Shown here: positions 1 to 64,000 of the stretch, piece after piece
Numbering within the stretch: position 1 is the stretch's first letter
Layout: each line of letters begins with the position of its first letter
DNA from: Thermophilibacter provencensis
Lineage (GTDB): Bacteria; Actinomycetota; Coriobacteriia; Coriobacteriales; Atopobiaceae
DNA length: 64,000 nt
Reading direction: 5' to 3'
Assembly: GCF_900128445.1 (NCBI RefSeq)
Contig: NZ_LT671417.1
Span: forward strand, 1,412,769 to 1,476,768
Notes under the pieces: model-generated
Told to the model about the DNA's origin: nothing
Seen by the model: only the letters and a program-made list of their open reading frames with translations
Databases searched by the model: none
Program-made: the position numbers and the translations under genes

Positions 1-918
1 CAGATCGCCGGTGCCGACGCGCCGCGCTTCCTGCCCGAGATGGCCGCCGACCTGGAGCTCGGCCGAACGCTCGACGCCACGCTGCTCGTGCCCTACACCG
101 AGCGCGCCCGCGCGCACCTCGAGCCGATCCACCTGCGCGCGGACATCGACAACGTCAACCGCTGCGTGGGCACGATGCTCGGCAGCCGCGTGACGGCGGC
201 GCACCCCGACGGCCTCCCGGAGGGCTCGGTCACGGTGGACTGCGAGGGGTCGGCGGGCCAGAGCTTCGGCGCCTTCCTGCCGGCGGGCGTCACGCTCAAC
301 GTGGCGGGAGACGCCAACGACTACTTCGGCAAGGGCCTCTCGGGCGGCGTGCTCTCCGTGCGCCCTGCCGACGGCGCCACCTACAAGTTCGACGAGAACG
401 TCATCGTGGGCAACGTGGCCCTCTACGGCGCCACGGGCGGCCGGGCCTTCGTGAACGGCCTCGCCGGCCAGCGCTTCTGCGTGCGCAACTCCGGCGCCAC
501 GGTGGTGGTGGAGGGCGTCGGCGCGCACGGCTGCGAGTACATGACGGGCGGCACCGTGGTCGTGCTCGGCGAGGTGGGGCCCAACTTCGCGGCCGGCATG
601 TCGGGGGGCGTGGCCTACGTCTACGACCGCTTCGGCACGCTCGCGCGACGCTGCAACCGCGAGCTCGTGAACCTGGAGGAGCCGGGCGAGAAGGACCTTG
701 AGCTCGTGCGCTCGCTCGTGGAGGAGCACGTGCGCCGCACGGCGAGCCCCCGAGGCATCAAGCTCCTCTACCAGTTCAACGAGGCTCGGCACAGCTTTGT
801 GAAGGTGATTCCGCGCGACTACGAGCGGGTCCTCGGCCTGATGGCCGAGGCGGAGGCCGCGGGCGCGTCCCGCGAGGCGGCGCTCGAGCGCGCGTTCGAC
901 GTCATGAGGGAGGGCTAG
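1..918 (+). CDS. gltB: Glutamate synthase large subunit, C-terminal part (cut by window edge)
   Basis: The reading frame is open from base 1, so this is the last 305 residues of a longer protein. It matches the C-terminal GXGXG beta-helix domain of the glutamate synthase alpha subunit: repeated Gly-rich turns such as GKGLSGGVLSV, GATGGRAFVNGLAG and MTGGTVVVLGEVG. The domain links the amidotransferase and FMN synthase sites, and the enzyme makes two glutamates from glutamine and 2-oxoglutarate. The catalytic N-terminal Cys and the FMN/3Fe-4S regions lie outside the window. The stop is one base before the gltD start, so the two are almost certainly co-transcribed. Confidence 0.95.
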   Translation, partial: QIAGADAPRFLPEMAADLELGRTLDATLLVPYTERARAHLEPIHLRADIDNVNRCVGTMLGSRVTAAHPDGLPEGSVTVDCEGSAGQSFGAFLPAGVTLNVAGDANDYFGKGLSGGVLSVRPADGATYKFDENVIVGNVALYGATGGRAFVNGLAGQRFCVRNSGATVVVEGVGAHGCEYMTGGTVVVLGEVGPNFAAGMSGGVAYVYDRFGTLARRCNRELVNLEEPGEKDLELVRSLVEEHVRRTASPRGIKLLYQFNEARHSFVKVIPRDYERVLGLMAEAEAAGASREAALERAFDVMREG

Positions 919-919
919 C

Positions 920-2389
920 ATGGGAAGGCCTGGTGCGTACCTGACGGTTGACCGCGAGACCGAGCCGCTGCGGCCGGTCGCCGAGCGCGTGCGCGACTAC
1001 GAGGAGCTCCACGGCGAGCTGTCCGAACTCGCCCGCCGCGCGCAGGCGAGCCGCTGCATGATGTGCGGCGTGGCGTTCTGCCAGGCCGGCTTTGGCTTTG
1101 GCGGCGCGCGCCCGAGCGGCTGTCCGCTCCACAACCTCATCCCCGAGTGGAACGACCTCGTCTACCGGGGGCTCTGGCGCGAGGCCGCCGACCGGCTGGC
1201 GCTCACCTCGCCGCTCCCGGAGTTCACGAGCCGCGTGTGCCCCGCGCTCTGCGAGGCCGCCTGCAACCTGGGCTGCCATGGCGAGCCCGAGACGATTCAC
1301 GACAACGAGCGCGCGATCTCCGACTGGGAGTGGGCGCACGGCGGCCCCCGGCGCTTCCCGCCGGCGGCGCCTGGCGCCCCGCGCGTGGCCGTGGTGGGCT
1401 CCGGGCCTGCCGGGCTCGCCTGCGCCTGGGAGCTCGCCCGGCGCGGCGCCCGCGTGACGGTCGTGGAGCGCGCCGACCGTGCGGGGGGCCTGCTCACCTA
1501 CGGCATCCCCAACATGAAGCTCCCCAAGGACGTGGTCGCGCGCCGCGTGACGCTCATGGAGGAGCTGGGAATCGAGTTTCGCCTCAGCACGGACGCCGCC
1601 GAGAGGGACGTGGCATCGGCGGTGCTCGCAGAGAGCGACGCGGTGGTCGTGGCCGCCGGCGCGCGCCGACCGCGGGGGCTCGCCGCGGCGGGCTTCGAGG
1701 AGGGCCTCGCCTCGGGCGGCGTGGCCTGGGCCGTGGACTACCTCACGGCATCCACCCGGGCGCTTCTCGACGGCGGCGAGCCGGCGGTGAGCGCCGAGGG
1801 CCTCGACGCGGTGGTCATCGGCGGCGGCGACACGGGCAACGACTGCCTGGGCACCGCCGTGCGGCAGGGCGCGCGCTCGGTGCGGCAGCTCGAGTTCCTC
1901 CCGCGTCCCGCCGAGCCGGGCCCGGGCGCCACGCGCTGGCCCGAGTGGCCTTCCACCCTCAAGACCGACTACGGGCAGCAGGAGGCCATCGGGCTCATGG
2001 GTGGCGAGATGCGCTCGTGGGGCGTCGACACGCTCGAGGTCCTTCTCGATGAGGGGGGCTCGGTGCGCGGCCTGCGGGTCGTCGACCTCGACTGGTCCTC
2101 CGGCAGCCCCGAGCGCGTGCCGGGCAGCGAGCGCGAGATCGCCGCGCAGCTCGTGCTCGTGGCCTGCGGCTTCACGGGGCCGGAGCGAGGCGTGCTGGAC
2201 GCGCTGGGCGTGCGCGTGGGGGAGCGGGGGCTGCCCGTCTCCGAGGGGGGCGCCCACCGTGCGGCGGCGACGGTGGAGACGCCCGTCTTTCTCGCCGGTG
2301 ACGTGCGGACCGGGTCCTCGCTCGTGGTGAGCGCCATCGCCGACTCCATGGCCTGCGCGGCAGAGGTCGCGGCCGAGCTGGGGCTCTAG
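920..2389 (+). CDS. gltD: Glutamate synthase small subunit (NADPH, Fe-S, FAD)
   Basis: This 489-residue protein passes electrons from NADPH through FAD and 4Fe-4S clusters to the large subunit GltB. Cysteine clusters CMMCGVAFC (about residue 46) and CPALCEAACNLGC (about residue 105) form the N-terminal iron-sulfur domain. A first dinucleotide fold VAVVGSGPAGLACAWEL starts near residue 156, and a second, VVIGGGDTGNDC, near 296. Length is normal for the family. The ATG lies one base after the gltB stop, an ordinary gltBD operon arrangement. Confidence 0.95.
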   Translation: MGRPGAYLTVDRETEPLRPVAERVRDYEELHGELSELARRAQASRCMMCGVAFCQAGFGFGGARPSGCPLHNLIPEWNDLVYRGLWREAADRLALTSPLPEFTSRVCPALCEAACNLGCHGEPETIHDNERAISDWEWAHGGPRRFPPAAPGAPRVAVVGSGPAGLACAWELARRGARVTVVERADRAGGLLTYGIPNMKLPKDVVARRVTLMEELGIEFRLSTDAAERDVASAVLAESDAVVVAAGARRPRGLAAAGFEEGLASGGVAWAVDYLTASTRALLDGGEPAVSAEGLDAVVIGGGDTGNDCLGTAVRQGARSVRQLEFLPRPAEPGPGATRWPEWPSTLKTDYGQQEAIGLMGGEMRSWGVDTLEVLLDEGGSVRGLRVVDLDWSSGSPERVPGSEREIAAQLVLVACGFTGPERGVLDALGVRVGERGLPVSEGGAHRAAATVETPVFLAGDVRTGSSLVVSAIADSMACAAEVAAELGL

Positions 2390-2391
2390 CC

Positions 2392-2661
2392 ATGGACGGT
2401 CCGGTCGGCATCATGTTCGTCCGGGGGTCGACGACGGTCGTTGCGGCCTCCGCGGACCCGGCTCCGGACGTCGAGGAGTCCCCGGCGCGCGAGGCCGACA
2501 CCCTCGTCTGGCTCGAGGACGGGGAGGAGCGGCCCTTCGCTCCGTCGCAGGAGCGCCGCCGCCCCTGGCTCGAGGAGTCGGCGACGTGGGGCGAGGGCTC
2601 CCGAGCCGCCCGCCCCGCCGACGATGGTCCCGAGCCGCCCGACACCCTCGTCTGGATCTAG
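2392..2661 (+). CDS. Small acidic hypothetical protein with repeated DTLVW motif
   Basis: An 89-residue ORF whose ATG follows the gltD stop after 2 bases. Codon third positions are strongly GC, as in neighbouring genes, which supports real coding. The product is rich in Glu, Pro and Arg and looks disordered. It carries two copies of DTLVW, at residues 37-41 (DTLVWLEDGEE) and at the C-terminus (DTLVWI), plus two Trp-Leu/Trp-Gly segments between them. No signal peptide or membrane segment is visible. I do not recognise a family. Its position suggests co-expression with gltBD, but no role can be assigned. Confidence 0.5.
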   Translation: MDGPVGIMFVRGSTTVVAASADPAPDVEESPAREADTLVWLEDGEERPFAPSQERRRPWLEESATWGEGSRAARPADDGPEPPDTLVWI

Positions 2662-2715
2662 GGGGCTCCCCGGCCGCCCTCCAGCGGCCGCGCGTCGTCC
2701 CCGGTTGCGCGCCGA

Positions 2716-2846
2716 CCACGGCGCCCCTCGAGTTTGCTCGTGCAAGCGCGAGGGGCGCCGTGGCGACAGATTCGTGTTTGTGCTGCTCAGGGGCCCGACG
2801 GCACTTCTCGCCACGTCGCATGCCGGCGCGCTTGCACGAGCAAACG
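2716..2846. repeat. Compound inverted repeat between convergent genes
   Basis: Bases 2716-2730 pair perfectly with 2749-2763 (15 bp, CCACGGCGCCCCTCG arm) around an 18-base loop. The loop segment GTTTGCTCGTGCAAGCGCG (2732-2750) is also the reverse complement of 2827-2845, so two alternative foldings exist. The element sits between the convergent small ORF and the phospholipase-like gene, so bidirectional termination is plausible, but there is no clear T-tract. It belongs with the other palindromic intergenic elements here. Confidence 0.7.
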
Positions 2847-2871
2847 CGAAGAGGGGGCAGGGCCGCAGGCG

Positions 2872-3804
2872 TCAGTCGTCCGTCCCCGGCCGCCCCGCGT
2901 AGTCCAGGCCGCCGACGAGCCTCCTGAAGCCTTCGCGGTCCCCGCGCACGTAGGCCTCGGCGAGCGCGGGGTAGGAGAGCCGCGCCTCATCGAAGAGGTC
3001 AGCCAGGCTCTCGGTGCGAACGCGCCCCGTGAAGGGGTCGCGCCAGGGGAGGCAGTCGAGGTTGGCCGCGGGGCAGTCCTCGCAGCGTCGCACGTAGTGT
3101 GCCGCCGCCGCTGCCCAGGAGTGCCCGCGCGCGAGCCGCTCGAGGGCGCCGACCGCGCGTGCGCGCGGAGATTCGGCGGGGTCGATGAGTCGGTAGGCGC
3201 GCTCGAGGTCTCGCACGCTGCCGGCGTACTCCCGCGCACCCAGCCCGATCCCGAAGACGGCGAGCGAGAGCTGGGAGACGAGCGCCCCGCCCACGCGCTC
3301 GATCCGCTCGGTCCGCATGAGGTTTCCCGCGGCGGGCCGCTCGAGCACGGTGGCGCCGCGCTTCTCCCAGAGGATCCAGCTGTCGATGTCCGACTCGATC
3401 ACGGCGTGCACGTCGCGCGCGACGGAGGCGAGCGTGCGGTCCACCTCGGCGAGGGCGCGCTGCTGGGAGACGACGAGGGGGTGCGCCGCGCGGTCGAGCG
3501 CGTAGTGGCCGAGAAAGCCGAGCGCGAAGGCGCGTCCGACGCCCTCGTCGGAGGCGGGCAGGCGGCTCACGCCGTCGCGCAGCGCCCAGAACGCGCGCGT
3601 GACGCAGCCTCCCTGGATGAGCCGCGCGAGGCGGTGGCAGGCGCGCGCCGTGGCGGGGAGGGTCGAGAACCGGGCGAGGAGGGGGTCAGGCCCCTGGTTG
3701 GCGAGCAGGAAGGCGAGCTTTTCCTCCTCGCCGCTCACGATGCCGTCGGGCAGGCTCGCGATGACGTCCTCGCCGAATATGTGGTGCGTGATGAGCGCGG
3801 GCAT
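2872..3804 (-). CDS. Zinc-dependent phospholipase C-like protein
   Basis: A 310-residue protein that resembles the zinc-dependent phospholipase C / S1-P1-nuclease fold group (Pfam PF00882-like). Metal-binding-type motifs are ITHHIFGEDV at the N-terminus, the HYALDRAAHP helix near residue 110, and HAVIESDIDSW near 140. A CEDCPAANLDC cysteine-rich stretch lies near the C-terminus. No signal peptide is visible, so secretion is doubtful. The ATG at 3804 is preceded by GAGGAGGGG; the frame stays open upstream but without family similarity. Substrate is unknown. Confidence 0.75.
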   Translation of the reverse strand: MPALITHHIFGEDVIASLPDGIVSGEEEKLAFLLANQGPDPLLARFSTLPATARACHRLARLIQGGCVTRAFWALRDGVSRLPASDEGVGRAFALGFLGHYALDRAAHPLVVSQQRALAEVDRTLASVARDVHAVIESDIDSWILWEKRGATVLERPAAGNLMRTERIERVGGALVSQLSLAVFGIGLGAREYAGSVRDLERAYRLIDPAESPRARAVGALERLARGHSWAAAAAHYVRRCEDCPAANLDCLPWRDPFTGRVRTESLADLFDEARLSYPALAEAYVRGDREGFRRLVGGLDYAGRPGTDD

Positions 3805-3873
3805 GGCCCCTCCTCGCGTCGCTTCCGAGAGATCCCACGTGGCTAGTGTATCGCGCCGGCGGGGCGTACCGCG

Positions 3874-3900
3874 TTGACGCGCGGGGCAAGAGGGTAGAAA
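3874..3900 (+). promoter_or_regulatory. Possible promoter for the HdeD-like gene
   Basis: TTGACG at 3874-3879 and TAGAAA at 3895-3900 resemble sigma-70 -35 and -10 boxes, but the spacer is only 15 bases, so the call is weak. It lies between two divergent genes and points to the HdeD-like gene. Confidence 0.3.
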
Positions 3901-3945
3901 GACGTCATGCGACGGAGAGTCCGTCGCCCAACCAAAGGTGGCATC

Positions 3946-4464
3946 ATGGCTAACTCGTTCCAGCGCGCCCGCACGACGGTGATTCTCATGGGAATCGCCT
4001 CGCTTCTCACCGGCGTGGTGATTCTTCTCAACCCGGCCGGCGTGGCGCTCTTCCTCACGGCCCTCTTCGGCGGGGTGCTCGCCATCGCGGGCGCGGTCAC
4101 GCTCGTGGGCTACGCCCGCGCCCGCGACGTCTCGACGCAGTCCGACCTCTTCGTCGGCCTCGTCGAGCTGGTCTTCGGCGCGATTCTCTGGTTCTGGCCC
4201 GGAATGTTCGTGAACTGGCTCGTGGTGATCGTGGGCGTGTTCATCCTTTTCTCCGGCCTCGGAGACTTCGCGGAGGCGCGCTCGCTCGCCGCCCTCGGCG
4301 CGCCGGCGGCAGGCATGGGGACGGTGCTCGCCGTCCTCACGGTCATCTTTGGCGTGCTCGTGGTGGCCTCGCCGTTCGCCCTCGTCGACCTCATGTTCTC
4401 CATTGCCGGCTTCGGCCTCGTCTTCAACGGCGTGACCGAGCTCGTGGCGGCGTTCAGGATGTAG
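3946..4464 (+). CDS. HdeD/DUF308-family membrane protein
   Basis: A 172-residue integral membrane protein made almost entirely of about six hydrophobic helices, in the style of HdeD/DUF308 proteins, which in E. coli are linked to acid resistance at high cell density. Segments include ILMGIASLLTGVVILL and LFLTALFGGVLAIAGAVTLV, followed by further helix pairs such as LVVIVGVFILFSGLGDF. I place the start at ATG 3946 because AAAGGTGG lies just upstream. An in-frame ATG at 3907 would add a basic leader with no good ribosome binding site. Molecular function is unknown. Confidence 0.75.
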   Translation: MANSFQRARTTVILMGIASLLTGVVILLNPAGVALFLTALFGGVLAIAGAVTLVGYARARDVSTQSDLFVGLVELVFGAILWFWPGMFVNWLVVIVGVFILFSGLGDFAEARSLAALGAPAAGMGTVLAVLTVIFGVLVVASPFALVDLMFSIAGFGLVFNGVTELVAAFRM

Positions 4465-4472
4465 CGTCGCCG

Positions 4473-5039
4473 CTACTCCTCGAAGCCGGCGTCCTCCAGA
4501 AGGCCCGTCCCGTCGGCGGCGGCCGTCGCCAGCTCGTCGCAGCGCTCGTTCTCGGGATGCCCGGCATGGCCCTTGACCCAGGCCCAGGTGACCTCGTGCG
4601 GGTCGCAGGCGGTCAGCAGCCGCTTCCAGAGGTCGACGTTCTTCACCGGCTGCTTGCTCGCGGTCTTCCATCCGCGGCGGAGCCAGCCGCCGATCCAGTT
4701 CTTGTTGAACGCGTTGCAGACGTACTGGGAGTCCGTCGTTATCGTGACCGCGCACGGCCGGCGCAGCGCCTCGAGCGCCGCGATCGCGCCCATGAGCTCC
4801 ATGCGGTTGTTCGTCGTGCGGCGATACCCTGCGGAGAGCTCGCGCTCGTAGGCACGCCCGTCCGGGCCTGTGTAGCGAAGGACCGCGCCGTAGCCGCCCG
4901 GGCCCGGGTTGCCGCGCGACGAGCCGTCCGACCAGGCCTCAACGCGCATGAGGCCGCCTTCCGCGCCGGTCGCGCTGCCGGCCGGGGCGTCCACGACCCT
5001 CTCGCCCGCGGACGCCGCGAACTCGCTCCAGCTCGCCAT
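4473..5039 (-). CDS. rnhA: Ribonuclease HI
   Basis: RNase H type 1 cleaves RNA in RNA-DNA hybrids. The four acidic catalytic positions are visible: [29 protein letters not shown] and NERCDELA. The 188-residue product has about 30 extra residues ahead of the domain compared with E. coli RNase HI. The ATG at 5039 overlaps the polA stop as TGATG, and a GTG directly before it is an alternative. Tight coupling to polA fits joint removal of RNA primers during replication and repair. Confidence 0.93.
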
Positions 5040-7729
5040 CACTTGGCCTCCGCCCAGTTGCTGCCGTAGGAGACCTCGGCCAGGAGCGGCACGCGCAGCT
5101 CGACCACGCCCTCCATCGTCTCGCGGACGAGGGCGCTCACGGCCTCGACCTCGGCCTCGGGGACCTCGAGGTCAAGCTCGTCGTGAATCTGCAGCACGAG
5201 CTTGGACGCGAGGCCCTCCTCGTGGAGGCGCCTCTCCACGCGCACCATAGCGATCTTGATGATGTCCGCCGCGGTGCCCTGCATCGGGTGGTTCATCGCC
5301 GTGCGCTCGCCGAAGGCGATGAGCTGGCGGTTGCGCTGCTGGAACTCGCGGATGTGCCGCCGGCGGCCGTAGAGCGTCTCGGCGTACCCGCGCTCGTGGG
5401 CGATGCGCACGGCCTCGTCGAGGAAGGCGCGCACGCCGGGGTAGGCCTCGAAGTAGCGGTCGATCATCTCCTGCGCCTCGGCGCGCGGAATCTTGAGCGA
5501 GCTTGCAAGGCCAAAGGCCTGCTGGCCGTAGACGATGCCAAAGTTCACCGCCTTGGCGCGGCTGCGCAGCTGCGGGGTGACCTCCTCCACGGGCACGCCG
5601 AAGACGCGCGCGGCGGTGGCGGCGTGGAAGTCAGCGCCCTCGCAGAAGGCGGCGACGAGGTGCTCGTCTCCGGAGAGGTGCGCGAGCAGCCTGAGCTCGA
5701 TCTGCGAGTAGTCGCAGGCGAGAAACACGCTTCCCTCCGGCACCGTGAACGCCTGCCGCACGCGGTGGCCGAGCTCCGAGCGGGTGGGGATGTTCTGCAG
5801 GTTGGGGTCCGAGCTCGAGAGGCGACCGGTGGCCGTCACCGTCTGGTTGAGCGTGGTGTGGATGCGGCCGTCGCCCGCCACGAGCGCGGGGAGCGCGTCG
5901 AGGTAGGTGCTCTTGATCTTGGATCGCTCGCGGTAGTCCAGGACCTCGGCCACGATTCTGTGCTCGTTCGCCAGGTCGCCGAGGACCTTCGCGTTGGTGG
6001 AGTAGAAGCCGCGCTTGGTGCGCTTGAGGCCGAAGGTGGGAAGCCCGAGCACGTCGAAGAGCACGTGGGAGAGCTGCTGCGGGGAGTCGATGTTGAAGTC
6101 CTCCCCGGCGGCGGCGTGGATCTTCTCGACCATGCCCTCGATCTCCGCGCCGAGCTCGGCGGACTGGGCGGCGAGGACGCTCGTGTCCACGCCGAGGCCC
6201 ACGCGCTCCATCTCGGCGAGCACCGGCAGAAGGGGCATCTCCATGTCGCGGAAGAGCCCCGTGGCGCCGTCGCGCTCCATGCGCTCGGAGAGCACCGGCA
6301 CGAGCAGGCGCGCGCGCACCGCGTCGAGCGCCGCCTCGGGGAGCTCGTCGCTCGCGGCGGGAAGGGTCTCGGCGAGGTACGCCTCGGCGAGCTCCGCGGG
6401 TCCGAAGGAGCCGCGATCGGAGTCGAGCAGGTAGGCGGCCACGGAGACGTCGAAGATGCGGGCGGGGTCGACCTCGCTGGGGGAGAGGAGCTCGGGCTTG
6501 GAGGAGTCGGCGGGGGAGAGCGCGTGGATGAGCGCCTTGACGTCGCCGGCGGCCACGTGCCCCTCGCGCAGGAGCCGTGCGAGCGCCCCGTCGGCCACGT
6601 CGCCCTCGAGACGGAGGAGCCGCTCGCCGTCGTAGGCCCACAGGACGTGCGCGAGGCCGAAGAGCGCCCCGTCGACGCGGTCGTCGTCGAGCGCCACGCC
6701 GACCCAGCCGTCCCGCACGGCTGCTTCGAGCGCCGCGAGCGCGTCGTCGGCGACGAGCGGGGCGGGCAGCTCCACGCTGGCGGGGGCGGGCTCGCTTCTC
6801 TCGCCCAGCGTCTGGCGCGCGGCGGCGACGGCGTCCTCGCCGGCAAGCCGGACGAGGCGCGAGGTCATGCCCGTGAAGCCGAGCGCCGAGAACGCGCGGG
6901 CGACCTCGGTCGGGTCGAAGGTGGGGAAGCGCGCGTCGGCGAGGTCGAGCTCGATTGGCGCGTCGGTGCGGATCGTGGCCACGCGGCGGCTCACCAGCGC
7001 GTCGTCGATGTGGGCGCGCAGGTTCTCCCCCATCTTGCCCTTGACCTCGTCCGCGTGCGCGATGACCTCGTCGAGGCTGCCGTACTGCACGATGAGGGCG
7101 GCCGCCTTCTTGGGGCCGATGCCCGGCACGCCGGGGATGTTGTCCGAGGTGTCGCCCTTGAGGCCGTAGAAGTCGGGCACGAGCTCGGGCGTGATGCCGT
7201 GGTAGAGGTCCTCCACCGTGGCGGGGTCCATTATCACCACGTCCGTCACGCCCTTCTTGGTGGAGACGACCTTCACGTGGTCCGTGGTGAGCTGGTACAT
7301 GTCGCGGTCCCCGGTGAAGAGGAGCATGGTGTAGCCCGCCGCCTCGCCGCGGCGCGCCAGCGTGCCGAGGATGTCGTCGCCCTCCCAGCCCTCGAGCTCG
7401 GCGACCGGCACGTCGAGCGCGCCGAGGAGCTCCTTCACCATGGGGAACTGCTCGTGAAGCGCCGGGTCCATCGGCGGCCGCTGGGCCTTGTACTGGGGAA
7501 GCATCTCCATGCGGACGCGCGGCTTGCCCTTGTCGAAGGCGCAGATCACGCCGTCGGGGCGGAAGGTGTCAACGAGCTTGATGAACATGTTGAAGAAGCC
7601 GAAGAGCGCGTTCGTGGCGCGTCCGTCCGGCGCGCTCATGGGCTGGCGAATCGCATGGAACGCGCGGTGCATGAGGGAGTTGCCGTCGATGACGGCGATG
7701 GTGCGGGTATCGGGCATGTCCTCGGGCAT
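5039..7729 (-). CDS. polA: DNA polymerase I
   Basis: An 896-residue family A polymerase for gap filling, primer removal and excision repair. The N-terminal 5' nuclease domain shows [16 protein letters not shown] and the helix-hairpin [11 protein letters not shown]. Polymerase motifs A ([16 protein letters not shown], about residue 672), B ([15 protein letters not shown]) and C (VLQIHDELD, about 848) are intact. The middle domain lacks the DxE proofreading motif: the equivalent strand reads [10 protein letters not shown]. It is therefore probably without 3'-5' exonuclease, as in Bacillus and Thermus enzymes. ATG 7729 is chosen because GAGAGGAC precedes it and family similarity begins there. 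Confidence 0.95.
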
Positions 7730-7800
7730 AGGAGTCCTCTCGTCTTGGTAGTCGTCCCATTGTAGGCGAGAAGGACGGGCGGGGCCGGCGGGCCGGGGAC

Positions 7801-7917
7801 CGTGCGAGGGGTGGCGTGCGAGGGGGCCGTGCGAAGGGGACAGGCACTTTTGCACGCCAACCGTGCAAAAGTGCCTGTCCCCTTCGCACGGCCCCCTCGC
7901 ACGCCACCCCTCGCACG
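7801..7917. repeat. Perfect 56-bp-arm inverted repeat in the polA-glnN gap
   Basis: Bases 7801-7856 are the exact reverse complement of 7862-7917, leaving a 5-base loop CCAAC. Each arm holds three near copies of CGTGCGAGGGG (starting at 7801, 7815 and 7828) and a tip AGGCACTTTTGCACG. It lies between the divergent polA and glnN starts, so it is not a simple terminator. It could form a cruciform, or block or regulate both promoters. The rest of this 327-base gap holds a GGCGAGAAGG word at 7765 and an AT-richer stretch near 7990-8015 that may hold the glnN promoter. Confidence 0.95.
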
Positions 7918-8056
7918 TGGCCGCTCGTTACCGGGTCGCCCCACGGCGGCAACCAAACGTCACCGCGAGCTTCACGCAGGGGCAACGGTCGTGAAATAAT
8001 AACCGCCTAGAGTATTCCGCCGTAAGCCACAACGCCGACGACGAAAAGGGGCGCAC

Positions 8057-10147
<2,091 letters not shown>

Positions 10148-10163
10148 CCCGCGCGTGACAGGG

Positions 10164-10209
10164 GTGACAGGGGGACGGAGGCTTTGTCACGCCTCCGTCC
10201 CCCTGTCAC
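10164..10209. terminator. Hairpin after glnN
   Basis: A perfect 19-bp stem pairs 10164-10182 (GTGACAGGGGGACGGAGGC) with 10191-10209 around an 8-base loop. It lies 16 bases after the glnN stop. No T-run follows, so termination is likely but not proven. The GTGACAGG and GGGGAC words recur in the hairpins after oppF and between polA and glnN. Confidence 0.65.
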
Positions 10210-10227
10210 GTGTGAGGCGGCCACTCG

Positions 10228-10359
10228 CTCGTTTATGGGGTGCTTTTTCGTCGAACCTGTAGGTACACTACAAACGGAGAACCCAATCTAGCTGGGAAAA
10301 CCTTCTGAATAACTTGTGGTGTACATCGATGTCCGGCGAAAAAGCACCCCATAAACGAG
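10228..10359. mobile_element. 132-bp AT-rich element with perfect 23-bp inverted termini
   Basis: Left end 10228-10250 (begins CTCGTTTATGGGGTGC) is the exact reverse complement of 10337-10359. The 86-base interior is AT-rich compared with its surroundings. It holds a second, imperfect inverted pair (GTACACTACAA at 10263 with TTGTGGTGTAC at 10314) and a small CCCA/TGGG hairpin (10282-10295). It contains no ORF of useful length. The form fits a miniature inverted-repeat element or a long structured RNA. No target-site duplication is obvious. It lies between glnN and a convergent HAD gene. Confidence 0.6.
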
Positions 10360-10389
10360 GGCGGAGGAGGGCGAGCCCAAGTCCCGCGC

Positions 10390-11124
10390 CTAACCGTCAG
10401 AGTCCAGGCGCGCGATGAGGTCGGGCAGCTCGCGCGCGAGCTCGGCCATCGACCCGCGCCAGACGGCTCGCTTGGGGCGGGCGTGCCCCACGTAGGCGGT
10501 TCGCAGGCCGCAGTCGGCGCGCGGCAGGTCGCGCACGGCGTCGTTGCCGACCATGAGGCACTCCTCGAGGCGCACGCCCAGCTGGTTGGCAAACTCCTGG
10601 TAGTAGCGGGCGCTCGGCTTGCAGCGCGTGGAGTTGGAGATGGTGGAGACGAGGGCGAAGTCGTCCACGTGGACGCCCGCCCACTCCATCCGGGCGCGGT
10701 CGCAGGCGAGGGAGAACGTCGGGTTTGTGGCCAGGGCGCAGACGAGGCCCTCGTCCCACACGGCGTCAATGGCCTCGCGCGCGCCCTCGACGGGGCGAGC
10801 CGCCACGATGCCGCCGGCAAAGCCGGGCACGACCTCGCGCTCATAGTAGTCGATGAGGTCGTGGATGACGGGATCGTCGAGCGGGATGCCGGAGGCCGCC
10901 TGGAACGTCTGGTTGAAGAGCTGCTCGTTGGTGAGGGAGTCTGCGCGGTCCTGCGCGTCGATGGCGAGCAGGCTCCGCACGAAGGGGACGCCGAGCGCGG
11001 CCGGGCTCGTGCGCGCGGCCTCGCCGAGCAGGCGCGAGGCCCCCGCGACGTAGCGAACGATGAAGGCGGTGAGGTTGAGGCGCAGCAGCGTGTCGTCGAG
11101 GTCGAAGAGCACGGCTCGTATCAC
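10390..11124 (-). CDS. HAD-superfamily hydrolase
   Basis: A 244-residue haloacid-dehalogenase-like phosphatase. Motif I is VLFDLDDTLL with the DxD pair, motif II is the Thr of ALATNPTF, motif III is the Lys of TRCKPSARYY, and motif IV is VGNDAVRDL. A helical cap of about 100 residues follows motif I. Start: GTG at 11124 sits six bases after GGGAGG and directly before the conserved strand. The longer open frame upstream lacks similarity and a ribosome binding site. The substrate, probably a small phosphate ester, cannot be told from sequence. Confidence 0.85.
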   Translation of the reverse strand: MIRAVLFDLDDTLLRLNLTAFIVRYVAGASRLLGEAARTSPAALGVPFVRSLLAIDAQDRADSLTNEQLFNQTFQAASGIPLDDPVIHDLIDYYEREVVPGFAGGIVAARPVEGAREAIDAVWDEGLVCALATNPTFSLACDRARMEWAGVHVDDFALVSTISNSTRCKPSARYYQEFANQLGVRLEECLMVGNDAVRDLPRADCGLRTAYVGHARPKRAVWRGSMAELARELPDLIARLDSDG

Positions 11125-11228
11125 GGTGGCCTCCCTGGTCGGATTCGGGGACGTTGCGTCGCCTCCGGTGCGAGCGACGTCCCCGCGGATTTCCTGTAAG
11201 AAAATTACTAGATACCCAAGAGTTCCGC

Positions 11229-11258
11229 TTGAAATACACACTCAGATAACGCTACTCT
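11229..11258 (+). promoter_or_regulatory. Probable rpsA promoter
   Basis: TTGAAA at 11229-11234 and TACTCT at 11253-11258 are separated by 18 bases, a fair sigma-70 match, within an AT-richer island between the divergent HAD gene and rpsA. The transcript would have an untranslated leader of about 140 bases before the S1 start, long enough for the autoregulation known for S1 in other bacteria. No specific structure could be assigned. Confidence 0.45.
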
Positions 11259-11403
11259 AGTCCACGTGTGGGCACAGGGGCCCGCACAACCGTATCTGTC
11301 GGCCCCCGAGAGCATGTAAGTTTCCACGTAGACGCCACGATTCTAGGCACTGCAGGCAGCGACCATGACGACCGGGGCCCCGTTGTTCGAAAGGGGTCCA
11401 CCT

Positions 11404-12576
11404 TTGAGTGAGATTCAGAACTCGTCCATCTTCTCCCTGGATGACATCTCAGACGAGGAGATGAACAACCTCATCGACGGCACCGTGACCGACTTCGATG
11501 AGGGCGATCTTGTCACCGGCACCGTCGTCAAGATCGAGCGCGATGAGGTTCTGCTTGACATCGGCTACAAGTCCGAGGGCGTCATCCCGTCCCGCGAGCT
11601 CTCCATCCGCAAGGACATCAACCCGGCCGAGGTCGTCGCCATGGGTGACGAGATCGAGGCGCTCGTTCTCCAGAAGGAGGACAAGGAGGGCCGTCTCGTC
11701 CTGTCCAAGAAGCGTGCCGAGTACGAGCGCGCCTGGAACGCCGTCGAGGAGAAGTTCAACTCCGGCGAGACCGTCGAGGGCGAGGTCATCGAGGTCGTCA
11801 AGGGCGGCCTGATTCTCGACATCGGCCTGCGCGGCTTCCTGCCCGCCTCCCTCGTCGACCTCCGTCGCGTCAAGGACCTCAACGCCTACCTCGGCACCCG
11901 CATCGAGGCTCGCGTCATCGAGATGGACCGCAACCGCAACAACGTCGTCCTCTCCCGTCGCGTGGTCCTCGAGGAGGCCCGCAAGGCCGAGCGCCAGGAG
12001 ATCCTCTCCAAGCTGCAGGTCGGCATGCGCCTCAAGGGCACCGTCTCCTCGATCGTCGACTTCGGCGCCTTCGTCGACCTCGGCGGTATCGACGGCCTCG
12101 TGCACATCTCTGAGCTTTCCTGGAACCACGTCAACCACCCCTCCGAGGTCGTCAAGGTCGGCCAGGAGGTCGAGGTCCAGGTGCTCGACGTCGATCTCAA
12201 CCGCGAGCGCATCTCCCTCGGCCTCAAGCAGACCACCGAGGACCCCTGGCGCTCCCTCGTCAAGAAGTACCCGGTCGATGCCATCGTCGAGGGCACCGTC
12301 ACCAAGCTCGTCACCTTCGGCGCGTTCGTCGACCTCGGCGAGGGCGTGGAGGGCCTCGTGCACATCTCCGAGATGGCCAAGCAGCACGTCGACCAGCCGT
12401 CCCAGGTCTGCACCGTGGGCGACACCGTCCAGGTGAAGGTCATGGAGATTGACCTCGACCGTCGTCGCATCTCCCTCTCCATGAAGGCCGCGGCCGAGAC
12501 CCTCGGTACCGAGGTCGAGGTCAAGCCGCTCCCCGAGAGCGACAAGCCTGCCGAGAAGGACGAGGACGCCGAGTAG
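11404..12576 (+). CDS. rpsA: 30S ribosomal protein S1
   Basis: A 390-residue protein with four consecutive S1/OB-fold RNA-binding motifs (about residues 22-90, 105-172, 190-260 and 277-345). The last two carry the best consensus, VSSIVDFGAFVDLGGIDGLV and VTKLVTFGAFVDLGEGVEGL. It binds mRNA for translation initiation. Four motifs is the usual actinobacterial form, against six in E. coli. I choose TTG 11404 as start because GAAAGGGG lies 7 bases upstream and the protein then begins like its relatives. ATG 11365 would add 13 residues without a ribosome binding site. CTC/GTC-rich codons suggest high expression. Confidence 0.92.
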   Translation: MSEIQNSSIFSLDDISDEEMNNLIDGTVTDFDEGDLVTGTVVKIERDEVLLDIGYKSEGVIPSRELSIRKDINPAEVVAMGDEIEALVLQKEDKEGRLVLSKKRAEYERAWNAVEEKFNSGETVEGEVIEVVKGGLILDIGLRGFLPASLVDLRRVKDLNAYLGTRIEARVIEMDRNRNNVVLSRRVVLEEARKAERQEILSKLQVGMRLKGTVSSIVDFGAFVDLGGIDGLVHISELSWNHVNHPSEVVKVGQEVEVQVLDVDLNRERISLGLKQTTEDPWRSLVKKYPVDAIVEGTVTKLVTFGAFVDLGEGVEGLVHISEMAKQHVDQPSQVCTVGDTVQVKVMEIDLDRRRISLSMKAAAETLGTEVEVKPLPESDKPAEKDEDAE

Positions 12577-12603
12577 CGCCTCCCTCTCTCACGGAGCCTC
12601 AGC

Positions 12604-12633
12604 AAGGGCCGCCCCACGGGGCGGCCCTTTTTT
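12604..12633 (+). terminator. Intrinsic terminator of rpsA
   Basis: A 12-bp stem (AAGGGCCGCCCC at 12604-12615 with 12618-12629) and a two-base loop run straight into a T-tract (12628-12633). It lies 28 bases after the rpsA stop and is the best intrinsic terminator in the window. Confidence 0.92.
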
Positions 12634-12670
12634 CGGTCGGGGCGAGTCTCCCTTTGTTTTCCGGCTTGAA

Positions 12671-12940
12671 GCCCGCGCGCTGCGGAATCGGTCGTCGGGT
12701 ACGGTGACTGCAGCTGGAAGGCGAGCTGGCGCCCGCGCGCTGCGGAATCGGGGGTCGTGGCAATTTCCGGGCAGGCCGCGTTGTCGCATTGGGGGTCATG
12801 GCAATCGGAGCGGAGCGTCAACTGGGCGTTCTTCTCGCCCCGTTGCGGGATTAGGGGTTATGGCAGCCCGATTGCTGCCACGACCCCAGATTGGGCAACG
12901 CCAAAGTCGTCGGGATTGCCACAACCCCGGATGGGACAAC
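12671..12940. repeat. Cluster of six degenerate repeats, four direct and two inverted
   Basis: Copies related to GCGGAATCGGGGGTCGTGGC begin near 12671, 12731, 12781 and 12842 on the plus strand, and near 12872 and 12914 inverted. The two longest begin with the identical 18-mer CCCGCGCGCTGCGGAATC. They occupy most of the 510-base gap between rpsA and oppA. Copies are 25-35 bases with irregular spacing of about 40-60 bases, which is unlike CRISPR. The last direct and first inverted copies face each other and could form a hairpin. The gap ends with an AT-richer stretch (about 12972-13010) likely to hold the opp promoter. Confidence 0.75.
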
Positions 12941-13086
12941 GGCCGGGTGGGCTCAAGGAGGGGGCGAGCGGACTTTAGCAAAGTAAATCGTACGTTAAGG
13001 TTTCATGGGACTGACAGTTGGCCTCCCATAATGAAGATGCCGCGCGCCGAAGGAGGGCGCGCCACGTAACCAAGGGAGGAATGTCA

Positions 13087-14730
13087 ATGAGCGACAAGAT
13101 CACCCGTCGCGGCTTCGTGAAGGGCGCTGCCCTCGCGGGTGCCGCCACCGCCACCGCGGCCCTCGCCGGATGCGGCGGGGAGGAGGCCCCCGCCACCAAC
13201 GAGGACGGCTCCGTCAAGAAGATCCTGCGCTTCGGCCAGTCCAACCCCAAGCTCGGCCTGGACATGCAGATCTCCACGAACTCCGGCTCCTCCTCGGTTG
13301 CCGACTGCATCTTCGAGGCCCCGCTGCGCTGGACCGAGGACAACGAGCTCGTCCCGTGCCTGCTCACCGAGATCCCCACGTTCGAGGATGACGGCGTGAC
13401 CCTGCACTGCACCCTCAAGGAGGGCATCACGTGCCACGACGGCTCCACGCTCACGGCCAACGACGTCAAGTTCTCCTTCGAGCGCATGTTCAAGCCCGAG
13501 ACCGCGGCCAAGTCCACCTACATGTATGACATGATCAAGGGCGCCAAGGCCATGCTCAACGGCGAGGCCACCGAGCTCGAGGGCCTGACCGTCGAGGACG
13601 ACACCCACTTCACCTTCGTCCTCGAGTACCCGATGGTCTCCTTCATCAACAACCTCGGCATCAACTACGCGGACATCTTCCCGCAGGCCGCCGTCGAGAA
13701 GGTCGAGTCCGAGGGCCGCAAGTGGGGCTGGGGCACCGACTGCGTGGGCACCGGCAAGTACAAGATCGTCTCCAACGACGACACCACCGAGGTCGTCATG
13801 GAGAAGTTCGCCGAGTACCACGACGGCGAGCCCGCCCTCGACGAGGTCCACATCATCTACTACGACGACAACAACACCAAGCTCCTCGCCTTCAAGAACG
13901 GTGACATCGACTGGTGCGACCTCGAGGCCACGCTGCTCAAGCAGTACCAGGAGGACCCGGAGGTCAAGGACCAGATCACGCTTTACGAGACGCTCGGCGT
14001 GCACTTCGTGAACCTCAACCTGCGCGACGACATGGGCCTCACCGACCCGCGCGTCCGCGAGGCGCTCTCCATCTCCATCGACCGCCAGGCCCTCGTGGAC
14101 ACCGTCCTCGCCGGCGCCGGCGTGCCCGCCATGGGCTGGCTCGCCCCGCAGACGCCGGGTCACGACTCCGATGCCGAGATCCCGTATGACCCCGAACGCG
14201 CCAAGGAGCTCATCAAGGAGGCCGGCGCCGAGGGCCTTCAGCTCGAGGCCAAGATTCGCGCGAACCTCTACGAGACGTACATGACCGTCGTCCAGAGCTA
14301 CTGGAAGGAGATTGGCGTCGACCTCAAGCTCACCATCGAGGACAACGGCGTCTGGTCCTCCGACTGGGCCGACGGCAACTGCCAGATCACGGCCGTGGGC
14401 TGGTTCCCGCTCTACGCCGACGGCGACAACCACCTCTACACGTACTTCCTCTCCGACAACGCCAAGGGCAAGTCCTCGTTCTACAACAGCCCCGAGTTCG
14501 ACCAGCTCGTCACCGAGGCGCGCCAGGAGCAGGACCAGGACGTCCGCGCCGACCTCTACAAGCAGGCCGACAACCTGGTCACCCGCGTCGACTTTGCGAC
14601 GATTCCGCTGTACTGGCCGAAGAACTCCTTCGTCGCCAAGTCCTACGTCAAGAACGCCAAGGTCGGCAACCTGATCTACCACATGTTCGACATCGACATC
14701 GACACGTCCGACCCGAACTACTCGGCCTAG
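13087..14730 (+). CDS. oppA: Oligopeptide ABC transporter substrate-binding lipoprotein
   Basis: A 547-residue family 5 solute-binding protein (OppA/DppA type) that captures peptides outside the membrane. The N-terminus has a twin-arginine-like motif TRRGFVKG, a hydrophobic stretch, and a lipobox LAGC, so the product is probably a Tat-exported lipoprotein. Family features such as HDGSTLTANDVKFSFERM and the Tyr/Trp-rich C-terminal lobe are present. ATG 13087 lies 7 bases after AAGGGAGG; the in-frame ATG at 13081 is too close to that site. It is the first gene of oppABCDF. Confidence 0.93.
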   Translation: MSDKITRRGFVKGAALAGAATATAALAGCGGEEAPATNEDGSVKKILRFGQSNPKLGLDMQISTNSGSSSVADCIFEAPLRWTEDNELVPCLLTEIPTFEDDGVTLHCTLKEGITCHDGSTLTANDVKFSFERMFKPETAAKSTYMYDMIKGAKAMLNGEATELEGLTVEDDTHFTFVLEYPMVSFINNLGINYADIFPQAAVEKVESEGRKWGWGTDCVGTGKYKIVSNDDTTEVVMEKFAEYHDGEPALDEVHIIYYDDNNTKLLAFKNGDIDWCDLEATLLKQYQEDPEVKDQITLYETLGVHFVNLNLRDDMGLTDPRVREALSISIDRQALVDTVLAGAGVPAMGWLAPQTPGHDSDAEIPYDPERAKELIKEAGAEGLQLEAKIRANLYETYMTVVQSYWKEIGVDLKLTIEDNGVWSSDWADGNCQITAVGWFPLYADGDNHLYTYFLSDNAKGKSSFYNSPEFDQLVTEARQEQDQDVRADLYKQADNLVTRVDFATIPLYWPKNSFVAKSYVKNAKVGNLIYHMFDIDIDTSDPNYSA

Positions 14731-14751
14731 TCGAAGTCCCGAGAGAGGGCA

Positions 14752-14780
14752 CCCCGGCACGGCTCTTCCGCGTGCCGGGG
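14752..14780 (+). terminator. Hairpin between oppA and oppB
   Basis: A perfect 10-bp stem pairs CCCCGGCACG (14752-14761) with 14771-14780 around 9 bases, with no T-tract after it. Such hairpins after binding-protein genes commonly act as partial terminators or RNA-stability elements, giving more OppA than permease. That role is inferred here. Confidence 0.6.
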
Positions 14781-14853
14781 CGTCCCACGTTGCGGCGCGC
14801 GCATCCGGCAGGAGAGGGGGCGGCGCGCCCGAGCGAGAAGAAAGGAGCAGGCG

Positions 14854-15789
14854 GTGAGAAGCTTTCTCATCAAGAGGGTCCTGCTGGCGATCGGCGTGGT
14901 CTTCGCGATTTCCGCGATCACGTTCTTCGTCCTGAACATCGTGCCGGGCGACCCGGTGCGCATCATGGTGGGCGAGATGGCCGATGACGCCACGGTGGAG
15001 CGCATCCGCGAGCAGATGGGTCTGAACGACCCCGTAGAGGTGCAGTACGCGCGATGGCTCACCAACATGCTGCAGGGCGACTTCGGAACCTCCTACACGC
15101 AGAGCAAGCCCGTCGTGACCCTCATGGGCCAGGCCTTCCTCACCACGGCCCGCCTCGCTGGCCTCGCCTACGTCTTCGCGCTCGTGCTCGGACTCGTCAT
15201 CGGCGTCGTGGCGGCGGTCAACCACGGCAAGTGGATCGACCGCGCGCTCATGGCCCTCTCGATTCTGGGTATCTCCGCCCCGGTCTTCTGGGTGGCCGTG
15301 ATCTTCCAGATCGTCTTCGCGCTCACGCTCAAGTGGTTCCCGCTCTCGGGCATCAAGACCTGGCAGGCGTTCGTGCTGCCGGTGATCGCGCTCGGCGTGC
15401 GCTACGCCGCCTCGATCGCCCGCGTCACGCGCACGAGCATGCTCGACGTCCTCTCGCAGGACTTCATGCGCACGGCCGAGGCCAAGGGCGTGCGCAAGTG
15501 GACGGTCATCATCGCCCACGGCCTGAGGAACGCCCTCATCCCCATCATCACGATTGCCGGCACGCAGCTCGGCGAGATCCTCACCGGCTCGATCCTCATT
15601 GAGTCGATCTTCATGATGCCGGGCATGGGCAAGCTCCTGCTTGACGCCATCAACTCGCGCGACCTGCCCCTCATCCAGGGCGGCGTCATGTACATCGCGA
15701 TCATCTGCGTGGCCGTCTACCTCATTGTGGACATCCTCTACGCGGTCGTTGACCCGCGCATCAGACTGGGGAAGGAGGCGGCTGAGTAA
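14854..15789 (+). CDS. oppB: Oligopeptide ABC transporter permease
   Basis: A 311-residue inner-membrane permease of the OppB/DppB type with six predicted helices. It shows the N-terminal helix LLAIGVVFAISAITFFVLNI, a periplasmic loop with DPVEVQYARWL, and the cytoplasmic EAA loop (RTAEAKGVRKWTVIIAHGLR) that docks to the ATPases. GTG start at 14854 follows AAAGGAGC. The stop overlaps the oppC start as TAATG, indicating translational coupling. Confidence 0.93.
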   Translation: MRSFLIKRVLLAIGVVFAISAITFFVLNIVPGDPVRIMVGEMADDATVERIREQMGLNDPVEVQYARWLTNMLQGDFGTSYTQSKPVVTLMGQAFLTTARLAGLAYVFALVLGLVIGVVAAVNHGKWIDRALMALSILGISAPVFWVAVIFQIVFALTLKWFPLSGIKTWQAFVLPVIALGVRYAASIARVTRTSMLDVLSQDFMRTAEAKGVRKWTVIIAHGLRNALIPIITIAGTQLGEILTGSILIESIFMMPGMGKLLLDAINSRDLPLIQGGVMYIAIICVAVYLIVDILYAVVDPRIRLGKEAAE

Positions 15790-16757
15790 TGGCCCTTCTC
15801 ACAAGCGACAAGAACAACCCCAAGGTTCAGAGGGCCATGGACGTGGCCGAGCGGGCGTCGCAGGCCCAGGTCCCCACCGGGCGCCCCGAGGACGAGGGTC
15901 CCGTGAAGCGCCGCGCCTCGAGCTACTGGGCCGTGAGCTGGAACATCTTCAAGAAGAACAAGGTCGGAGTCTTCTGCCTCGGCGTCGTTGTCCTTCTCGC
16001 CCTCGTGGCGATCCTGGCACCGGTGCTCGCGCCCTATGACCCGGACGTCCAGGAGCTCTCCAACATGCTCCAGGCACCCTCGGCCGCGCACCCCTTCGGC
16101 ACCGACGAGTTCGGCCGCGACATCCTCTCCCGCGTCATCTACGGCTGCCGCGTCTCGCTCTCCGTGGGCGTGGTCTCGCAGGCCATCGCGCTCGTCATCG
16201 GCTTTCTCGCGGGCGTGTGCGCGGGCTACTTCGGCGGCAAGGTCGACGCGGTCATCTCCTTCGTGATCCAGGTCTTCTCGAGCTTCCCCTTCCTGCTCTT
16301 CGCCATCGTCGTCATGTACGCGCTGGGCCCGGGCCTCGTGAACCTGTACGTCGCGCTCGGCCTTCTGGGCTGGGCGTCCACGGCGCGCCTCGTGCGCGGC
16401 GACGTCATGCGCCTCAAGGGCTCCGAGTACATCCAGAGCTGCATCCTCTCGGGCGGCAAGAGCTGGCGCATCATCATGAAGCACCTGCTGCCCAACTGCG
16501 TCTCCACGCTGATCGTCACCACCACGCTCGGCATCCCCTCGGCCATCATGTCCGAGGCGTCGCTCTCCTTCCTCGGCCTCGGCGTCCAGCCGCCGATGTC
16601 GAGCTGGGGCCAGATGATCAACGCTGCCCAGCCCTACATCCAGTCGAGCACGTACTACAGCGTCATCCCGGGCATCGCCATCATCATCACCGTCATGGCG
16701 TTCAACCTGCTCGGCGACGCCCTGCGTGACGCCCTCGACCCGAAGATGCGCTCCTAG
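15789..16757 (+). CDS. oppC: Oligopeptide ABC transporter permease
   Basis: A 322-residue OppC/DppC-type permease, partner of OppB in the membrane channel. An N-terminal cytoplasmic segment of about 50 residues is followed by the helix VGVFCLGVVVLLALVAILAP, then the typical HPFGTDEFGRDILSRVIYG and the EAA loop near LKGSEYIQSCILSGGKSW. Length and order of motifs are normal. The ATG overlaps the last base of oppB, and oppD follows after 13 bases with GGAGGGGAGGG between. Confidence 0.93.
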   Translation: MALLTSDKNNPKVQRAMDVAERASQAQVPTGRPEDEGPVKRRASSYWAVSWNIFKKNKVGVFCLGVVVLLALVAILAPVLAPYDPDVQELSNMLQAPSAAHPFGTDEFGRDILSRVIYGCRVSLSVGVVSQAIALVIGFLAGVCAGYFGGKVDAVISFVIQVFSSFPFLLFAIVVMYALGPGLVNLYVALGLLGWASTARLVRGDVMRLKGSEYIQSCILSGGKSWRIIMKHLLPNCVSTLIVTTTLGIPSAIMSEASLSFLGLGVQPPMSSWGQMINAAQPYIQSSTYYSVIPGIAIIITVMAFNLLGDALRDALDPKMRS

Positions 16758-16770
16758 GAGGGGAGGGAAC

Positions 16771-17850
<1,080 letters not shown>

Positions 17851-17851
17851 C

Positions 17852-18925
17852 GTGGGCAGAAACGCCGACATGAACGACGTCGTGCTCAAGGTGGAGCACC
17901 TCACCAAGCGCTATCCCGTCAAGAAGGGCGTCTTCGGCAGGACCGGAGCCTACGTGCACGCCCTCGAGGACGTCTCCTTTGAGGTGCACCGCGGCGAGAC
18001 CTTCGCCATCGTAGGCGAGTCCGGCTGCGGCAAGTCCACCACGGGCAAGTGCGTCCTGCGCCTGACCGAGCCCACCGAGGGCACGGTCACGCTCGACGGC
18101 GAGGACTTCACCTCGCTCAAGGGGGAGGACCTCACGAGAGCGCGGCAGAAGATGAAGCTCATCTTCCAGGACCCGTACTCCTCGCTCAACCCGCGCATGA
18201 CGGTGGCCGACATCATCGCCGAGCCGATCGACATCGCAAAGACCTACAAGACCCGCACCGAGCGCGACGCGCGCGTCGAGCAGATCATGCAGGCCGTTGG
18301 CCTGGACCTCGCGTACAAGTACCGCTACCCGCACGAGTTCTCCGGCGGCCAGCGCCAGCGCATCGGCATCGCGCGCGCCATCGTCCTCAAGCCCGAGGTC
18401 GTGGTCTGCGACGAGCCGGTCTCCGCCCTCGACGTCTCGGTCCAGGCAAAGGTCATCAACCTGCTCGAGGAGCTGCAGGAGGAGTTCGGCCTCTCCTACA
18501 TCTTCATCAGCCACGACCTCTCGGTGGTCAAGCACATCTCCGACACCGTGATGGTCATGTACCTCGGCCACACGATGGAGCTCGCCAGCAAGGACGAGCT
18601 CTTCGACAACCCGCTGCATCCCTACACTAAGGCGCTGCTCGACGTCATCCCGCGCATCCGCCACGAGCGCATCCAGGACAAGAAGATCCTCGAGGGAGAC
18701 GTCCCCAGCCCCACCAACCCGCCCCAGGGCTGCGTCTTCCACACGCGCTGCCCGCAGTGCATGCGGGTCTGCGGCGAGCGGGCGCCCGAGATGCATGAGG
18801 TCATGCCCGGCCACCGCTGCGCCTGCCACCTCTTTGACGAGGGGCTCACCGCCGAGGAGCGCCAGCCCGTCATGGCCGCCGCCCTCGCCGAGGCGGAGGC
18901 AGCGCTCTCCGGGGCGCAATCATGA
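17852..18925 (+). CDS. oppF: Oligopeptide ABC transporter ATP-binding protein
   Basis: A 357-residue ATPase with Walker A GESGCGKST, signature FSGGQRQRIGIARA, Walker B VVVCDEPVSALDVS and switch His in FISHDLSVVKH. The C-terminal Cys-rich segment reads GCVFHTRCPQCMRVC. I prefer GTG 17852 because GGTGAG lies just upstream and the gene then begins one base after the oppD stop. ATG 17870 is possible but lacks a ribosome binding site. It ends the opp operon. Confidence 0.92.
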   Translation: MGRNADMNDVVLKVEHLTKRYPVKKGVFGRTGAYVHALEDVSFEVHRGETFAIVGESGCGKSTTGKCVLRLTEPTEGTVTLDGEDFTSLKGEDLTRARQKMKLIFQDPYSSLNPRMTVADIIAEPIDIAKTYKTRTERDARVEQIMQAVGLDLAYKYRYPHEFSGGQRQRIGIARAIVLKPEVVVCDEPVSALDVSVQAKVINLLEELQEEFGLSYIFISHDLSVVKHISDTVMVMYLGHTMELASKDELFDNPLHPYTKALLDVIPRIRHERIQDKKILEGDVPSPTNPPQGCVFHTRCPQCMRVCGERAPEMHEVMPGHRCACHLFDEGLTAEERQPVMAAALAEAEAALSGAQS

Positions 18926-19050
18926 CAAAGGTGACAGGGTCATCTGTCAGGTTCTGAGCGTTTGTAGTGGGTGACAGGTTTTGGACGGACGGGGCGCCCT
19001 CGGGGGCCTCATCCGTTCGAAGCCTGTCACTCTTTGCGAGGGACCTTTGT
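18925..19050. repeat. Imperfect long hairpin region between oppF and pepT
   Basis: GTGACAGGTTTTGGACGGA (18971-18989) pairs with 19012-19030. Its three mismatches are all G-U compatible in RNA, so a 19-bp RNA stem is possible. An outer pair ACAAAGGT (18925) with ACCTTTGT (19043) closes a larger structure. GTGACAGG also occurs at 18931 and in the glnN terminator. Likely an opp terminator or a repeat remnant. Confidence 0.5.
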
Positions 19051-19093
19051 GGGAGAATCGCGTTCGAACGGACCATCGTCGATTGGAGTCCCC

Positions 19094-20344
19094 ATGTCCG
19101 ACGTGCTTGACCGCTTCATCCGCTACTGTGAGGTGCCCTCGCAGTCCAACCCCCAGACGGCCGACCACGTGCCGTCGACCGAGTCCCAGTTCAAGATCGC
19201 CGAGGTCGTGGCCGCGGACCTGCGCGCGCTCGGCGCCGAGGACGTGACCGTTGACGAGCACGCCTACGTGACGGCCCACTGGCCCGCGAGCGCCGGCGCC
19301 GAGAGCCTGCCCACGCTCGGCCTCTGCTGCCATCTGGACACCGCCTGGCAGTCCTACGGCGACCCGGTGCGCCCGCGCGTCGTGCGCTACGAGGGCGGCG
19401 AGCTCGCCCTGGGCACCGGGCGCGACGGCCGCCCCGTGACCCTGAGCCCCCAGATGAACCCCGAGCTCGAGCGCATGGCAGGGGAGGAGCTCGTGGTCAC
19501 GGACGGCACGTCGCTGCTCGGCGGGGACGACAAGGCCGGTGTGGCCGAGTGCGTGGCCCTTCTCGCCCGCCTGAGGGACGACCCGAGCCTGCCGCACCCG
19601 CGCCTCGCGCTCGCCTTCGTCCCCGACGAGGAGATCGGCCACGGCGCGGCTCTGCTGGACCTCGAGCGCTTTGGCGCGGCGTACGGCTACACCATCGATG
19701 GCGGCCCCTTCGGCGAGTTCTGCTACGAGACCTTCAACGCCGTGGAGGCCTTCGTCCGTGCGCACGGCGTCTCCGTCCACACGGGCACGGCCAAGGGCAA
19801 GATGGTCAACGCCTCTGAGGCGCTCGTCCGCTTCCATCAGCTTCTGCCCGCCGCCGAGCGCCCGGAGTTCACCGAGGGCTACGACGGCTTCTTCTACCTC
19901 GAGCGCATCGAGGGCTCATGCGAGGAGGCGTCCTCGGACTACATCATCCGCGACCACGACTGGTCGCAGGTGGAGCGGCGCGAGAAGATCATGCGCGACG
20001 CCGCCGCGCTCGTGAACGCGCAGATGGGCGCGGACGTCGTCTCCGTTGAGTTCAAGGACCAGTATCGCAACCTCGCCGAGGTGATCTGCCGCCCGGAGTA
20101 TGCCCACCTCATCGAGAACGCCCGCGCGGCGTATGCCGCGGTGGGGCAGGAGATGTTCTGCGTGCCCATGCGCGGAGGCACCGACGGCTCGCAGCTCTCC
20201 TTCCGCGGCTTCCCGTGCGCGAACCTCTCCGCCGGCTACTACAACGCCCACGGCGTTCGCGAGTTCGTGCCGGTGCGCGAGCTCGAGCGCATGGTGGACG
20301 TGCTGCAGGGACTCGTGGCGCTCTACGCGCGCCCGCAGGCGTAG
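19094..20344 (+). CDS. pepT: Peptidase T (tripeptide aminopeptidase)
   Basis: A 416-residue M20B metallopeptidase that releases N-terminal residues from tripeptides in the cytoplasm. The dizinc ligand motifs are in place: CCHLDTAW, LLGGDDKAGVAE, PDEEIGHGA, YTIDGGPFGEF and the C-terminal MRGGTDGSQLSFRGFP. Length matches E. coli PepT. ATG 19094 follows GGAG; a longer in-frame extension upstream is the hairpin region and not part of the protein. Placement right after oppABCDF suggests it digests imported peptides. Confidence 0.93.
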   Translation: MSDVLDRFIRYCEVPSQSNPQTADHVPSTESQFKIAEVVAADLRALGAEDVTVDEHAYVTAHWPASAGAESLPTLGLCCHLDTAWQSYGDPVRPRVVRYEGGELALGTGRDGRPVTLSPQMNPELERMAGEELVVTDGTSLLGGDDKAGVAECVALLARLRDDPSLPHPRLALAFVPDEEIGHGAALLDLERFGAAYGYTIDGGPFGEFCYETFNAVEAFVRAHGVSVHTGTAKGKMVNASEALVRFHQLLPAAERPEFTEGYDGFFYLERIEGSCEEASSDYIIRDHDWSQVERREKIMRDAAALVNAQMGADVVSVEFKDQYRNLAEVICRPEYAHLIENARAAYAAVGQEMFCVPMRGGTDGSQLSFRGFPCANLSAGYYNAHGVREFVPVRELERMVDVLQGLVALYARPQA

Positions 20345-20401
20345 AATAGCGCGACGAGAAGGGAAGGGCGGGCCCGCGCCCGCCATGACGAAGGAGGAGC
20401 C

Positions 20402-21457
20402 TTGAGCTACGAGATCGACCCCCAGTACCTGATCGACACCCTCCACGAGTGCGTCGAGGTGGAGAGCCCCGTGGGCTACTACCCCGAGGTCCACGCGTGG
20501 CTGCGCGACACGCTTGCCGACCTGGGCTACGAGATGACCGTCGACAACAAGGCGACGGCCTACGTCCGCGTGCCCGGGAAGAGCGGCGAGAAGACCGTGT
20601 GCATCGGCGCCCACCTCGACACCATCGGCCTCGTGGTGCGCGGCTTCAACGATGACGGAACCCTGCGCGTCCGCCAGCTCGGCGGCATCAACTACGCGAG
20701 CATCGAGGGCGAGACCTGCCTCGTCCACTGCCGCGACGGCCGCACCGTGGCCGGTCAGGTCATCTGCAACCACCACTCCGTCCACGTGTGGGCCGAGGCC
20801 AAGACCGACGCGCGCACCGAGGACACCATGTCCGTGAGCCTGATCGCCGACGTCAAGTCGCCGGAGGACGCCCGCGCGCTCGGCGTGACCGAGGGGGCCA
20901 TGGTCGGCATCGACCCGCACTTCGAGGCCTTCGACAACGGCTACGTCGTGAGCCGCCACATCGACGACAAGGCGAGCGCCGCCGTCCTTCTCGACGTCCT
21001 GCGCTGGCTCAAGGAGACCGGCGAGAAGCCCGCGTACGACACGCTCTTCGCCTTTCCCATCTACGAGGAGATCGGCCACGGCGCCTCCTGGGTGCCGGCC
21101 GAGGTCTCCGAGTACGTGGCCGTGGACATCACGCTCATCGGCCCCGACTACGCGGGCACCGACGAGCACTCCGTGGCCGTCATCTGCTCCGACGCCAAGG
21201 GCCCCTACGACTGGGACCTCACCAACACGCTGATCGCCTGCGCCGGTGCGGCCTGCACCGAGGGCCGCTGGACCACGCAGGTCTGCTTCCACTACTCCAC
21301 GGACGCCAACGGCGCCTACACCCACAGCAACGACCTGCGCAGCGGCGCCTTCGGCATGGCGTGCCTCAACACCCACGGCCGCGAGCGCTGCCACGTGGAC
21401 GCCCTCGTGGAGACCGAGCGCCTGGCGCGCGCGTACGTGATGGGCGAGGGCCGCTAG
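20402..21457 (+). CDS. M42-family metallo-aminopeptidase
   Basis: A 351-residue cytoplasmic aminopeptidase of the M42 (glutamyl aminopeptidase/TET-like) family. Metal and catalytic motifs are CIGAHLDTIGLVV, VSRHIDDKASAAVLLD, FPIYEEIGHGAS and VAVDITLIGPD. Start is TTG 20402, ten bases after AAGGAGGA. The best M42 match is the subgroup sometimes called YhfE/FrvX-like. The intergenic distance to pepT is 57 bases, so both probably belong to the peptide-use transcription unit. Confidence 0.85.
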   Translation: MSYEIDPQYLIDTLHECVEVESPVGYYPEVHAWLRDTLADLGYEMTVDNKATAYVRVPGKSGEKTVCIGAHLDTIGLVVRGFNDDGTLRVRQLGGINYASIEGETCLVHCRDGRTVAGQVICNHHSVHVWAEAKTDARTEDTMSVSLIADVKSPEDARALGVTEGAMVGIDPHFEAFDNGYVVSRHIDDKASAAVLLDVLRWLKETGEKPAYDTLFAFPIYEEIGHGASWVPAEVSEYVAVDITLIGPDYAGTDEHSVAVICSDAKGPYDWDLTNTLIACAGAACTEGRWTTQVCFHYSTDANGAYTHSNDLRSGAFGMACLNTHGRERCHVDALVETERLARAYVMGEGR

Positions 21458-21501
21458 GCCCTTCTCGCCAGACCCCCGGGCGGGCGCCCGGTCTCCGGGT
21501 G

Positions 21502-21636
21502 CGTACGCCCCCTTCCCGGGTACGTACGAAATGCAAGTGTTGATATGAGAGCCCCAGGCCTCTGACCTGGGGCTCTCTCATGTCGATAAGAACCTGAGGG
21601 CCGTGCGGGCGTACGTGCCCGGAAGGGGCGTGTACG
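21502..21636. repeat. Nested inverted repeat with central terminator-like hairpin
   Basis: The centre is a perfect 12-bp stem GAGAGCCCCAGG (21547-21558) with 21566-21577 around 7 bases, extendable with bulges. Outside it, CGTACGCCCCCTTCCCGGGT (from 21502) is imperfectly repeated in inverted form at about 21609-21636. The central hairpin probably ends the peptidase transcript. The outer arms are unexplained. Confidence 0.65.
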
Positions 21637-21726
21637 TAACCGGAGGGGCGCGCCATCGGCCGCCATGTGTAGAGGCTGCCAGGAATGGGTATCAGCAAAG
21701 GGTCGATATGCGACCAAGGGGGAGAG

Positions 21727-22137
21727 ATGGCATCAGGTGACTGGCAGCGCAGGCTCGCGGACTGGCTGAGGGGTCGGCAGGGGCCGGATGACCTCGCCAC
21801 CTTCTGCGTGAACGTGGCGATCGTGGTGGTGGTCGTGAACCTCTTCGCGCGCACGTCGTGGCTTGGCTGGGTGGCGCTCGCGCTCGTCGTCTACGCGATG
21901 TTCCGCATCCAGTCCAAGAACCTCGGCAGCCGCGCCCGTGAGAACGAGGCGTTCCTGAACGCGCTCGGCCCCGTGCGCCCCTGGGTCCAGAACCCCCGCG
22001 CCGCCTGGGCCGAGCTCAGGTCCTACAAGCACGCCCGCTGCAGCTCGTGCAAGCAGAAGGTCCGCGTGCCGCGCGGCAAGGGCAAGCTCCGCGTCACCTG
22101 CCCCAGGTGCGGGGCCAAGTTCGAGGTGCGCTCGTAG
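21727..22137 (+). CDS. Small membrane protein with C-terminal zinc ribbon
   Basis: A 136-residue protein with two adjacent hydrophobic helices (FCVNVAIVVVVVNLF and GWVALALVVYAMF, about residues 25-60). A linker follows, then a zinc-ribbon with CSSC near residue 108 and CPRC near 128, and a basic stretch between. It resembles small actinobacterial zinc-ribbon membrane proteins of unknown role. ATG 21727 sits after AAGGGGGAG. Palindromic gaps on both sides suggest a monocistronic gene. Confidence 0.7.
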   Translation: MASGDWQRRLADWLRGRQGPDDLATFCVNVAIVVVVVNLFARTSWLGWVALALVVYAMFRIQSKNLGSRARENEAFLNALGPVRPWVQNPRAAWAELRSYKHARCSSCKQKVRVPRGKGKLRVTCPRCGAKFEVRS

Positions 22138-22172
22138 GCGCTGCCCCGGCTCGGCGCCCCTCGTCCTTCTCG

Positions 22173-22292
22173 CCGCGAACTTCTGTACTTTGTTGGTGAG
22201 AAGAACAAGCCGCTGTAACGTTATCCCTGTTCAGGCGATATGGGCAGGGGCCGCACTCATGAGTGCGGCCCCCAATGTACAGAAGTTCGCGG
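22173..22292. repeat. Nested palindrome upstream of the NMT1-like importer
   Basis: CCGCGAACTTCTGTAC (22173-22188) is the perfect reverse complement of 22277-22292. Inside lies a perfect 26-bp palindrome centred on ACTCATGAGT (22247-22272). Three direct copies of GCGGGCTTG follow at about 22289-22319. The element ends about 100 bases before the importer start. It could terminate the upstream gene, bind a dimeric regulator or be a mobile-repeat remnant. Confidence 0.75.
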
Positions 22293-22421
22293 GCTTGGCG
22301 CGGGCTTGTTGCGGGCTTGACGCGAACTTGCGGAAGATGCCGCCCGCCTAATCGCTTTCCTTCTCGTCCCCTCACCGTGCTATCGTTGTCCCGTCTAAAA
22401 CGGTGAGCGGGGAGGTCTCAT

Positions 22422-23468
22422 ATGCTTGACAGAAGGAAGTTCCTGGAGGTCGCCGGCGCGGGAGCGGCGGCGCTGGCCCTTGCGGCCTGCAACGGCGCGC
22501 CCTCCGACGCGCAGGGGGACGCGGAGCCCGCGGCCGACGAGCCGCAGGAGGCCCCGGCCGATCCCGTCGCGGTGCGCACCGTGGCCCTCAAGGGCCCCAC
22601 GGCCATGGGGCTCGTGCGCTTCATGAGCGAGGCCGAGGCGGGAAACGCGGCGGACAACGACTACACGTTCCAGATCATGGCGTCGCCGGACGAGGTCACG
22701 CCGCTCATCGCCAAGGGCGAGGTCGACATCGCCGCCGTGCCCGCCAACCTGGCGGCGACGCTCTACAACAAGAACGACGGCAGCGTGCGCGCCATCGCCA
22801 TCAACACCCTCGGCGTGCTCTACATCTGCGAGCTCGGCGATACCGTCCACAGCGTTGAGGACCTGCGCGGCAAGACGGTCATCTCCTCCGGCAAGGGCTC
22901 CACGACCGAGTACGGCCTCGCGTACGTGCTCGAGAAGAACGGCCTTGCCGTGGGGGAGGACGTGACCATCGAGTGGAAGAGCGAGCATGCCGAGTGCGTG
23001 GCCGCGCTCGCCGCCTCCTCGGGAGACGCGGTGGCGCTGCTGCCGCAGCCCTTCGTCACCACGGCGCAGGCCCAGAACGACCAGATCCGCGTGGCGCTCG
23101 ACCTCACCGAGGAGTGGGACCGCGTCCAGACCGGAGACGAGAGGAGCTCCATGGTCACGGGCGTGGCCATCGTCCGCTCCGAGTTCGCGGACGCAAGTCC
23201 CGCGGCCGTGGACGCCTTCCTCGCGCACTACGCCGAGTCCGTCGACTTCGTGAACGAGAACGTGGACGAGGCCGCGGAGCTCGTGGGCTCCTATGACATC
23301 GTGCCCGCCCAAGTGGCCAAGAAGGCCATTCCGGAGTGCAACATCGTCTGCGTCACGGGGGAGGAGATGAAGGGGCGGCTCTCCGGCTACCTCCAGGCCC
23401 TCGCGGACCAGAACCCCGAGGCCGTGGGCGGTGCCGTCCCCGGCGACGACTTCTACTACGGTGCGTAG
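22422..23468 (+). CDS. NMT1/SsuA-type ABC substrate-binding lipoprotein
   Basis: A 348-residue periplasmic-type binding protein of the NMT1/SsuA group, whose members import thiamine precursors, sulfonates or similar small molecules. The N-terminus has a twin-arginine-like DRRKFLEV, a hydrophobic core and lipobox LAAC, predicting a Tat lipoprotein. The first lobe reads VALKGPTAMGLVRFM and the hinge region DLRGKTVISSGKGST. GGGGAGG precedes the ATG. The ligand cannot be assigned; no TPP-riboswitch core sequence is visible upstream. Confidence 0.85.
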   Translation: MLDRRKFLEVAGAGAAALALAACNGAPSDAQGDAEPAADEPQEAPADPVAVRTVALKGPTAMGLVRFMSEAEAGNAADNDYTFQIMASPDEVTPLIAKGEVDIAAVPANLAATLYNKNDGSVRAIAINTLGVLYICELGDTVHSVEDLRGKTVISSGKGSTTEYGLAYVLEKNGLAVGEDVTIEWKSEHAECVAALAASSGDAVALLPQPFVTTAQAQNDQIRVALDLTEEWDRVQTGDERSSMVTGVAIVRSEFADASPAAVDAFLAHYAESVDFVNENVDEAAELVGSYDIVPAQVAKKAIPECNIVCVTGEEMKGRLSGYLQALADQNPEAVGGAVPGDDFYYGA

Positions 23469-23474
23469 CGCCTG

Positions 23475-24266
23475 ATGCAGGGCGAGAAGAACCTCGGGTC
23501 CCAGGGGGGCGGGCGGTTCCGCGCGTGGGCCTCCCGCCTTGCCGCCGTGGCCTTCTGGCTCGCTGTCTGGGAGCTCGCCGCGCGCGCCATCGACCTCAAG
23601 ATCATCCTCGTGGGCCCCTCGCAGGTGCTCGTGCGCCTCGCCGAGCTCGTGGCGACGGGGGAGTTCTGGGCGTCGGTGGCGCTCTCCTTCGGGCGGATCG
23701 CCCTCGGCTTTCTGGCGGCGCTTCTCCTCGGCGCCGCGCTCGCCGCGCTCGCGAGCCGCTGGCGCGCCGTGCGAGAGCTCGTTGCCCCCGTGATGGGTGC
23801 CGTGAAGGCGGTGCCGGTGGCGTCCTTCGTCATCCTCGTGCTGCTGTGGGTCTCCTCGCGCGAGCTCTCCATCGTGATCGCCTTCCTCATGGCGCTGCCG
23901 GTCGTCTACACCAACGTGCTCGAGGGCATCGAGCAGACCGACCCCACCCTCGTCGAGATGGCCGAGGTCTTTGGCATCAGGGGCTGGGAGCGCGTGCGGC
24001 TCGTCTATGCCTCGCAGGTGCTGCCGTACGCGCGCGCCGCCATCTCGCTCGGGCTCGGCCTCTCGTGGAAGGCGGGCATCGCGGCCGAGGTCATCGGCCT
24101 TCCCGACTTCACCATCGGCGAGCATCTCTACGACGCCAAGGTCTACCTCGACACGCCGAGCCTCTTCGCGTGGACCGTCGCCATCGTGGCGCTCTCCGCG
24201 CTCGTGGAATGGGTCGTCTCGCACGGGATGGCGGCGGCGCAGGCGCGCTGGGAGGCGAGGCCATGA
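23475..24266 (+). CDS. ABC transporter permease (SsuC-like)
   Basis: A 263-residue binding-protein-dependent permease with about six helices (for example LAAVAFWLAVWELAARAI). Its EAA-type loop VEMAEVFGIRGWERVRLVY contacts the ATPase. It starts 6 bases after the binding-protein stop and its stop overlaps the ATPase start as ATGA. Order binding protein-permease-ATPase is that of ssu/tau/thi-type importers. Confidence 0.88.
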   Translation: MQGEKNLGSQGGGRFRAWASRLAAVAFWLAVWELAARAIDLKIILVGPSQVLVRLAELVATGEFWASVALSFGRIALGFLAALLLGAALAALASRWRAVRELVAPVMGAVKAVPVASFVILVLLWVSSRELSIVIAFLMALPVVYTNVLEGIEQTDPTLVEMAEVFGIRGWERVRLVYASQVLPYARAAISLGLGLSWKAGIAAEVIGLPDFTIGEHLYDAKVYLDTPSLFAWTVAIVALSALVEWVVSHGMAAAQARWEARP

Positions 24267-24880
24267 CGGGTGGGTTCGCGCTTAGGAGGGTTGACAAGGC
24301 GTACGGGGACCTCGTCGTCCTCTCTGGCGTCACGGCGGAGTTCGCTCCCGCGCGTGCGCATGTGCTGATGGGGCCCTCGGGGGCGGGCAAGACCACGCTC
24401 TTGCGCCTGCTTATGGGGCTCGAGGAACCTGACGTGGGACTCGTGGAACGCCCGGGGAGCGCGCGTCTTGCCGCCACGTTCCAGGAGGACCGGCTGCTGG
24501 ACGGCCTCACGGCCACGGCGAACATCCGCGCACCCCATGGCAGGATGCGCGGAGCCGAGCTCGCGGCGTTTCTCGCCCGCGAGCGCGCGGCGCTCGCCTC
24601 CGTGGGCCTGCCCGTGGACGCCCGTCCCGTGCGCGAGCTCTCCGGGGGGCAGCGCCGCCGCGTGTCCATCCTGCGCTGTGCGCTCGCGGACGCCGACGCG
24701 CTCTTCTTCGACGAGCCGCTCAAGGGCATGGACGACGCGACGGTGGGGCGCGTGATGGCGTTCCTGCTGCCGGAGATGGAGGGGCGCACCGTCTTCTGGG
24801 TCACGCATGACGAGCGCGAGCTCGCATGGTTCCCGCGCGCGGAGCGCTGGCACGTGGCGGGCGGTACCACGCGCCGATGA
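24263..24880 (+). CDS. ABC transporter ATP-binding protein (SsuB-like)
   Basis: A 205-residue nucleotide-binding subunit, short for the family. Walker A is GPSGAGKTT, the signature is ELSGGQRRRVSILRC, Walker B is ALFFDEPLKGMD and the switch His is in FWVTHDERE. ATG 24263 overlaps the permease stop. It completes a three-gene importer and no further subunit follows. Confidence 0.9.
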   Translation: MTGGFALRRVDKAYGDLVVLSGVTAEFAPARAHVLMGPSGAGKTTLLRLLMGLEEPDVGLVERPGSARLAATFQEDRLLDGLTATANIRAPHGRMRGAELAAFLARERAALASVGLPVDARPVRELSGGQRRRVSILRCALADADALFFDEPLKGMDDATVGRVMAFLLPEMEGRTVFWVTHDERELAWFPRAERWHVAGGTTRR

Positions 24881-25018
24881 GGAGGGGCGGGTTACGGAAA
24901 CGTTCCCAGAAAGCCGAGGCGGATGTGTGTGACCATCTTGTCCGGTAATCAAGGTGACGCAACGTACTCGTGGGACGAGAACGGCAGCGATCGCATGGCG
25001 CGCGTGGGCGGCGCTCCT

Positions 25019-25048
25019 GGCGGCGCTCGCCCCGCCAAAAGCGCCGCC
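25019..25048 (+). terminator. Hairpin after the NMT1-like importer
   Basis: A 9-bp stem GGCGGCGCT (25019-25027) with AGCGCCGCC (25040-25048) and a 12-base loop, without T-tract. It lies in the 283-base gap 24881-25163. The rest of the gap holds an AT-richer stretch near 25075-25110 that may serve as promoter for the next small gene. Confidence 0.45.
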
Positions 25049-25163
25049 GGGCGAGGTGCCTGCGAGTTCGCAGTATGAGAAATCAAACGATAGGAACGTT
25101 CTCCAGATAAGCCCCTGAGGGAGGGGCCATAGGGTCGGAGCAGCTCAATGAGGGGAGGCCGTT

Positions 25164-25346
25164 ATGAACTTCTCGTCGGTAATGGAGGAGGCGGAGGGCA
25201 GGCACTACGAGGTGCGCTTCTCGTCCACGCAGCGCTGGGCGGTCGCCGCGATCGTCCTTCTTGCCCTCACGATCGCCTATCTGGCGTGCGAGGTCGTCAT
25301 CACGGTGCTTTCGGTGGTGGAGCCCAGACTCACGGGGGTTGCGTAG
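25164..25346 (+). CDS. Single-helix membrane protein of 60 residues
   Basis: A short ORF with a good ribosome binding site (GAGGGGAGG, 5 bases before ATG). The product has an acidic/basic cytoplasmic-looking N-terminus and one strong membrane helix (WAVAAIVLLALTIAYLACEV, about residues 25-44), then a short tail. No family recognised. Base composition matches neighbouring genes, so it is probably expressed. Confidence 0.6.
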   Translation: MNFSSVMEEAEGRHYEVRFSSTQRWAVAAIVLLALTIAYLACEVVITVLSVVEPRLTGVA

Positions 25347-25456
25347 GGAGGTCAGGTCGTCCTCTGGAGATGGGCGGGTTTTTTCCGTCGTGGGCCCGAG
25401 CAATCCTGTGGGCGTGCAAAGATATCCTTCTGTCCATCGCCGACGAAGGGGGACGC

Positions 25457-26146
25457 ATGCACGTCATCTATCTGGCCGGGGGCATCGCCTCGGGCAAGTC
25501 GACCATAGCCCGTACCATGCGCGAGTGCGGAGCCACGCTCATCGACCTCGACGAGCTCTCCCGCGAGGCGCTCGCGCCCGGGTCGCGCATCCTGCCGGAC
25601 ATCTGCCGCGAGTTCGGCGACGACGTGGTGCGCCCGGACGGCACGGTGAACCGCCGCCTGCTCGCGTCGCGCGCCTTCGCGAGCATGGAGCGCTCCGTCA
25701 CGCTGGAGGAAATCGAGCTTCCGCTCATCGACGAGCTCCTGCGCGCCCGCGTCGCCGAGCTTCGCGCGGAGGAGGATGCCGCCCGCGCCGAGGCCGAGAA
25801 GAACGGCGATCCCGCGCCCTCCGAGCGCGTCGTGGTGGTGGAGGTCCCGCTTCTCGACCGCATGCGCGGCTCCTTCGACCTGGCGGACGAGATCGTGTGC
25901 GTGGTCTGCCCGCTCAACGCCCGCCGCTTCCGCGCCATCCAGCGCGGCATGGACCGGGGGGACTTCGAGCGCCGGCGCGACCAGCAGCCGAGCGAGGCGT
26001 ACCTGCGTGCCCACAGCTCGCACGTCTTCAACAACATCCGCACGGCGGACGTGATGGCCCAGGAGGTTCGCGACTGGTGGAAGGGTCGCGAGGAGGCCGG
26101 CTGGGCGCCCGTCTCCAAGGGGGCACGGCATGAGGCGCGGCCCTAG
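25457..26146 (+). CDS. coaE: Dephospho-CoA kinase
   Basis: Final step of CoA synthesis: ATP-dependent 3'-phosphorylation of dephospho-CoA. Walker A is GGIASGKST at residues 8-16, followed by LIDLDELSREAL and the lid/CoA region VVVEVPLLDRM with RDQQPSEAYLR. At 229 residues it is slightly longer than usual because of an Ala/Glu-rich insert (about residues 100-125). ATG 25457 follows AAGGGGG. The 3' end overlaps the next gene by 17 bases. Confidence 0.88.
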   Translation: MHVIYLAGGIASGKSTIARTMRECGATLIDLDELSREALAPGSRILPDICREFGDDVVRPDGTVNRRLLASRAFASMERSVTLEEIELPLIDELLRARVAELRAEEDAARAEAEKNGDPAPSERVVVVEVPLLDRMRGSFDLADEIVCVVCPLNARRFRAIQRGMDRGDFERRRDQQPSEAYLRAHSSHVFNNIRTADVMAQEVRDWWKGREEAGWAPVSKGARHEARP

Positions 26147-26828
26147 GCCCACGCCGAGAAGGGCATCGAGCCGCGCGTCCCGTCGCCACGCCGCCCCAAC
26201 CCCGCAGCCCACGCGGAGGTGGGCCGCGCCGCGGCCCGCCCGCGCCCGCCGGGCGCGAAGCGGGGTCTCCCGTCGTATGGTCGTGCTCGGCGTCGTCCTC
26301 GCGGCGCTCGTGGCGCTGCTGGCGATGGCGGCCGTCCCCACCTCGCCCCTGAGGCGGCTCCTCCTGGGGACCCACTATCCCGAGGCGGTGAAGGTCGCCG
26401 CCGAGGACTATGGCCTCGACCCGGCGCTCGTCTGCGCGGTCATCAAGTGCGAGTCAAACTGGGACGAGGACGTGGTTTCTCACGCTGGCGCGATCGGCCT
26501 CATGCAGGTCATGCCTGACACGGCCTCCCACCTTGCGGAGATGGGGCTCGTCGACGCGGGCTCGTACAGCCCGACCGACCTCACTGACCCGCTCGTCAAC
26601 ATCGAGTACGGATGCGCGTACCTCGCGTACCTGCACGAGAGCCTCTCCTCCACGGAGGAGGTCGTCGCGGCGTACAACGCCGGCCTCGGCGCCGTCCAAG
26701 GCTGGCTCGCGGACGGCGGGAGCATCCCGGAGGATATCGAGTACGCGGAGACGCGCGCCTACGTTGAGCGTGTCATGAACGCGTACGAGGGGTATAGGGA
26801 GAGCTATCCGGACGGTATCGCGGAGTAG
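26130..26828 (+). CDS. Membrane-anchored lytic transglycosylase (SLT domain)
   Basis: A 232-residue protein with a very Arg/Pro-rich N-terminus, one membrane helix (VVLGVVLAALVALLAMAAV, about residues 51-69) and a GH23 soluble-lytic-transglycosylase domain. The catalytic Glu is in VIKCESNWDEDVV. GAIGLMQVMPDTA and VVAAYNAGLGAV are the usual substrate-cleft motifs. It should cleave peptidoglycan at the outer face of the membrane. It overlaps coaE by 17 bases. Confidence 0.88.
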   Translation: MRRGPRPTPRRASSRASRRHAAPTPQPTRRWAAPRPARARRARSGVSRRMVVLGVVLAALVALLAMAAVPTSPLRRLLLGTHYPEAVKVAAEDYGLDPALVCAVIKCESNWDEDVVSHAGAIGLMQVMPDTASHLAEMGLVDAGSYSPTDLTDPLVNIEYGCAYLAYLHESLSSTEEVVAAYNAGLGAVQGWLADGGSIPEDIEYAETRAYVERVMNAYEGYRESYPDGIAE

Positions 26829-26863
26829 CCCCGCCCCGCCGTCGCCCGCCCGTCTTCTCGCCC

Positions 26864-29209
26864 CTAGGGCCGCATGAGCGAACGGTGCACGCCGACGAGG
26901 GCGTCGTCACGGCAGAGCTCCAGAAGCGCCCCCGTCAGCGGGCGCGCCACCGAGAAGATCCCCGCATCCGTGCAGGCGGCCACGGCGTCGCGCAGCTCCG
27001 CGCGGAGGGCGCCGACCGACCCGGCGGGAAGGCCCCCCTCCTCGAGCGCGGGGATGACCTGCTCGTCGGCGAGGGGGGCGAGCTTGGGGCCCTCCGTCGC
27101 TATGAGGTCGCCCAGCTCCTGGCGCGCCTGGTCGGCAATCTCTCCGTGGAGGTCGATCGCTCGCTGGTAGCAGGCGACGGAGAGGTCGGCCCTGCCCAGC
27201 TTCCACTCCATGAAGGCAAGCCGATAGAAGCAGATTGACATGTCTCGCGCCGTGGCGGAGTAGGAGATCGCGGAGATCAGAAGGTCTGCCGCCTCGAAGA
27301 TGCGCGCCCGCCCCTCGAGGCAGCGCACCTTGCAGAGCGCGGCGTCGGGCGTCGCGGGCGCCACGCGCATGAGCTCCTCCGCGTGGGCGAGCGCCTCGTC
27401 GTGACGTCCGAGCATGCCGAGGATGCGCGCCGCGAGCGAGTGGGCGGCGTAGTACTCATCCGGGACGAGCCGGACCCTGCGACCCCCGTCGTCGGCGGTG
27501 CGGTTGTAGCGGACGCGCTCGGCGACGGAGTTGAAGTAGCGGTAGACCGAGTCGTTGTCGTCCAGGTAGATTCCCATCTCGGTGATGGGGGAGAGGGCGC
27601 CCTCGAGCTGCTCGAGCGCGGCGGAGAGCTCCTCGCGGGTCGGGGAGTCGGCGTCGACTGCCCGGCGCGCGGCTCGGGTCGCGTCCGCGAGCGGGCCGCC
27701 GTCCACGAAGAGCAGGGCGAGCCCGTGGCGGTCGGACACGTCCATCGCGCCCTCGACGAGCGCCTTCGCCGCACGCTCGCAGGCCTCGGCAACGGTGACG
27801 TCGCCGGTTTGCTCGCGCAGCGCGACGAGGCGCGAGACCGCCGTCGCCGTCGTGTCGCCGAGCTCGTGCACCACGCCGTTCCATGCGCTCGCGCGACCGG
27901 CCTTCTCCATGATGCCAAGGTCGCTCACGCGCCGAGCGCCGCAGGCCCGCGCGACGGGCCCGGGGGCGGGGGTGTCGTCGAGCTCGACCTCACGGTAGCG
28001 CCCCCGTGGGAACACCTCCTCGCCCCCGAGGTCCAGAAGCGGACTCACGGGAGAGAGCCAGCCTGACCCCGACGTCGCCACGCTGAGGCCCGGGACGTCG
28101 GAGAGGTCCCCCTCCGCGGAGCGCTCGTCGCGCGCCAGCGCGGCGAGAAGGTCGAGCGCGTCGTGCGTCAGGTCGAGGGAGAGGAGCGTCTCCTCTCGGC
28201 CGAACTCGTGGCAGTTGACGACCGCGCGGGAGCCCGCGGGCAGGGAGGCGAGTGCCATGCGCCCCACGAGGACGGCGAGCCTGAGGGCGTAGGCGCGCGC
28301 CAGCGCCGCGCGGCGGGCGCCGTCGTCCGAGAAGGGCGCGAAGCACGCGGGCCTCGGCACGGCAACGTCCGTCACCACGAGCCGGCGCGCGACGTTGCAC
28401 TGGAATGAGGCCTCGATGCGGAAGGGGGCGGGCAGGTTCTCGAGGCGGTCCGAGAGGGCAAGGCGGCTCGCCCACTCGCCCCCGACGACGGCCCCGTCGG
28501 AGAGAAACTCCATGGCGGGTCCCTTGTCGCCCTGGGCTGGCCGGAGGTCCGCCACGCGCGAGAGGGCCCTCGCGACGCGCCGCTCGGGCGCCATGCCCTC
28601 TGGCCAGCCGCCGCGCTCGAGGTCCTCGTTCACGTTGAGGGAGGCCTCGATCGAGAGCAGGCGGTCGCGGCCCTCCCCCGAGAGCTCCCCCTCGCGCGGC
28701 GTGAGCCACCAGCGGCCGTTGCGCCTCAGCTTGGTGGCGCTGACGGCGGGCGCGCCCTCCCATGACATGAGGCCCGCGCGCTCGAGCAGCTCGGGCAAGA
28801 TCTCGGAGCCCGCGCGACCGTGCCCGTGCGCCACGAGGTCGCGCAGCGCCGCCAGCGCGTCGTCCGCATGGAGGAGCAGGCCGTCGAGCTCCGCCTTCGT
28901 CGCGTTCTGGGGCAGGGGAGGCCCGTCCTTCTCGGCCCCTCCGTCGCCCTGGGCGGCGATGGGCGCGACCGGCCTTGCCCCGAGGTCCCTCTCGGTACGG
29001 CGCCTCCGGCGCTCCGCGGCCAGGTAGGCGGCGAGGACCGCGATGGCGACCCCGGCTCCGCCCAGGCGGGCGACCACGCGCGCGCCGTCGGGGCCTCCCT
29101 CGGCCACGACCAGGCAGAGCGCCACCACGACAACGGCAGCGAACGCGATGGCGAGGGCGCGGCGCCAGCCCCTTCCCCTCGGATCGTCCCTTCGCTCGTC
29201 CTGTGGCAT
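26864..29209 (-). CDS. Large membrane-anchored TPR-like protein of unknown function
   Basis: A 781-residue protein. Two hydrophobic helices near the N-terminus ([20 protein letters not shown] and [13 protein letters not shown], about residues 18-65) are followed by an Arg-rich linker and a long soluble part. Helical repeats resembling tetratricopeptide units occur about residues 580-700 (for example [20 protein letters not shown] and [20 protein letters not shown]). I recognise no enzyme motif. ATG 29209 has GAGGAGGG upstream. It diverges from uvrB across a LexA-box-like site. It may act as a scaffold, but no function can be given. Confidence 0.75.
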
Positions 29210-29303
29210 GCGCCCTCCTCTCGTGGTTCTCCCGTCCCATCGTATCCCGTTCCCGCGCGAAGTCCCATGTGGGATTCGAGAACTCTACCCCAAAGAGAAA
29301 ACA

Positions 29304-29317
29304 AGAACAAGTGTTTG
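29304..29317. promoter_or_regulatory. LexA (SOS) box upstream of uvrB
   Basis: AGAACAAGTGTTTG matches 12 of 14 positions of the Gram-positive LexA consensus CGAAC-RNRY-GTTYC. TACACT at 29335-29340 is a likely uvrB -10 element, so the box would overlap the -35 region and allow repression. It is 53 bases from the uvrB start and also lies between the two divergent genes. Confidence 0.7.
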
Positions 29318-29369
29318 GAGAGCGGGTTCTGGGGTACACTGTCTGAAGGTCAGCTGGGAAGGGGGAGGC

Positions 29370-31604
<2,235 letters not shown>

Positions 31605-31643
31605 CTCGAGGGGCAGCCCTTCGTATCGCTGAAGGAGGATTCG

Positions 31644-32855
31644 ATGTCGTCGCTCTTCTCGCCGGACGAAAAGAACGTCTTCGGGTACCTCGCTCGCGAG
31701 TTCGAGACGCTTGACGAGCGCCCGCTCGGCGACGTGGACAGCCTGGCGCTCGCGTGCGCCTCGTACTACCGCCTCCCTCCCGAGGCCGCGTCGGCATGGG
31801 GCGCCGAGGGCATGCCCGTGACCGACCTGCTCCGCGCCGACTGGGTCTCCGGGATGACGGAGGGCCTCTGGGACCCTGACGGCCTCTCGCGCCTGCTCGT
31901 CTGCATGGCGGCGAGCCCCCGCCTGCGCGGGGCTCGCGTCTGCCACTACGTCGAGGACTTCGACGAGGCGGCCGAGAAGCAGTTCTCCGCCTGCACGCTG
32001 CTCCTTCCCTCGGGCGGCGCCTACGTCTCCTTTCGTGGGACCGACAACACGCTGGTGGGCTGGCGAGAGGACTTCAACATGGCCTTCGAGACCGGCGTGC
32101 CCTCGCAGCGTGCCGCGACGGACTATCTTGAGCGCGTCGCGGGCCTGGTGGAGGGCCCGCTCTACGTGGGAGGGCACTCCAAGGGCGGCAACCTTGCCGT
32201 CTACGCGGCCTGCACCTGCTCGGACGCGGTCTCCTCGCGGCTCGTTCGCGTCTTCTCTCATGATGGGCCGGGGTTTACCGCAGAGACGCTCGCCTCCGAT
32301 GGCTGGCGCGCCCGCGCGGGCCTCGTGTCGAAGACGGTGCCGCGCTCCTCGCTCATCGGCATGCTCTTCGAGCAGCAGGAGGACTACGCCGTCGTCGACT
32401 CCTCGGTCGTGGGGGTCTCCCAGCACGACCCGTTCTCATGGGTCGTCGAGGGCTCGGACTTCGTCCGGCTCGGGGGGCTCGGACGCGGCGCGGGCTTCGT
32501 GGACGGAACGCTCAACGAGTGGATATCCAGCATGACGCGCGAGGAGCGGGAGGGCTTCGTCGACACGCTCTTCTCGGTGCTCTCCGCGGGCGGGGAGGAC
32601 ACGTTCGCGGCCCTGAGCGACAACTGGCAGACCTCGGTCCCCGCGATGCTTCGCGAGCTCGGTGGCCTCGAGCCCGACCGCCGCGACCACATCATGCGGG
32701 CGCTCGCGATGCTGTTTCGCTCGGCCATTCCCGAGCTCGAGCTCCCGCAGCTGCCCCAGATGCCCGACTTCTCGCTGCCGCAGTTCCCCGACCTCGACGC
32801 CCTGTTCGCGGGTAGAATGGAGGGGGGAGAGGAGCCCAGGGAAGCGGAGGTCTGA
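31644..32855 (+). CDS. Mbeg1-like alpha/beta hydrolase (DUF2974)
   Basis: A 403-residue protein of the DUF2974/Mbeg1-like group, related to lipase class 3. The nucleophile elbow GHSKGGNLAVYAA is near residue 175, preceded by a VSFRGTDNTLVGWREDF segment typical of lipase-3 folds. No signal peptide. The tail carries a Pro/Leu-Pro repeat (LPQLPQMPDFSLPQFPDLD). GAAGGAGG lies before the ATG. It follows uvrB by 39 bases and may share its transcript. The substrate is unknown. Confidence 0.82.
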   Translation: MSSLFSPDEKNVFGYLAREFETLDERPLGDVDSLALACASYYRLPPEAASAWGAEGMPVTDLLRADWVSGMTEGLWDPDGLSRLLVCMAASPRLRGARVCHYVEDFDEAAEKQFSACTLLLPSGGAYVSFRGTDNTLVGWREDFNMAFETGVPSQRAATDYLERVAGLVEGPLYVGGHSKGGNLAVYAACTCSDAVSSRLVRVFSHDGPGFTAETLASDGWRARAGLVSKTVPRSSLIGMLFEQQEDYAVVDSSVVGVSQHDPFSWVVEGSDFVRLGGLGRGAGFVDGTLNEWISSMTREEREGFVDTLFSVLSAGGEDTFAALSDNWQTSVPAMLRELGGLEPDRRDHIMRALAMLFRSAIPELELPQLPQMPDFSLPQFPDLDALFAGRMEGGEEPREAEV

Positions 32856-32856
32856 C

Positions 32857-33141
32857 ATGGCGGCGAAGATCGTGGTGGCATGTGGCTCGGGCGTGGCGAC
32901 CTCCGAGATGGTCGCGGCCAAGATCAGGCGCCTTCTCGCGGACGAGGGCGTCGACGCGGAGGTCGTGGCCGTCGACATCGTCCACGCGGAGGCGGCGCTC
33001 GCCGGGGCCGACGCCTTCGTGCCCGTGGTCAGGCCGGAGCGCGAGTACGACGTCCCCACCGTGAGCGGCGTCGCCTTCCTCACGGGCATGAACCAGGATA
33101 AGGAGCTCGCCCGCCTCCTGGAGCTCGTGCGCGGGGAGTAG
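32857..33141 (+). CDS. Lone PTS IIB component, galactitol type
   Basis: A 94-residue phosphocarrier of the GatB/IIB-galactitol fold. The phosphorylated Cys lies in the N-terminal P-loop CGSGVATSEM (Cys near residue 9). No IIA or IIC gene is found nearby, so it either serves a permease encoded elsewhere or has a signalling role. ATG 32857 follows GCGGAGG one base after the preceding stop, which implies co-transcription with the hydrolase gene. Confidence 0.85.
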   Translation: MAAKIVVACGSGVATSEMVAAKIRRLLADEGVDAEVVAVDIVHAEAALAGADAFVPVVRPEREYDVPTVSGVAFLTGMNQDKELARLLELVRGE

Positions 33142-33146
33142 CCCGG

Positions 33147-33275
33147 CTACCTCATGAGGAGCATCTCGGCCTCTCTGAGCACCTCGTCGGTGAACGTGCA
33201 GCCCGTGAGCGAGAAGCCCATGTGCTCGTAGAACCCGATGGCCCGCGCGTTGTCCTCGAGGTCTCCCCCCGTCAT
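33147..33275 (-). pseudogene. GNAT acetyltransferase remnant (C-terminal end)
   Basis: The 42 codons read the end of a GNAT N-acetyltransferase: NARAIGFYEHMGF is the standard acetyl-CoA-binding/beta-6 region. The N-terminal two thirds are missing, and upstream sequence in this frame has no similarity. No ribosome binding site precedes the ATG. Most likely a decayed gene. Confidence 0.65.
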
Positions 33276-33383
33276 TGGACGAATTTCGATCGAGTCCACC
33301 TCACACCCCCAATCCCGGCGGCAGCCGCCGCCGAAGGATGCGCCCCGTCTTGAGAAGACCGTGGCGGAAGCCTCCGTGCCGTT

Positions 33384-33463
33384 GCCCGCGCCGCCCCGAG
33401 GTCCTTCTCGCGCGACTTCTGCGCAGCAGTGAGCAGCGAGAAGGACCTCGGGGCGGCGCGGGC
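33384..33463. terminator. Perfect 28-bp-arm hairpin abutting a flavoprotein stop codon
   Basis: Bases 33384-33411 are the exact reverse complement of 33436-33463, with a 24-base loop. The arm ends in GGTCCTTCTCGC, so the recurring CCTTCTCG word is present in both orientations. The hairpin touches the minus-strand stop at 33464 and probably terminates that gene, although no T-run follows. Confidence 0.75.
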
Positions 33464-35125
33464 CTACCGCGAGGCGTACGCCGCCACGACCTTCTCGGCG
33501 GCGAGGATGCCGTCCGTGGCGGCGCTCATGATGCCGCCCGCATAGCCTGCGCCCTCTCCGACGGGCCAGAGGCCGCGCACGCCCACGCTCTGCCCGTCGT
33601 CCCCGCGCGTGACGCGCACGGGCGAGCTCGATCGCGTCTCCACCCCCGTGAGCACGGCGTCGGCGGCGTCGAAGCCGCGAAGCCTGCGCCCGAGCATCGG
33701 GATCGCCGCGCGCAGCGTCTCCGTCACGTACCCCGGAAGACACGGCCCCACCTCGCCCCAGGCCACGCCGCGCGGGTAGGTGGGGGTGACGCGGCCTCCC
33801 GCCGAGGATGGCGTGTCGGCGAGGAAGTCCCCCACGAGCTGGGCGGGCGCGACGAATCCGCCGCCGCCCGCCGCGAAGGCCGCGCGCTCGCAGGCGCGCT
33901 GGAGCGCGATGCCGGCGAGAACGTCGTCGCCGGGGAGGTCCTCCGGGAAGACGTTGGCGAGAAGCCCCGAGTTGGCGTTGGTGCCGGCGCGGTCCGAGAG
34001 GCTCATGCCGTTGGTGCAGACGCCGCCCGGCTCGCTTGCGGCGGAGACCACGTAGCCGCCGGGGCACATGCAGAAGGAAAAGGCGCTCCGGCCAGAGGGC
34101 AGGTGGCAGGAGAGCTTGTAGGGGGCGGCGCCGAGGGCGGGATGTCCTGCCGCGGCGCCAAAGAGCGCGCGGTCGATGTCTGTCTGGAGGTGCTCGATGC
34201 GCACGCCCATGGCGAAGGTCTTGCGCTCCATGGGCACGTCGCGCTCGCGCAGGAGCTCGAAGACGTCGCGGGCGGAGTGCCCGCAGGCGAGGACGACGCA
34301 GCTCGTGTGTATGCGCTCCTCGCGCCCCGCACCGTCCGCGCCCGCGGACACGAGCGTCACGGAACGGACCTCGCCGCCCGCGACCTCGAGGTCCGTCATG
34401 CGGCAGCGGCAGCGGACCTCGCCGCCCGCCTCCTCGATTTGCCGCACGATCTCGGTTACCACGGAGGGAAGGACGTCGCTTCCCACATGGGGCTTGGCGT
34501 CCCAGAGGATGTCCGCCCCCGCGCCCGCCGCGACAAACGTCTCCAGGATGAGGCGATGCGCTGCGCTCCTGGTGCCGGTGTTGAGCTTGCCGTCGGAGAA
34601 GGTCCCCGCGCCGCCCACGCCAAACTGGATGTTGCTCTCGGGGTCGAGCTCGCCGGTCTCGTCGTGGCGGCGCACGGCCTCGGTGCGGCGGGCCGCGTCG
34701 TCGCCGCGCTCAACGAGCAGCGGCTCGAGTCCCGCGCGGGCGAGCGAGAGCGCGCAGAAGAGCCCCGCGCACCCGGCGCCCACGACCACGGGCCGGGCCG
34801 CCGGGTGCGCGACGGGGGCGGGAAAGCCGTAGGGGGTCTCCTCCACGACGCGCACGCTCTTGTCGGCGCGCCTCCTGGAGAGGCGGGAGAGCAGGGCGCG
34901 CTCCGCCCCCGCGCCGCCCGCGAGCTCGGCGCGAAGCGTGAACGTGAGCTGGACGTCCCCCCGCTTCCGGGCGTCGATGGATCGCCGGCGCCGCTCGACG
35001 GGGCCGAGGTCCCCCTCGCTCACGCGGAGTCGGCGCGCGAGGGCGCGACGGCACGCGGCGAGCTCGCGGGCGTCTGTGCCGTCGAGCGCCGAGAGCGGTA
35101 TGCGGATTCCGGAGACCTCGAGCAT
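33464..35125 (-). CDS. FAD-dependent dehydrogenase (COG2509-like)
   Basis: A 553-residue flavoprotein of the uncharacterised COG2509 group. An N-terminal domain of about 100 residues (starting MLEVSGIRIPLSALDGTD) precedes the Rossmann fold VVVGAGCAGLFCALSLARAG near residue 112. Family motifs SNIQFGVGGAGTFSDGKL and the C-terminal GEGAGYAGGIMSAATDG are intact. Cytoplasmic; substrate unknown. A gap of 195 bases separates it from the next flavoprotein. That gap holds two TGCGGA(A) words (about 35213 and 35233) and GC-rich runs, with no clear gene. Confidence 0.85.
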   Translation of the reverse strand: MLEVSGIRIPLSALDGTDARELAACRRALARRLRVSEGDLGPVERRRRSIDARKRGDVQLTFTLRAELAGGAGAERALLSRLSRRRADKSVRVVEETPYGFPAPVAHPAARPVVVGAGCAGLFCALSLARAGLEPLLVERGDDAARRTEAVRRHDETGELDPESNIQFGVGGAGTFSDGKLNTGTRSAAHRLILETFVAAGAGADILWDAKPHVGSDVLPSVVTEIVRQIEEAGGEVRCRCRMTDLEVAGGEVRSVTLVSAGADGAGREERIHTSCVVLACGHSARDVFELLRERDVPMERKTFAMGVRIEHLQTDIDRALFGAAAGHPALGAAPYKLSCHLPSGRSAFSFCMCPGGYVVSAASEPGGVCTNGMSLSDRAGTNANSGLLANVFPEDLPGDDVLAGIALQRACERAAFAAGGGGFVAPAQLVGDFLADTPSSAGGRVTPTYPRGVAWGEVGPCLPGYVTETLRAAIPMLGRRLRGFDAADAVLTGVETRSSSPVRVTRGDDGQSVGVRGLWPVGEGAGYAGGIMSAATDGILAAEKVVAAYASR

Positions 35126-35320
35126 GGGCGTCCTTTCGAGCGCGGTGCCCGTCGACTGCGGGCCTTCAGCCGATTGTAGGTGTTTCTTCGACGGGGCCTC
35201 AAGTGCTGCCCATGCGGAAACATTTGGCTACCTGCGGATTTGTCGCGGAGGGGCCCCAACATCCGAGGGGCCAGCGAGGGGCGCCGCCCATCTCCGCAGG
35301 GGGGCGACCGCCGGGGTGCG

Positions 35321-36553
35321 TCAGGCGCGCCGCCTGGCGGCCGCGGCGGCGGCGAGCCCGGCGACGAGGCCGCTCTTCCACGCCCAGGCGAGGTTGAAGC
35401 CACCGCAGGCACCGTCGACGTCAAGCGCCTCGCCGCATGCGAAGAGCCCGGGCAGCCCGCGCGCCTCGAGCGTCTCCGGCGCCCACTGCGCCGTGGCAAG
35501 CCCGCCGCGCGTCACCTGCGCGCGCTCGGGCTCGGCCGGGCCGCTCACGACAAAGCGAAGGTCGCGCGCCCGCCCGACGTCGTCTCCCAGCGCGCGGGCG
35601 ATGACGGGGTCGACGATCCCCGCGCAGCCCCCGGCCGCGCGCGCGAGACGCTGCGCACGGTCCGGGTCCATGCCACAGGTGAGGTCGAGCGAGATGACGT
35701 CTCCCGCCCGCGCCGAGCGAGAGAGGTCGAAGGTCACTATTCCCGAGAGGCCGTATGGCCGAAAGAGCGCCTCGCCCTCCTCGCGCGCCATCTCTGCGCC
35801 GTCCCGCAGCAGCCGGGCGGTCACGTGCGCGCGCCTGCCGTCGAGCTCCGCGAGCGAGACGCGCGCCTCTGCGGGCTCGCAGGCGAGCGAGCAGAGCACG
35901 GGCTCGAGGGGCACGAGCTCAAGGCCGAGGCGGTCGGCCGAGCGCGCGAGCGCGGGGCCGCCGCCGGCGGAGAGCACCGCGCATGAGGACATAACCTGAC
36001 ATTTTCCGCCCATTTTGGGGTCGATTTGGCAGGTTATGCGGCAGCGTCCCCCGCACACCGACACGCCCGCGACCTCGCGGGCGGGCGCAAGCGTCACGCC
36101 GGCCCGCCGCGCCCGGGCAAGAAGGACCTCGCGCACGGAGGCCGCCTGCCGGGAGAGCGGGTAGAGCCTCCCGCCCTCCTCCTCGGCCCAGGCGAGGCCG
36201 CAGCCCTCGAAGAACGCGAGGACGTCCCCGCCGAAGTCAGGCCCGCAGACCGCCTCGACAAACGCGGGGTCGTTGTAGCTCCCCCATGCCGGGGCGGGGC
36301 CGCAGAGCCGCGCGTTCATGAAGTTGCAGCGGCCGTTCCCGGTGGCGAGGATCGTGCGCCCGCAGGTGGGGTCGCGCTCGAGCACCACGACCGACGCGCC
36401 CGCCTCCGCGGCCGCGATGGCGGCCACGAGCCCTGAGGCGCCGCCGCCGACCACGGCCACGTCGTAGGCGTCCGCAACGCGCACGGCGGCCGCGGCCGCG
36501 AGGGCCTCCTCGCGCGCCCGTGACCGCGGGACCCTTCTCGCCTGGCGAGCCAA
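35321..36553 (-). CDS. HI0933/BaiN-like flavoprotein
   Basis: A 410-residue FAD enzyme of the HI0933 family (often annotated aminoacetone oxidase; BaiN is a member). The Rossmann motif is DVAVVGGGASGLVAAIAAAE at about residues 31-50, followed by GRTILATGNGRCNFMNA and the C-terminal LFACGEALDVDGACGGFNLAWAW. The TTG at 36553 lies one base after the mrp stop. A later GTG could be the true start because the first 25 residues are Arg/Ala-rich. Residues about 173-192 come from an AT-rich palindromic stretch unlike the rest of the gene. Confidence 0.82.
   Translation of the reverse strand: MARQARRVPRSRAREEALAAAAAVRVADAYDVAVVGGGASGLVAAIAAAEAGASVVVLERDPTCGRTILATGNGRCNFMNARLCGPAPAWGSYNDPAFVEAVCGPDFGGDVLAFFEGCGLAWAEEEGGRLYPLSRQAASVREVLLARARRAGVTLAPAREVAGVSVCGGRCRITCQIDPKMGGKCQVMSSCAVLSAGGGPALARSADRLGLELVPLEPVLCSLACEPAEARVSLAELDGRRAHVTARLLRDGAEMAREEGEALFRPYGLSGIVTFDLSRSARAGDVISLDLTCGMDPDRAQRLARAAGGCAGIVDPVIARALGDDVGRARDLRFVVSGPAEPERAQVTRGGLATAQWAPETLEARGLPGLFACGEALDVDGACGGFNLAWAWKSGLVAGLAAAAAARRRA
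35991..36037. repeat. AT-rich palindromic insert read in frame within a flavoprotein gene
   Basis: ATAACCTG (35991-35998) and CAGGTTAT (36030-36037) are perfect inverted ends around 31 bases of much lower GC than the gene. On the coding strand it reads IACC-free, in-frame codons giving ITCQIDPKMGGKCQV. The left flank GCATGAGGAC has no inverted partner on the right, which suggests a truncated longer palindrome. Confidence 0.6.
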
Positions 36554-36554
36554 G

Positions 36555-37436
36555 CTACGCGTCCTGGGGACGGTCGCGCAGGGCGTCCACGAACTCCGCC
36601 ACGCTGACCACGGTGTCCACGGCCTCGGAGAGCGTGCCCGCGGGGAGCTCGTCCTCGAAGGTGCCGGCGTCGCACGCCGCGGCGATCTTCGGGTCGATCG
36701 GCAGCTGGCCCAGGGCCTCGATCCCGAAGGCCTCGGCGGTCTCCTTGAGGCGCGAGGGGCCGAAGGGGTAGATCTTCTCGCCGCATCCCGGGCACTCGAC
36801 GTAGGCCATGTTCTCCACCAGGCCGAGCACGGGGACCTGCATCATGTTGGCCATGTTGACGGCCTTGCCCACGACCATCTGGACGAGGTCCTGCGGCGAG
36901 CTCACGATGACGATGCCGTCCACCGGCAGCGACTGGAAGACGGTCAGGGGCACGTCGCCCGTCCCCGGGGGCATGTCCACGAGCAGGTAGTCGAGCTCGC
37001 CCCAGGCGCAGTCCTCCCAGAACTGCTTGATGGCGCCGGCCACCACGGGGCCGCGCCAGATGACGGGGTCGGTCTCGTGCTCGAGCACGAGGTTGGCGCT
37101 CATGACCTCGATGCCGCCCTTGGTGAGGACGGGGACGATGAGCTCGTCAACGCCGCGCGCCCGCGCGCCGGAGAGCCCGAGCATCTTGGGGATGGAGGGG
37201 CCGGTGACGTCCGCGTCCAGGATGCCGACCTTGGCGCCGCGCCGCGCGAGCTCGACGGCGAGCGTGCCGCAGACGAGCGACTTGCCCACGCCGCCCTTGC
37301 CCGAGACCACGCCGATCACGTGGCGGACGTTTGAGTAGTCGTTCTGCTTGAAGAACTCCGGGCCCTGGGGCTGCTTCTGTCCGTGCAGCACCTCGTCGAC
37401 CTCCTGGCGGAGCCGCTCCTGATCGCTCTGTTCCAT
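36555..37436 (-). CDS. Mrp/NBP35-family Fe-S cluster carrier ATPase
   Basis: A 293-residue ParA-like ATPase of the Mrp/ApbC/NBP35 family, which carries and delivers 4Fe-4S clusters. The deviant Walker A is SGKGGVGKSLV (about residue 46), switch motifs include ILDADVTGPSIP and LVDMPPGTGDV, and the cluster-binding pair is CPGCG near residue 215. There is no N-terminal DUF59 domain. GAGGAGAGGA precedes the ATG. Upstream of two flavoprotein genes on the same strand. Confidence 0.9.
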   Translation of the reverse strand: MEQSDQERLRQEVDEVLHGQKQPQGPEFFKQNDYSNVRHVIGVVSGKGGVGKSLVCGTLAVELARRGAKVGILDADVTGPSIPKMLGLSGARARGVDELIVPVLTKGGIEVMSANLVLEHETDPVIWRGPVVAGAIKQFWEDCAWGELDYLLVDMPPGTGDVPLTVFQSLPVDGIVIVSSPQDLVQMVVGKAVNMANMMQVPVLGLVENMAYVECPGCGEKIYPFGPSRLKETAEAFGIEALGQLPIDPKIAAACDAGTFEDELPAGTLSEAVDTVVSVAEFVDALRDRPQDA

Positions 37437-37573
37437 GGGATTCCTCTCCTCGGCGCCGCTTGGCGGCGCGCGTGTTCGACGTCTCGATTCTACCCAAGAG
37501 GCGGCCGCGAATGCCTCATACTAGGAAGAACAGGCGCCCCGCACGTCGGGGCCGGCGCAAGGAGGGAGACACC

Positions 37574-38038
37574 ATGATCTTCTCGTCAATCGAGCACGTG
37601 CGGGACAACGACCTCTCCGCGGCGCGCTTTGCCAAGGCGCTCGCGTTCCTCGCCCGGGAGGACCTCGCCGCGCTCGCGCCCGGCCGCCACGAGATCGACG
37701 GCGACGAGGTCTTCGCCAACGTCCAGGAGCTCGTGACCGTCCCGGCGGGGGAGAAGAGCTACGAGGCCCATCGTCGCTACGCCGACATCCACTACGTGGT
37801 CAGCGGGACCGAGCTCATCTGCGTCGCGCCGGTCGGCGAGTGCGAGCCGGTGGGGGAGTTCTCAGAGGCGGACGACTTCGGCCTCTTCACCCCCGGCGAC
37901 CGCGAGGCGAGCGCCGTCCTGCGCGCGGGCGACCTCGTGGTGACGCCCCCGTGCGACGCCCACAAGCCCGGATGCTGCCCGGCGGGCGCGGAGCCGGCGC
38001 CGCTCAGGAAGATCTGCGTGAAGGTGCTCGTTGACTAG
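37574..38038 (+). CDS. YhcH/YjgK/YiaL family protein
   Basis: A 154-residue cupin-fold protein of the YhcH/YjgK/YiaL group, whose members sit in sialic acid and other sugar pathways. HRRYADIHYVVSGTE and the metal-binding-like PCDAHKPG are the conserved stretches. ATG 37574 follows GGAGGGA. No sugar genes are nearby, so the substrate cannot be inferred. Its end overlaps the next gene's TTG start by 8 bases. Confidence 0.85.
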   Translation: MIFSSIEHVRDNDLSAARFAKALAFLAREDLAALAPGRHEIDGDEVFANVQELVTVPAGEKSYEAHRRYADIHYVVSGTELICVAPVGECEPVGEFSEADDFGLFTPGDREASAVLRAGDLVVTPPCDAHKPGCCPAGAEPAPLRKICVKVLVD

Positions 38039-39131
38039 CGGGTCGGCCGGCGCGCCGACGTCCGTCCCGCGCGGCGACGACTGGGGATGCGGCTGCGGGC
38101 CGAACTGCTTCACGCTCGACGGCGACGGATTCACCTGCCGCCGGGTGCTCGACGAGCCGGAGGTCTGGCGCGTGGAGCTGCTCATGCACGACACCTTCCT
38201 GCCCTCGGTCAACGCCTTCGTGGTGCTCGACGGCGGTGACGCGCTCGTGGTGGACGCCGGCACGCCGGACGAGTTCAACGACACCAGGCTCATGCGGGCG
38301 CTCGTGGGGCTCGGGGTGGACCCCGCGCGCACCACGCTCTTCTGCACGCACGCGCACATCGACCACACCGGCCTCGCCCGCGAGCTCTCCGAGGCGGGCG
38401 CGAGCGTGCTCGTGCCCGAGGGCGTGCTCGCCGACATGCGACGCTTCGCCGTGCCCGCCTGGCGTGACGGGATGGTCGCGCGCATGCGCGCCGAGGGCGC
38501 CGGCGACGCCGAGGCGGCCGAGCTCGCTGACGTGATCTGGGACCACGTCCTCAACTTCGAGAGCGAGGGGATAGGCTTTTCCGTCGTGGCCGCGGGCGAC
38601 GCGGTCTGCTGCGGCCGCTGGTCGTTCGAGGTCGTCCCGGCGCCCGGCCACACCGTCGGGCAGTGCGTGCTCTGGGAGCCCGCGCGGCGCGTGGCGTTTC
38701 TCGGCGACGCCGTGCTCTTCCTCTGCTCGACGTGCATCGGCTTCTGGGACGAGGGTGAGGACCCCATAGGCGCGCAGCTCGCCACGCTCGACCGGCTGGC
38801 CGCGCTCGGGGTCGAGCACGCCTTCATGGGGCACGGCCTCCAGGAGGGTCCGCTCGACGAGCGGTGCCGCGCCAACGCCGCGCACCACGAGCGCCGCAGC
38901 GCCCGCGCGCTCGCGGCCATCCGCGAGGCGCCGGGACGGACGGGCTTCGAGCTGGTGAGCGCCATGGGCTGGCGCGCGCCCTTCGACCGCTGGTCGGAGA
39001 CGCCGGCCCTGACGCGGTGGTTCCTCGTGTCCGAGAGCATCGCTCACCTCGACCACCTCGTGGCCACCGGTTCCGCGCGCCGCGAGAGGGACGGCGAGGG
39101 AGTAAGCCGCTACTATCCCTCCGAGGCATAG
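38031..39131 (+). CDS. MBL-fold metallohydrolase
   Basis: A 366-residue metallo-beta-lactamase-fold hydrolase. The metal site motif is THAHIDHTG (about residue 104), with APGHTVGQ near 205, GDAVLF near 225 and FMGHG near 265. The C-terminal 90 residues form a helical extension resembling a winged-helix. A Cys-rich N-terminal segment (GCGCGPNCF) is unusual. The TTG start overlaps the preceding gene, and a leaderless or re-initiated start is likely. Substrate unknown. Confidence 0.82.
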   Translation: MTSGSAGAPTSVPRGDDWGCGCGPNCFTLDGDGFTCRRVLDEPEVWRVELLMHDTFLPSVNAFVVLDGGDALVVDAGTPDEFNDTRLMRALVGLGVDPARTTLFCTHAHIDHTGLARELSEAGASVLVPEGVLADMRRFAVPAWRDGMVARMRAEGAGDAEAAELADVIWDHVLNFESEGIGFSVVAAGDAVCCGRWSFEVVPAPGHTVGQCVLWEPARRVAFLGDAVLFLCSTCIGFWDEGEDPIGAQLATLDRLAALGVEHAFMGHGLQEGPLDERCRANAAHHERRSARALAAIREAPGRTGFELVSAMGWRAPFDRWSETPALTRWFLVSESIAHLDHLVATGSARRERDGEGVSRYYPSEA

Positions 39132-39151
39132 GCCCCCCTGCACGCCCCGCA

Positions 39152-39165
39152 CGAACACGTGTTGC
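39152..39165. promoter_or_regulatory. LexA (SOS) box upstream of uvrA
   Basis: CGAACACGTGTTGC matches 13 of 14 positions of the Gram-positive LexA consensus CGAAC-RNRY-GTTYC. It lies 94 bases before the uvrA ATG. TAGACT at 39217-39222 is a possible -10 box further downstream. Confidence 0.75.
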
Positions 39166-39259
39166 ACGATCCGTGGAGGCGGGGGCAGCCTGCGGACCAA
39201 GGAGACGCCGCTCGTCTAGACTGTGATGCGTCAAATTCTCTTGAGTGCAGGAGGGGCGC

Positions 39260-42133
<2,874 letters not shown>

Positions 42134-42140
42134 GCCGGCC

Positions 42141-42641
42141 GTGGCGCGCAGGGAGAAGTTCCAGAAGACCAACGCCATGCGGGAGCTCGAGGCCGCCGGC
42201 GTTCCCTTCTCGTACGAGACCTACGAGGTCGACGAGACGGACACGTCGAGCGAGCTTGGCCTGCACATCGCCCGGATGCTCGGCGAGGACCCCGCGGCGA
42301 GCTTCAAGACGCTCGTCTGCGTGGCGCCGGCGGGCGGGCACGTGGTCTGCTGCATCCCCGTGGCAGACGAGCTCGACCTCAAGAAGGCCGCCGTGGCCGC
42401 GGGCGAGAAGAGCCTCGCGCTCATGCACGTCCGCGACCTCGAGCCCACGACGGGCTACGTCCGCGGCGGGTGCTCGCCGGTGGGCATGAAGCGGAGGTTT
42501 CCCACCCTCATCGACGAGACGGCCCAGCTCTTCGACGAGATCCACGTCTCGGGCGGCAGGCGCGGCCTGAGCCTCGTCCTCGCCCCCGACGACCTCGCCG
42601 GCTTCTGCGAGGCGTCGTTCGCCGACATCGTGCGCGGCTAG
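42141..42641 (+). CDS. ybaK: Cys-tRNA(Pro)/Cys-tRNA(Cys) deacylase, YbaK family
   Basis: A 166-residue trans-editing enzyme of the YbaK/ProX/EbsC fold, which hydrolyses mischarged Cys-tRNA(Pro). Conserved motifs: KTNAMRELEAAGVPF, SFKTLVCV, AVAAGEKSLALM and GYVRGGCSPVGMK. A GTG start at 42141 lies 7 bases after the uvrA stop with no strong ribosome binding site, so re-initiation after uvrA is likely. Confidence 0.9.
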   Translation: MARREKFQKTNAMRELEAAGVPFSYETYEVDETDTSSELGLHIARMLGEDPAASFKTLVCVAPAGGHVVCCIPVADELDLKKAAVAAGEKSLALMHVRDLEPTTGYVRGGCSPVGMKRRFPTLIDETAQLFDEIHVSGGRRGLSLVLAPDDLAGFCEASFADIVRG

Positions 42642-42682
42642 CGGGGCGCTCGGCCCGGGGCCGGCCCCGGGCCGGCGTGGTG

Positions 42683-43129
42683 CTAGCCTCCCACGACCAC
42701 CTCGTCGCAGCGGTTGACGATGAGCTGGACGGCCGGCCCGCCGGGGCAGCCGACCTCGCGGGCGTACCACCCGAGCCCCCCGGCAGGGCCCGCGAGCGCG
42801 TCGGCGAGCTCGTCCCAGGCGGGCTCGCACCCCGGGATGCCCCGCTCGTCCCCGCCGTCCCCCTCGTCGAGGAAGTGCTCGAGGAACGCGCGCTCCGCCG
42901 TCCGCGCCGCCCCCTCGTCCGCGTCGCCGGCATCGGGGACGTCCTCGAGCGCGTGCTCGAGGGTCCGCATCATGACGATCCTCCTCACGTCACGGGCGAA
43001 TGCGGGGTCCGCCGCCCGCTCCGGGTCGGCCGCTATCACGATCGCGTCCGCCGGGTAGTCGCGCTCGTCCTCCCTCTGCCGGTCCTCGAACCTCACGCCC
43101 ACGCGCGCCCTTCTCCAGTACAGCCCCAT
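42683..43129 (-). CDS. Acidic hypothetical protein
   Basis: A 148-residue acidic protein, rich in Asp, Glu and Ala, without membrane helices or a known motif. Trp/Arg-rich N-terminus MGLYWRRARVGVRFE; the C-terminus ends NRCDEVVVGG. AAGGGAG lies 6 bases before the ATG. It is convergent with ybaK. I do not recognise a family. GC-rich third positions and the ribosome binding site support a real gene. Confidence 0.6.
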   Translation of the reverse strand: MGLYWRRARVGVRFEDRQREDERDYPADAIVIAADPERAADPAFARDVRRIVMMRTLEHALEDVPDAGDADEGAARTAERAFLEHFLDEGDGGDERGIPGCEPAWDELADALAGPAGGLGWYAREVGCPGGPAVQLIVNRCDEVVVGG

Positions 43130-43375
43130 CGCGTGCTCCCTTCCTCGTTCCGTTGGGTCGGGCGAGCATAGCAGGCGGGGGGCCGCCCGTGTCTTCCCGG
43201 CCTCTGCCGGCCCGCTGACGCCGCAGCTCGAAGCCTCCGCGCCGGGCGTCGCGGCGGCTCGCCTCTCGGCGGGCGGCGGGCTTCCCGCCGCGGGCGGCGC
43301 GGCGTGGGGAGACGCCCCGGGGGCGGCGTCGAATTCGCCGCGTCTCTGGTCGGCGCGTCCCTCTCGCCCCGGCGA

Positions 43376-43410
43376 CGGCCGCGCGCCGCCCGGCGCGGCC
43401 GAGGGCTTTT
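43376..43410 (+). terminator. GC-rich hairpin upstream of the his operon
   Basis: CGGCCGCGC (43376-43384) pairs with 43393-43401 around 8 bases, followed by AGGGCTTTT. It could be an attenuator-like or readthrough terminator in the his leader. No His-rich leader peptide was found. The 417-base gap 43130-43546 is otherwise very GC-rich, with a GCGGCG/CGCCGC hairpin at 43323-43341 and no gene. Confidence 0.35.
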
Positions 43411-43546
43411 GAAAGCAGACTGTAACGGCTTGCCCGAAGCCGACCGCCCCGCGCGGCGCCTGTGCGACACTCTCCCCGCGGACGGCCGGCGTTGCCCGGC
43501 CCGGCCCCCAGACGACCGGCGCCCCGCGCGCCCGAAAGGATATGAC

Positions 43547-45217
43547 GTGACAGCAGCTACGCCCCGTGGGTTCAGAGACATCCTCCCGAGGGAGGCGCTC
43601 GCGCGCGAGCGCATAACCGGCGTCGTGAGGGAGTGCTTCTCCGCGCACGGATACCTCCCGGTGGAGACCCCGCTGCTCGAGGACCGCCGCGCGATAGAGC
43701 GGGGCGCCCGCGTCAAGGACTCCGCGTTCCAGCTCTTCGACTCCGACGGCAGCCTCCTCATGCTGCGCCCCGACCTGACGCTTCCTGTGGCGCGCCTCGT
43801 CGCCGGGCGCGTCTCGGCCGGGGAGCTGCCCGCGCGCTTCCGCTACGCGGCCCCGGTGGTCCGCGAGGAGCCGAGCCTGCGCGGCCAGCCCCGCCAGTTC
43901 ACCCAGCTCGGCGTCGAGCTCGTGGGGGAGGACGGCGCCGCCTCCGAGGTCGAGGTCGTGCGCCTGCTCGCCGAGGCGCTCGGCGCCCTCGAGGTTCCCG
44001 ACTGGCGCATCGTCTTCGGCTCGGTCACGCCGCTCACGTCCCTGCTCGACGCCTGCGCGCCCACGCCGGACTTCCGCGAGGAGGTCCTCGCGCTCGTGCA
44101 CGACTCCGACCTCGTGACCCTCGACGAGCTCATCTCCTCGACCGAGGGCCTCGCCCCCGCCGCCGCGCGCGCCCTGCGCGAGGTCTGCCGCATGGGGGGC
44201 GGGGCGGAGGTCATCGGCCGGCTCGACGCCCTTCTCGCCGAGGCGGGCGTCGATCCCGCGTCGCGGGGCACCGCCGAGCTCAGCGCGCTCGCCGGCTCGC
44301 TCGCCGACCTCTTCGAGCAGGGCCGGCTCTCCTTCGACTTCTCGATCATCAACTCCTTCGACTACTACACCGGCATCATCTTCAAGGGCTACGCCGAGGG
44401 CATCGCCGCGAGCCTCGCCTCGGGCGGCCGCTACGACGCGGTCCTCGCCAACCTGGGTCGCCCGGGCCTTGTCGCCTGCGGCTTCGCGCTCTCGCTCGAG
44501 CGGCTCCAGGAGGTGCTCGGGGAGCCGGGCGAGTCGGGCGTCGTGACGCCGGGCGTGCGCGTGGCCGCCCGACCCATCCGCATCGCCGTCCCCAAGGGGT
44601 CGCTGTTCAAGGAGACCGTGGCCGCGCTCGCTGCGGCGGGCCTTCCCACCGCCGAGCTCGCGGACCCGGGGCGCAAGCTCGTGGTCCGCGAGGGCGACGT
44701 CGAGTACGTCATCGTGCGCGCCCAGGACGCACCGGCATTCGTGGGGCACGGCGGTGCCGACTGCGGAATCTGCGGCAAGGACTCGCTCATCGAGGCCGAC
44801 CTCGACCTGCTGCAGCTCGTCGACCTCGGCTACGGCGGCTGCCGCTTCGTGGTGGCCGAGCCCCGCTCCCGCGCCGGGGAGGCGGAGCGCAACTATGCCT
44901 GGCGCGGCACCGTGCGCGTGGCCACCAAGTACCCGCGCATCACGCAGGGCTACTACGACTCCATCGGCCAGCAGGTGGACATCGTGACGCTCCACGGCAA
45001 CATCGAGCTCGGGCCCATCGTGGGCATGGCGGACCGGATCGTCGACATCACGGCCACGGGCACCACGCTCGCCGAGAACGACCTCGTGGTCGTGGACGAG
45101 GTCATGGAGTGCACGGCGCGCTTCTTCGCCGGGCCCGCCGCATACCGCTGCGACAAGAGGATTCGCGACCTCGCTCGTCGTCTCGCCGAGGTCGCAGAGA
45201 GGGGGAGCGCGTCATGA
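43547..45217 (+). CDS. hisZG: Fused ATP phosphoribosyltransferase: HisZ regulatory + HisG catalytic
   Basis: One 556-residue ORF. Residues 1 to about 340 are HisZ, the catalytically inactive HisS-like regulatory subunit (GFRDILPREALARERI, LRPDLTLPVARL, FRYAAPVVREEPS, SFDYYTGIIFKGYAEG). Residues from about 343 are short-form HisG (IRIAVPKGSLFKETV, GADCGICGKDSLIE, ATKYPRITQGYY, and the PRPP loop VDITATGTTLAEND). HisG makes phosphoribosyl-ATP, the first step of histidine synthesis. Short HisG needs HisZ, so the fusion fixes a 1:1 ratio. GTG 43547 follows AAAGGA. The stop overlaps hisD as ATGA. Confidence 0.9.
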   Translation: MTAATPRGFRDILPREALARERITGVVRECFSAHGYLPVETPLLEDRRAIERGARVKDSAFQLFDSDGSLLMLRPDLTLPVARLVAGRVSAGELPARFRYAAPVVREEPSLRGQPRQFTQLGVELVGEDGAASEVEVVRLLAEALGALEVPDWRIVFGSVTPLTSLLDACAPTPDFREEVLALVHDSDLVTLDELISSTEGLAPAAARALREVCRMGGGAEVIGRLDALLAEAGVDPASRGTAELSALAGSLADLFEQGRLSFDFSIINSFDYYTGIIFKGYAEGIAASLASGGRYDAVLANLGRPGLVACGFALSLERLQEVLGEPGESGVVTPGVRVAARPIRIAVPKGSLFKETVAALAAAGLPTAELADPGRKLVVREGDVEYVIVRAQDAPAFVGHGGADCGICGKDSLIEADLDLLQLVDLGYGGCRFVVAEPRSRAGEAERNYAWRGTVRVATKYPRITQGYYDSIGQQVDIVTLHGNIELGPIVGMADRIVDITATGTTLAENDLVVVDEVMECTARFFAGPAAYRCDKRIRDLARRLAEVAERGSAS

Positions 45218-46587
45218 GAATGGTGAAGCTCGAGGGGGGCCGGCGCCTCACGCAGGATGACCTCAACCGCACCGGGGCCCTGCCCGCCGACGTCGTCGCG
45301 TCGGCGGAGAGGATCGTGGAGGACGTGCGCGCCCGCGGCGACGCGGCCGTGCGCGAGCTGTGCCTGCGCTTCGACGGGGCCTGCCCCGAGGACTTTCGCG
45401 TTCCCGACGAGCTGGTCCGCAGCGCGCCGGGGCTCGTGCCCGAGGAGTTCCTCGCCGCGCTCTCACGCGCCCGGGACCAGATCCGGGACTTCCACGAGCG
45501 CGAGCGCGAGCAGTCCTGGTTCACCACGCGCGCTGACGGCACCATGCTCGGCGTGAAGGTGACGCCCGTGGCCTCCGCCGCGGTCTACGTGCCCGGCGGG
45601 CGCGCGCAGTACCCCTCCACCGTCCTCATGGACACCATCCCGGCCAAGGTGGCCGGCGTGGGGCGCGTGGTCATGGTGACGCCGCCGCAGGCCGACGGCA
45701 CGCTCTCCGCCTACACGCTCGCCGCCGCGGCGCTCGCCGGCGTGGACGAGGTCTACGCAGTGGGGGGCGCGCAGGCCATCGCCGCCGTCGCGTACGGCAC
45801 CGAGACCATCCCCGCGGTCGAGAAGATCGTGGGCCCCGGCAACGCCTACGTGGCGGCCGCCAAGCGACTCGTCTCCGGCGACGTGGGAATCGACATGGTG
45901 GCGGGCCCCTCCGAGGTGTGCGTCCTCGCGGACGCCTCGGCGGACCCCGTGGTCGTTGCCGCCGACCTCATGGCCCAGGCCGAGCACGACCCGATGGCGA
46001 GCTGCTACCTCGTGACCTGCGACGAGGGCCTGCCCGAGCGCGTGCTCGAGGCGGTGGAGACGCTCGTCGCGCAGAGCCCGCGCGAGGGGATAACCCGCAC
46101 GAGCCTGGACGAGCGCGGCGTCATCGTGGTCTGCGAGGCGACGGATGCCGCCGTCGACGCCGTCAACGTGATCGCGCCCGAGCACCTGGAGCTCCACTGC
46201 GAGGACGCCATGGCCCTTCTCGGCCGCGTGCGCAACGCCGGGGCCATCTTCGTGGGCCCCTGGAGCTCCGAGCCCCTGGGCGACTACGTGGCCGGCCCCA
46301 ACCACACGCTGCCCACGGGCGGCACCGCGCGCTGGGCCAACCCGCTCGGCGTCTACGACTTCCAGAAGCGCTCGAGCGTGATCTGCTACACGCCCGAGGG
46401 GCTTCTCGCCGACGCCCCGGCAACCCAGACGATCGCCCAGGCCGAGGGCCTCTGGGCCCACGCGCTCTCCGTGGGCTTGCGCCGGCGCATCGCCGAGGGC
46501 GGCGCGTTCGACGCGTCCGACGTCCACCGCGTCGCCTGGCCGGAGACGCTGCGGGGGGACGGCCCCTTCGTGTCGCTGGAGGGCTGA
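45214..46587 (+). CDS. hisD: Histidinol dehydrogenase
   Basis: Last two steps of histidine synthesis: NAD-dependent oxidation of histidinol to histidine. A 457-residue product, about 20 longer than E. coli HisD. Conserved segments: [46 protein letters not shown], the zinc/catalytic region EHLELHCED and the C-terminal [10 protein letters not shown]. The ATG overlaps the hisZG stop, so the two are translationally coupled. Confidence 0.95.
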
Positions 46588-46588
46588 G

Positions 46589-47680
46589 ATGGGCGAGAGG
46601 GACCCTGACGTGACGGCCCGCCTGCGGCCCGCGCTGCGCGACTTCGAGCCATACGACCCGGCCTTCTCGCCCTGCCGCGTCAACCTCTCGGCCAACGAGA
46701 ACACGCACGAGCTGCCGGCCGAGGTGCGCGCGGCGATCGGCGAGGCGCTTCTCGCCACGCCGCTCAACCGCTATCCGGACCCGATGGCAAACGCCCTGAG
46801 GGACGCCGTCGCGGCGCGCCACGGCGTGGCCCGCGAGGCCGTCTGCGTGGGCAACGGTGGAGACGAGCTGCTCTTCAACCTGCTCTTCGCCTTCGGGGGG
46901 CCGGGCCGGACGCTCGTCACGTGCCCGCCGGACTTTGCCGAGTACGCCAACTTCGCCGCGATGTGCGAGACCCCCGTCGCGCGCGTTCCGCGCGACCCGG
47001 AGGACTTCTCGATAGACGCCGACGCCCTTCTCGCCGCCGCGCGCGACGCCGCGCTCGTGATCTTGACCTCCCCCAACAACCCCACGGGCGACCTCGTGGA
47101 CCACGCGCTCGTGCGGCGCCTGATCGACGAGACGGGCGCCCTCGTGCTCCTGGACGAGGCCTATGTCGAGTTCGCTCCCGAGGGATCGAGCCTCGTCGAC
47201 TGGGTCGCCGCGTGCCCGCGCCTCATCGTCCTGCGCACGCTCTCCAAGGCCTTCGGCCTCGCCGGCCTGCGCGTGGGATACGTCGTGGCCGACCCCGCCG
47301 TCATAGCCGCGCTCGCCGCCGTGCGTCAGATATACTCGGTTGACGTGCTCGCGCAGGCCGCGGCCCTCGCCGCGCTCGCCCGCCGCGAGGCGCTCGCCCC
47401 CGTGGTGGACGACATCGTGGCGGAGCGCGCCCGCCTCTCGGCGGGGCTCTCGGAGCTGCCCGGCGTGCGCGCGTGGCCGTCCGCGGCCAACTTCGTGCTC
47501 GTCCGCGTGCCGCGCGCCGCCGAGGTGCGCCGGCGCCTGCGCGACGAGTTCTCGGTCCTCGTGCGCGACTTCAGCGCCGTGCCGGGGCTCGAGGGGTGCC
47601 TCAGGATCTCCGTGGGCACGCGCGAGGAGAACGACGTCCTTCTCGACGCGCTCGCGACGCTAGTGAGGGAGGAAGCATGA
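46589..47680 (+). CDS. hisC: Histidinol-phosphate aminotransferase
   Basis: A 363-residue class I/II PLP aminotransferase that converts imidazole acetol phosphate to histidinol phosphate. The PLP Lys is in [17 protein letters not shown] (about residue 222). [12 protein letters not shown] at the N-terminus, [12 protein letters not shown] and LLDEAYVEF are characteristic. It starts one base after hisD and ends overlapping hisB as ATGA. Confidence 0.94.
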
Positions 47681-48264
47681 CCAGGACCGCCAAGGCCGTC
47701 CGCGCCACCGCAGAGACTGACATCGGCCTGTCCGTCGACCTCGACGGGACGGGCGCATACGACATCGAGACGGGCGTGGGCTTCTTCGACCACATGCTCG
47801 CCGCCTTCTCGCGCCACTCGCTCGTGGACCTCACGGTCCGCGTGAAGGGCGACACCGAGGTCGACGACCACCACACCGTCGAGGACACGGGCATCGTGCT
47901 CGGCCAGGCCCTGCGCGAGGCGCTCGGCGACAAGCGCGGCATCCGCCGCTTCGGCTCGGTCACGGTGCCGCTCGACGAGGCGCTCGTCATGGCGGCCGTG
48001 GACGTGTCCGGCCGCGGCGAGCTCTTCTGGGACGTGCCGATCGGGCCCGCCAAGGTGGGAACCTTCGACACCGAGCTCGGGCGCGAGTTCTTCTGCGGCC
48101 TCGCCCGCGAGGCGGGCGTGACGCTGCACCTGCGGCTCGTCTGCGGCGAGAACGCGCACCACATCCTCGAGGCGACGTTCAAGGCCGCGGCGCGCGCCCT
48201 GCGCGAGGCCGTCGAGGCCGACCCGCGCGTCGAGGGCGTGCCCTCCACCAAGGGGAGCCTGTGA
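47677..48264 (+). CDS. hisB: Imidazoleglycerol-phosphate dehydratase
   Basis: A 195-residue monofunctional IGP dehydratase, without the phosphatase domain found in E. coli HisB. The His-rich manganese motifs are [33 protein letters not shown] and the C-terminal [15 protein letters not shown] separate histidinol phosphatase must therefore exist elsewhere. The stop overlaps hisH as TGATG. Confidence 0.95.
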
Positions 48265-48911
48265 TGGCGCGCCCGATCGCGGTGGTCGACTACCACAAGG
48301 GAAACCTCAGCTCGGTGGAGCGCGGCCTCGTCGACGCGGGGGGAGAGGTGCTCGTCACCGACGACCCCGCGCTCATCCGGGACGCCTCGGGCGTGGTGCT
48401 CCCGGGCGTGGGGAGCTTCGGAGACGCGATGGAGTTCCTGCGCGGGAGCGGGGAGGCCGACGCGGTCCTCGACGCCCTCGCCCGCGGGGTGCCGTTCCTG
48501 GGCATCTGCCTCGGCCTGCAGCTCCTCTTCGAGCGCGGCGACGAGACGGCGGACGGCTCGTGGGCGGACGGGCTCGGCGTGCTCTCCGGCTCGGCCACGC
48601 GCCTCGAGTCGACCCGCCTCAAGGTGCCGCACGTGGGCTGGGACCAGGTCAACCTCACCCCGCTCGGCGGCGCGTGCCGGCTCTTCCGCGGCGTGCCCGA
48701 CGGGGCCAACGTCTACTTCACGCACTCCTTCGCGCTCGCCGACGACGTCGACGCGGGCGTGGTGACCGCCCGCACCCACTACGTGAGGAGCTTCGCCTCG
48801 GCCGTGTGGCGCGACAACGTCTACGGCGTGCAGTTCCACCCCGAGAAGTCCTCCGCCGTGGGCGCGACGATCCTGTCCAACTTCGTTGACGTGGTGCGAG
48901 GTGGCAGATGA
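48264..48911 (+). CDS. hisH: Imidazole glycerol phosphate synthase, glutaminase subunit
   Basis: A 215-residue class I amidotransferase that feeds ammonia from glutamine to HisF. The catalytic triad is visible: Cys in GICLGLQLLFE (about residue 82), and His and Glu in QFHPEKS (about 190). ATG 48264 overlaps the hisB stop; the preceding in-frame GTG is a weaker option. HisF, its partner, is encoded 2.4 kb downstream. Confidence 0.94.
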   Translation: MARPIAVVDYHKGNLSSVERGLVDAGGEVLVTDDPALIRDASGVVLPGVGSFGDAMEFLRGSGEADAVLDALARGVPFLGICLGLQLLFERGDETADGSWADGLGVLSGSATRLESTRLKVPHVGWDQVNLTPLGGACRLFRGVPDGANVYFTHSFALADDVDAGVVTARTHYVRSFASAVWRDNVYGVQFHPEKSSAVGATILSNFVDVVRGGR

Positions 48912-49657
48912 TCCTCTTTCCCGCCATCGACCTCGTGGGCGGCCGCGTCGTGCGCCTCGCGCGCGGCGAGCGCGCCCACATGGACGTCTACTCGGACGAC
49001 CCCGTCGCGGTGGCGGAGTCCTTCCGCGACGCCGGCGCGGCATGGGTCCACGTGGTGGACCTCTCCGCCACGCTCGAGGAGGACGAGGCGGCCCGCGCCG
49101 CGAACGATGCTGCGATCCGCGCGATCTGCGCGGTGCCGGGCATCTCCGTCGACGCGGGCGGCGGCGTGCGCGACCTCGCCGCCGTGGAGCGGCTCGCGGG
49201 CCTGGGCGCGCGAAGGATCGCCATCGGCACCGCCCTCGTGCGCGACCCGGCCTTCGCCGCCGAGGCCGCGCGGCGGTTCGGCGACCTCGTCGTCGCCGAC
49301 GTGGCCGCCCGCGCCGGCGAGGTGCGCGTGAACGGCTGGCGCGAGGGGGCCGCGCTCTCCGCCGACGAGCTGGTGGCGCGCCTCGCGGGGCTCGGCTACC
49401 GCCATCTGGTGTTCACCGACGTCGCGCGCGACGGCATGCGCTGCGGCGTGGACGCGGCCGCCTACGCCCACGTGGCCGAGGTGGCGGGATTTCCCGTGGT
49501 GGCCTCGGGCGGCATCGCCTCGCTTGACGACCTGCGCGCGCTCGTTGCCCTCGGCCCGGGCGTCGTCGAGGGAGCCATCTGCGGCCGCGCCCTCTACGAG
49601 GGGTCCTTCTCGCTCGGGGACGCGCTCGCGGCGTGCCGCCCGCGCGGCGCGGCCTGA
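48908..49657 (+). CDS. hisA: ProFAR isomerase
   Basis: A 249-residue TIM barrel that opens the ribose ring of ProFAR. The catalytic Asp residues lie in AIDLVGGRVVRLARGE (about residue 8) and VVADVAARAGEVRVNGW (about 130). Phosphate-binding loops are SVDAGGGVRD and ASGGIASLDDL. Actinobacterial HisA can also serve tryptophan synthesis (PriA); sequence alone does not settle this here. ATG 48908 overlaps the hisH stop as ATGA. Confidence 0.92.
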   Translation: MILFPAIDLVGGRVVRLARGERAHMDVYSDDPVAVAESFRDAGAAWVHVVDLSATLEEDEAARAANDAAIRAICAVPGISVDAGGGVRDLAAVERLAGLGARRIAIGTALVRDPAFAAEAARRFGDLVVADVAARAGEVRVNGWREGAALSADELVARLAGLGYRHLVFTDVARDGMRCGVDAAAYAHVAEVAGFPVVASGGIASLDDLRALVALGPGVVEGAICGRALYEGSFSLGDALAACRPRGAA

Positions 49658-49743
49658 GGGAGCGCCGCCAGAGCCGCGCGGGCAGGTCTGACGCGAGGGG
49701 ACGGGGCAGGGTCCGAGGCGTGCCAGAGGGAGGGGAGAGGAAC

Positions 49744-50931
49744 GTGCAGTACCGCATCAACCCGAGAAACGGCGACCGCATCTCCGCCCTCGGCCTCGGC
49801 TGCATGCGCTTTCCCGGGCCGCCGGGGCGCCCGGACCCCCGCCAGGCCCGTGCCGTCATCGCGCGAGCCGTCGAGCGAGGCGTCAACTACCTGGACACGG
49901 CCTACCTCTACCCGGGCAACGAGGCCTGCGTGGGCGCCGCGCTCGAGGGGCTGGGGCTGCGCGATGACGTCTTTCTGGCGACCAAGCTCCCGCATGGCTC
50001 CGTCCGCGGCGCGGCCGACCTCGACCGCATCTTCGAGGAGCAGCTCAGGCGCCTGCGCACGGACCGCGTGGACTACTACCTCATCCACAACGTCACGAGC
50101 CCCTCCCAGTGGGAGCGCCTGCGCGCCGCGGGGGCGGGGGGCTGGCTCGCCCGTCAGCGCGCCGCGGGGCGCATCCGCCAGGTCGGCTTCTCCTATCACG
50201 GCAGCTCCGGCGACTTCCCCGTCCTTCTCGACGCGTACGACTGGGACTTCTGCCAGATCCAGTACAACTACGCGGGCGAGAGGTACCAGGCGGGCACCGC
50301 GGGGCTCCGTGCCGCGGCCGACCGCGGCCTCGCGGTCTTCGTGATGGAGCCCCTGCTGGGAGGCCGGCTCGCGGACAGGCTGCCCCCGCGCGCCCGCCGC
50401 ATCCTCGACGCCGCCTCCGAGCCCGGGCTTGGCTCGCCCGCCGCCTGGGGCCTCTCGTGGGTGTGGGACCACCCCGAGGTGACGATGCTCCTGTCCGGCA
50501 TGGCGTCGCCCGGTCAGGTGGACGAGAACGCCTCCGTCGCCGAGCGCGCCCTGCCGGGCGCGATGACGCCCCGGCAGCACGAGGTCGTCGCCCGCGTGGT
50601 GGCCGAGTTCGAGCGCTCGAACCGCGTTCCCTGCACCGGGTGCAACTACTGCATGCCGTGCCCGCGGGGCATCAACATCCCGGGGTGCTTCTCGGCCTAC
50701 AACGCGAGCTTTGCCCACAGCTGGTTCACGGGCCTCTCCCAGTACTTCACGGCGAGCGCCGTGCGCACGGAGAGCCCCAAGCTCGTGAGCAACTGCGTCC
50801 GCTGCGGCGCGTGCGCCCGGAGGTGCCCCCAGCACATCGACATCCCCGCGCGCCTGGCGGAGGTCGGGCGCCGGTTCCAGCCGGGGCCGGTGGGCTGGGC
50901 CCTGAGGCTCGCGACTCATCGCCGGGGGTGA
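49744..50931 (+). CDS. Aldo/keto reductase with C-terminal ferredoxin-like 4Fe-4S domain
   Basis: A 395-residue oxidoreductase of the AKR/Fe-S group. The barrel has the catalytic Asp/Tyr/Lys/His set in NYLDTAYLYPGNEAC, FLATKLPHGS and YYLIHNVTSPSQWE. The C-terminal domain has two cysteine clusters, CTGCNYCMPCPRGINIPGC and CVRCGACARRCP. GTG 49744 follows GAGGGGAGAGG. It lies 86 bases after hisA and before the hisF leader. No histidine role is known, so it is probably an insertion between hisA and hisF. Confidence 0.87.
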   Translation: MQYRINPRNGDRISALGLGCMRFPGPPGRPDPRQARAVIARAVERGVNYLDTAYLYPGNEACVGAALEGLGLRDDVFLATKLPHGSVRGAADLDRIFEEQLRRLRTDRVDYYLIHNVTSPSQWERLRAAGAGGWLARQRAAGRIRQVGFSYHGSSGDFPVLLDAYDWDFCQIQYNYAGERYQAGTAGLRAAADRGLAVFVMEPLLGGRLADRLPPRARRILDAASEPGLGSPAAWGLSWVWDHPEVTMLLSGMASPGQVDENASVAERALPGAMTPRQHEVVARVVAEFERSNRVPCTGCNYCMPCPRGINIPGCFSAYNASFAHSWFTGLSQYFTASAVRTESPKLVSNCVRCGACARRCPQHIDIPARLAEVGRRFQPGPVGWALRLATHRRG

Positions 50932-50984
50932 TGGGGCCCGTTCCCGTCCCCTCGGTCCCGCCCCCGGCTCGTCCCCTGGTCCTT

Positions 50985-51240
50985 ATCGATAAAAAATTTA
51001 TTACATGGAACTCCAGTACATAAATCAATTACGTAACAAGGTTATTCGAGATAACGAGAAGGACCCGGTGGGTGACGACCAAATTCCCCACGGGATTTCC
51101 CGTACATAAATGAGTGAATCGACCGGGAGAGGATTGGGAAGAGGGTCCCGGGGTCACGGAACCCTCTCGGTGATGGCTCGCTGGACCTCAGCCATGTAAC
51201 AAGCTGGGACCGAGTGGGCCGCATGACCCAGCGTCGCCCG
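50985..51240 (+). promoter_or_regulatory. hisF: AT-rich, structured leader upstream of hisF
   Basis: This is the largest AT-rich stretch in the window (50985-51060). TACATAAAT occurs at 51017 and 51103, and GTAACAAG at 51033 and 51196. Hairpins: ACGGGA/TCCCGT (51090-51103), CCGGGA/TCCCGG (51123-51151) and AGAGGGT/ACCCTCT (51140-51167). The last two share bases, so they exclude each other. Likely a separate hisF promoter and leader. I see no T-box consensus and no leader peptide rich in His codons. Confidence 0.5.
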
Positions 51241-51293
51241 GGCCGACCGCTATGATGGACGGGACCGAAGCCGCGAAGACCGGAGGAGGGGCC

Positions 51294-52061
51294 GTGCTCA
51301 CCAAGAGAGTCATACCCTGCCTGGACGTGAAGGACGGGCGCGTGGTGAAGGGGGTCAACTTCGTCGACCTGCGCGACGCCGGCGACCCGGTGGAGCTTGC
51401 GCGCGTCTACGACAAGGAGGGCGCCGACGAGGTCGTCTTCCTGGACATCACCGCCACCTCGGACGATCGCGCGACCAAGATCGACCTCGCGAGCCGCGCC
51501 TCGGCCGAGCTGCGGATCCCCTACACCGTGGGCGGCGGCTTTCGCGACGTGGCGTCCTGCCGCGAGATGATCGCCGCCGGCGCCGACAAGGTCTCGCTCA
51601 ACTCCGCCGCCGTCAAGGACCCCGCGCTCATCACCTCCGCGGCTACGGCCTTCGGCTCCCAGGCGGTTATCTGCGCGATCGACGCCAAGCGCGTGGGCCG
51701 CGAGGACCGCTGGGAGGTCTACCTCGCGGGCGGGCGCGTCGCCACGGGCATCGACGCCGTGGCTTGGGCGGAGGAGGCGGCTCGGCGCGGCGCGGGGGAG
51801 ATCTTGCTCACGAGCATGGACCGCGACGGCACCAAGGACGGCTTCGACCTGGCGCTCACCCGAGCGGTGGCGCGCGCGGTGCCGATTCCCGTCATAGCCT
51901 CGGGCGGCGTGGGCACGCTCGAGCACTTCGCCGAGGGGATTCTCGAGGGCGAGGCCGATGCCGTGCTCGCCGCGAGCGTCTTCCACTTTGGGACCTTCAC
52001 CATCCGCCAGGTCAAGGAGTACATGGCGAGCCAGGGAATCCCCGTGAGGCTGGACTTCTAG
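51294..52061 (+). CDS. hisF: Imidazole glycerol phosphate synthase, cyclase subunit
   Basis: A 255-residue TIM barrel that uses HisH-derived ammonia to form IGP and AICAR. The catalytic Asp residues are in [17 protein letters not shown] (about residue 11) and [13 protein letters not shown] (about 130). Phosphate loops: YTVGGGFRD and [16 protein letters not shown] 51294 follows GGAGGAGG. The stop codon shares a CTAG with the stop of the convergent flavoprotein. Confidence 0.95.
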
Positions 52062-53611
52062 GCGAGCGGCCCTGCGACCGGGAGCCCGTCTGCGCCCAGT
52101 CGCACCACGAGCGGCCGCGCCTGCGCGGGGTCCTCTTCGGGGAAGTCCGCGCGGAAGTGCGCGCCTCGGCTCTCCGTGCGCGCGAGCATCGCGGTGGCGA
52201 GGGCGCGGGCGGAGAGGGTGGCGTTCGCCACGCGCGAGGACCCGGCCCGCGCGTTCCTCTCGTCGAGCTCGTCGAGGAGGCGGAGCGTCTCGCGAAGCCC
52301 CTCGTCCGTGCGCCCCAGCAGGCAGCGCTCGCCCATGGCGCGCCGCAGGGCGAGAAGGGCCTCGCCCTCGCGTTCCGGCGCGATGCGAGAGGGCCGTCCC
52401 TTCTCGCCCTCGCATGTCCTCCCCGCGGCCCACTCCGCTGCCGCAAGCCCGGCGGCGTGGCCGAAGACGAGGCCGTTGGCGCTCGAGAGGCCCCCGATGC
52501 GGTCGGCGCCGTGCATGCCGCCGGTTGCCTCTCCGCAGGCGAAGAGCCCGGGCACGCCGGTCGCGCCGCGCTCGTCGACGAGGATGCCGCCGTTGGAGGC
52601 GTGCGCGTACGGGACGATGCGCACGCCCTCGTCCGGGCGGCGGCCGAACGTGCCCTCAAACCACGAGAAGTACGTCTGCATGAACTCGGGAAGGCGCGCC
52701 GGGAGGTCGTAGGACACCGCGGCGCCCCGCGGGCCGGCGGCCGCGACGGCGAGGTCGACCGCGCGGTCCGGCAGGCTCGCCGTGAAGGGCCCGTGCCCGC
52801 CGCGCGCGTCGAGCAGCCGCTCTGCGCTCGCCGCGCCGAGCCCCTCGACGTGTGCGTAGCGGAAGGTCCGCTCGTTGAAGACGACGTCTCTCACCGGCTC
52901 CACGAGGCCCGGCATGATTTGGATGAACTCCACGTTCACGAGGCCGCCGCCATGGCGCAGGGCCACGGCGGCGGCCGTGCCCAGCACGTCGGGCATGGTG
53001 AGCGTGCGCGAGAAGAGCCCGCCGAAGCCGCCCGTGGCGAGCACGACGGCACCGGCTCCGAGCGCGCGCGCCTCGCCGCGCTCATCGCGGAGGAGCGCCC
53101 CCCGGACCCGACCGTCCCGCTCGACAAGGTCGAGAAGCTCGCGGTGGGGGAGCGTCACAACGCCGGCGCGCCCAAGCGCCTCCCCGGTTGCGGCCCTATA
53201 CGACGCGCGGCCGAGACCGTGCCAGCTGCGGTGCGCGCGGTCGAAGCAGGGGATGAAGTCGCGCTCGTCGGGGTTGTCCGCCTCGAGGAGCCTGACGCCG
53301 CGCTGCCTGAGGCGCGCTACCGCGGGCCCGACGCCGCGCACGAGGGCGCGCGCGAGCCCGGGCAGCGCCATGCCCCTGCCCACCTCCAGGATCGCCCCGA
53401 CGAGGCCGTCCTCGTCCTTCTCGCCGTCCGGGCCGACGAGGCCGAGGCCCCAGGTGCCGGGGAAGAAGCTCGAGCCGGAGAACGTCGCCCCGGCGCTCGC
53501 GAGCCCCACGCTGGCGCCCGAGGCGGCCGCGGCGAGCGCGGCCTCGCAGCCAGCGATGCCCGCGCCCACGACGAGGACGTCGAATACGTGACTGTTACAT
53601 GCTGCGCACAT
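52058..53611 (-). CDS. NadB/fumarate reductase-like flavoprotein
   Basis: A 517-residue FAD protein related to L-aspartate oxidase and the fumarate reductase flavoprotein. The Rossmann motif is [20 protein letters not shown] at the N-terminus. The mid region [20 protein letters not shown] and [20 protein letters not shown] match the family. It may be the subunit-B-like anaerobic glycerol-3-phosphate (GlpB) type instead. ATG 53611 follows AAGGGAG. It lies against the his genes and splits hisF from hisI. Confidence 0.78.
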
Positions 53612-53637
53612 GGGGCGGCTCCCTTGCCCCCGCGCGC

Positions 53638-53643
53638 TATACT
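53638..53643 (+). promoter_or_regulatory. Probable -10 box for hisI
   Basis: TATACT lies 22 bases before the hisI start, in the 53-base gap between the divergent flavoprotein and hisI. No clear -35 element accompanies it. A separate hisIE promoter is needed because the preceding gene is on the other strand. Confidence 0.4.
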
Positions 53644-53664
53644 GGGCGTGCGAGAGGAGGCGTC

Positions 53665-54039
53665 GTGTCCGAGATTTCCGTCGATTATACCTACGCGGGC
53701 GAGCCGCTCGAGGCGGTTGCGCCCGGCGCGGCAAACGTCCGGTTTGACGACCGCGGGCTCGTTCCCGCCGTCGTCCAGCAGGAGGGCACCGGCGAGGTGC
53801 TCATGGTGGCGTGGATGAGCGAGGAGTCACTGCGCCTCACGCTGGAGACCGGCACCACGTGGTTCTGGAGCCGCAGCCGCCAGGAGCTCTGGAACAAGGG
53901 CGCCACCAGCGGCAACGTCCAGCGCGTGCGGCGCGTGCTCGTGGACTGCGACGCGGACACGCTGCTCGTGGAGGTGGACTCGCCGGGCCCCGCCTGCCAC
54001 ACGGGGCACCGCAGCTGCTTCTACCGCGCGCTTGCCTAG
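53665..54039 (+). CDS. hisI: Phosphoribosyl-AMP cyclohydrolase
   Basis: A 124-residue monofunctional PR-AMP cyclohydrolase (no fused HisE). Zinc and substrate motifs: [48 protein letters not shown] and [14 protein letters not shown] 53665 has GAGGAGG 4 bases upstream. hisE follows after 69 bases and completes the second and third pathway steps. Confidence 0.93.
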
Positions 54040-54108
54040 GGGCGTGCCCCGGGTAGGCAAAACGAGGCAAACGAACCTGACGTCAGTGGCGTGAGTCGAG
54101 GAGGGGCC

Positions 54109-54426
54109 ATGGGTGAGAGGACCGCCGGCGTGCGGGATGGGAACATCGGGGAGACGATCGAGGGCCTCGCGCGCGTCATCCACGGGCGCCGAGATGCCTC
54201 CCCGGAGTCCTCCTACACGGCGCGCCTGCTGCAGGGCAAAGAGGACAGCCTCCTCAAGAAGGTGACCGAGGAGGCGACCGAGGTCGTCATGGCCTGCAAG
54301 GACCGCGACCACGACCATATCCGCTACGAGGCGGCGGACCTCGTCTACCATCTGCTCGTCACGCTCGAGCGCTACGGCGTCAGCGTGGAGGAGCTCGCCG
54401 GCGAGCTCGACGCCCGTCACCGCTGA
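54109..54426 (+). CDS. hisE: Phosphoribosyl-ATP pyrophosphohydrolase
   Basis: A 105-residue all-helical NTP pyrophosphatase of the MazG-like HisE family. SYTARLLQGKEDSLLKKVTE and EATEVVMACKDRD with YEAADLVYHLLV form the metal site. GAGGAGGGG lies before the ATG. It removes pyrophosphate from PR-ATP, the product of HisZG. Confidence 0.93.
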   Translation: MGERTAGVRDGNIGETIEGLARVIHGRRDASPESSYTARLLQGKEDSLLKKVTEEATEVVMACKDRDHDHIRYEAADLVYHLLVTLERYGVSVEELAGELDARHR

Positions 54427-54503
54427 GGTGCGCCCGGGACGCCCTCTTTCCCGATTCATCTCTGTGGAGCCGAGGTGGAATGGCCCCCACTCGCCTGTGG
54501 TAC

Positions 54504-54512
54504 TGCTAGTAT
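54504..54512 (+). promoter_or_regulatory. Possible extended -10 promoter for the NlpC/P60 gene
   Basis: TGCTAGTAT fits an extended -10 element (TGN-TATAAT type), 67 bases before the start of the secreted hydrolase gene. No good -35 is seen. Confidence 0.35.
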
Positions 54513-54578
54513 GACGAACAGGCATGGTCTCAAGACGCACGGGCCATGATGAAGGAAAGAACACGTAAGGAGCGTCCT

Positions 54579-55847
54579 ATGTCACTTCGCACGCGCGGCG
54601 CGTCCGTCGCCTCCGCAATCGTGCTGACCCTTGGGCTCGGGCTCGCCCCGATGCCGGCCCTGGCCGCCACGTCCGCCGAGCTCCAGGCCGAGCTCGACCA
54701 GGCCGAGGCGCAGCTTCACTCGCTCTACTCCTCCGCCGAGCAGGCCAACAACGACCTCGTGAGCGTCACCAACGACCTCAACGAGACCAACGCCCAGATC
54801 GATCAGCTCGAGACCGACATCGCCGACCAGCAGGTCCAGCTCGCCGACACGCAGAAGCAGCTCGGCAACCTCATCGCCATGCAGTACAAGGGCGGCGAGG
54901 CCGACCTGCTCACCCTGCTGCTCAACTCCGCTGACTTCAACGAGCTCATCACCAACGTCCACTACGCGAGCTCGATCGCGGACCAGAAGCAGGAGGCCAT
55001 CGACCAGATCAAGACGCTGACCACCTCGCTCGAGGAGAGCCGCGCCAGCCTGGAGGAGCAGAAGACCCAGCAGGAGCAGCTCGTCTCCGACCAGCAGGCC
55101 AAGACCGACGAGGTGAACGCCGCCGCGGCGGACGCGCAGGCCTACTACGACCAGCTCTCCGACGAGGTCAAGCAGGCCATTGCCGCCGAGGAGGAGGCTG
55201 CGCGCCGGGCCGCCGAGGAGGAGGCCCGCCAGGCCGCCGAGGAGGCGCAGCGCCTCGCCGAGCAGGAGGCCGCCGAGCAGGGGCAGCAGGACCAGGGAGG
55301 CTCCGAGGAGGGCGGCTCCTCCAGCAACGGAGGCTCCTCCAATGACGGCGGGTCCACCAACAACGGCGGCTCGTCCGACAACGGTGGCTCCTCCAACGGC
55401 GGGGGGTCCTCCAACGGCGGCGGCTCGGGGAGCGGCTCCTCCTCCGGCGGCTCCACGCCCACCGGCTCCGCGAGCGCCATGGTGGCCCGCGCCTACAGCA
55501 TCATCGGCTCCGGCTACAGCTGGAGCGGCTACGTCTGGACCGGCAGCCCCTCCAGCTCGTACTTCACCTGCTCGGGCGTCGTTGACTACGCGCTCGGCCT
55601 GCCCACCAACTCAAACAGCCCCGAGACCCTCTACTCGCAGGTCGTCTCGCGCGGCACCTACACCACCGACGCGGGATCGCTCAAGTACGGCGACCTCGTC
55701 TTCTATCGCTACGGCGGGCGTGCGCCCGGCCACGTGGGCATCTACGTCGGCAACGGCTGCGTGATCGACTCCGTCCCGGGCGGCGGCGTCCAGGTGCGCA
55801 GCATGTACTTCGTCAGCGGCTTCATGGGAGGCGGCTCCATCGTCTAG
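54579..55847 (+). CDS. Secreted coiled-coil NlpC/P60 peptidoglycan hydrolase
   Basis: A 422-residue exported protein. A signal peptide (SVASAIVLTLGLGLAPMPALA) ends near residue 27. A long coiled coil of the PcsB/RipA type (about 30-230) is followed by a Ser/Gly/Asn-rich linker made of SSNGG-type repeats (about 240-290). The C-terminal NlpC/P60 domain has catalytic Cys in SSYFTCSGVVDYA and His in APGHVGIYVG. It should cleave stem peptides during daughter-cell separation. AAGGAG precedes ATG 54579. Confidence 0.9.
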   Translation: MSLRTRGASVASAIVLTLGLGLAPMPALAATSAELQAELDQAEAQLHSLYSSAEQANNDLVSVTNDLNETNAQIDQLETDIADQQVQLADTQKQLGNLIAMQYKGGEADLLTLLLNSADFNELITNVHYASSIADQKQEAIDQIKTLTTSLEESRASLEEQKTQQEQLVSDQQAKTDEVNAAAADAQAYYDQLSDEVKQAIAAEEEAARRAAEEEARQAAEEAQRLAEQEAAEQGQQDQGGSEEGGSSSNGGSSNDGGSTNNGGSSDNGGSSNGGGSSNGGGSGSGSSSGGSTPTGSASAMVARAYSIIGSGYSWSGYVWTGSPSSSYFTCSGVVDYALGLPTNSNSPETLYSQVVSRGTYTTDAGSLKYGDLVFYRYGGRAPGHVGIYVGNGCVIDSVPGGGVQVRSMYFVSGFMGGGSIV

Positions 55848-55886
55848 CGAGCCCACCTGCCCGGAGAGCACGTGCGGGAGAGACAG

Positions 55887-55919
55887 CGGCCCCGAGGCGC
55901 CTTCGAAGCCTCGGGGCCG
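55887..55919 (+). terminator. Hairpin after the NlpC/P60 gene
   Basis: Perfect 12-bp stem CGGCCCCGAGGC (55887-55898) with 55908-55919 around 9 bases, 40 bases after the stop codon. No T-tract follows. It probably separates this gene from murJ. Confidence 0.65.
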
Positions 55920-55965
55920 TACGTATGGGGCACCCCGCAGGGCGGGTGCCGAGAAGGACGGTCAC

Positions 55966-57900
55966 ATGGAGCACGAGACAACCGACACCCCCGCGCGCGG
56001 CGCGCACTTCTCGTCTGACGGAGCCCCCGGGCGCCCTCTCCGGCCACGTCACGCTGTGGCGCCTCAGCCGGCCTCGCCCGATGACACGATGATCTACGTC
56101 GCGGCCGCCCGCGCCGGGCGCGTCCCGTCACGGCCGGAGCCCGGTCGTCCGGCTCATGCCGCGCAGGGGGAGACGTCCGCCTTCGCCCCGCTCGGCCGCC
56201 ACGCGGCCCGCCCCGCCGCCGGGCCCGAGCCCGCCGCCCCGTCCGAGGGCGGCGAGGCCGAGGCCACGGGCATCCTGCGCGCAGGGTCCCCCGGCGGGGG
56301 AGAGGACGAGGTGGCGAGCGAGGAGGCCGTAGGCCGCTCTGCCGCGATGATGAGCGGCCTCGTCATCATCAGCCGCATCACGGGCTTCATGCGCACCTGG
56401 GCCCAGGCGATCGGGCTCGGCGCAACCATGACGGCGAGCGCCTTCACCGTGGCCAACAACCTCCCGAACCAGCTCTACGAGCTCGTGATGGGCGGCATGC
56501 TCGTGACCGCGTTCCTGCCGGTCTACGTCTCGGCCAAGAAGCGCGCCGGACGCGAGGGGGCAACGGCCTACGCCTCCAACCTCCTCTCGCTCGTCGTACT
56601 GCTCATGGGCGTCCTCGCGGTTGCCGCCTTCGCCTTTGCCGAGCAGGTCATCTGGACGCAGTCGTTCAGTGCGAGCGAGGAGTTCGATGCCGGCCTCTCG
56701 GTCTACTTCTTCCGGTTCTTCGCCGTCTCCATCGTGCTCTACGCCCTCTCTTCCATCATCTCGGGCGTGCTCAACGCCGAGCGCGACTACCTCTGGAGCA
56801 CCGCCGCGCCCATCGCCAACAACGTGGTGACCACGGCGTCCTTCCTCGCCTATGGCCTGCTTGTGGACAAGGACCCCCAGCTCGCCCTGCTCACGCTCGC
56901 CGTGGGCAGCCCGCTCGGCGTGCTCTCGCAGGTCCTCATGCAGGTGCCGGCACTCCTGCGCCACGGCGTGCGCCTGCGCCTGAGGATCGACCTGCACGAC
57001 CCGTGCCTGCGCGAGACCGTCTCCATCGGCGCCCCCACGCTCATCGTGACGCTCGTCTCCTTCGCCACCACCTCGATCCAAACGAACTGCGCCCTCTCGG
57101 CGACGGCGAGCGGCGCCTCCATCGCCTACTACGCGCGCATGTGGTACATGCTGCCGTACTCCGTCTTCGCGATCCCCATCACCACGGCCATGTTCACCGA
57201 GCTCTCCACCTCGGTCGCCCGCGACGACCTTCCGAGCTTCGTGCGCGGCCTTGCGAGCGGAACGGGCAAGATCCTCTTCATGCTCGTCCCCTTCGCCATG
57301 TACCTCGTGGTCTTCTCGCCGTGCCTCGCGCGGCTGCTCGGGGGCGGCAGCATGGACGCCCAGGCCGTGGGTGACCTCGCCGCGTACATAGCGTGGCTCT
57401 CCGTCTCGCTGCCGGGCTACGGCCTCGCCACCTATCTCCAGAAGGCCTGCTCGGCCCTGCGGCGCATGATTCTCTTTGCGGTGGCGGAGTGCATCGCGGG
57501 CACGATCCAGATCGTGCTCTGCCTCTGGCTCACGCCCGTCTTCGGCCTCAACTTCGTGGGCTTCAGCTCCACGTTCTTCTTCGTCTCCATCGACCTCGTC
57601 ATCCTGCTCTTCCTGCGTCGCGAGCTCGGCCGCATCGGGATGCGCGACATGGTCGTCGCCTTCCTGCGCGCGTTCTCCCTCGGCGCGGCGGGCGCCGTCG
57701 TGGGCGGCGCCATCCTCCTCGGGCTGCAGGCGCTCGTGGGTCCGCTCGGCTCCGGGATAGCCCAGGCGCTCGCCTACGCGGTCGCCGGCGGCGTCCCCGC
57801 CCTCGTGGTGACCTTCGGGCTCGCGGCGGCCCTGCGCCTGCCCGAGGCGTCGTTCGTGACCGGCATGCTCTCGCGCCTCTCTCGTCGGCGCGCCGCCTAG
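55966..57900 (+). CDS. murJ: Lipid II flippase MurJ with long N-terminal extension
   Basis: A 644-residue MATE-like/MviN-family transporter that moves lipid II across the membrane. About 125 polar, Pro/Ala/Arg-rich residues come first and are probably disordered. The membrane core starts near MMSGLVIISRITGFMRTW and holds about 14 helices. VANNLPNQLYELVMGGML is the conserved early segment. Extended N-termini occur in actinobacterial MurJ proteins. The ATG has no strong ribosome binding site, though GAGAAGGAC lies upstream. Confidence 0.88.
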   Translation: MEHETTDTPARGAHFSSDGAPGRPLRPRHAVAPQPASPDDTMIYVAAARAGRVPSRPEPGRPAHAAQGETSAFAPLGRHAARPAAGPEPAAPSEGGEAEATGILRAGSPGGGEDEVASEEAVGRSAAMMSGLVIISRITGFMRTWAQAIGLGATMTASAFTVANNLPNQLYELVMGGMLVTAFLPVYVSAKKRAGREGATAYASNLLSLVVLLMGVLAVAAFAFAEQVIWTQSFSASEEFDAGLSVYFFRFFAVSIVLYALSSIISGVLNAERDYLWSTAAPIANNVVTTASFLAYGLLVDKDPQLALLTLAVGSPLGVLSQVLMQVPALLRHGVRLRLRIDLHDPCLRETVSIGAPTLIVTLVSFATTSIQTNCALSATASGASIAYYARMWYMLPYSVFAIPITTAMFTELSTSVARDDLPSFVRGLASGTGKILFMLVPFAMYLVVFSPCLARLLGGGSMDAQAVGDLAAYIAWLSVSLPGYGLATYLQKACSALRRMILFAVAECIAGTIQIVLCLWLTPVFGLNFVGFSSTFFFVSIDLVILLFLRRELGRIGMRDMVVAFLRAFSLGAAGAVVGGAILLGLQALVGPLGSGIAQALAYAVAGGVPALVVTFGLAAALRLPEASFVTGMLSRLSRRRAA

Positions 57901-57927
57901 CCCCGACCCGTTCCGAAAGGAGCCCCC

Positions 57928-59121
57928 ATGGCCCGCATCCCCGCAGAGGACGCCCTCGCCCGCGCGCTCGCGGAGCGCACCGGCACGAGGCCCGAGGACT
58001 GGTTCTGCGTCTTCAAGGCCCGCTACGGCATGCAGGCCGCCCTCGCAGCGCTGCGCCCCGCGACGGGGGAGGGCTCGGCCGTGACGCAGCTCTTCACCTG
58101 CCTCACGGCCGTCGTCCCCATCGTGGCCGCCGGACTCGCCCCCGTCTACCGTGACGTCTCCGCCCGCACGGCCTCGCTCGACCCGGAGCGGCTCGACCCG
58201 CCCGCCGGCACGCGCGCCGTGATGCTCCAGCACACCTACGGCATCGTCGATGACGCCGAGTCCGAGGAGCTCTCCCGGCGCGCCCACGCCGCGGGGGCCC
58301 TCGTCGTCGAGGACAGCGCCCACTGCGTCTGCCGCATGGCGAGAGACGCGTCGGGGGAGCCCGTCGCGGACGTCTCGGTCCACTCGTTCGGCGTCGAGAA
58401 GATCCTGCCCACGCACTTCGGCGGCGCCGTGTGGGTGAACCCCGCGAGCCCGCTCCCCGAGCTCGCGCGCGCCGTCCGCGACGCCCTCGCCGCGCTTCCG
58501 GCGCCGCCCGCGCGCCTGGATGCCCTTGCCCGGCGCTACCGCACCGAGAACCGCGTCCTCGCGCACCTGCCCGCAGGCGTCTCCGCGCCCCTGCGCCGCG
58601 CGCTCGTCTCCTCCGGCGCGATGGAGCCGGCCGTGAGCGAGGAGGAGCGCCGGGGCGCCCCCGCGCGCGGGCCGGTCCGCGCCTCCGCGTGGGTGTGCGA
58701 GCGCGCCCTCGCCGCGCTCGCCGGCCTCGACGAGGCCGAGGCCCTGCGGCGCGAGACGGTCGAGGCGTACCGCGCGGCGCTTGCCGGCGTCGACGGGGCC
58801 GACGCGCTCCCCGCCGCCCTCGAGGGCCCCTCACAGCCGCTCCTGCGCTACCCGCTCCTCGCGCCGGACACGGGCGCGGCGGATCGCGTCGTCGCGGGGG
58901 TCTGCGCCGCCGGGCTCTTCGCGGAGGCGTGGTACCGTCCCGAGCTCGGACCGGGCGTCCTCGACGCCGCCGCGTTCCGCGTCCCCGCGGACCGCTCCGG
59001 CCTTCCGGTCCACGAGCGGCTCGTCGCCACCTGCGCGGCCCTTCCCGCCGACGTCGGCGCCTCGGGCGCCCGCCGGGCCGCCGGCGCCGTCCGCGCCGCG
59101 ATTGGAGGGCTCGCCGATTAA
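57928..59121 (+). CDS. DegT/DnrJ/EryC1-type aminotransferase
   Basis: A 397-residue PLP enzyme of the DegT/DnrJ/EryC1/StrS family. The PLP Lys is probably K158 in SFGVEKILPTHFGG. VVEDSAHCVC supplies the cofactor-ring Asp. These enzymes aminate keto-sugars or similar precursors of surface glycans. The N-terminus WFCVFKARYGMQAALAAL is typical. GAAAGGAGC precedes the ATG, 27 bases after murJ. No sugar dehydratase is nearby, so the substrate is open. Confidence 0.75.
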   Translation: MARIPAEDALARALAERTGTRPEDWFCVFKARYGMQAALAALRPATGEGSAVTQLFTCLTAVVPIVAAGLAPVYRDVSARTASLDPERLDPPAGTRAVMLQHTYGIVDDAESEELSRRAHAAGALVVEDSAHCVCRMARDASGEPVADVSVHSFGVEKILPTHFGGAVWVNPASPLPELARAVRDALAALPAPPARLDALARRYRTENRVLAHLPAGVSAPLRRALVSSGAMEPAVSEEERRGAPARGPVRASAWVCERALAALAGLDEAEALRRETVEAYRAALAGVDGADALPAALEGPSQPLLRYPLLAPDTGAADRVVAGVCAAGLFAEAWYRPELGPGVLDAAAFRVPADRSGLPVHERLVATCAALPADVGASGARRAAGAVRAAIGGLAD

Positions 59122-59170
59122 CGCGCAAAATCTGGTGCCATAATCTATATTCCCAGATAGGTTTTTCGCG
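59122..59170 (+). terminator. AT-rich imperfect hairpin after the aminotransferase
   Basis: CGCGCAAAATCTGG (59122) pairs imperfectly with CCAGATAGGTTTTTCGCG (59153-59170). It is unusually AT-rich and includes TATATT at 59147. It may be a terminator with a T5 run or a promoter for the ligase gene that follows. Confidence 0.4.
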
Positions 59171-59296
59171 CTTGTCGAATTATGCGCGTTATTACCGGGC
59201 GGGCTTGCCCGACGTCGCGCCCCGCGCGACCTACGCCGTGCCCGCCGCTGCTCTCCCACCGTTCTTCTCGCCAGCTCATCCCCAGGAGGTTCTGAC

Positions 59297-60544
59297 ATGG
59301 ATCGCATCACAGAAGAGGAGCTCGCAGGCCGCCTCACGCCCATCGTGCTCGGCGGGGACATCCTCGCGTACTCGTACGCGCGCTGCTTCCACGAGGCCTA
59401 CGGCGTCATCACGACGGTCTACTCCGGCGTGGACGTCAAGGTGACATCCTCGAGCCGCTTCGTCGACTACCACGTCGAGCCCGCCATGTCCGAGGGCGAG
59501 GACGCGATCGTGGCGCTTCTGCGCGACCTCGGCGCGCGCCTTTCGGGCGAGGGGAGGGTCGCCCTGCTGCTCGGCAGCGCCGACTGGCACGTGCGGATCA
59601 TCTCGCGCCACAAGGAGGAGCTCGAGCAGTGGTTCGTCGTGCCGTACAACGACTTCGCCCTGCTCGACGACATCACGCAGAAGGGCCGGTTCTACGAGCT
59701 CTGCGAGGAGCTCGGCATGGCGTACCCCAAGACGTGGTCGTTCGACTGCGCGCGCGGCGAGCTGCCACTCGACCCGAGGGAGCTCCCGTACCCGCTCGTG
59801 GCCAAGCCCTCCAACTCGGCCCGCTACGACCTCATGGACTTCCCGGGCAAGGAGAAGGTGTACGAGGTGCACGACCCCGCCGACCTCACGCGCATCTTCG
59901 GCCTGCTCCGCGACGCGGGCTACGACCGCGAGCTCGTGGTGCAGGACTTCGTCCCCGGCGAGGATGACGCCATCCGCTCGCTCACCACCTACTCCGACGC
60001 CTCGGGCCGCCTGGTTGCGGTCTCGGGCGGGCGCGTCGTGCTCCAGGATCACTCGCCGGCCCGCATCGGCAACCCCGTGTGCATCCTGCTCGAGCGGTGC
60101 GACCAGCTCGTCGAGGACGCGCGCCGCTTCTGCGAGCGCGTGGGCTACCGGGGCTTCGCCAACTTCGACGCGAAGTACGACGAGCGCGACGGCACCTACA
60201 AGTTCTTCGAGGTGAACGTGCGACCCGGCGCCAACACCTGGTACATGGCGCTCGGCGGGGTGAACTTCGCCCGCCTCATCGTGGAGGACTACGTGCTCGG
60301 CCGCGAGCTTCCCTACGAGGAGGCATACCGCGACACGCTCTACACCCTCGTGCCCGCGCGCGTGGTCCGCGACTTCGTCTCCGACGACGGCCTGCGCGAG
60401 CGCGCCCTCGGACTCATCCGCGAGGGAAGGGCCGCGTCGCCTTTCGACTACGCGCCCGACACGATCGCCCACCGGTTCTGGGCGCACCTGCGCTCCGCGC
60501 GCCAGCACGAGAAGTTCGAGCGCTACCTCGGCAGGCGCCGCTAG
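59297..60544 (+). CDS. ATP-grasp carboxylate-amine ligase (D-aspartate ligase-like)
   Basis: A 415-residue ATP-grasp enzyme. LPYPLVAKPSNSARYDLM carries the ATP-binding Lys, ELVVQDFVPGEDDAIRSL is the hinge, and FANFDAKYDERD with FFEVNVRPGANTW holds the metal-binding Asp, Glu and Asn. The overall form resembles D-aspartate ligases (Aslfm of Enterococcus faecium) that extend the peptidoglycan side chain. CCAGGAGG lies 9 bases before the ATG. Location between a flippase and a FemXAB-type gene supports an envelope role. Confidence 0.75.
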   Translation: MDRITEEELAGRLTPIVLGGDILAYSYARCFHEAYGVITTVYSGVDVKVTSSSRFVDYHVEPAMSEGEDAIVALLRDLGARLSGEGRVALLLGSADWHVRIISRHKEELEQWFVVPYNDFALLDDITQKGRFYELCEELGMAYPKTWSFDCARGELPLDPRELPYPLVAKPSNSARYDLMDFPGKEKVYEVHDPADLTRIFGLLRDAGYDRELVVQDFVPGEDDAIRSLTTYSDASGRLVAVSGGRVVLQDHSPARIGNPVCILLERCDQLVEDARRFCERVGYRGFANFDAKYDERDGTYKFFEVNVRPGANTWYMALGGVNFARLIVEDYVLGRELPYEEAYRDTLYTLVPARVVRDFVSDDGLRERALGLIREGRAASPFDYAPDTIAHRFWAHLRSARQHEKFERYLGRRR

Positions 60545-60669
60545 GCGGGGCCTGGCGCCGGTGGCGGCCGCTGGGGGTTTCGCGGAGTCGGGCCGCCGGG
60601 CACGCCCGGTCGCGAAGGCTGGGTTAGGATGATGGGGAGTAAACGGACCGGGGAACGGAGCGTCGCCAG

Positions 60670-61680
60670 ATGCAGGTGAGAGAGCTTACGCGCGAGGAGT
60701 ACGAGCAGGCACTGACGGGGGTCGACCCCAATCCGCCGGTCGAGCAGCTCGGCGTCTGGCAGGACTACGAGTCCACGATCCCCGGCCGCTCCCACTGGGG
60801 CTGCGTCGCGCTCGAGGAGGGCGGCCGCACGCTTGCCGTGGCCTCGTTCCAGCAGTACGAGACCCACGGCTACCGCTACCTGCGCGGCCATCACGCCCCG
60901 GTCTGGGCCGAGGCGCCCTCGGCCGAGCAGGAGTCCGCCGCCCTCTCCGCACTCGCCGACTACGTGCGCGCGCGGGACAAGAGGCAGGTCTTCGCCCGCC
61001 TCGCCGTGGCCAACGAGCTGCCCGAGACGAGCCCCTGCCTCTCCACGGTGCCCTACGACACCACGGTGGTCATCGACCTCACCGGCGGCGACGAGGCCAT
61101 CCTCTCCCGCATGAAGCCGCGCGGCCGCCGCGACGTCCGCAAGGCCCTGCGCGAGAGCCCCGCGACCTGCGCGGACGAGACGGAGCTCGCCCTCGCCTCC
61201 TTCGAGGAGTACTACGACGTCATGCGCGAGACCGGAGAGCGCGACGGCTTCACCCCGGCCGCCATCTCCGACTACGAGGACATGATTCGCATCCTCGGGC
61301 CCGAGCACTGCCGGGTCTTCGCCGGGCGTCACGAGGGCCGGGTGGTCACGTGGTCCATCGTGACCATCTCGGGCAACCGCGCCACGCGCTACTACGGAGC
61401 CTCGCGCAGCGACACCATGCGCCTGCACGTGACCGACAAGCTCGTGTACTTCGAGTGCTGCGAGCTGGGCTCGCGCGGGCTTGAGGAATACGACCTCATG
61501 GGCATCGGCAGCGAGTTCTCCCCCTCGATCATGGGCCTCAACGAGTTCAAGACGAAGTTCGCCAAGGACGGCGTGCGCTCCGTGGCCCCCGACCGCGACC
61601 TGCCGCTCAAGAGGGCGTTCTACCGCACGCTCGTGGGCGTGCGCGACGTGCGCGACCGCCTGCGCGGCGGGCGGGAGTAG
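60670..61680 (+). CDS. FemXAB-type peptidoglycan aminoacyltransferase
   Basis: A 336-residue protein with the tandem GNAT fold of the FemA/FemX/MurM family, which transfers amino acids from aminoacyl-tRNA to lipid II side chains. Recognisable stretches: PPVEQLGVWQDYE, AILSRMKPRGRRDVRKAL and YDLMGIGSEFSPSIMGLNEF. The length is shorter than FemA (about 420) and close to FemX/MurM-like short members. GGAGCGTCGCCAG precedes the ATG. uvrC follows after 2 bases. Confidence 0.8.
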   Translation: MQVRELTREEYEQALTGVDPNPPVEQLGVWQDYESTIPGRSHWGCVALEEGGRTLAVASFQQYETHGYRYLRGHHAPVWAEAPSAEQESAALSALADYVRARDKRQVFARLAVANELPETSPCLSTVPYDTTVVIDLTGGDEAILSRMKPRGRRDVRKALRESPATCADETELALASFEEYYDVMRETGERDGFTPAAISDYEDMIRILGPEHCRVFAGRHEGRVVTWSIVTISGNRATRYYGASRSDTMRLHVTDKLVYFECCELGSRGLEEYDLMGIGSEFSPSIMGLNEFKTKFAKDGVRSVAPDRDLPLKRAFYRTLVGVRDVRDRLRGGRE

Positions 61681-61682
61681 CC

Positions 61683-63611
61683 GTGGGCGAGCCCACGCTC
61701 GCCGAGCAGGTCGCCCTGGTCCCCACGGACCCCGGCTGCTACCTCTGGAAGGACGGCAAGGGCGAGGTCGTCTACGTGGGAAAGGCCAAGAACCTGCGCG
61801 CCCGCATGCGCCAGTACGTGACGCTGCAGGACGACCGCGAGAAGATCCCGCTCATGATGCAGGTCGTGCGCTCCTTCGACTACGTCGTGGTGGGCTCCGA
61901 GCACGAGGCGCTCGTGCTCGAGCGCAACCTCATCGCTCAGTACCACCCCTACTTCAACGTCGACTTCAAGGACGACAAGTCCTACCCCTACATCGCCATC
62001 ACCGAGTCCGACGTCTTTCCGGCCATCAAGTACACGCGCGAGAGGCACCGCAAGGGGACGCGCTACTTCGGCCCCTACACCGACGCGCGCGCCGCCCGCG
62101 AGACCATCGACACCCTGCGCAAGGTGATCCCCATCTGCATGGCCACCTGCGTCGAGTGGAAGCGCGCCCGCCGCCTGCTCGAGAAGTGCCCCGAGCAGGC
62201 CTCGGTCGCCAACCTCATGCTCGCCGAGCGGTGCCGCCCCTGCTTCGACTATCACGTGGGGCGCGGCCCCGGCGTCTGCGCCGGCATGATCGATACCGTG
62301 GAGTATGCCCGCCACGTGCGCCAGGTGGAGAACTTCCTGAGGGGCAACCGCTCGCAGGTGGTGGGGGAGCTCACCGAGCAGATGCGCGAGGCGGCGGCTG
62401 ACCTCGACTTCGAGCGCGCCGGCCGCCTCAAGGCGCGCCTCGACGGGCTCGACGCGCTCGACGACCGCCAGCAGGTGGTGTTCTCGTCCGGCGTGAACGC
62501 GGACCTCATCGGCTTCTACCGCGAGGAGACCATCAGCTGCGCGTGCGTCTTCGCCGTGCGGGAGGGCCGCACCGTTCGCTCCGTCGAGTTCGTGCTCGAC
62601 AAGGGCCTCGACACGGGGGAGGAGGAGCTCGTCTCCGGCTTCCTCAAGCGCTACTACGACGAGACGGCCGACGTGCCCGCCGAGGTGGACCTGCCTGCGG
62701 AGCTCGAGGACGCGGAGCTCATCGAGGGGTGGCTCGCCGAGAAGCGCGGGCACTCCGTGCGCCTGAGGCGACCGCAGCGCGGCGAGAAGCGCCGCCTGCT
62801 CGACATGGCCTCCGCGAACGCCCGGCACGCGCTCATGCGCTACATGGTGCGCACCGGCTACGCCGACGACCGCACGAACAAGGCGCTCCTGCAGCTCGAG
62901 AGCGCGCTCGCCCTCGACGCGCCCCCGATGCGCATCGAGTGCTTCGACATCTCGACGCTTCACGGCCACTTCACCGTGGCCTCGATGGTGGTCTTCACCA
63001 ACGGCCGCCCGGACAAGTCCCAGTACCGCCGCTTCAAGATCCAGACCCCGCTCACCGAGGCCAACGACTTCGTCTCCATGTCAGAGGTCCTGGGCAGGCG
63101 CTACTCCCCGGAGCGCATGGCCGACGAGCGCTTTGGCAGCCGCCCCGACCTGCTCGTCGTGGACGGCGGCAAGCCACAGCTCACGGCCGCCATGGAGCAG
63201 CTCGCCGAGCTCGGGCTCGACATCCCGGTCTGCGGGCTCGCCAAGTCCGACGAGGAGATCTTCGTCCCCTGGGACGAGACGCCCGTCGTGCTGCCCTCCG
63301 GGTCGCCCTCGCTCTACCTCATCAAGCAGGTGCGCGACGAGTCCCACCGCTTCGCCATCACCTTCCACCGCGAGCTGCGCGACAAGGCCATGACGCGCTC
63401 GGTGATCGATGACGTCCCCGGCGTGGGCCCCAAGCGCAAGCGGGCGCTCATGCGCCGCTTCGGCTCGATCAGGAGGATGCGCGGGGCAACGGTGGAGGAG
63501 CTCGCCGCGACCCCCGGCATCCCCGCCGAGGTGGCCACTGCCGTCTGGCAGGCGCTGCGCGCCTGGGACGAGAGGGACGGGCTCGAGGGCTCCGGGGCGG
63601 GAGCGGACTAG
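61683..63611 (+). CDS. uvrC: Excinuclease ABC subunit C
   Basis: A 642-residue dual-incision nuclease. The N-terminal GIY-YIG domain shows CYLWKDGKGEVVYVGKAKNL (residues 19-38). The UVR motif is MREAAADLDFERAGRLKARL (about 240). The RNase H-like C-terminal domain has IECFDISTLHG (about 418) and VVDGGKPQL (about 491), then tandem helix-hairpin-helices from DDVPGVGPKRKRALMR (about 577). The Cys region RCRPCFDYHVGRGPG is somewhat longer than usual. GTG 61683 lies 2 bases after the FemXAB stop. Confidence 0.95.
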   Translation: MGEPTLAEQVALVPTDPGCYLWKDGKGEVVYVGKAKNLRARMRQYVTLQDDREKIPLMMQVVRSFDYVVVGSEHEALVLERNLIAQYHPYFNVDFKDDKSYPYIAITESDVFPAIKYTRERHRKGTRYFGPYTDARAARETIDTLRKVIPICMATCVEWKRARRLLEKCPEQASVANLMLAERCRPCFDYHVGRGPGVCAGMIDTVEYARHVRQVENFLRGNRSQVVGELTEQMREAAADLDFERAGRLKARLDGLDALDDRQQVVFSSGVNADLIGFYREETISCACVFAVREGRTVRSVEFVLDKGLDTGEEELVSGFLKRYYDETADVPAEVDLPAELEDAELIEGWLAEKRGHSVRLRRPQRGEKRRLLDMASANARHALMRYMVRTGYADDRTNKALLQLESALALDAPPMRIECFDISTLHGHFTVASMVVFTNGRPDKSQYRRFKIQTPLTEANDFVSMSEVLGRRYSPERMADERFGSRPDLLVVDGGKPQLTAAMEQLAELGLDIPVCGLAKSDEEIFVPWDETPVVLPSGSPSLYLIKQVRDESHRFAITFHRELRDKAMTRSVIDDVPGVGPKRKRALMRRFGSIRRMRGATVEELAATPGIPAEVATAVWQALRAWDERDGLEGSGAGAD

Positions 63612-63690
63612 CCCTCCTGCCGCCCGGTCCTTCTCGCGACGCCTCCCCGCACCCGGGTGCCGCGCCACGTCGGGCATCGCCCGACACGCA

Positions 63691-64000
63691 GTTCCGCATC
63701 TGAGCGCGTCACGGGACGCGTTGCCGCGGCGAGAAGAACTACGGCCTGCGGAGCCGTGGTCCTCGCGCCCGCGACTGACGCTCATTTCCGGAACTGAGTG
63801 CGCCATGGGGCGCAACGCCGTGGCGAGAAGTACCGCGGCCTGCGGAATCATGGCTCACGCAACCGCGACGGACGCTCAATTCCGGAACTGAGTGCGGGCG
63901 GGTACTCATTTCCGGAACTGAGCGCGGGCCCCCACCCAGTTCCGCATCTGAGTGCGCCATGGGACGCGTCGCCGCGGCGAGAGGGCCCTCGGCCCGCGGA
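63691..64000. repeat. Tandem repeat array, 94-bp units with truncated copies, running off the window
   Basis: TTCCG(G/C)AACTGAG/TTCCGCATCTGAG-type starts occur at 63692, 63786, 63880, 63910 and 63940. The first two intervals are exactly 94 bases and the next two exactly 30, so two full units are followed by two truncated ones and a partial unit. Units share GGCGAGAAG and CGGCCTGCGGA. TGCGGAATCATGGC at 63841 resembles the repeat core near 12681. The gap 63612-64000 has no gene. Confidence 0.8.

Follow-up and report, generated by a model that had tools for sequence, protein, structure and literature searches.

Intergenic hairpin repeats of about 130 bp in Thermophilibacter provencensis and its relatives: a family of elements probably moved in trans

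A 132-bp AT-rich element with inverted ends lies behind glnN in the stretch of 64,000 nucleotides of Thermophilibacter provencensis DNA analyzed here (the window). An earlier note on this DNA had read it either as a miniature inverted-repeat transposable element (MITE) or as a structured non-coding RNA, and the locus raises the question of what kind of unit it is, whether it has relatives elsewhere and by what means it came to its place.

The element and its neighborhood

The features of the locus are collected in Table 1. In agreement with the earlier note, the window copy is 132 bp long with its terminal 23 bases inverted without mismatch, the first mismatch being at base 24; over 46 nt, the inverted arms are 85% complementary. 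Its AT-richness was likewise confirmed, the G+C content being 0.470 compared with 0.704 for the whole window and 0.736 for the remainder of its intergenic region. The RNA fold of -66.2 kcal/mol is far better than the mean of -29.1 for shuffled sequences (z -11.2; 0 of 200 shuffles equal), and the inner arms pair as described before. The minus strand is the sense strand of the conserved core, and the outer arm at the left-hand end reads TTTATGGGG in place of the TTTGTAGTG of most copies in the same genome.

The element sits between a plus-strand gene (8057-10147) and a convergent minus-strand ORF (10390-11241), which we take, from their sequences, to be glnN and a HAD-type gene, respectively. 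The claim that it encodes nothing holds, as no plausible gene was observed in the window copy; the sole overlapping ORF (10233-10844, minus strand) conflicts with the HAD-type ORF, which it overlaps in another frame. There is no T-run at the ends of the copy.

The second perfect hairpin said to adjoin it after glnN is also present, with TGACAGGGGGACGGAG on both arms. Palindromes near-identical to it occur several times around a Y1_Tnp gene (locus L105) located 26 kb outside the window and 36 kb from the hairpin. This hairpin is best read as a REP, and its assignment as the glnN terminator is doubtful because such palindromes recur around a Y1 transposase gene. Palindromes behind genes in these bacteria may be repeats rather than terminators, which calls for caution.

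Table 1. Coordinates of the hairpin element, its parts and related features in the window
Feature	Position	Strand	Remarks
Full element	10228..10359	-	Inverted ends, folding; model R2 match 10229-10358, 97.5 bits
Outer arm	10228..10250		Perfect inverted repeat of 10337-10359
Other outer arm	10337..10359		Departs from the genome's arm type as 10228..10250 does
Inner arm	10313..10326		RAGTAY box on minus strand, here ATGTAC
Inner arm, partner of 10313-10326	10261..10274		GTACTT box on minus strand, here GTACCT
One-sided core	10285..10302	-	Minus strand GGTTTTCCCAGCTAGATT; family consensus near AAANCCGCAGGTAGA
Neighboring hairpin, a different, REP-like repeat outside the element	10164..10209		Perfect inverted repeat, GTGACAGGGGGACGGAG...
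Probable second, decayed copy	35170..35294	-	Model R2: 23.2 bits, E 7e-4

Copies, architecture and distribution of the family

A whole-genome search with the window copy gave weak partial matches, which turned out to be diverged copies with an architecture in common. In the own genome (G000), at least 19 full-length dispersed copies were identified, 18 by arm pattern and one (L281) by model; L057, L062, and L073 were left out as single weak arm matches that are not full copies. In this architecture, a 14-nt arm (TTTGTAGTGTRCTT) is followed 29 nt on by its reverse, and after a centre of ~38 nt the arrangement is repeated. The outer arms pair with each other, as do the inner RAGTAY and GTACTT boxes, and the inner arms are degenerate in some own copies. 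When the 18 own copies were aligned, the 15-nt inter-arm stretches were found to have kept their length and not their sequence, and in one orientation the copies share a one-sided central motif close to AAANCCGCAGGTAGA. A small ORF starting from an ATG in some cores was rejected by eye, other copies having no start codon there. Removal of duplicate loci left 115, of which L135 was omitted as it is cut by a contig end and its coordinates are wrong for that reason; the 114 measured copies are 119-132 nt long with a median of 130. The window copy belongs to a family of short intergenic hairpin repeats that encode nothing, and is not the single copy that would have weakened the mobile-element view of the earlier note. 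A decayed second member is probably present in the same window (Table 1), where the core ACAAATCCGCAGGTAGCC is retained and the pairing of the arms is lost.

A BLASTN search with the element, as proposed earlier, shows little: the window copy matches only its own genome among the 31 genomes of the genus Olsenella/Thermophilibacter, and the family is thus seen only by pattern and model searches. A first covariance model, built from the 18 own copies, found copies through the genus. Using model R2 (E<=0.001 in the genus), members were identified in 29 of the 31 genomes, with none in the other two, and up to 39 raw matches per genome were obtained, both strands of a palindrome being counted. At E<=1e-6, at least 105 of 395 genomes of the order contain the family, counts that are floors as at most eight candidates were scored per genome, and to which long unrelated hairpins could contribute. 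These comprise 45 genomes of f1, which we take to be Atopobiaceae, 55 of f3, which may, as a guess, be Coriobacteriaceae, and five of f4, recognized by model score alone. Searches of GTDB genome contigs with the exact core pattern yielded 26 stretches, assigned to Olsenella, Thermophilibacter, Atopobium, Atopobiaceae, and one 'uncultured actinobacterium'. The same pattern gave no match in viral contigs, and no family match was obtained in plasmids. Of 140 family genomes, 15 were matched by the paired-arm pattern; beyond the genus, several of these look unrelated, and the control pattern also matched some genomes once or twice.

Pairing, gene context and mobility

In the 18 own copies, the single 46-pair hairpin scores above every one of 500 shuffles in each of five measures, and in 39 copies from 22 genomes the whole structure exceeds every shuffle and every slid control, where the shuffles do not allow for the relatedness of copies. 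Covariation in the larger set is highest in the outer 23 pairs, followed by the inner RAGTAY/GTACTT box and then the spacers. For the outer pairs, 84% of the cells are paired, and the covariation of 0.471 (0.173 when shuffled) was reached by 0 of 500 shuffles; 20 of the 23 pairs are changed on both sides, a count reached by six of 500. When the two 15-nt spacers of each copy were tested for pairing with one another, p was 0.004 for the 18 copies and 0.08 without the perfect copy L056. Over the 39 copies, the spacer score was reached by 0 of 500 shuffles, the further pair types by 72, and the pairs changed by 376. Two local hairpins showed no covariation in the 18 own copies (cells paired, 244 of 500 shuffles; score, 290 of 500), a set in which this test has little power because the arms are nearly alike within a genome. 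In the 39-copy set, covariation of the local hairpins is evident (score, 0 of 500) and weaker than that of the outer pairs, and a cloverleaf form is therefore possible. The ends of the element are sharp, and pairing just beyond them is at background (58 sites, p 0.33). Insertion into terminator hairpins, hinted at by a few copies, found no support in these flanks.

Strong covariation over the long stem and the inner box, together with a conserved core, is what would be expected of a structured non-coding RNA family in which every copy is transcribed and folded, and some cores resemble an intrinsic terminator on the minus strand. Covariation cannot, however, tell RNA from DNA, as the inverted ends of a DNA hairpin should covary equally. 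Gene context was determined with a simple gene caller at 58 loci, of which 29 are tandem, 18 convergent, 10 divergent, and one incomplete, none lying within a called gene. The tandem loci show no clear orientation preference (16 sense, 13 antisense), and it is this near-equality that weakens the RNA reading of the earlier note, while the covariation whose absence would, according to that note, have counted against this reading is present. In addition, nothing reached the Rfam gathering score in the window stretch, 17 own loci, and nine loci of other genera, and the genome-wide sharing of arm sequences described below is unexpected of drifting RNA stems. On balance, an RNA family appears rather improbable to us. 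Ordinary intrinsic terminators or mRNA-stabilizing hairpins would lie close behind genes, and the copies are indeed found at a median of 40 nt from gene 3' ends, compared with 139 nt from 5' ends. Yet 10 of the 57 placed loci are divergent, the window copy ends without a T-run, and arms and core are common to unrelated loci, so that hairpins of this ordinary kind can hardly account for the family.

One recent gain was observed. Two copies in G017 share 178 bp at 98.3% identity with unrelated flanks, the shared stretch starting one base outside one end of the element and extending 46 bp beyond the other. One of the two places is also present in G021 (2.1 kb at 94%), which makes the copy at the remaining place the probable newcomer. 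Only in G001 can both flanks of this newcomer be matched, and the gap there is without a member; ~62 bp to the left of the gained copy are also absent from G001. Matching on the right-hand gene gave 18 loci, from G000 and 17 relatives, and no member was found in any of them; the G016 locus is partial, its contig ending 117 bp past the right-hand match. An older pair (L026/L037) shares 198 bp at 80%, flank on both sides included. Judging from these flanks and the extra 46 bp, what is moved does not coincide neatly with the palindrome. Many copies are also present in G188, where 28 raw matches, reduced by hand, represent 20 distinct places other than that of the query copy, to which they are 67-93% identical; five are in the range 88-93%. 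The 12 that were read out have their end motifs in common, and from one motif to the other each measures exactly 127 nt; their arms are 0.90 and their interiors 0.69 identical.

Of 28 relatives, 19 allowed the gap between glnN and the HAD-type gene to be delimited; among the 20 gaps including the own, only the own and that of G010 contain a member, and model R2 gives the same two genomes when all 29 loci (G000 and the 28 relatives) are searched. Several of the other gaps contain other palindromes. Many copies occupy places shared by several species, which implies that movement is slow and that some copies may be kept for function.

A classical MITE, i.e., a deletion derivative of a DDE-transposase insertion sequence with terminal inverted repeats, would explain the inverted ends, the small size, the AT-richness, the multiple copies, and the recent gain. 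Against this, 58 sites were scanned for target-site duplications of lengths 2-9 at offsets 0-4 and none was detected, the best of the 175 combinations reaching z 2.4, although older copies could have lost theirs. With two mismatches allowed, the listed arm matches in G000 and G017 (91% complete draft) all fall in elements except for four weak single matches in G000, three of which were inspected. This search revealed neither an autonomous parent nor an insertion sequence sharing these ends in either genome; a parent with more diverged ends would escape it. Moreover, the length is kept while the spacer sequence is lost, and the centre is conserved. We therefore regard a classical MITE as very unlikely. 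The earlier idea of a mobile or structured element withstands these data, given the many copies, the recent gain with its empty site in G001, and the strong covariation; of the two MITE marks, no duplication was detected over the 58 sites, and no parent transposon with these ends was seen in the two genomes.

Our preferred reading is that the family probably represents non-autonomous mobile hairpin repeats of ~130 bp, spread in the order, similar to REPINs and ERIC and moved in trans by a predicted protein. As the element carries no gene, such a protein would be made elsewhere. It would most likely recognize the paired arms and the central motif, perhaps on single-stranded DNA by analogy with REPINs, and would insert copies of the unit between genes, a short way past a gene's 3' end. 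The specificity of such a trans-acting enzyme could also shift, and the arms would change with it. No protein responsible for movement was found. In the own genome, the four Y1_Tnp genes (L104-L107) are unlikely movers, as each 3.3-kb locus contains other, differing palindromes and none holds a family member at E<=1 with model R2.

Arms, cores and known repeats

Grouping of the 114 copies by their flanks gave 25 shared sites, most linked by both flanks and some partly or wholly by one. Mean arm identity is 0.83 between copies at different loci of the same genome (n=476), 0.73 at the same site in different genomes (113), and 0.58 where neither is shared (1766 sampled); the corresponding core identities are 0.61, 0.74, and 0.59. 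The arms thus tend to follow the genome and the cores the site. In 90 of 97 arm-switched ordered comparisons (one tie), which overlap one another and are thus non-independent, the arm in place resembles the other arms of its genome more closely than its ortholog does; for the core this holds in 53 of 97 (one tie). Cores of the 55 orthologous pairs with switched arms are 0.653 identical, compared with 0.601 for matched random pairs (maximum of 1000 draws, 0.632). When arms were permuted among all copies 200 times, the highest within-genome likeness was 0.635, compared with the 0.830 observed. Because the comparisons overlap and the copies are listed, mostly best-scoring ones, these figures give the direction of the effect and not its exact size. 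Most genomes have one or two arm types; only three of the 14 sites with three or more genomes have a single arm type, and one site has five in six genomes. The arms evolve in concert, and the data represent a natural experiment in which a core is still traceable at a site with five arm types. With them one can ask how old copies come to alter both inverted ends in step, and a mover protein can be sought via co-variation with arm type.

A DNA-binding protein without any part in movement could also select for concerted arms. The copies would then be scattered sites for a chromosomal protein with a nucleoid, segregation, or regulatory role and a specificity that differs between species, the arms being selected operators and movement being slight. 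Placement shared over species, the one or two arm types in most genomes with their concerted change, the near-constant spacing, and the intergenic position distant from 5' ends all agree with such sites. The recent gain in G017 and the 20 related places in G188 are instead the behavior of mobile elements, dozens of arms would need to track a changing protein, and a member is present in only two of the 20 delimited glnN-HAD gaps. We consider binding sites an unlikely explanation, less so than RNA. Within the preferred reading of mobile repeats, a more specific version is put forward tentatively: the enzyme would be neither a RAYT nor a resident insertion-sequence transposase, and resident arms would be rewritten genome-wide while the central motif stays as the enzyme-binding core. 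The arms of vertically inherited copies would here take on a new species-specific sequence through repeated arm conversion or co-evolution with the enzyme.

ERIC elements occur in about 20 copies, with places shared between species, and both features recur in this family. Integron attC sites are likewise imperfect palindromes with structure kept better than sequence, but the copies described here are dispersed and not in cassette arrays. Further likenesses to ERIC (IRU; 127 bp, in enterobacteria) are the size, the intergenic place, and the inverted ends, as given in the portions of PMC2229807 on these repeats. A table there lists ERIC with a target duplication, inverted ends of 7 bp, and TA termini; compared with this description, our family has no detected duplication, long arms, and TA ends in the G188 and G182 copies only. 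RUP, Correia/NEMIS, and YPAL are also small intergenic repeats, RUP and Correia with inverted ends, all having target duplications according to the same portions of PMC2229807; by description, they differ in their hosts and in these duplications.

REPINs, i.e., REP doublets, are described in the relevant sections of PMC3116915 as long intergenic non-coding hairpins of constant length, with conserved, paired inverted ends that differ between genomes, a variable spacer, and compensatory changes, and the role of spacer length is stressed; REPIN hairpins in excised form are also reported there. Inverted conserved ends, a fixed-length spacer, and compensatory changes are present here too, with spacer covariation weaker than that of the arms. 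Unlike REPINs, the family has a conserved one-sided core within ~130 bp, and in the own genome, where the comparison was made, no member was found beside the four Y1_Tnp genes, which are RAYT candidates, in contrast to the REP-RAYT system. A GTAG or CGTC tag marks one end of REP repeats according to the abstract of PMC3733652. By eye, GTAG occurs in the TTTGTAGTG/TTTGTAGGG arm types (G000, G001, G017, and G021) and is missing from the TTATCTGGG, AAAGGTTGGG, TCGAGTCTG, and CGTTTAGGGG types, so that most arm types are without the tag; GGTAG lies in the element centre.

Among the titles listed, no report of palindromic repeats of these bacteria was found, and six Coriobacteriia genus names are absent from the main text of the GTAG/CGTC repeat survey (PMC3733652). 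A structured-RNA survey (PMC8040213) gives 250 palindromic candidates and one Collinsella leader, and our family may overlap these candidates. If the preferred reading is true, a widespread family in host-associated bacteria joins the small set of REPIN, ERIC, RUP, and Correia.

Other repeats were observed near these loci. The 11-mer GCGAGAAGAAC occurs five times in the window (12828-12838, 23482-23492, 40557-40567, 59261-59271, and 63729-63739) where 0.02 would be expected. Related loci totaling 206 kb (L108-L133) contain it 21 times and its reversed control 0 times, and many occurrences are seen in the glnN-HAD gaps of relatives as well. Three species (G013, G027, and G028; L152, L158, and L161) have another palindromic element, of ~98 bp with the ends GAGTGTACGA...TCGTACACTC, in their glnN-HAD gap, where the ends are alike and the interiors unlike. 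In G188 and G182, a separate ~41-bp repeat containing CACGTCCCCAACC often directly precedes the hairpin element (L327, L328, L330, L333, L334, and L343). Cores at the site of L281, L258, L284, and L242 contain a hairpin like GGCACCTCCCA...TGGGAGGTGCC followed by ATTTTTC on the minus strand, and from this sequence they look like an intrinsic terminator. Finally, L037 of the own genome and L076 of G008 are 97% identical over 3 kb, whereas the HAD-type proteins of both species are 76% identical, which suggests a recent transfer.
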